From: a virus
Direction: 5' to 3' (one strand)
DNA: 26,119 bases
Virus record (IMG/VR): IMGVR_UViG_3300017782_000189
Coordinates: 1-26,119 of that record
The notes beneath the pieces are model-generated. The model saw nothing but the letters and a program-made list of their open reading frames with translations, had not been told where the DNA came from and searched no databases. Below, piece by piece: positions 1 to 26,119 of the stretch. Positions within the stretch are counted from its first letter, which is position 1, and each line of letters begins with the position of its first letter. The position numbers were made by a program, and so were the translations under genes.

Positions 1-12
1 ATTTAAAACAAT

Positions 13-2790
13 ATGGCAATAATATACTCATACCCTAAAATTTCTTCTTTAGCTGGAAATGATTCTTTAATCATAACAGATATTAGTGATAAGAAAAAAC
101 CAACTAAAAGAGTTAGTCTTTCTCAATTAAGATCTTTTTTACGTATTCCCACAAGTGGTCCCGGTGGAGTTGTTACTAAAATAATACCAGGATCAAATAT
201 AACTATATCACCAGTTGATGGAACAGGTGATGTTACAATTAATTCTACTGGAAGTATTTCAGGAACAGGTACAACAAATGCTTTGCCTATATGGTCTGAC
301 GGGCCTAATCGTATTTTAGGAAACTCTGTTATAACGTTTTCTTCATCACCTAATTTAGGTGAGTGGAATTTTAACGGTTCAGCTATAAATGTAGGTGGTA
401 ATTCATTTTTTAAAAGAGTTAGTATTAGAGGTGCTGGTTCAAATATAGTTGGGGATTTTACAAACTTTACTTTTAAAAATATTATGTTTTACATGAGTAT
501 CAACCCTGGTAACCCCGCGGTTGAAACTTCTAGAGTATGGCAAGGGCTTTATAAAAATAATACAGCAGTAAAAAACGGCTTACACTGGAGTTTTGGAAGT
601 TATTCAACTTCTCCAAACTCTGCGTTTATTATAGGTGATGACAAATCTATACAAATGCCTGGATATGGATCAGGAACAATTACAGGTACAAAAACTTATG
701 ACTTAGCTGTTGATACGGATGGTAATGTTATAGAAACTGTAAATTCAGATACTGGGGTAACAGCGGTTACTTTAGCTACAGGAACATCAACAGGTGCGCC
801 ACTTTCGGAAAGTATTGCAACTAGAGAATTAACATTAACATCGTATGCTTATGATGGAGGGAATAATATAGGGTATGTACCAACAGGAGGAACTGCTAAC
901 ACATATTTAAAAGGTAATGGATCTTGGGGTGCAATACCTACAGGTTTACAATTTCAAGGTACTTGGGATGCTAGAAATATTGCTGAAGGTGGGGTTAGTG
1001 ATGGTGGTGACCCTGATTTAGATGGAATTGCTGGTGCTGTTGATGGTTGGTTATATATAGTTAGTACTGCTGGTTCAGCTGTGCCAAATGGTGCGGCTAC
1101 AACACCAAATTCTTGGAACTTAGGTGATTGGTGTATTTATAATGGGATCAATTGGACAAGGGTACCCGCTACAAATGCTGGTGTAACTAGTTTAACAACT
1201 ACTGATGGTACTTATATTAATTTAACACCTAATACAGCTAGCACAGGATCAATAACAGTTACAGCCGATTTAAGTGCTCAAGCCACTGGTACTTCTGATG
1301 TAACTACTAAATTTTTAACTGAAGGTAATAAGTGGCAAGTACCTAGTTATTCGCCTGATCCTGGTTTACCAGCAATACTTACAGATGGTGCTAATCCTGG
1401 AGCTATAAGTTTGTATTCAGATGTTGATGCTGCAGACGTGAGATCAGCTATTGGTGCTGGAACTGGAGATGGCGATGTTACAGCATCTAGTACAACAACA
1501 TTTACTAATAAATCTGGATCAAACTCACAGTGGACTAATGATGAAGGATATACTACAAATACAGGTACAACCACAGCTGACAATACCCAGACTTTTACAA
1601 ACAAATCAGGATCAAATAGCCAGTGGACTAATGATGAAGGCTATAGCACAACTACTGGTACGGTTACACCTAGTAGCACAGATACTTTTACTAATAAATC
1701 CGGTAATATATCTATGTGGACTAATGATTCTGGATATACAACAAACACTGGAACTACTACAGCTACCAACACTCAGACATTTACTAATAAGTCTGGTAAT
1801 ATAAGTCAATGGACTAATGATAGCGGTTATATAACTTCAGAAAGCGACACTTTATTAAGTGTAACACAAAGAGGTGCTTCCACAAGTGTAGCAACTAATT
1901 TTACAGGTAGTTTAACTGTTAATGGTACAGGTGCTGGTGCATATTTCTATGTTAGTGGTAACGCACAAAGTACGGCGCCACCTACAAGTTATGATACTGG
2001 TTTAGCAATGGCTTGGAATAACTCAGGTGGTTCTAGAGAAAATGAAATATATTTTGCAACTGGGTCTGGCGCTACACAGGCTGAAAATGATAGTACTTAT
2101 TTTTCTTTTATAAATAGATTTAATACTTCGGGAACTCCTGTAGATACTAGAGTAGCTAAATTTTATGGAAACGGAGATGTTGACTTTTTAGGTAAAGTTT
2201 TTACTCATGCAGATGTATTAGCTGGTTCTACTAAAATAATTGATTTTGCAACTTCTTCAGTAGCTGGTGATGCAACAGGTTTTATAGGAAATTATTTTAC
2301 AACACATGGATCTTTTGCAAACCCAACAACTACAGCAGCAACTTTTTATGATCAAGCAGGGGTTGGACCTACTTTATCAGGTTATAGAGTTGCTATAAGA
2401 AATTATGACGGAACTAACATGATAGCATCAGCTACATTTACAGACACTTCTTTAACTGTAGTTGGTGATGTAATTGCTTATGGTTCACCATCAGACAAAA
2501 GATTAAAAGAAAATATAAAACCTATTGAATCAGCTTTATCTAAAGCTATGAAACTTCAAGGTGTTACTTTTGATTGGAAAAAATCAGATAGTATATTAGA
2601 TATAAAAAAAGACGTAGGATTTATAGCACAAGATGTACAAAAAGTTATACCAGAACTTGTAAGGGAAAACAAAGATGGTATGCTTTCTATGAGACATCAA
2701 GGTATTGCGCCTATACTTCTTGAAGCGATAAAAGAATTAAAAGCTGAAATAGAAGAATTAAAGTTAAATAAGTGTAATTGTAATAAGTAA
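13..2790 (+). CDS. Tail fibre/spike protein with C-terminal peptidase S74 chaperone domain
   Basis: 925 aa. Probably a trimeric receptor-binding fibre or spike. The N-terminal part is Gly/Ser/Thr/Asn-rich beta-type sequence. Four copies of a 31-residue repeat with the core NKSGxxSQWTND lie at about residues 497-608. The C-terminus (about 820-925) is recognisably an S74 intramolecular chaperone: it has the SDKRLKENI signature, then GFIAQDVQKVIPELV, and ends in a Leu/Glu heptad coiled coil. In this family the chaperone trimerises the fibre and cuts itself off at the Ser of the SD motif, here Ser827-Asp828. The start follows an A/T leader (taaaacaat) and gives MAIIYSYPKIS, which looks like a native virion-protein N-terminus. 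It overlaps the next gene by one base (TAATG). Fibre versus spike cannot be decided. The S74 call is strong; receptor and enzymatic activity are unknown. Confidence 0.88.
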   Translation: MAIIYSYPKISSLAGNDSLIITDISDKKKPTKRVSLSQLRSFLRIPTSGPGGVVTKIIPGSNITISPVDGTGDVTINSTGSISGTGTTNALPIWSDGPNRILGNSVITFSSSPNLGEWNFNGSAINVGGNSFFKRVSIRGAGSNIVGDFTNFTFKNIMFYMSINPGNPAVETSRVWQGLYKNNTAVKNGLHWSFGSYSTSPNSAFIIGDDKSIQMPGYGSGTITGTKTYDLAVDTDGNVIETVNSDTGVTAVTLATGTSTGAPLSESIATRELTLTSYAYDGGNNIGYVPTGGTANTYLKGNGSWGAIPTGLQFQGTWDARNIAEGGVSDGGDPDLDGIAGAVDGWLYIVSTAGSAVPNGAATTPNSWNLGDWCIYNGINWTRVPATNAGVTSLTTTDGTYINLTPNTASTGSITVTADLSAQATGTSDVTTKFLTEGNKWQVPSYSPDPGLPAILTDGANPGAISLYSDVDAADVRSAIGAGTGDGDVTASSTTTFTNKSGSNSQWTNDEGYTTNTGTTTADNTQTFTNKSGSNSQWTNDEGYSTTTGTVTPSSTDTFTNKSGNISMWTNDSGYTTNTGTTTATNTQTFTNKSGNISQWTNDSGYITSESDTLLSVTQRGASTSVATNFTGSLTVNGTGAGAYFYVSGNAQSTAPPTSYDTGLAMAWNNSGGSRENEIYFATGSGATQAENDSTYFSFINRFNTSGTPVDTRVAKFYGNGDVDFLGKVFTHADVLAGSTKIIDFATSSVAGDATGFIGNYFTTHGSFANPTTTAATFYDQAGVGPTLSGYRVAIRNYDGTNMIASATFTDTSLTVVGDVIAYGSPSDKRLKENIKPIESALSKAMKLQGVTFDWKKSDSILDIKKDVGFIAQDVQKVIPELVRENKDGMLSMRHQGIAPILLEAIKELKAEIEELKLNKCNCNK
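1501..1836 (+). repeat. Array of 93-bp in-frame repeats (31 aa, four copies, last partial)
   Basis: Units begin at 1501, 1594, 1687 and 1780, each with a Phe codon opening FTNKSG, so the period is exactly 93 bases. Each unit reads roughly FTNKSG[S/N]xS-x-WTND[E/S]GY followed by a Thr/Gly-rich linker such as TTNTGTTT. Synonymous codons differ between copies (aataaatct, aacaaatca, aataaatcc, aataagtct), so the protein repeat is conserved while the DNA has diverged. The fourth unit stops after GYIT. The array lies in the shaft of the fibre, between the head-proximal region and the S74 domain. Confidence 0.9.
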
Positions 2791-3926
2791 TGGCATTACC
2801 AGCACCAGGAAATCCTATATCAGCTAGTATGATTAATACAGAAGCAGACAGATCTTCTAGTTTCACAGCGCCTTTGTCGGGTAATAGTTCAACGCCTCAA
2901 GTAGGTTCATTGGTTAAAATATACTCACCGCCAGATTCTAGCGTTGACCAAAATGCACCACATAAATTTTCAGAATTTTATTCAAAATCGTGGAACGGAA
3001 GAAATAGTATTCAATTTAAACAATATTATTATAATTCTTCAAATAGTTTTCCTAGCGCTACTCAAGCTTGTGTTAGCTCTGCTTGGTATGGTGGTAACGG
3101 AACAACAGTTTATTACACGGGTATTTTAGGAGTTGGAACTATATTTTATACAACACCTTTTGGATTTACTAGATATTCTTTTACAAGTGGCCAAAATTAT
3201 TCTTTTAAAACCGCTCCAAACTCTACAGAAACATTAGCTATAACTGCTGATTCTTTAGGTGTAGTTCAAAGTTATAGTGTTTGCCCTTCCTTGACACCAT
3301 TTTGGACAGCTAATGCCAGTAATCCTCGTAATGCTCCTGATTCGTTTAGTTCATCGCAAGGGGCATGTGCTCAAAGATTTAGTTATTCATATAATTATTT
3401 TGCTTATCACACTGGGGTAAACGCTCAACCAGTGGCTGGAGATTTTGTTTATTTAGATCAGACATTGACAGTTCCATTAATGGCAACTAACAATTTAGTT
3501 TGGTATCAAGGATCTGATACTGCATCTTACGTTAATTATGGAGAGGTAATAAATAGATATGCTTTTAATATGAATACAGGTAGTGGATCTAGTAATTTAA
3601 ATGGTCCAGGAACTGTAAAAGCAAATATTACTGACTGTTCTAGGCAAACAATTTTCCTAAAAAGAAGTGGCTCAGTTCCACCTATTTTCATTGAGTTCTA
3701 TTATCAAGCCTCTATTGGAGATGCTGTTAATTTAACAACAAATGATATATTGTATACGGACTCTGCTTTAACAACTACTTATCCAACAGCACAAACTTGG
3801 TTGTTTGACGCAGGCACAAGTGCTAAAAATCCTTGTTATAATACTATATCTTGTCCATCAAGCATAAGTTTAAACAGTAGTGGAGTAATTACAAATAAAA
3901 CATGTAATATTAATCCATGTAGTTAA
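2790..3926 (+). CDS. Modular Cys-punctuated tail fibre/tip-like protein
   Basis: 378 aa, starting within the stop codon of the S74 fibre (TAATG), so probably translationally coupled. Residues about 1-75 (opening MALPAPGNPISASMINTE, later HKFSEFYSKSWN) resemble an N-terminal domain I recall from flavobacterial phage tail or baseplate proteins. The rest shows three divergent modules of roughly 80-110 residues. Each has a G[D/T]xxYxDxxLT-like strand pair and ends in a [S/N]xxGxVxxxxxC tail, with closing Cys near residues 165, 283 and 372, and a last Cys at 377. No catalytic motif is visible. Position next to the main fibre suggests a second adhesin or tip protein. The module reading is mine from direct comparison; the exact role is unknown. 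Confidence 0.65.
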   Translation: MALPAPGNPISASMINTEADRSSSFTAPLSGNSSTPQVGSLVKIYSPPDSSVDQNAPHKFSEFYSKSWNGRNSIQFKQYYYNSSNSFPSATQACVSSAWYGGNGTTVYYTGILGVGTIFYTTPFGFTRYSFTSGQNYSFKTAPNSTETLAITADSLGVVQSYSVCPSLTPFWTANASNPRNAPDSFSSSQGACAQRFSYSYNYFAYHTGVNAQPVAGDFVYLDQTLTVPLMATNNLVWYQGSDTASYVNYGEVINRYAFNMNTGSGSSNLNGPGTVKANITDCSRQTIFLKRSGSVPPIFIEFYYQASIGDAVNLTTNDILYTDSALTTTYPTAQTWLFDAGTSAKNPCYNTISCPSSISLNSSGVITNKTCNINPCS

Positions 3927-3938
3927 ATTAAATTAAAT

Positions 3939-4586
3939 ATGAAATATAAAGGTTTAAAAATAATGTTTTGTATACCTGGAGCGTCTTTTAGCAGTCATTT
4001 TTTAAACTGCTGGGATTTATTAACTAGGTTTATGAATGAAGAAGAGATACAATATGGCTTAAACACTGGTTATGTTCCTATTATAAACTTAGCTAGAGAT
4101 CATGTTTTAGGTATAAATCCTCATGCAAAAATAAAAATACCCTTTGACGGAAAAATTATTTATGATTATATAATGTGGATTGATTCGGACACTATATTTG
4201 CCCCGGAACAATTCAAAAACTTATTAGATTCTAAAGTTCAAGTTGTGTCTGGATATTGCACTATGTTAAATAATGAAGGAAAACATACGTATGCTGTTGT
4301 AAAAAACGGAAAACATATAAATCAAAAAGTAATTCAAGATTTTTTAGATGAAATAGATTGTGGGTGTAATACTATAATGAAAGTAGATAAACCAACATTA
4401 GCTTTTTGCTTAATAGAAAAAAAAGTAATGGACAAACTAACTTATCCTTATTTTGATATAGAATACAAGAACGGAACATGGAAAGGTGAAGATTATTATT
4501 TTTTTGATAAAATAACAAAAGCAGGATTTAACATGCATATTCATACGGCCTCAAGAGTGGGGCATTTAAAACAACAAATATTTTAA
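3939..4586 (+). CDS. GT-A fold glycosyltransferase-like protein
   Basis: 215 aa. It resembles small phage members of the family 2-like GT-A glycosyltransferases, which transfer sugar from a nucleotide-sugar. Visible motifs are a DXD-type metal/nucleotide site in MWIDSDTIF (Asp82-Ser83-Asp84), an acidic acceptor/base motif GEDYYFFDKITKAGF (Glu184-Asp185), and a late His (His209 in RVGHLK) where GT-A enzymes often place a third metal ligand. There is no signal peptide or membrane segment, so it should act in the cytoplasm. It sits just after two fibre genes, suggesting virion or fibre glycosylation; action on host surface glycans or DNA bases is also possible. The start follows the leader aaattaaattaaat. 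Fold call fairly confident; substrate unknown. Confidence 0.72.
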   Translation: MKYKGLKIMFCIPGASFSSHFLNCWDLLTRFMNEEEIQYGLNTGYVPIINLARDHVLGINPHAKIKIPFDGKIIYDYIMWIDSDTIFAPEQFKNLLDSKVQVVSGYCTMLNNEGKHTYAVVKNGKHINQKVIQDFLDEIDCGCNTIMKVDKPTLAFCLIEKKVMDKLTYPYFDIEYKNGTWKGEDYYFFDKITKAGFNMHIHTASRVGHLKQQIF

Positions 4587-4597
4587 AACAATAAAAA

Positions 4598-4683
4598 ATG
4601 GCTATTACAAGACATCAACTAGTACATATATTGTAGTTGGTGCAAATGGAATTGTATCCAGCGTGGGCCCTTGTAATCCTTAA
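4598..4683 (+). pseudogene. Remnant of a modular fibre-like gene
   Basis: An ATG at 4598 has the usual leader (aaaacaataaaaa) but its frame closes after 12 codons. Another frame, open from 4600 to the TAA at 4681, encodes a tail reading TYIVVGANGIVSSVGPC then NP. This matches the module endings in the upstream 378-aa fibre-like protein (SISLNSSGVITNKTC, LAITADSLGVVQSYSVC). The simplest reading is a former fibre-type gene reduced by deletion to its start plus its C-terminal end, now out of frame. The segment is short, so chance similarity cannot be excluded. Confidence 0.5.
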
Positions 4684-4700
4684 AGTGTAAATTTTAAAAA

Positions 4701-4715
4701 AAACAAGTGATAATA
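4701..4715 (+). repeat. 15-base motif, copy 1 (possible promoter element)
   Basis: AAACAAGTGATAATA lies in the largest intergenic gap and recurs exactly at 20941-20955, also upstream of a hairpin and a gene start. TG-A-TAATA resembles an extended -10 element loosely, so a promoter or phage regulator site is possible. It may instead be part of an RNA signal with the hairpin. Confidence 0.45.
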
Positions 4716-4727
4716 GCAATATAACCC

Positions 4728-4741
4728 GCTCTTAATAGAGC
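4728..4741 (+). other. Small hairpin before the 104-aa gene
   Basis: GCTCT-TAAT-AGAGC forms a perfect 5-bp stem with a 4-base loop, ending 8 bases before the ATG at 4750. There is no T-run after it, so it is not a convincing terminator. Its TAAT loop resembles the TAAC loop of the hairpin at 20959-20980, and both follow the same 15-base motif. A role in start-site access or RNA processing is possible. Confidence 0.35.
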
Positions 4742-4749
4742 AATAACCA

Positions 4750-5064
4750 ATGTCAAATTTAAAACCAATACCAATGACACTATTTTATTCGACTAGCTCG
4801 TGGAGTAGTCAACCACAATTATCAGAAGAAACCATTAACCTTTTTAAACATGTAGCCAAAAAGAAAAACTGGCGAATTGTTCAATTACCAAACGGTTTTT
4901 ATCAAACTGAATACCTTGATCCAAATAAAAAAAATTCTTGGATCGACGTAACAAGACGTGAAACTCTTGAAGGCGCAGAACAAGCAATAGATTCTTCTAT
5001 TGAACATTACAAGAAAAAGCTTTCGTTTCTTCACGGACCACAAGTTGTTAAAACTTTTAAATAA
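4750..5064 (+). CDS. Conserved phage protein of unknown function
   Basis: 104 aa, soluble, with no membrane segment or signal peptide. The centre (WRIVQLPNGFYQTEYLDP, then WIDVTRRETLEGAEQAID) reads like a compact alpha/beta domain whose second half is a helix that could pair with itself. I recall similar short proteins in marine phage genomes but no assigned function. It follows the 163-base gap holding the decayed fibre remnant, the 15-base motif and a hairpin, so it may be the first gene of the transcript carrying groEL and groES. It starts at the first ATG after that gap (leader caataacca). Confidence 0.7.
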   Translation: MSNLKPIPMTLFYSTSSWSSQPQLSEETINLFKHVAKKKNWRIVQLPNGFYQTEYLDPNKKNSWIDVTRRETLEGAEQAIDSSIEHYKKKLSFLHGPQVVKTFK

Positions 5065-5092
5065 AATCAATTCAATCAAATTTAATTAAATT

Positions 5093-6646
5093 ATGTCAGA
5101 CGCAATAGTCAAGAACCTAAGCTTTGGTAACGAAGCTAAGGATCAAATATTTAAAGGTATAGAAAAACTCACAAAAGCTGTTAGCTCCACACTTGGAGCT
5201 AGCGGTAAATGTGTAATCTTAGAGGATTCAAGCGGTAGTCCTATTATTACTAAAGATGGTGTAACTGTAGCAGATTCAATTATATTGCTAGACCCTGTAG
5301 AAAACATGGGTTGTACACTACTTAAAGAAGCCGCTAGAAAAACAGTAAAAGAAGCAGGTGATGGAACTACCACTGCAACTGTTCTTTCACATTCCATTTT
5401 ATTAAATGCTTATAGTGTTTTAGATTCTAAAAATGGTAGACAAATAAAAGAAGGTATAAACACAGGCGTATCTAAAATTATAAAAGAATTAGAAAAAAAT
5501 TCTTTATCTGTAAAAGGAGATCATATAAATAATGTTGCAACTATAGCAACAAACAATGATAAAGAGCTTGGTTCTTTAATAGCTGATGCTTTTAAAAACG
5601 TAGGTGATACAGGTTTAGTTGTTATGGAACCATCATCAATAGGTGAAACAAAAGTAGATATAGTTGAAGGTGTAGAATACAACAAAGGTTTAGTTCACCC
5701 TAACTTTATAAACAATAAAGAAAAAGGTATAGCAGAACTTGAAAATCCATTAATTTTAATTATGGATTCTAAAGTTGAATCAATAAGACAGATTCAACCT
5801 GTTTTAGAGTATGTTATAAAAGAAAAACATCCTTTACTTATTATAGGTGAAATAGAAGATAACGTATTATCTGCTTTACTTATGAATAAAATGAAGGGTA
5901 ATATAAAAATAAATGTTTTAGATCCACCTGCTTTTGGTTTAAGAAGAAAAGAAATATTAGAAGATCTTTCTCTTTTAACCGGTGCAGTTGTTGTTAATGA
6001 AAATCTAGGTGATAATTTAGATTCTATAAAAACAGAATATTTAGGATCATGTCTTAAGGTTTCGACAGAAGTTGATAAATCAATAATAAGAGTTGAATCA
6101 GGTAATGAAGAGGTTGAAGCAATTATAAAAGACATTAAAGATAAATTAAAAAAGAAAAATAAAGAGCACGTAAGAATAGGTTTAGAACATAGACTAGGTA
6201 GATTAAGTGCTAAAGTAGCTGTTGTAAAAGTAGGTGCTAATTCTGATTTAGAATTAAAAGAAAAAACAGATAGAGTAGAAGATGCTATATGTGCTACAAA
6301 AGCTGCTATAAAAGAAGGTATTGTTTCTGGAGGTGGTATAGCTCTTTTAAATTCTTCAAAAGTATTAAATAAAAATAATATAGGTGAAAATATATTATAC
6401 AATGCTATTAAAGCTCCTTTTAATACTATATTAATAAACGCAGGTATTAAAGCTAATGAACCTAAAAAAGAAGGTTATGGCTTAAACGTTATAACGGGTG
6501 AAACAGTAGACATGATTAAATCAGGTATTATTGATCCGCTGCTTGTAACTAAAAGCGCTTTAACAAATGCGGCCTCTGTAGCTACAACAATACTATCAAC
6601 TGATTGTGTAATTAATAATATTAGAAATTATGAAAGCAATAGGTAG
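5093..6646 (+). CDS. groEL: Phage-encoded GroEL-type chaperonin (Hsp60)
   Basis: 517 aa, group I chaperonin that folds proteins in an ATP-driven double-ring cage. Equatorial motifs are intact: ITKDGVTVAD with Asp55, GDGTTTATVL with Asp90, and VEDA with Asp397, corresponding to E. coli Asp52, Asp87 and catalytic Asp398; SGGGIALLN follows near residue 413. The apical domain is diverged but full length. The C-terminus ends NNIRNYESNR and lacks the Gly-Gly-Met tail of host GroEL, so the cavity floor should differ. It overlaps groES by 17 bases, in the order groEL-groES, opposite to the usual bacterial operon. Likely clients are capsid or tail proteins. The leader is aaatttaattaaatt. Family call very strong; an active ATPase is inferred from the intact aspartates. 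Confidence 0.96.
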   Translation: MSDAIVKNLSFGNEAKDQIFKGIEKLTKAVSSTLGASGKCVILEDSSGSPIITKDGVTVADSIILLDPVENMGCTLLKEAARKTVKEAGDGTTTATVLSHSILLNAYSVLDSKNGRQIKEGINTGVSKIIKELEKNSLSVKGDHINNVATIATNNDKELGSLIADAFKNVGDTGLVVMEPSSIGETKVDIVEGVEYNKGLVHPNFINNKEKGIAELENPLILIMDSKVESIRQIQPVLEYVIKEKHPLLIIGEIEDNVLSALLMNKMKGNIKINVLDPPAFGLRRKEILEDLSLLTGAVVVNENLGDNLDSIKTEYLGSCLKVSTEVDKSIIRVESGNEEVEAIIKDIKDKLKKKNKEHVRIGLEHRLGRLSAKVAVVKVGANSDLELKEKTDRVEDAICATKAAIKEGIVSGGGIALLNSSKVLNKNNIGENILYNAIKAPFNTILINAGIKANEPKKEGYGLNVITGETVDMIKSGIIDPLLVTKSALTNAASVATTILSTDCVINNIRNYESNR

Positions 6647-6890
6647 ATATTTAATTATAGATAAGTTTAAAGAAAAAACTACTAAAACTGAAGGTGGATT
6701 ATTATTGTCAGTTAAAGACAAAGAAGATATAAGATACACTGGTGCACATATAATTTCAGTAGGTGATCAAGTTCAAGGATTAAAAAAAGATGATCAAATA
6801 TATTTTGATAGGCATGCTGGTCATAAAGTAGAATTTAAAGAAAAAATATTTCACGTTATTAAAGATCAAGACGTGGTTGTTGTTTTGTGA
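6630..6890 (+). CDS. groES: GroES-type co-chaperonin
   Basis: 86 aa, forming the lid of the chaperonin cage. The mobile loop that contacts GroEL is seen at residues about 16-27 (TTKTEGGLLLS), with the Gly-Gly-hydrophobic triplet of the family. YTGAHIISVGDQV and KKDDQIYF match the GroES beta-barrel (GxVxxVGxG and GDxVxF positions). It is about ten residues shorter than E. coli GroES, with little room for the roof loop. The ATG lies inside groEL (17-base overlap), so translation should be coupled and stoichiometry tied to GroEL. The next gene begins at a GTG overlapping this stop. The pairing and loop make the call strong even though overall identity looks low. Confidence 0.92.
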   Translation: MKAIGRYLIIDKFKEKTTKTEGGLLLSVKDKEDIRYTGAHIISVGDQVQGLKKDDQIYFDRHAGHKVEFKEKIFHVIKDQDVVVVL

Positions 6891-7327
6891 AAAAGCTAGA
6901 AGCAAAAGATTTAAAAGATCTTAATTTGTTAAAACACTACCGTATAATACGCAAGTGGGCTTGTAAAAACAACGACCTTAATACCGCTGATTTAGAATTA
7001 TTAATATATTTAGACTGTATAGATTTATTTACTATTAAAGATTTCAAAATGGGTACTTACTCATACAGTTGGAATAATAGAAGATGGAGCAAGCTTATAC
7101 AAAATGACTGGATTTCTGTATGGAGAAAAAGAAACAGAACTACACAAAAATATAATATTTATAAAGTTTCTTTTAGAGGTAAACAATTAATAAATAGAAT
7201 ATATAGAATAATGCTTGGTAGTGATGATATACCTACCAGTAACAAAAGAAATGTTATAATGAAAGGAAAATCATATATGGATAAAGTTATGATTACCTCT
7301 ATTAAAAACGTAAACAAGGATATATGA
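6887..7327 (+). CDS. Winged-helix-like DNA-binding protein
   Basis: 146 aa. It starts at GTG overlapping the groES stop (GTGA), the only in-frame start consistent with the conserved opening LKHYRIIRKWACKNNDLNTADLELLIYLD in full, which looks like a MarR-type helix-turn-helix lead-in. TIKDF, the SWNNRRWSKLIQNDWISVWR stretch and KYNIYKVSFRGKQLINRIY then fit recognition helix, wing strands and a closing helix. The fold recalls small MarR-like proteins of marine and crAss-like phages. It is basic and soluble. It may regulate phage transcription or be packaged. No target site was identified. It overlaps the next gene by ATGA. Confidence 0.62.
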   Translation: MKKLEAKDLKDLNLLKHYRIIRKWACKNNDLNTADLELLIYLDCIDLFTIKDFKMGTYSYSWNNRRWSKLIQNDWISVWRKRNRTTQKYNIYKVSFRGKQLINRIYRIMLGSDDIPTSNKRNVIMKGKSYMDKVMITSIKNVNKDI

Positions 7328-7704
7328 TAAATTTAACACACTCAGCTCTAGGAGCTTCAGGAATAATGGCGGGAATTTCTAGCCAAGCTAGAAGCGGTTT
7401 TCAATCTAATGTTATGACAAAATTAGATAGTATAGAAAGTAAATTAAGTGGTAGTGGCGGCGGTGGCGGCGCTATGCCCGTTGAACAACCCCCTATGATG
7501 CCGGTGGGTAATTTAGCTGGTAGTGTTCCTTCACAAGATCCTGTTTTACCAGACCCAGCTATACCAGAAATGCAGTACGCGGGTGGTGGTGGTAGAGCAC
7601 CAATAGATGGAAATTTTAATACACCAACTCAACAAACTGCAGACGATATATATGGAAGTGAAATGGAAAAAACCATGTCATTACAAACTAGATCATTAAT
7701 TTAA
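7324..7704 (+). CDS. Gly/Pro-rich virion-associated candidate, unknown function
   Basis: 126 aa, not recognised. It starts at an ATGA overlap with the upstream winged-helix gene. Residues about 1-45 could form an amphipathic helix (GIMAGISSQARSGFQSN, then MTKLDSIESKL). A glycine run (SGGGGGAM) and a Pro/Met-rich linker follow, and the end (ADDIYGSEMEKTMSLQTRSLI) may be a short helix. This composition fits a flexible linker or minor structural protein. No enzyme motif is seen. Confidence 0.6.
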   Translation: MINLTHSALGASGIMAGISSQARSGFQSNVMTKLDSIESKLSGSGGGGGAMPVEQPPMMPVGNLAGSVPSQDPVLPDPAIPEMQYAGGGGRAPIDGNFNTPTQQTADDIYGSEMEKTMSLQTRSLI

Positions 7705-7717
7705 AAAAATAATAATT

Positions 7718-7933
7718 ATGCACAATAGAAAATATGATCCAGCAATGGAAAAACTAAAGCCAGGTAAACACGTTGGTATAGTAGGTGAATCCCACATATG
7801 GGATGGGCCACTAGACCAAGCTGGTAGACCACATGGCATGGGCTCAAGCTCTGGAATAACAGGTATGCAAATACTAAAAGCTCCAACTCCTTACAAAGGT
7901 ATTAACGCGGTTTTATGCGCACAAAGAGATTAA
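7718..7933 (+). CDS. Small conserved-type protein of unknown function
   Basis: 71 aa after an A/T leader (aaaaaaataataatt). Not recognised. It is rich in Gly, Pro and His (KPGKHVGIVGESHIWDGP, QAGRPHGMGSSSGITG) with few hydrophobic stretches, suggesting an extended or loop-rich protein. It lies between a Gly-rich protein and a virion decoration candidate. Codon use matches its neighbours and it ends 13 bases before the next start. Confidence 0.6.
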   Translation: MHNRKYDPAMEKLKPGKHVGIVGESHIWDGPLDQAGRPHGMGSSSGITGMQILKAPTPYKGINAVLCAQRD

Positions 7934-7946
7934 AACAATATAAAAA

Positions 7947-8540
7947 ATGGGATTATTTAGAACAGCGGATACAGTTATAGGCAAAGCTATGCCTTTAACA
8001 GGTTTAGTTGGAACTCCAAATGCCTTACCGGCTTGGATTTCTGACAACCAAACAGGAACATTAGGAACAAACTTAAATAGCTCTGTGCTATACGTGGGTG
8101 TAAGTGGTGATATATCAGTTATACTACCAGGTACTAGTTTAGGTGATGCTAAAGAATTTAGATGGGGATCCGCTGTCTCAGGGACTAGCGAGGGTAGTGG
8201 TTATACTGTAGCCGCTACAGTTCTTACCACTGAATGCTCTAATAACTTAGCAACAGGTTTAACACTTGAGATAACGCAAGTAGGTGGTGGAGGTGAGGTA
8301 CAAGGCGTAGATATAGTTGCTGGAGGATCTGGATATAATGTGAATGACATTGTTACTATTGTTGATGGAGCAAATAAAACAGCTAAAATAAAAGTACATA
8401 AAGTAGGTAATGGAACACCTATTTCAGCTCAAGCTTTAGAGTTTAAAGGAGTTCCCGCTGGAACTATATTACCAGTTACCGTAGATTATGTAACATCATT
8501 AACAACTGTAACAGCAGCGGATATAATTGTAGGTAAGTAA
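7947..8540 (+). CDS. Virion decoration/structural protein candidate with inserted GSGY domain
   Basis: 197 aa. Residues about 45-65 (LYVGVSGDISVILPG) and 160-197 (EFKGVPAGTILPVTVDYV...TVTAADIIVGK) together resemble a small beta domain recurrent in phage structural proteins, usually contiguous and about 70-80 residues. Here about 95 residues separate the halves. The insert carries two GSGY segments (near 84 and 127; the second reads GGSGYNVNDIVTIVDG) plus a Gly-rich hairpin (VGGGGEVQG). It starts after the leader aaaacaatataaaaa and is not membrane-associated. A capsid-surface role is inferred from composition and context. The reading of an inserted domain is mine and could be tested with a structure model. 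Confidence 0.6.
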   Translation: MGLFRTADTVIGKAMPLTGLVGTPNALPAWISDNQTGTLGTNLNSSVLYVGVSGDISVILPGTSLGDAKEFRWGSAVSGTSEGSGYTVAATVLTTECSNNLATGLTLEITQVGGGGEVQGVDIVAGGSGYNVNDIVTIVDGANKTAKIKVHKVGNGTPISAQALEFKGVPAGTILPVTVDYVTSLTTVTAADIIVGK

Positions 8541-8550
8541 ATAATTAATT

Positions 8551-8820
8551 ATGGGGTATATACAGCCAAACAGTCCGTTTGGACCAGGAAAAAAAGTAGG
8601 ATCTACTAAAGATGATGATAAACCAGGGGGTAGCAACGCTGGTAAATACGATTCATCAGAAGGACCTTTTTGTGGGCCATCAGGTGGATCACCAAAAGGT
8701 ACGTATCCTGTAAATACAGAAAAAAGAGCTAAAGCAGCTTTATCTTATGCAGATAATGCACCAAATCCATCAGGAATAAAATCTTGTGTTTACAAGCATT
8801 TTCCTAAATTTAAAAAATAA
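8551..8820 (+). CDS. Small conserved phage protein with RAKAALSYA motif
   Basis: 89 aa. The first half is Gly/Lys/Asp-rich and probably disordered. The second half carries GTYPVNTEKRAKAALSYA then APNPSGIKSCVYKHFP, a compact helical motif I recall from small marine phage proteins and from the tail of some phage-associated proteins (DUF6582-like). Two Cys (FCGP and SCVYK) flank it and could pair or bind metal. Function unknown. Short intergenic A/T leader (ataattaatt). Confidence 0.65.
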   Translation: MGYIQPNSPFGPGKKVGSTKDDDKPGGSNAGKYDSSEGPFCGPSGGSPKGTYPVNTEKRAKAALSYADNAPNPSGIKSCVYKHFPKFKK

Positions 8821-8824
8821 TATT

Positions 8825-9079
8825 ATGGCAGTAAACGAACAAGGACATAAAGGTAAGTACTCAGGTAATTCAAGACATTCTTACAATCATGCCCATACAA
8901 AAGTAACATCGGAAAATTACGAAGCAACTAAACACGATGATGAAAAACATATGGAATATCTTAAAGAAGATGTTAAGTATGACGATCATCACGGACATAG
9001 TGATATAAATATGACAGCTGATGAAAAGCATATATCTAAACTAGCTGGTGATCTTAAGTATGATGAAAAACATCATTAA
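8825..9079 (+). CDS. His/Asp/Lys-rich small protein with internal duplication
   Basis: 84 aa from the ATG at 8825 (leader aaataatatt). An upstream in-frame ATG at 8786 lies inside the previous gene and adds a hydrophobic stretch unlike the rest, so I prefer 8825. The C-terminal half repeats itself: DDEKHMEYLKEDVKYDDHH then ADEKHISKLAGDLKYDEKHH. It is highly charged and has many His, which might bind metal or nucleic acid, but this is speculation. Not recognised as a family. It is followed by a 70-base A/C-rich spacer. Confidence 0.6.
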   Translation: MAVNEQGHKGKYSGNSRHSYNHAHTKVTSENYEATKHDDEKHMEYLKEDVKYDDHHGHSDINMTADEKHISKLAGDLKYDEKHH

Positions 9080-9149
9080 AATAAACAGAGTAAACTGATA
9101 AATCACATAAAATAATAACAATAACCAAACCAAAACAAAAACAAAAATT

Positions 9150-9566
9150 ATGGCAAAATTTATTAACATCCATGTAGTAAATGGATACACACTAGCGGCA
9201 ACAAACGTTTCAACACCAGCTATGAATGGTGACAACTTGTTTCCAGCTGATCAAATTACATCAGTAGTTTGTAGTTTAGAGGCTAACAATTCTATACCTA
9301 TTGCAACTATTAGTTTATCTAGTGGAAAAACAATTACAGCTGGTATAGCGGCTGATCAAGGATCTGCATCATCAGCTCCTTCTGACGATGTACCTACAGC
9401 GTCTGATATTTTATCTTACCTAAAAGGTTGGGTGAATAAATCAATAACAGCTAATCCAGGAGGCGTTAAGTCAACTTGTTCTTTAGGTATTGATTCAGAT
9501 GACCAAAGCGGAGCAAAGTATGATCCAGCTTTACAATTATACTGGAGAAGTTACGTAGTATCATAA
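9150..9566 (+). CDS. Virion-structural candidate, unknown
   Basis: 138 aa opening MAKFINIHVVNGYTLAAT, a start that I associate with small marine phage structural proteins. It then alternates beta-type segments (ITSVVCSLEANNSIPIATISLSS read in parts), a Ser/Ala-rich linker (DQGSASSAPSDDVPTASD) and a C-terminal aromatic end (ALQLYWRSYVVS). Two Cys are present. No enzyme motif. It has the longest clean leader in this cluster, 70 bases of A/C-rich sequence, which may hold a promoter, though none is convincing. It is followed two bases later by the 51-aa gene. Confidence 0.6.
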   Translation: MAKFINIHVVNGYTLAATNVSTPAMNGDNLFPADQITSVVCSLEANNSIPIATISLSSGKTITAGIAADQGSASSAPSDDVPTASDILSYLKGWVNKSITANPGGVKSTCSLGIDSDDQSGAKYDPALQLYWRSYVVS

Positions 9567-9568
9567 GT

Positions 9569-9724
9569 ATGGAATCTAAAGGGTTCGGCGATACTATAGC
9601 TAAATTCACAGAGAAAACAGGAATTAAGACCGTTGTAGATAAAATGTCTGACGGTCTTAATATTCCTTGTGGATGTGCTAATCGCCAAGAATGGTTCAAT
9701 AAAAAATTCCCTTATAAACAATAG
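9569..9724 (+). CDS. Conserved 51-aa phage protein (Cys-Gly-Cys)
   Basis: 51 aa, easily missed because of its length. It reads MESKGFGDTIAKFTEKTG, then IKTVVDKMSD, NIPCGCANRQEWFNKKFPY and KQ. The pattern GFGDTxAKxTxxTGIKxVVD followed by a C-G-C and a closing NKKFPY is one I recall from many marine phage genomes as a separate small protein of unknown function. The CxC could bind metal. It starts two bases after the previous stop and its own stop is followed one base later by the next ATG (TAG-T-ATG), so it is embedded in a tight operon. Confidence 0.82.
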   Translation: MESKGFGDTIAKFTEKTGIKTVVDKMSDGLNIPCGCANRQEWFNKKFPYKQ

Positions 9725-9725
9725 T

Positions 9726-10070
9726 ATGGCATTTAAAATAAATCCTCCTTTTGACAAAGAATTAATGAGCCTTTCTATTTTTGAAAGAGACATGGAAGGA
9801 GATCCGGTTTATGCTAGAACAATAAGAAATGGTGCTATTATAATGAATGAAGATAATGATGAAGCTCAAAAAGTAAATACATTGTCTCATGAAATTATTC
9901 ATAAGCGCCAATTTTTAGATGAAGCTAGAAAACCTGGAACAGGTTTAGACTATGATGAAAAATACGCGTATTATAAAGGTAAAAAATATTCTTTAAAAAG
10001 AATGGAAAAATCACACCCTTCTGAACCTTGGGAAAAACCAGCATATAAAAACGAAATAAAAACAGTATAA
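9726..10070 (+). CDS. HExxH mini-metallopeptidase-like protein
   Basis: 114 aa from ATG 9726 (MAFKINPPFD), one base after the preceding stop. A longer frame from 9669 would overlap the 51-aa gene and is less likely. The zincin motif HEIIHKRQ sits at His55-Glu56-x-x-His59, with Gln62 giving HExxHxxQ as in DUF4157-type domains. The region after it (LDYDEKYAYYKGKKY, then SEPWEKPAY) matches a conserved YWKGxxY...PWExEA layout I recall from small marine phage proteins. A Glu in PWEK or upstream could be the third zinc ligand. No membrane segment. Peptidase activity is inferred from the motif only; the target is unknown. Phage maturation, lysis or host attack are all possible. Confidence 0.7.
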   Translation: MAFKINPPFDKELMSLSIFERDMEGDPVYARTIRNGAIIMNEDNDEAQKVNTLSHEIIHKRQFLDEARKPGTGLDYDEKYAYYKGKKYSLKRMEKSHPSEPWEKPAYKNEIKTV

Positions 10071-10074
10071 AAAA

Positions 10075-10917
10075 ATGGATGAAAATAATAAAAAAGTAGG
10101 TAAAAAACCTGCTCAATACAAAAAATACCCTGCTAAATATAAAGAGTATGGTGGATCAGGTAAGGGAGTTGAAGATTCTGAAACAGAATATAATCCTGTA
10201 CCAGATATAGAAGCTGGAAAAGGAGAAGGTTCAGGTAAAGTAAAAGGTGCTGCAGATTTCAAAGGAGGTCTTCACGCTAAAAATACCAAACACTCAGAAA
10301 GCGGTGAGCATTTAGGTCCTAAAAAAATGGGTTATGCCCAAACTTGGGGAGCTGCTAGAAAAAGTGGTGCAGCAAGAGGAGCAGCTGCAGTTGCTAAAGT
10401 ACTAGGTGCAGCAGATCCAAACCCAAAAGATCCTAATCATACACATAGTGGAGTAGAAATTGGATCAGGAGCTACAAATGAATTAGAAGGAGTAACGCTT
10501 AAACCGAAAAAAAATGTAGCTTATAAAACATATCAGGCTAAAGATTATTCAAAACGTTTGCCTGATACTGAAAGAAAAGTGCCATCCGCAAGCGGTCCTA
10601 AGACTGCGGTAGTTAAAAACTATGAAACAAGTACTTTTATGACACCATTTTCAGATAGTAATACATTAAAAGGAAGTCATATGAACGTTCCTAGAAATAG
10701 TGGTTTTAGCTCTGGCAATCCTCAAAACAAATCAGATAGAGCAAACATGATAAACGAGTTCACTGACTTTATGGGCAAATCTACTAGCTCACCTAGGGCT
10801 GTTAAACAAAAATTAAACGAGATGAAAGCAGGTGATAAAGGAGGTCTTTTGTCAGATATTGAGTTTTACGGTTCTGGTAAAAAGAAACATGCTAAAAAAC
10901 ACCATAATAAAAAATAA
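10075..10917 (+). CDS. Basic low-complexity protein, unknown (virion candidate)
   Basis: 280 aa, not recognised. It is strongly Lys/Gly/Ser/Ala-rich: a KKYPAKYKEYGGSGKG start, an alanine-rich helix (ARKSGAARGAAAVAKVLGAA at about 100-120), a long polar linker, a possible helical segment (RANMINEFTDFMGKS, then RAVKQKLNEMKAGDKGG), and a basic tail KKKHAKKHHNKK. No motif of an enzyme is seen. The composition fits a DNA- or capsid-associated virion protein, possibly intrinsically disordered. It ends in TAATG, overlapping the holin by one base. Confidence 0.6.
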   Translation: MDENNKKVGKKPAQYKKYPAKYKEYGGSGKGVEDSETEYNPVPDIEAGKGEGSGKVKGAADFKGGLHAKNTKHSESGEHLGPKKMGYAQTWGAARKSGAARGAAAVAKVLGAADPNPKDPNHTHSGVEIGSGATNELEGVTLKPKKNVAYKTYQAKDYSKRLPDTERKVPSASGPKTAVVKNYETSTFMTPFSDSNTLKGSHMNVPRNSGFSSGNPQNKSDRANMINEFTDFMGKSTSSPRAVKQKLNEMKAGDKGGLLSDIEFYGSGKKKHAKKHHNKK

Positions 10918-11381
10918 TGTCTAAAAAAAAATTCAAAGATACTAAAGTTGGGCGATTTTTAACTAAAGTTGCCCCTAGTATCCTTGGAACCGTAGGTAGT
11001 GTAATACCAGACGCTGGCGTATTAGGTCTTGTAAAAAACTTAATAAGTAAAGAACCTGATATTATAATATCTCCTCAAGATAAAGAAACTGCTCTTAAGT
11101 TATTAGAGCAAGATATGTTAGAGATGCAAGAGGTTACAAAACGCTGGGACAGCGATATGAAAAGCGATTCATGGCTTAGTAAAAACACACGCCCAATGTC
11201 ATTAATATTTCTAACTGTTATGTCTATAGCTTTTATATGGGTTGACAGTCACGAACATTTATCTTTTACAGTAGAGCAAGAGTGGATTAGTTTGCTAAAA
11301 ACTTTAACTACAACTGTTTATGTAGCCTATTTTGGTTCTCGTGGGGCGGAAAAATGGAAAACTATAAGTAATAATAATTAA
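10917..11381 (+). CDS. Holin, 3TM-superfamily type
   Basis: 154 aa, predicted inner-membrane protein that would open the membrane for lysis. It matches the Holin_3TMs layout: an N-terminal amphipathic/hydrophobic stretch (ILGTVGSVIPDAGVLGLV, about 22-40), a charged helix (KETALKLLEQDMLEMQEVTK), the family signature RWDSDMKSDSWLSKNTRP, then two membrane helices (about 93-110 and 125-142) ending YFGSRGAEKW. It starts within the stop of the preceding gene. No endolysin is recognisable nearby. The HExxH protein two genes upstream is not an obvious peptidoglycan enzyme. Confidence 0.82.
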   Translation: MSKKKFKDTKVGRFLTKVAPSILGTVGSVIPDAGVLGLVKNLISKEPDIIISPQDKETALKLLEQDMLEMQEVTKRWDSDMKSDSWLSKNTRPMSLIFLTVMSIAFIWVDSHEHLSFTVEQEWISLLKTLTTTVYVAYFGSRGAEKWKTISNNN

Positions 11382-11414
11382 GTAAATAAACACTAACAAT
11401 TAAATTAAATTAAG

Positions 11415-11663
11415 ATGAGTAAAGAAATTAAAAAATTAGACGAACAAGAATTAAAAAAAGTAAAAGAACAACAAGACAAACTAAATGGTTTATTAGTTAA
11501 CATTGGTGTTTTAGAATCTCAAAAACATAGCTTACTACATCAGTTGGCTGAAGAAAATAAAGTTATTGAGGAAACTAAAAAAGAATTAGAAGAAAAATAC
11601 GGTGCTATAAATATTAATTTAGCAGACGGATCTTTTGAGGATATAGAAAAAGAAAGTGAGTAA
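11415..11663 (+). CDS. Small coiled-coil protein
   Basis: 82 aa, mostly one long heptad-bearing helix (residues about 5-62) with KVKEQQDKLNGLLVNIGVLE then a Glu/Lys stretch, closing with LEEKYGAININLADGSFED. This layout of a helical hairpin plus KYG-xINI-DG tail is one I recall from small marine phage proteins of unknown function. Leader ttaaattaaattaag. It overlaps the next gene by 8 bases (GTG at 11656). Likely a structural or assembly factor. Confidence 0.75.
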   Translation: MSKEIKKLDEQELKKVKEQQDKLNGLLVNIGVLESQKHSLLHQLAEENKVIEETKKELEEKYGAININLADGSFEDIEKESE

Positions 11664-11883
11664 TGTAGTAAGAAAAATCAGTATTGGTTCTGACTATAAA
11701 AATGATGCAATGCATTATGCTATAGGTCAGCCAGTATATGGTGGTCATGAAATTTCTCATATTTTATATGAAGAGTCTGACAATTCTTATAACATTTATA
11801 TTAAAAAAAACAAAGAGATATTGCCATGGAAGAAGTTTAATTCTAACATGGCTATATCTATTGAGTATGACTTAGAGTACTAA
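11656..11883 (+). CDS. Small conserved phage protein (GSDYKNDAMHY family type)
   Basis: 75 aa starting at GTG 11656 inside the upstream gene; no in-frame ATG precedes the conserved opening RKISIGSDYKNDAMHYAIGQ. A beta-rich body follows, with IYIKKNKEILPWKKFNSN and a close in AISIEYDLEY. I recall the same pattern (GSDYKxxMxYxxGQ ... WKxFN ... ISIEYDxxF) in related phages, next to the GroES-like gene as here. Function unknown. The stop overlaps the next ATG by one base. Confidence 0.75.
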   Translation: MSNVVRKISIGSDYKNDAMHYAIGQPVYGGHEISHILYEESDNSYNIYIKKNKEILPWKKFNSNMAISIEYDLEY

Positions 11884-12107
11884 TGAACAGCTTATATGAT
11901 TTTATAGTAAAGCCTTTGGGTGAAACATATAACAACGAAGTTAAAATTAATGATAAATCTCTTATTTTAAATACTAAAGTTGAAGAACATAAGTTTGTTA
12001 ACAACTACGCTAAAGTTATAGCTACACCAAAAGCTTTTGCTTGCCCTATAAGAGTGGATGATATAATAGTTATACATCACAATGTTTTAGAAGATGGTAT
12101 GACATGA
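11883..12107 (+). CDS. N-terminal part of a frameshifted conserved phage protein
   Basis: 74 aa: MNSLYDFIVKPLGETYNNEV, then LILNTKVEEHKFVNNYAKVI, RVDDIIVIHHNV and an end, LEDGMT, that no longer matches. The family, as I recall it, is a single protein of about 200 aa with a GroES-like beta start (xGDxVIVHHNVF) continuing into RRWYDMKG. Here the frame shifts at 12085-12088. Reading that four-T run as five restores HHNVFRRWYDMKG directly into the next frame, where the second half is intact. The natural product is therefore a 201-aa protein spanning 11883-12487, broken either in the phage or in this sequence. Confidence 0.72.
   Translation: MNSLYDFIVKPLGETYNNEVKINDKSLILNTKVEEHKFVNNYAKVIATPKAFACPIRVDDIIVIHHNVLEDGMT
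12085..12088 (+). other. Frameshift point: missing T in a T-run, or -1 slippage site
   Basis: Zero frame reads AAT GTT TTA GAA GAT, ending TGA at 12105. Slipping back by one base gives TTT AGA AGA TGG TAT GAC ATG AAG, that is FRRWYDMK, which joins the two halves without loss. The site is a homopolymer, typical of sequencing errors, but it also offers TTTTA for slippage of a Leu tRNA from TTA to TTT. It is not a canonical heptamer. Confidence 0.7.
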
Positions 12108-12487
12108 AGGGAAAACAACAGTATGGTAAAGCTTTTTTTAAAGATGATTTATTTTTTGTATCTATAGATCAAGTTTATTTATATAAAAATAATTCAAGCT
12201 GGAAATCAATTAACAACAGGTGTTTTATAAAACCTCTAGAAAACAATAATGATTTAGAGAATAAAAAAGAACAAAACCTTATTGGTATATTAAAAATAGG
12301 TAATAGTGTCTTAAAAGAGCTAGGAATAAACGAGGGAGATCTTGTAGGCTATAAACCTTACGGTGAGTATGATTTTCTTATAGACAAAGAGAGATTATAC
12401 TGTATGAAATCAAATGATATTGTAATTAAATATGGACGTCAAGGAAACGAAAAAGAATATAATCCAAGCTGGGCGTATAGCAGTTGA
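12104..12487 (+). CDS. C-terminal part of the frameshifted conserved phage protein
   Basis: 127 aa from ATG 12104 (overlap ATGA with the first half): MKGKQQYGKAFFKDDLFFVS, DQVYLYKNN, CFIKPLENN, then QNLIGILKIGNSVLKELGIN, EGDLVGYKPYGEYDFLIDKE, RLYCMKSNDIVIKYGRQGNE and the end NPSWAYSS. GDLVGYKPxxEYxFxIDxERLYxM is the second conserved half of the family. The internal ATG corresponds to a Met inside the full protein, so independent initiation is not needed to explain the frame, though it could rescue translation. It overlaps the next gene by 56 bases. Confidence 0.72.
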   Translation: MKGKQQYGKAFFKDDLFFVSIDQVYLYKNNSSWKSINNRCFIKPLENNNDLENKKEQNLIGILKIGNSVLKELGINEGDLVGYKPYGEYDFLIDKERLYCMKSNDIVIKYGRQGNEKEYNPSWAYSS

Positions 12488-12707
12488 AGAATTAATTAAA
12501 GTTGCTAAAGAGCCAATTATAGATTTTGGACCCGATATATCTGCAGATCGTTTAAAAAACGCTGCTGCTACAAAAAAACTTTGTATTATGGATGCTTTTG
12601 AAATAACCACTAGAATACAAGAAGAAGAAGATATATTAAACGAAAAACCTAAAGAAGTTAAAGAAGAAAAAAGTTTTAAAGGTTTTGCAGAAGGAAGATC
12701 TAAATAA
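12432..12707 (+). CDS. Candidate small terminase subunit or packaging factor
   Basis: 91 aa, predominantly helical: NIIQAGRIAVEELIKVAKEP, DISADRLKNAAATKKLCIMD, AFEITTRIQEEEDILNE, then a charged tail ending GFAEGRSK. The body resembles a conserved protein that precedes terL in related phages. Position directly before terL (one-base overlap) and size make a TerS role likely, but no helix-turn-helix is certain. It begins 56 bases inside the preceding gene, which is long for this window; both ends look conserved, so the overlap appears real. Leader tgtaattaaat. Confidence 0.6.
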   Translation: MDVKETKKNIIQAGRIAVEELIKVAKEPIIDFGPDISADRLKNAAATKKLCIMDAFEITTRIQEEEDILNEKPKEVKEEKSFKGFAEGRSK

Positions 12708-14917
12708 TGTACGAGCAAAATTTATATAAAATTTTACCCGATTATATTAAGCCTAAAATTCTTAAAAGGATGAACAGGTATAATAAATGGGAGTACGGAT
12801 ATAACAAAGAACATGATTTAATTGTTATAAGTAAAGATGGAACTGTTGGGCAAGTTATAGAAATACAAAACCTAGCAATTGGTTTACCATTACAAAAAAA
12901 TATAACTAAATTTGAATCTAACAAATGGGAGTTTACTACATTACCTAATTCGTTTAAAAATATTAAAACAATATTTGATTGGGAGCAATATGATGTCGAT
13001 TTTAAAGAACAGTGGTATGATTACATTGATCAGCAATTTGAATACAGAGATGAGGGTTTTTGGTTTTACAACAAAGATGTTGCAACTTATATTACTGGTA
13101 CTCATTACATGTACTTGCAGTGGTCCAAGATTGATGTTGGGAAACCAGATTATAGAGAAGCCAATAGATTATTCTTTATATTCTGGGAAGCTTGTAAAGC
13201 AGATAAACGTTGCTATGGAATGGCCTACCTCAAAAACAGACGGTCTGGTTTTTCGTTCATGGCATCAGGAGAAGTTGTCAACTTGGCAACCATCTCTAGT
13301 GATTCAAGATATGGAATATTATCTAAAACAGGACCAGATGCTAAAACAATGTTTACCGACAAAGTTGTACCCATATCCGTCAACTACCCTTTTTTCTTTA
13401 AACCAATACAAGACGGTATGGACCGTCCAAAAACAGAACTTGCCTACAGAGTACCTGCAAGTAAATTTACTAGAAGAAAAATAATAGCTAATGAAAAAGA
13501 AGCAGAGCTTCAAGGATTAGATACAACTATTGATTGGAAAAATACTGGAGATAATAGTTATGATGGTGAAAAATTAAAACTATTAGTACACGACGAAAGT
13601 GGTAAGTGGGAAAGGCCTAACAATATTCTTAATAACTGGAGAGTTACTAAAACTTGTTTACGATTAGGTTCTAGAATTATAGGTAAGTGTATGATGGGGT
13701 CAACGAGTAATGCTCTTGACAAAGGAGGAGATAACTTTAAAAAACTTTATTATGATTCAGACGTCACACAAAGAAATGCCAACGGACAAACTCGCTCTGG
13801 ATTATATTCTCTGTTCATACCTATGGAGTGGAACTACGAAGGATATATTGATTCTTATGGGTTACCTGTCTTCGATACCCCATCTAAACCTGTCAAAGGT
13901 GCACAAGATGTCAAAATTGATACAGGCGTCATCGAATACTGGCAAAACGAAGTTGATGGTTTAAAACAAGATCAAGATGCTTTAAATGAATTTTATAGAC
14001 AGTTTCCAAGAACAGAGGAACATGCTTTTAGAGATGAAGCTAAATCATCTTTATTTAATCTAACTAAAATTTACGAGCAAATAGACTGGAACGCAGATAT
14101 AAAACATAGCACATTAGTTACTCAAGGTTCTTTTCAGTGGAAAGGAGGTATTAAAGATACAGAAGTTGTTTTTGCACCTAGCAAGCAAGGAAGGTTTTAT
14201 ATAACATGGGTTCCACCTATAAAATTACAAAACAATTTAATAGTTAAAAACGGTATTAAATATCCCGGTAATGAAAATGTAGGTGCGTTTGGATGTGACA
14301 GTTATGACATATCTGGTACAGTAGACAGAAGAGGATCAAACGGCGCGTTGCACGGTTTAACTTCTTTTAGTATGTTAGATGTACCACCTAATCATTTTTT
14401 CTTAGAATATATAGCACGACCTCAAACTGCAGAAATATTTTTTGAAGATGTTTTAATGGCTTGTGTGTTTTACGGTATGCCAATACTTGCAGAAAATAAT
14501 AAACCTAGATTATTATATCATTTTAAAAGAAGAGGTTATAGAGGCTTTTCTATGAATAGACCTGATAAAATTTATAATAAATTATCTGTAACAGAAAGAG
14601 AAATAGGTGGTATACCTAACTCAAGTGAAGACATTAAGCAAGCACATGCTGCGGCTATAGAATCTTACATAGAAACTTATGTTGGTTATAAAGCGGATGG
14701 TTATGGAGATGTTTATTTTCAAAGAACATTAGATGATTGGTCTAAGTTTAATATAAACAATAGAACAACACATGATGCTTCTATAAGTTCAGGGCTAGCA
14801 ATAATGGCTTGTAATAAACACAGATATAAACCTGTACCTAAAAGAATTATAACTCAATATGATTTAGGTATAAAAAAATATAATAATTCTGGTGATATTT
14901 CAAAAATAATACAATAA
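12707..14917 (+). CDS. terL: Terminase large subunit
   Basis: 736 aa, DNA-packaging motor with ATPase and nuclease halves. The ATPase half has a diverged Walker A, LKNRRSGFSFMAS at about residues 172-184, of the RxGxS type rather than GxxGKS, and Walker B LLVHDESGKW near 290. The segment FYRQFPRTEEHAFRDE near 430-443 is a strong terminase signature. The nuclease half begins with GAFGCDSYDISGT around 526-538, with an acidic cluster expected to bind metal. The start overlaps the upstream stop (TAATG). It is followed immediately by portal. Length and order match crAss-like phages. Very confident as TerL. Confidence 0.93.
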   Translation: MYEQNLYKILPDYIKPKILKRMNRYNKWEYGYNKEHDLIVISKDGTVGQVIEIQNLAIGLPLQKNITKFESNKWEFTTLPNSFKNIKTIFDWEQYDVDFKEQWYDYIDQQFEYRDEGFWFYNKDVATYITGTHYMYLQWSKIDVGKPDYREANRLFFIFWEACKADKRCYGMAYLKNRRSGFSFMASGEVVNLATISSDSRYGILSKTGPDAKTMFTDKVVPISVNYPFFFKPIQDGMDRPKTELAYRVPASKFTRRKIIANEKEAELQGLDTTIDWKNTGDNSYDGEKLKLLVHDESGKWERPNNILNNWRVTKTCLRLGSRIIGKCMMGSTSNALDKGGDNFKKLYYDSDVTQRNANGQTRSGLYSLFIPMEWNYEGYIDSYGLPVFDTPSKPVKGAQDVKIDTGVIEYWQNEVDGLKQDQDALNEFYRQFPRTEEHAFRDEAKSSLFNLTKIYEQIDWNADIKHSTLVTQGSFQWKGGIKDTEVVFAPSKQGRFYITWVPPIKLQNNLIVKNGIKYPGNENVGAFGCDSYDISGTVDRRGSNGALHGLTSFSMLDVPPNHFFLEYIARPQTAEIFFEDVLMACVFYGMPILAENNKPRLLYHFKRRGYRGFSMNRPDKIYNKLSVTEREIGGIPNSSEDIKQAHAAAIESYIETYVGYKADGYGDVYFQRTLDDWSKFNINNRTTHDASISSGLAIMACNKHRYKPVPKRIITQYDLGIKKYNNSGDISKIIQ

Positions 14918-17326
14918 ATGAATATAAATTATAATAGCAACAGTGCGTTTCCTGATCAGGTTGTACCTATGGAGGAAAAGATGACGATTAAATATGGAAA
15001 GCAAGTTGCTGATGCCATACAGTCTGAATGGTTTGCTCAAGGAAGAACTAATGGTAACCGTTATTTAACTACATTTAATAATTTTCACACTAGAAGATTA
15101 TACGCAAGAGGTGAACAACCTGTGCAAAAATATAAAGATGAATTATCTATTAATGGTGATTTATCTTATTTAAATTTAGACTGGCAACCAGTGCCAATAT
15201 TATCTAAATTTGTAGATATATTAGCTAATGGTATATCAGCTAAAGATTATGATATTAAAGCTTATGCTCAAGACCCTGAGTCTATAAAGAAAAGAACAAA
15301 ATATGCAGAAGGTTTAGCTAAAGACATGTTTGCTATGGAAATACAGCAACAGGTTAAAGCTTCTACAGGTGTTGATATTTCTAATACAAATATACCACCA
15401 GAAAATTTACCTAAAACTATTGAAGAAATGGAATTGCATTTGCAGTTGTCATACAAACAATCAATAGAAATAGCAGAAGAAGAAGCTATTAGTCAAGTCT
15501 TAGCTCAAAATAAATTTGAATTATTAAAACGTAGAATAAATTTAGACTTAGTTACGCTAGGTATTGCCGCAACTAAAACTAGTTTTAATACTTCAAATGG
15601 TATTACTTTAGACTACGTAGATCCAGCTCACATGGTTTATTCTTACACAGAAGATCCTAATTTTGAAGATATATATTATGTAGGTGAAGTAAAAGCCTTA
15701 ACAATATCAGAGATTAAAAAACAGTTTCCACAAATATCAAATAAAGAACTTTCTGAATTACAAAAATATAATAGTAATAATAACTATATTTATGGATGGG
15801 GTGCGTATGATGAAAACACTGTACAGGTATTATATTTTGAATATAAAACTTATATGGATCAAGTTTTTAAATTAAAACAAACTGATTCTGGTTTAGAAAA
15901 AATATTAGAAAAACCTGATACATTTAATCCCCCAGCTAATGATAATTTTGATAGAGTTTCAAGAAGTATAGAGGTATTATTTCACGGCGTAAAAGTTTTA
16001 GGCACTAACACTATGTTAAAATGGGAGTTAGCTGAAAACATGACAAGACCTTTTGCTGATACAACTAAGGTAGAAATGAATTATGCTATATCTGCACCAA
16101 GGATGTATAAAGGTAGAATAGAATCTTTAGTTACTAAGACTATGGGTTTTGCAGATATGATTCAACTAACTCATTTAAAACTACAACAAGTATTATCTAG
16201 GATGGTACCAGATGGTGTATTTTTAGATATGGATGGTTTAGCCGAAGTTGATCTTGGTAACGGTACTAATTATAATCCTGCAGAAGCTTTAAACATGTAC
16301 TTCCAAACAGGTTCTGTTGTAGGTAGATCACTAACACAAGACGGTGAATTAAACAGAGGTAAAGTACCTGTTCAAGAATTAGCATCTTCTGCTGGTCAAG
16401 CAAAAATAAGTGCTTTAATATCTACATACAATTATTATTTACAAATGATAAGAGATGTAACCGGTCTTAATGAAGCTAGAGACGGTAGTTTACCTGACAA
16501 AGATACATTAGTAGGATTACAAAAAATTGCGGCTCAACAATCGAACATAGCAACTAAACATGTTAATAATGCTAGTCTTTATTTAACATTAAGAATATGT
16601 GAAAATATTTCTAAAAAAATTGCTGATGCTTTAGAGTTTCCTTTAACAGCTAACTCTTTGATGGAAAGTATTTTGGTTTATAATACACAAACATTAAATG
16701 AAATTAAAAACTTATCTCTTCATGATTTTGGTATATTCTTAGAATTAGAACCAGATGAAGAAGAAAAAGCAAAATTAGAACAAAATATACAGGTAGCTTT
16801 GCAATCTGGTGGTATAGAACTAGAAGACGCTATAGATTTAAGACAAATTAAAAATTTAAAACTTGCAAATCAAATGCTAAAACAAAGGCGTAGGTTAAAG
16901 CAAGAAAGAGATCAGAAGGTACAGCAAGCAAACATGCAAGCTCAAGCCGATGCAAATGCTCTGTTAGCTGAAAAAACAGCTATGGCTGAAGTACAAAAAC
17001 AACAAGTATTAACTGAACAAAAAGTTAATATAGAACAAGCTAAGTCACAGTTTGAAATACAAAGAATGCAAACAGAGGCTGAAATAAAACGTATGCTTAT
17101 GGCTGAAGAATTTAACTATAACGTTGAATTAGCTAGAGCAAATAGACAGACAGAGTCTTTAAAAGAAAAAGAAATAGAAGATAGAAAAGATAAAAGAATC
17201 AAAATGGAGGGTACTCAACAAAGTGAGATGATACAACAACGTCAAACTGATGGGCCACCTAAAAACTTTGAATCAAGCAACGATAGCATAGGAGATTTTG
17301 GATTAGAAGCTTTTTCTCCTAAATAA
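14918..17326 (+). CDS. Portal protein
   Basis: 802 aa, the dodecameric portal at one capsid vertex through which DNA is packaged. N-terminal GDLSYLNLDWQPVPILSKFV and DILANGISAKDYDIKAY match the conserved opening of large portals in crAss-like and related phages. The mid-part holds wing/stem segments, for example DYVDPAHMVYSYTEDPNFED. Residues about 640-760 form a long Gln/Glu/Lys-rich helix (KQRRRLKQERDQKVQQ onward), likely the barrel/coiled-coil crown. It starts immediately after the TerL stop. No fusion or truncation seen. Confidence 0.9.
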   Translation: MNINYNSNSAFPDQVVPMEEKMTIKYGKQVADAIQSEWFAQGRTNGNRYLTTFNNFHTRRLYARGEQPVQKYKDELSINGDLSYLNLDWQPVPILSKFVDILANGISAKDYDIKAYAQDPESIKKRTKYAEGLAKDMFAMEIQQQVKASTGVDISNTNIPPENLPKTIEEMELHLQLSYKQSIEIAEEEAISQVLAQNKFELLKRRINLDLVTLGIAATKTSFNTSNGITLDYVDPAHMVYSYTEDPNFEDIYYVGEVKALTISEIKKQFPQISNKELSELQKYNSNNNYIYGWGAYDENTVQVLYFEYKTYMDQVFKLKQTDSGLEKILEKPDTFNPPANDNFDRVSRSIEVLFHGVKVLGTNTMLKWELAENMTRPFADTTKVEMNYAISAPRMYKGRIESLVTKTMGFADMIQLTHLKLQQVLSRMVPDGVFLDMDGLAEVDLGNGTNYNPAEALNMYFQTGSVVGRSLTQDGELNRGKVPVQELASSAGQAKISALISTYNYYLQMIRDVTGLNEARDGSLPDKDTLVGLQKIAAQQSNIATKHVNNASLYLTLRICENISKKIADALEFPLTANSLMESILVYNTQTLNEIKNLSLHDFGIFLELEPDEEEKAKLEQNIQVALQSGGIELEDAIDLRQIKNLKLANQMLKQRRRLKQERDQKVQQANMQAQADANALLAEKTAMAEVQKQQVLTEQKVNIEQAKSQFEIQRMQTEAEIKRMLMAEEFNYNVELARANRQTESLKEKEIEDRKDKRIKMEGTQQSEMIQQRQTDGPPKNFESSNDSIGDFGLEAFSPK

Positions 17327-17350
17327 TTACTAATTTTATAATATTATATT

Positions 17351-18568
17351 ATGTCAAACGAAACAAAAACAAATGAACCTGTTAAACAGGAAGGTGACTT
17401 TAAAATAAAGTCAAAGAAAAAAACTCCTAAAAATTTAGGTCACTTAAGTAAAAATGATGTAGCTAAAGTTGATTTAACAAAACCTAGTTCTCAAGGCGAG
17501 GTTGTACCAGATGTTATTAAGGTTGAAGTGCCTAAAGAAGAAATAAACAAAGAAGATAATGCCATTAAAGAGCCAAGCACAGAGAGTGTGGATGAAAATA
17601 AACCATCCGGAGATGTACAAGAGGTGGGAGAAACACACACCGAAAAACAAGAAACTTCCGAAGAAAGTCCTATCCAAGAAATAAAAGAAGAGGACATTGT
17701 AAAAGAAGAAATACAAAAAGAAACAATAGAAAAACCACAAGCAGTTTTACCAGAAAACATTGAAAAACTAGTAAAGTTTATGGAAGATACTGGTGGAACA
17801 GTAGAAGATTATGTAAGATTAAATCATGATTACAATAAAACTGATGATGTAACTTTACTTAATGAATACTACAAACAAACAAAACCTCATTTAAACTCAG
17901 AAGAAATTGCTTTCTTAATGGAAGATAATTTTAACTTTGACGAAGAGGTTGATGAAGCTAGAGATGTAAGAAAGAAAAAACTAGCTTTTAAAGAAGAAGT
18001 TGCAAAAGCACGTAAAGAATTAGACGTTCTTAAGGATAAATATTATCAGGAAATCAAGTTGAGACCTGGTATATCTCAAGAACAAAAAAAGGCTACGGAT
18101 TTTTTCAACCGATATAACGAGCAACAAGAGGTGATGCAGAATAACCACCAGGATTTTAAAAAGAAAACTGACGAATTGTTTAACGTCGAATTTCAAGGGT
18201 TTGATTTCGATTTAGGACAAAAAAAGTTTAGATATAAAATTTCTAATCCTAAACAAGTTGGTGAAACACAAGCTGACATTAGTAAATTTATAAATAAATA
18301 TACTGATGACAAAGGTGTTATCACTGATACACAAGGTTATCATAAATCGCTTTACACTGCAATGAATGTAGATAAAATTGCTAATCATTTTTACGAACAA
18401 GGAAAAGCAGACGGCATTAAAAACGTTGTTAACAGTTCTAAAAATCTATCAACAGAAAACCCGAGGCAAGTTGCCGATGGAAACGTTTTCATAAACGGAT
18501 TAAAAGTAAAATCAATTAGTGGACTAGATACATCAAAACTTAAAATAAAAACAAAAAAGTTTAACTAA
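17351..18568 (+). CDS. Scaffold-like capsid assembly protein
   Basis: 405 aa between portal and major capsid gene, the usual place for scaffold. The first 130 residues are extremely Glu/Lys/Val/Pro-rich and probably disordered. A helical middle (about 135-260) has coiled-coil character (KKKLAFKEEVAKARKELDVL). The end, DGNVFINGLKVKSISGLDTS then KLKIKTKKF, resembles a basic capsid-binding helix. No protease motif is seen. Leader taatattatatt. Scaffold role inferred from position and composition. Confidence 0.75.
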   Translation: MSNETKTNEPVKQEGDFKIKSKKKTPKNLGHLSKNDVAKVDLTKPSSQGEVVPDVIKVEVPKEEINKEDNAIKEPSTESVDENKPSGDVQEVGETHTEKQETSEESPIQEIKEEDIVKEEIQKETIEKPQAVLPENIEKLVKFMEDTGGTVEDYVRLNHDYNKTDDVTLLNEYYKQTKPHLNSEEIAFLMEDNFNFDEEVDEARDVRKKKLAFKEEVAKARKELDVLKDKYYQEIKLRPGISQEQKKATDFFNRYNEQQEVMQNNHQDFKKKTDELFNVEFQGFDFDLGQKKFRYKISNPKQVGETQADISKFINKYTDDKGVITDTQGYHKSLYTAMNVDKIANHFYEQGKADGIKNVVNSSKNLSTENPRQVADGNVFINGLKVKSISGLDTSKLKIKTKKFN

Positions 18569-18586
18569 TTAAAAATTAAAATTATT

Positions 18587-20035
18587 ATGGGTGTTTTACA
18601 ACCACAATTCGGTTCGATTATTCCATCGCCGATACAACAAACACTAGCATCTAACTATCTACAATTTGATGGTGCTGCTGGTGGAAATTTTGCTCAGCAA
18701 TATTTGCCTGAGTTATACGAACAAGAAGTCGAAAGATATGGTAACAGAACTTTATCTGGATTTCTTAAAATGGTAGGAGCTGAACTTCCTATAACATCTG
18801 ATCAGGTTATCTGGTCTGAACAAAACAGATTACATATATCTTATGATAACTGTACTTCTGCTTCTGCTGCTGGTACTCTTGTAATTCCTGCTACCGCTGG
18901 AGTTACCAACGTAATATCTGCAAACCAAACAATCGTTGTTATGGACGACTTTGGTAATGAAGTTAAAGGTTTAGTTACAGTTTCTAACCCTAGTGGAGCT
19001 GGAGCTCTTGCTAGAACTATCACAATTGTTACTTATGGAGTTGCTAGTATGGCGGCTGCAGGTCTTGTAGATGGTGCTGGTAAAAAGATATTTGTTTATG
19101 GTTCTGAATATCAAAAAGGATCTACAACTCCTAACTATGCTGTTGGTAACAATGGTTTCGTAAGTGTTGACCCTTCTTTTACTCAGTTTCAAAACAAACC
19201 TGTTATCATTAGAAGCAAATACGTAATCAACGGTTCTGACACAGCTCAGATCGGTTGGGTAGAAGTTGCTAGTGAAGACGGTACAAACGGTTACTTATGG
19301 TATTTAAAAGCTGAGTCTGAAACAAGACTAAGATTTGAAGACTACCTAGAAATGATGTGTGTTGAAGGTGAACTAGTTGGTGGTAACGCCGCTAATTTCC
19401 CTGCAGCATTACAACCAGGTGGTACTGAAGGTCTATTTGCAGCTATTCAAGCTAGAGGTAACGTAGAAGTTGGATTTAGTGCAGCTGCTGGTATAAGTGA
19501 TTTTGATGATATTCTTAAAAACTTAGACACGCAAGGAGCTATTGAAGAAAACATGCTTTTCTTAAACAGAGAAGTTTCTTTAGACTTTGATGACATGCTT
19601 GCTTCTATTTCTGCAGGTGGTTCAGGTGGAACTGCTTTTGGATTATTTGAAAACTCTGAAGAAATGGCATTGAACCTTGGGTTCAGCGGTTTCAGAAGAG
19701 GTTCTTACGATTTCTATAAAACTGACTGGAAATACCTAAACGATGCTTCTACAAGAGGTGCGATGGTTGGTCCTGCTTCTATAGAAGGAGTTTTAATCCC
19801 AGCTGGTACATCTACTGTTTATGATCAAATTCTTGGTACAAATATTAGAAGACCATTTTTACACGTTAGATATAGAGCATCACAAGCTGATGACAGACGT
19901 ATGAAATCATGGTTAACTGGTTCTGTTGGTGGAGCATTTACTTCAGATCTTGACGCTATGGAAGTTAACTTCCTATCTGAAAGATGTTTAGTAACTCAAG
20001 CTGCTAACAACTTTGTATTATTCAAAGGAGTTTAA
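18587..20035 (+). CDS. Major capsid protein (HK97-type)
   Basis: 482 aa. The opening VLQPQFGSIIPSPIQQTLAS, then FAQQYLPELYEQEVERYGNR and LSGFLKMVGAELPITSDQV with IWSEQ, matches my recollection of capsid proteins of crAss-like and related phages. SRxRASQADDRRMKSWL-type text near residue 430 and the end EVNFLSERCLVTQAANNFVL are typical late P/A-domain positions. It follows the scaffold-like gene and precedes a strong terminator, consistent with the most abundant virion protein. Leader attaaaattatt. The N-terminus lacks an obvious delta domain, consistent with a separate scaffold. Confidence 0.88.
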   Translation: MGVLQPQFGSIIPSPIQQTLASNYLQFDGAAGGNFAQQYLPELYEQEVERYGNRTLSGFLKMVGAELPITSDQVIWSEQNRLHISYDNCTSASAAGTLVIPATAGVTNVISANQTIVVMDDFGNEVKGLVTVSNPSGAGALARTITIVTYGVASMAAAGLVDGAGKKIFVYGSEYQKGSTTPNYAVGNNGFVSVDPSFTQFQNKPVIIRSKYVINGSDTAQIGWVEVASEDGTNGYLWYLKAESETRLRFEDYLEMMCVEGELVGGNAANFPAALQPGGTEGLFAAIQARGNVEVGFSAAAGISDFDDILKNLDTQGAIEENMLFLNREVSLDFDDMLASISAGGSGGTAFGLFENSEEMALNLGFSGFRRGSYDFYKTDWKYLNDASTRGAMVGPASIEGVLIPAGTSTVYDQILGTNIRRPFLHVRYRASQADDRRMKSWLTGSVGGAFTSDLDAMEVNFLSERCLVTQAANNFVLFKGV

Positions 20036-20043
20036 TTACTTTC

Positions 20044-20093
20044 AATAAAGATAAGGCCTCGTGTAAAAGTGGGGCCTTGCCTTTATTTTTTTT
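20044..20093 (+). terminator. Strong intrinsic terminator after the major capsid gene
   Basis: Stem in two parts: AATAAAG (20044-20050) pairs with CTTTATT (20081-20087), and AAGGCCTC (20053-20060) pairs with GGGGCCTT (20071-20078, one G-T pair). Only a 2x2 internal loop lies between them, the hairpin loop is 10 bases, and a T-run continues to 20093. It sits 9 bases after the capsid stop and 25 bases before the next start. Confidence 0.9.
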
Positions 20094-20117
20094 AAAACTA
20101 TTAAATTATATTATATT

Positions 20118-20942
20118 ATGGCAAAAGCTAAAAAAGTACAGTCAACTGTAGAAGCACCCGTTATGGAAGCTCCGGTTGTTGTAAAAAAAGAAATTAAAAA
20201 ACCCAAAAATACTTGGGAAATAAAAGATAGAGTATACTGGGTAACAGGTACTCATCATCCTTTAACGTTAACTATACCTAGTAAGCATACAAGAAAACAT
20301 GCTTTACTTTGGTTTGACAAAAGTTCAGGTGAACAAAGAGAGTTGCGTTATGCAACTAATCAAAACTCACCATTTGTTGATGAACAAAAAGGAGAGGTTA
20401 CATTAGGACATATAACTTTTAGAGATGGAAGTTTATTGGTTCCTAAAGAAAAACAAAACTTACAAAAATTATTATCTTTATATCACCCTATGAAAGGCGG
20501 TAGATATGCAGAAAAAGATGATGTAGCAATAGCGGTTGATGAATTACAAGATATTAATTTAGAAATTGATGCATTAAACGCGGCAAGAGAAATAGATATA
20601 GATCATGCTGAAGCAATATTAAGAGTGGAAAAAGGATCTGCAGTAAGCGAGATGAGTTCTAAAGAAATAAAAAGAGACTTAATGTTGATGGCTAAAAAAC
20701 AACCTAAAACATTTATTGCATTAGCTAATGATGAAAATGTAGTATTAAGAAACTTTGCTATTAGAGCTGTAGAAGCTAATATTATTAAAATTGCTAATGA
20801 TCAAAGAAGTTTTCATTGGGGATCTAATGATAGAAAATTAATGAGTGTTCCATTTGATGAAAACCCTTATTCTGCTTTTGCAAGTTTTTTGAAAACCGAC
20901 GAAGGTGTAGAAATTTATAGATCTATAGAAAAAAGTCTATAA
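20118..20942 (+). CDS. Conserved phage protein, probable neck/assembly factor
   Basis: 274 aa. A Lys/Val/Pro-rich N-terminus is followed by a beta-type domain (NTWEIKDRVYWVTGTHHPLT, TIPSKHTRKHALLWFD, ITFRDGSLLVP) and a charged helical C-terminal half with DLMLMAKKQPKTFIALANDE and SFHWGSNDRKLMSVPF. I recall similar proteins between capsid and ring-protein genes in related phages. No enzyme motif. Its start is 25 bases after the terminator, so expression needs readthrough or a promoter in the stem region. The stop codon overlaps the second copy of the 15-base motif. Confidence 0.65.
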   Translation: MAKAKKVQSTVEAPVMEAPVVVKKEIKKPKNTWEIKDRVYWVTGTHHPLTLTIPSKHTRKHALLWFDKSSGEQRELRYATNQNSPFVDEQKGEVTLGHITFRDGSLLVPKEKQNLQKLLSLYHPMKGGRYAEKDDVAIAVDELQDINLEIDALNAAREIDIDHAEAILRVEKGSAVSEMSSKEIKRDLMLMAKKQPKTFIALANDENVVLRNFAIRAVEANIIKIANDQRSFHWGSNDRKLMSVPFDENPYSAFASFLKTDEGVEIYRSIEKSL

Positions 20943-20955
20943 ACAAGTGATAATA
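20941..20955 (+). repeat. 15-base motif, copy 2
   Basis: AAACAAGTGATAATA, identical to 4701-4715. Here it begins within the stop codon of the 274-aa gene and is followed four bases later by a hairpin. Same interpretation as copy 1: promoter-like (TG-A-TAATAT, extended -10) or part of an RNA signal. Confidence 0.5.
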
Positions 20956-20958
20956 TAT

Positions 20959-20980
20959 TAAGGCGGCTAACGTCGCCTTA
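20959..20980 (+). terminator. Stable hairpin, possible terminator or processing site
   Basis: TAAGGCGGC-TAAC-GTCGCCTTA forms a 9-bp stem (one G-T pair) with a 4-base loop. It is followed by gtatac rather than a T-run, so Rho-independent termination would be weak. It ends 22 bases before the next start. It could protect an mRNA end, attenuate, or be a processing site. Confidence 0.5.
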
Positions 20981-21002
20981 GTATACTTTAAATAAAACAA
21001 TA

Positions 21003-21791
21003 ATGGCAATAAACGTAAACACTGTATATCAAACGGTATTATTAATACTGAACAAAGAACAAAGGGGTTATATAACTCCTGATGAGTTTAATAAAATTGG
21101 TTCACAAGTTCAGTTGCAAATGTTTGAACAATATTTTGAAGATTTAAATCAACAGTTACGAGTGCCTCAAGCAGATGTAGATTACTCAGATAGAATAATG
21201 AATATAGATGAAAAAATAGCTATATTTAAAACGTTTGGTAACGCTGCTTATGATAATGCTACTACACCAGCAAATCCTTATTGGAATCTTCCAGTTATTG
21301 ATACGTATGGTGATAGTATTTTATACGACGGAACAGAACCTAGCACAGCTACACAAGTAGCTTTTTATAGATTAGGTACTATTACTTATAATATTCCAAT
21401 CGGAATACCAGTAGAACTTCAAAGACTTCAAAGAAGTGATTACTACGAGATACAAAGATCTCGATTAACTCAAGCATCTAAACATTTTCCAGTTTATTTA
21501 TATGAAAACAATAAACTTTATGTTAGCCCTAGCACAATAAGTGCTGCGGGAGATCTAACTGTAGACTTTGTTCGTAAGCCTAGAAATATAAAATGGGCTT
21601 TTTCAATAGGTCCTTTAGGTCAATATGAATATGATGCTGTTAATTCTCAAAGCTTTGAATTATCAGAAACAGAACAAACTTCTGTTATTACTAGAATTTT
21701 ATTATACTCAGGTGTAATAATAAAAGATCCGCAAATAATACAGCTAGCGGCATCTCAAGTACAATCAGAAGAAACAAATCAAAAAAGTTAA
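21003..21791 (+). CDS. Neck/adaptor protein candidate
   Basis: 262 aa. The helical N-terminus (VYQTVLLILNKEQRGYITPD, then EFNKIGSQVQLQMFEQYFED) recurs, as I recall, in marine phages between capsid and ring proteins. A beta-rich part follows (GIPVELQRLQRSDYYEIQRS, LYENNKLYVSPSTI), ending in a helix. No enzyme motif. It starts after the hairpin at 20959 with leader taaaacaata, and its stop lies 3 bases before the next ATG. Likely a head-tail joining or ring component, by position. Confidence 0.68.
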   Translation: MAINVNTVYQTVLLILNKEQRGYITPDEFNKIGSQVQLQMFEQYFEDLNQQLRVPQADVDYSDRIMNIDEKIAIFKTFGNAAYDNATTPANPYWNLPVIDTYGDSILYDGTEPSTATQVAFYRLGTITYNIPIGIPVELQRLQRSDYYEIQRSRLTQASKHFPVYLYENNKLYVSPSTISAAGDLTVDFVRKPRNIKWAFSIGPLGQYEYDAVNSQSFELSETEQTSVITRILLYSGVIIKDPQIIQLAASQVQSEETNQKS

Positions 21792-21794
21792 TAT

Positions 21795-23033
21795 ATGGCA
21801 ACTCCAAATGGCGGTTTAATAACCGAAACTAACAGACAATATTACGCGGGTGCACAAGGTTTTACTGTGTCAGCTGCAGCTGGAGAAACTGTTTTTACTT
21901 TTACTTTTAACACAGATCTTGTTTTAGGTAATTTTGATCCCACAACCGTGGATTATGGTTTAAATAATTTTAAACTATACACAAGCCCAGATGGTTTAAC
22001 ATATACAGAATATATAACAACTTACACTTTAGTAGGTAATACAATAACTTTAGGCGCTGCGTTAGCACAGAACAGTGTTATAGTTTGTCAATTAAAATCT
22101 CTTGAAGGTGGTAACTATGGTGATAGAGATGCTTATGGTACTGCTGTAGAAAATAACTATGGTGGATATGCTTACACAACTCTTAATGATGTTGTTAATA
22201 ATTTTTTAGTTGCGTATGTGGGTGCGGGTAAACTTATACCAAGTGTAAAAAGAACTGATCTTGTTTTTCATGCTAAACGTGGTTTGCAAGAATTTAGTTA
22301 TGATACATTAAAAAGTATTAAGTCTCAAGAATTAAACATACCCCCTTCACTAAGCGTAGCTTTACCTCAAGACTATGTAAATTATGTGCGCATGTCATGG
22401 ATTGATTCATTAGGTGTTCAGCATTTAATTTATCCTAACAATAATTTAACTGACAATCCGTATACAATGCCTACTCAAGATGATTTAGGTATACCTATAC
22501 AAGATAATTTTGATGCTAATATTGAAGGTACATCAATTACAGAAGAACGTTGGGCAGAGGCAAACACTAATTTAATTACACAAGCTTTTGATAATGGTCA
22601 ATTTAATCAAGGATTAGATTGGTGGGGTTACGACTGGGGTTACGGTGGTTATTGGTATGCTGGTTATGGTCAAGCTTATGGCTTAGATCCTCAGCGAGCA
22701 AATGTAAATGGTTCATTTAATATGAATGAAAGAGAAGGTAAAGTTTCTTTTTCAAACGATTTAGTAGGTAAGTTAATAATTTTAGAATATATTTCTGATG
22801 GTCTTGCTTATGACATGGATAGTAGAATACCTAAAATGGCTGAAGAGGCTTTGTATGCTCATATTATACATGCTGTTTTAGCTTCTAGGATTAATCAACC
22901 AGAGTATATTGTACAAAGATTAAAAAGAGAAAGAAGCGCTAAACTTAGAAATGCTAAAATAAGATTATCTAATATTAAACTTGAAGAGTTTACTCAAGTT
23001 ATGAGGGGTAAATCTAAATGGATAAAACATTAA
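21795..23033 (+). CDS. Ring/adaptor (tail-stub) protein candidate
   Basis: 412 aa. Residues about 20-105 form a beta domain similar in layout to the N-terminal domain of podovirus fibre/adaptor proteins. A conserved segment follows: LVFHAKRGLQEFSYDTLKSI, then PPSLSVALPQDYVNYVRMSW. It is reminiscent of the ring protein (R1, gp43-type) of crAss-like phages, which lies just before the muzzle gene as here. A striking Trp/Tyr/Gly cluster (WWGYDWGYGGYWYAGYG) lies near 274-292. The C-terminus is a basic helix (RLKRERSAKLRNAKIRLSN). Family placement is recalled and not verified. Confidence 0.65.
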   Translation: MATPNGGLITETNRQYYAGAQGFTVSAAAGETVFTFTFNTDLVLGNFDPTTVDYGLNNFKLYTSPDGLTYTEYITTYTLVGNTITLGAALAQNSVIVCQLKSLEGGNYGDRDAYGTAVENNYGGYAYTTLNDVVNNFLVAYVGAGKLIPSVKRTDLVFHAKRGLQEFSYDTLKSIKSQELNIPPSLSVALPQDYVNYVRMSWIDSLGVQHLIYPNNNLTDNPYTMPTQDDLGIPIQDNFDANIEGTSITEERWAEANTNLITQAFDNGQFNQGLDWWGYDWGYGGYWYAGYGQAYGLDPQRANVNGSFNMNEREGKVSFSNDLVGKLIILEYISDGLAYDMDSRIPKMAEEALYAHIIHAVLASRINQPEYIVQRLKRERSAKLRNAKIRLSNIKLEEFTQVMRGKSKWIKH

Positions 23034-23039
23034 AATAAA

Positions 23040-26000
23040 ATGCCAGAAGTTAAAAATGCTTTTATAAAATCCAAGATGAATAAAGACCTGGATGACAGGC
23101 TTGTACCATCTGGAGAATATCGCGATGCAAAAAACGTTCAAATTAGTAGATCAGAAGGATCAGATGTGGGCGCTTTAGAAAATGTATTAGGTAATAAAGA
23201 AATATTATTTTCAACAACTCTTCCAGTTAGCTTTTCTGCTTTAGTTGGAGCACCTAACATTAAATGTATCGGGAAGTTTGTAGATGAAAACAATACTACA
23301 ATATATAGTTTTTGGACTGATTACTTTGATACTCAGGCTGAAAACAGAATTATATATAGCCCTAGTGCTAAAAATTATATTCTTGCGTATGACATATCTG
23401 GTAGCGATAATTATAAGGTTTTAGTTGAAGGTGCTTTTTTAAATTTTTCTCAAACAAATCCTATCATAGGTGTTAACATTATAGAAGGTCTTTTATTTTG
23501 GACTGACGATAGAAACCAACCTAGAAAAATAAATGTTAACTTAGCTAACGAAGCTACAAATCCTCAAAATACATACGCTGTTCCTACATATTATACAACT
23601 GAAGACTCTATTTCAGTTTCTACTTATAATCCTTATCAAACAATAGAAGTTTTAAATGCTAGTGCGCTAGGCGCTGCTATAGTTGCTACAGCTGGTTTAA
23701 ATGGGAATGTTACAGAATCAAAAGCACTTACTTTAAATACACCAACTCCAGTAACAGGACCAATAACGGTTGGCTTAGGTGTTAGGGGTACTGATGTGAA
23801 AAGCGGTACTATAGTTACTAAAGTAAACAGTCAAACATCTATAGAAACAAACAAAGCTAATACGTTGTTAAACGCTGTTACTTTAAGTTTTAATGGTTTA
23901 GAAACTACAATGTATGATGTTACATCAGCAAAAATTCCAATACCAGTTGCTACAGCCACTCAAGCTATTGTAGATAATCCTTATTACGATGCCAACTATG
24001 GAGGTGATCCACAGTTTTTAGAAGATAAATTTATAAGGTTTAGTTATAGATTTAAATTTGATGATGGTGAATATTCTATATTTGCACCATTTACTCAATC
24101 AATGTTTATACCTAAACAAGATGGTTATTTTATAAATGACGATGAAAAACTTACTTATGAAAGTACTATAGTAGATTTCATGGAAAACAAAGTAACTAAA
24201 ATAGATTTATTAATTCCATTGCCAGCTACAAGATCAGAACTAGCAACAATAAGTAGTTCAAGTTTAAAAATAACTGAAATAGATATTTTATATAAAGAAT
24301 CTGATGGCCAAGCTATCAGAGTTGTAGATACTATTAAAGTAGAAAATGCATCTCCTTGGAATTTAAACCCTACGGATGATGTATATATTTACACATATGA
24401 ATCTACAAAACCTTACAAAACATTACCTGAGGACGAGTTAATTAGAGTATACGACAGAGTACCTGTAAGAGCAAAAACACAAGAGTTAATAAGTAACAGA
24501 GTTGTGTATGGAAACTTTCAAGACAAACATACACCACCTTCTGCATTAGATTATCAAGTTGGTATTACTGATAAATACGCTACTGATGCAGCTATAACAT
24601 CTTATACAAGAAGTGAATACCCTAATCATTCATTGAAACAAAATAGAAATTATCAAGTAGGTATTGTTTTATCTGATAAGTTTGGTAGACAATCAAGTAC
24701 TATTCTTTCTAACAGTACAGCTGCTTTAGCTAATGGTTTTGGTGCTGACACAGTGTATAGCCCTTATCAAACAGCCGCAGATACAACACCGCCAGAATGG
24801 CCCGGTGATTCTTTAAAAGTTTTATTTAATAGCACAATAGATAGCAATTCACCAGCTACATCTAATAGAAGTTTAGGTACACCTGGTTTATACAACAGTG
24901 ATGTAACAAGTGCTAATTATAATCCACTAGGTTGGTATTCTTATAAAATTGTTGTAAAACAACAAGAACAAGAATATTATAATGTTTACTTGCCTGGTGT
25001 AATGAAAGGTAATCCTGACGGAACTGAAACAGGTGGAGATTTATCAAACATTGTTTTAATTAACGACAATATAAATAAAGTACCTAGAGATCTTACAGAG
25101 GTAGGACCTACTCAACAACAGTTTAGAAGTTCTGTACAACTTTTTGGTAGGGTTCAAAATGATGTTATAGCAACCAGTACCGCTGGTAATGAACAATTTT
25201 ATCCTGATAGACTTTCTGATACAGTAAGTACAATATCTTCTGTTAGAGATTTATTTGATGTTAAAGATGTTACAACCACTATTGACAATCAAGTTGATAT
25301 ATTTGGTTTTTATAATGCAAAATCAAACCCGCTAATAGGTCAAGTTATTACAACAGCAGAGTTTGGAGTAATAAACACAGCAGCAGCACCTTTTGTACCT
25401 TTATTAAATTTAGCTGTTTTTGAAACTGAACCTGTTGTTTCTAGACTAGATATTTATTGGGAAACATCAACAAACGGTTTAATATCAGATTTAAATACAG
25501 CAGTAGCCACAGACACAGGAGGTGTTCAAGCAACAAAAAACTTTAATTTTGAACAAAACGAAGCTGATATAGTTGGTACAGTTGTAACAACAGATGGAGC
25601 GGGTAACCCTAGTTTTTTCTACGGAGAAGATGTTGTTGGGGCTAGAATAAACAATGCAATATTAAAAGAAAATAGTAATGGAGACATAATAGGTCTTACA
25701 ATTACTGATGGAAATGGTGTAAATAGACCTACTAGTGGTTCTGGAGCAGAGTGGACAATTACAAAACAAGGTAATGGTACGGCTGCTACCCCATATGAGT
25801 ATCAACTTTCTGTTGCTGCAGCTCAATACTATGGGCCAAATGCAACAACTACAGAAAATTATACATTTGATTTTATATGGGATGTAGGTGGTGTTGAAAC
25901 AACCCCATCTAGTGAGTCAGGTCAATTAGCAAACACAGCACCAATAATTGATGGAACATGTCCTAGAAGTTTAACAGTAACAACTAGTAATCTACCTGCA

Positions 26001-26119
26001 ATTACTACATTGACAGGTTTAAATGGATCTGCTAATACTAGTGATAATACTAAAGATTTAGTTTGGTCTATAGTTTCTCAAACTCAAGGAGGAAGTTCAA
26101 CCACAAATTTTGTAATGAC
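23040..26119 (+). CDS. Large nozzle/muzzle-like tail protein (3' end outside window)
   Basis: At least 1026 codons with no stop up to the window edge. The N-terminus MPEVKNAFIKSKMNKDLDDR, then LVPSGEYRDAKNVQISRSEG and DVGALENVLGN, follows the same logic as T7 gp12-type nozzle proteins (gap-filling strand, then residues naming the variables). Later parts include KTLPEDELIRVYDRVPVRAK, YPNHSLKQNRNYQVGIVLSD, WYSYKIVVKQQEQEYYNVYL and VVSRLDIYWETSTNGLISDL, which I recall from large tail proteins of marine and crAss-like phages. It starts 6 bases after the ring-protein stop. It should form the distal tail channel. Truncated by the window. Confidence 0.75.
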   Translation, partial: MPEVKNAFIKSKMNKDLDDRLVPSGEYRDAKNVQISRSEGSDVGALENVLGNKEILFSTTLPVSFSALVGAPNIKCIGKFVDENNTTIYSFWTDYFDTQAENRIIYSPSAKNYILAYDISGSDNYKVLVEGAFLNFSQTNPIIGVNIIEGLLFWTDDRNQPRKINVNLANEATNPQNTYAVPTYYTTEDSISVSTYNPYQTIEVLNASALGAAIVATAGLNGNVTESKALTLNTPTPVTGPITVGLGVRGTDVKSGTIVTKVNSQTSIETNKANTLLNAVTLSFNGLETTMYDVTSAKIPIPVATATQAIVDNPYYDANYGGDPQFLEDKFIRFSYRFKFDDGEYSIFAPFTQSMFIPKQDGYFINDDEKLTYESTIVDFMENKVTKIDLLIPLPATRSELATISSSSLKITEIDILYKESDGQAIRVVDTIKVENASPWNLNPTDDVYIYTYESTKPYKTLPEDELIRVYDRVPVRAKTQELISNRVVYGNFQDKHTPPSALDYQVGITDKYATDAAITSYTRSEYPNHSLKQNRNYQVGIVLSDKFGRQSSTILSNSTAALANGFGADTVYSPYQTAADTTPPEWPGDSLKVLFNSTIDSNSPATSNRSLGTPGLYNSDVTSANYNPLGWYSYKIVVKQQEQEYYNVYLPGVMKGNPDGTETGGDLSNIVLINDNINKVPRDLTEVGPTQQQFRSSVQLFGRVQNDVIATSTAGNEQFYPDRLSDTVSTISSVRDLFDVKDVTTTIDNQVDIFGFYNAKSNPLIGQVITTAEFGVINTAAAPFVPLLNLAVFETEPVVSRLDIYWETSTNGLISDLNTAVATDTGGVQATKNFNFEQNEADIVGTVVTTDGAGNPSFFYGEDVVGARINNAILKENSNGDIIGLTITDGNGVNRPTSGSGAEWTITKQGNGTAATPYEYQLSVAAAQYYGPNATTTENYTFDFIWDVGGVETTPSSESGQLANTAPIIDGTCPRSLTVTTSNLPAITTLTGLNGSANTSDNTKDLVWSIVSQTQGGSSTTNFVM

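Follow-up and report, generated by a model that had tools for sequence, protein, structure and literature searches.

The locus examined here raises the question of why a gene that is read through in a single frame in its relatives is divided between two short frames in one virus record, and of what its intact product might do. The window, by which we mean the whole 26,119-base virus record to which all coordinates below refer, contains a 74-residue open frame whose product ends in HHNVLEDGMT and a 127-residue open frame whose product begins with MKGKQQYG. The two share an ATGA overlap at 12104-12107 (Table 1).

Table 1. Positions in the window of the interrupted gene, of sites within it and of selected other genes
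Feature	Position	Strand	Remarks
GroEL (Cpn60) of the phage	5093..6646	+	PF00118, 189.6 bits; PHROG 5725, E 1.1e-133
Separate single-domain phage GroES, 86 aa	6630..6890	+	PF00166, 44.6 bits; PHROG 3188, E 2.8e-12
Co-chaperonin gene, first part	11883..12107	+	About 68-70 family codons, then off-frame codons and TGA
Leu-Ile-Leu codons, residues 27-29	11961..11969	+	Hydrophobic triplet in the flexible loop of domain 1 (predicted)
Frame-loss site, TTTT	12085..12088	+	TTTTT in three near-identical contigs and in one contig of 92-96% identity
Co-chaperonin gene, second part, 127-aa frame	12104..12487	+	End of GroES-like barrel 1 and whole of barrel 2 (predicted)
91-aa frame between co-chaperonin gene and terminase	12432..12707	+	No match in PHROG, and none in Pfam above cut-off
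Terminase large subunit	12707..14917	+	PHROG 6681, E 1.1e-156

The interrupted gene and its relatives

An earlier note on this DNA had proposed that the two frames are parts of one conserved, GroES-related phage gene of about 200 codons, interrupted by the loss of one base in a T-run. Profile comparison is in keeping with a single interrupted gene. The first half aligns with positions 1-70 (E 1.8e-9) and the second half with positions 92-197 (E 3.6e-7) of PHROG 13932, a family of 200 positions named 'co-chaperonin GroES', so that the halves match consecutive stretches of one profile. The intact homologue in contig L001 covers profile positions 1-197 with its residues 1-182 (E 4.2e-21), and gp089 of Cellulophaga phage phi38:1 matches the same profile at E 1.8e-82. 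With respect to family membership, the window's gene thus matches the profile lengthwise, and its frame is interrupted, ending at 12107.

The loss of one base is evident from four contigs with distinct IMG record numbers, all of which carry TTTTT where the reading frame of the window is lost, together with a single open frame. Three are nearly identical to the window at the DNA level, namely L001 (99.80% over 4532 b), L002/L167 (99.79% over 14000 b) and L003 (99.67% over 4177 b), and the fourth, L084/L170, is 96.2% identical over 4454 b and 92.5% over 6042 b. Inside the aligned blocks the T-run difference is the sole indel relative to L001, L003 and L170; relative to L167 there are three further indels, all in A-runs. 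Across 11883-12487 the window shows no substitution relative to L001 or L167 and one relative to L003 (at 12205). At the protein level, the first part is 100% identical to the intact frames of L001-L003 over residues 1-68 and 97% identical over residues 1-70, and the second part is identical over all 127 residues to residues 75-201 of one frame in L081-L083. The window holds a lone copy, short of one T, of a gene that this phage group otherwise conserves in intact form.

The alignment of L170 also reveals a jump in identity, from 92.5% over 12030-18070 to 99.2% over 18335-20426 with 18070-18335 unaligned, which suggests that a mosaic joint lies close to where the 17351-18568 gene ends, a short way ahead of the virion protein gene at 18587. 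Elsewhere in the window, 13-2790 encodes a tail-fibre-like protein of 925 residues with several central repeats of the form TFTNKSG-N-SQWTNDEGY, the last half of which matches many tail fibre families.

A wider survey indicates that unbroken versions are the rule. The viral relatives comprised 158 loci (the best 80 of 221 candidates and the best 80 of 476), in which, by eye, six contigs occur twice; the gene is unbroken in 155. In the remaining three, L032 has both parts in different frames, with the break in an A-run at another site, and L089 and L120 contain the second half alone. The 152 closed frames in L001-L158 reduce to 89 distinct proteins of 198-203 residues. A collection in which each prokaryote species is represented by one genome yielded relatives on 21 contigs, of which 18 have an unbroken frame (191-208 aa), one is cut (L307) and two show the end of the gene only (L313 and L314). 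Each of the 77 isolate-phage records, 68 of which are closely alike elemo phages, matches at least 80% of the intact query at one location, and the match is a single piece in all 60 of these records among the matches listed.

The two damaged copies are of different kinds. L032 (869-1500) carries an independent one-base run-length break, in an A-run around residue 80, and in L307 (8001-8493, from a Muriicola MAG) the stretch after residue 23 is deleted and the sequence beyond is out of frame.

Degenerate patterns for the site itself were also run against viral_contigs; both miss some spellings of the family, and the window's own record possibly lies outside the scan. The shortened site gave one match, L173, which falls outside the gene family and was set aside as a chance match rather than a second shortened copy of the co-chaperonin gene. 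Restoring the base in the pattern raised the yield to at least 120 matches, and those 120 loci (five of them, by eye, contigs already counted) are all unbroken across both halves; as this pattern selects an intact site, the result shows solely that these loci contain no other breaks.

These data also bear on whether the frames could have been two separate genes from the start, joined at an ATGA overlap. Two frames with this common overlap geometry would fit such an arrangement, but the parts align one after the other along a single family of 200 positions, and among loci containing both parts the frames differ solely in L032 and L307. No relative in which two distinct genes overlap in this way was found among the 158 viral loci, the 21 genome-contig loci or the 77 phage records (60 of them listed), so the split-gene proposal of the earlier note survives the comparison that could have overturned it. 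Given the consecutive PHROG 13932 matches and the single-frame relatives, we reject the idea of two true genes, to which we assign almost no probability.

Origin of the missing base

The earlier note had further suggested that the ribosome might slip by -1 at this site. Frame 2 does lie at -1 relative to frame 1, and both are open over 12062-12107, but the usual signals are lacking. No slippery heptamer of the form X XXY YYZ occurs in 12059-12107, which includes the dual-frame overlap. A stimulating RNA was not detected at 12090-12190, where the predicted fold (-10.3 kcal/mol, z +0.68) was equalled or bettered by 155 of 200 shuffles in a test of pseudoknot-free secondary structure. Nor is the T-run kept: T5 spells the Val/Ile-Phe codon pair in 39 of the 89 distinct relatives, and the other 50 spell it without T5. 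The two-frame arrangement is likewise not conserved, and the relatives, having one frame, need no slippage. Because the heptamer, the RNA fold and the kept T-run are all absent, and relatives are single-framed, programmed frameshifting as a means of joining the two parts is rejected as highly improbable.

We are left with an error in the sequence or its assembly and a genuine mutation, and of these we lean, with modest confidence, toward the error, in which case the living phage would retain the base and make, as its real product, the 201-residue protein of the relatives, predicted to contain two GroES-like barrels in one chain. Since one-base run differences occur elsewhere between these contigs, run-length noise or variation is present in the data. 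Specifically, the window and L167 differ over 25 kb by 37 substitutions (21 silent, 15 changing an amino acid and one outside genes) and by four one-base run-length differences in total, those in A-runs lying at 7942, 10069 and 11593. The differences at 10069 and 11593 are private to L167, with L003 (and at 11593 also L001) agreeing with the window. These run-length differences could equally be real variation.

Two further features of this comparison may be recorded. The one extra A at 11593 in L002/L167 breaks an 82-residue gene (window 11415-11663) that is intact in the window and in L003, and the gene at 10075-10917 holds seven of the 15 amino-acid-changing substitutions relative to L167, with L003 differing there at eight places.

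In terms of sequence quality, the T-run break is the sole frame break private to the window over 996-26119 when compared with L167, and no general error rate is therefore visible. A T-run of four to five bases would be an unusual trouble spot for short-read machines. The absence of substitutions over 605 bases says little about the age of the break, as the contigs compared are 99.8% identical.

A real, recent and private frameshift allele is nearly as likely as an error. Such a phage would lack a whole co-chaperonin, would make a 74-residue stub and perhaps a 127-residue piece through re-initiation at the ATGA overlap, and would survive on its own single-domain GroES or on that of its host. 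The cleanness of the window sequence elsewhere favors this possibility, as does the prediction that barrel 2 (residues about 106-186) falls entirely inside the 127-residue piece, the second part of the gene being open to coupled translation through an overlap of a kind (stop-start) that is common in the window's gene run. The window also retains its own GroES and GroEL, and broken copies exist elsewhere in L032 and L307. Nonetheless, the near-identical contigs and nearly all examined relatives are unbroken, and the break removes the end of barrel 1. The restart Met, moreover, is conserved in just 42 of the 89 relatives, which indicates that restarting is not a kept feature. As the ATG of frame 2 is in these 42 relatives simply an internal Met of the intact protein, the ATGA overlap seems to be an incidental consequence of the missing base.

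Predicted fold and chaperonin company

By sequence comparison, the GroES signal of the intact protein is weak. Neither half of the window's gene nor the intact L001 protein gives a Pfam match above cut-off; for PF00166 (GroES/Cpn10), with its curated cut-off of 21.1 bits, the window's second part scores 15.5 and L001 15.3, and a match at E 0.1 or better is found in 63 of the 89 relatives (best E 0.0018). A profile of the 89 relatives searched against PDB sequences returned no GroES at E up to 10 and four weak matches (best E 0.32), namely two BamB chains, an acyltransferase and a 'reDPBB_sym2' protein. The first part also resembles an effector family in Pfam (E 0.028), but its 14.8 bits fall short of the 25.3 required, and we regard this as chance.

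An AlphaFold2 model based on 89 relatives (mean pLDDT 82.4, pTM 0.77, mostly strand) predicts two GroES barrels arranged head to tail at about residues 1-107 and 106-186. Using VIA-align, model residues 1-101 superimpose on GroES 2c7c_O (Z 7.9, rmsd 1.8, 77 aligned) and residues 106-185 on GroES 8wuc_a (Z 7.7, rmsd 2.3, 77 aligned), both single-barrel values falling in the range under 8 in which a match may reflect a common arrangement only. The best solved match to the whole model is chain R of 7ekq, a molecule named 'Cpn20 co-chaperonin subunit' (Z 10.0, rmsd 3.9, 153 aligned, 13% identity). Foldseek E values were 2.0e-5 for this chain and 7.0e-4 for chain Q of the same entry, the two chains alone lying at or below 0.001, and at least 0.0023 for single GroES chains. 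Dehydrogenases, which have a GroES-like domain, score no more than Z 5.3 and rank below the co-chaperonins. In a comparison with predicted viral proteins, the top-ranked match is an unnamed protein of 186 residues, and the best named match is a 200-residue 'Chaperonin cpn10' of Cellulophaga phage phi18:3 (E 9.3e-13). The whole-length structural match, the weak Cpn10 signal and the family name are in mutual agreement.

The earlier note had described the protein as having a GroES-like beginning. The beginning is indeed GroES-like, but not the beginning alone, as both halves are in the predicted fold, and by sequence GroES is recognizable more in the second domain than in the first: in profile comparison with phage GroES (hhalign), barrel 2 reaches a probability of 77% and barrel 1 1.4%. 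Comparison of the two barrels with each other gave no sequence-level proof of duplication (hhalign probability 3.5%). The break in the window is predicted to cut barrel 1 at about residue 68-70 and to leave barrel 2 whole in frame 2.

The barrels also appear to differ in their loops. Residues 27-29, within a stretch of low model confidence (residues 21-40), are hydrophobic in 100, 98 and 96% of the 89 relatives, and lie at what we take to be the place of the GroEL-binding tripeptide of GroES. In the loop of domain 2 (residues 120-132) only L125 is regularly hydrophobic (98%), and there is no triplet. In proteins of the Cpn20 type, each domain carries a chaperonin-binding loop with a hydrophobic triplet.

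Existing annotation labels the gene cpn10 or GroES. The intact relative is 27-38% identical to the proteins of the listed isolate phages, and as it matches the annotated 'chaperonin Cpn10' of Calle_1, a member of the Pervagoviridae, the 'chaperonin cpn10' given among the core proteins of that family in a 2021 study (PMC8776804) is probably the same gene.

With respect to gene order, the co-chaperonin gene directly precedes the terminase gene in phi38:1 and elemoF_6-3D; in MW202828 and the window a single gene separates the two. In elemoF_6-3D (L171), GroEL and GroES are encoded on the opposite strand from the tandem gene and the terminase, whereas a single strand carries all four in the window. 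Co-occurrence was assessed in 20 records that carry the gene, most of them selected because they are long and among them the window and its near-twin G002. Nineteen encode Cpn60, and these nineteen also encode a single-domain GroES as a separate gene; the 28.5-kb record G006 is the exception. Phage phi38:1 carries GroEL, single-domain GroES and the two-barrel gene. GroEL and GroES homologues have been found together in phages (PMC7185714), Maribacter phage Panino being one for which both are reported (PMC11590407).

Taken together, this company and the predicted fold suggest that the intact protein would most likely act as a lid for the phage's own GroEL, each subunit contributing two barrels. 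The tandem protein is encoded near terminase and portal genes, and the lid might be used to fold head proteins encoded nearby. Its role as a lid, perhaps as a mixed ring with the separate phage GroES, is one that we infer from chloroplasts, where two-domain and one-domain co-chaperonins are reported to form functional mixed rings of seven domains (PMC5780408). We tentatively propose that flavobacterial phages and their uncultured relatives have a chloroplast-style set of GroEL, GroES and tandem co-chaperonin that forms a mixed lid. It is possible, and we hold it equally tentatively, that such a set solves, by convergent joining of domains, the odd/even symmetry problem of placing two-barrel units on a seven-fold ring, which chloroplasts face as well. 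If the GroEL-gripping loop is kept in barrel 1 only, barrel 2 could be a spacer or make a special contact with capsid or terminase proteins.

Whatever the origin of the break, a protein with the GroES fold could have another job, such as that of a terminase or head factor, and not cap GroEL at all. We consider this less likely, as GroEL and GroES are nearly always encoded in the same genome, domain 1 retains a flexible loop with a conserved hydrophobic triplet, and the best solved match is a co-chaperonin. The points that speak for another job are the position beside or one gene from terminase in three annotated records, the missed Pfam score (15.3 against 21.1 bits), the loop of domain 2 and the scores attained here by dehydrogenases.

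Comparison with known co-chaperonins

The break itself matters little, the cut being a lone event, other than as a warning that, in public phage records, a one-base run-length difference may make one conserved gene appear as two small frames. The intact tandem co-chaperonin is more interesting and deserves attention. The two-domain type of co-chaperonin is called unique and chloroplast-specific in PMC5780408, and we found no description of a two-domain phage co-chaperonin in the literature searched. A tandem GroES appears to exist also in phages that have their own GroEL and GroES, the gene occurring in well over a hundred public viral contigs. If the lid function holds true, these phages would offer an independent and easily handled test of two-barrel units on a seven-fold chaperonin.

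The closest counterparts of the window's gene are the PHROG 13932 members from Cellulophaga phage phi38:1 (gp089) and the Flavobacterium elemo phages, which represent the same family at full length and in the same place before terminase; the window's copy loses its frame past about residue 68-70. Phage T4 gp31 (1g31) likewise has the GroES fold (Z 6.5, rmsd 4.6, 84 aligned). It replaces GroES in T4 infection, and both proteins form heptamers, according to PMC6318259. Single-domain phage co-chaperonins such as gp31 and PHROG 3188 have one barrel per chain, whereas the tandem protein is predicted to have two.

In this respect the tandem protein more closely resembles the chloroplast Cpn20 type (7ekq chain R), in which two GroES barrels are likewise joined in one chain. 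Complexes of CPN11, CPN20 and CPN23 are also described as sitting on the Clp protease (PMC8889267). The phage protein and 7ekq chain R are 13% identical, and there is no evidence for a common origin of the phage and Cpn20 tandems; domains 1 and 2 of the phage protein are not detectably alike by profile, and its loop triplet is confined to domain 1. What the two systems share, in addition to the predicted two-barrel build, is their company, as chloroplast Cpn20 also occurs together with a single-domain co-chaperonin and Cpn60, according to PMC5780408.
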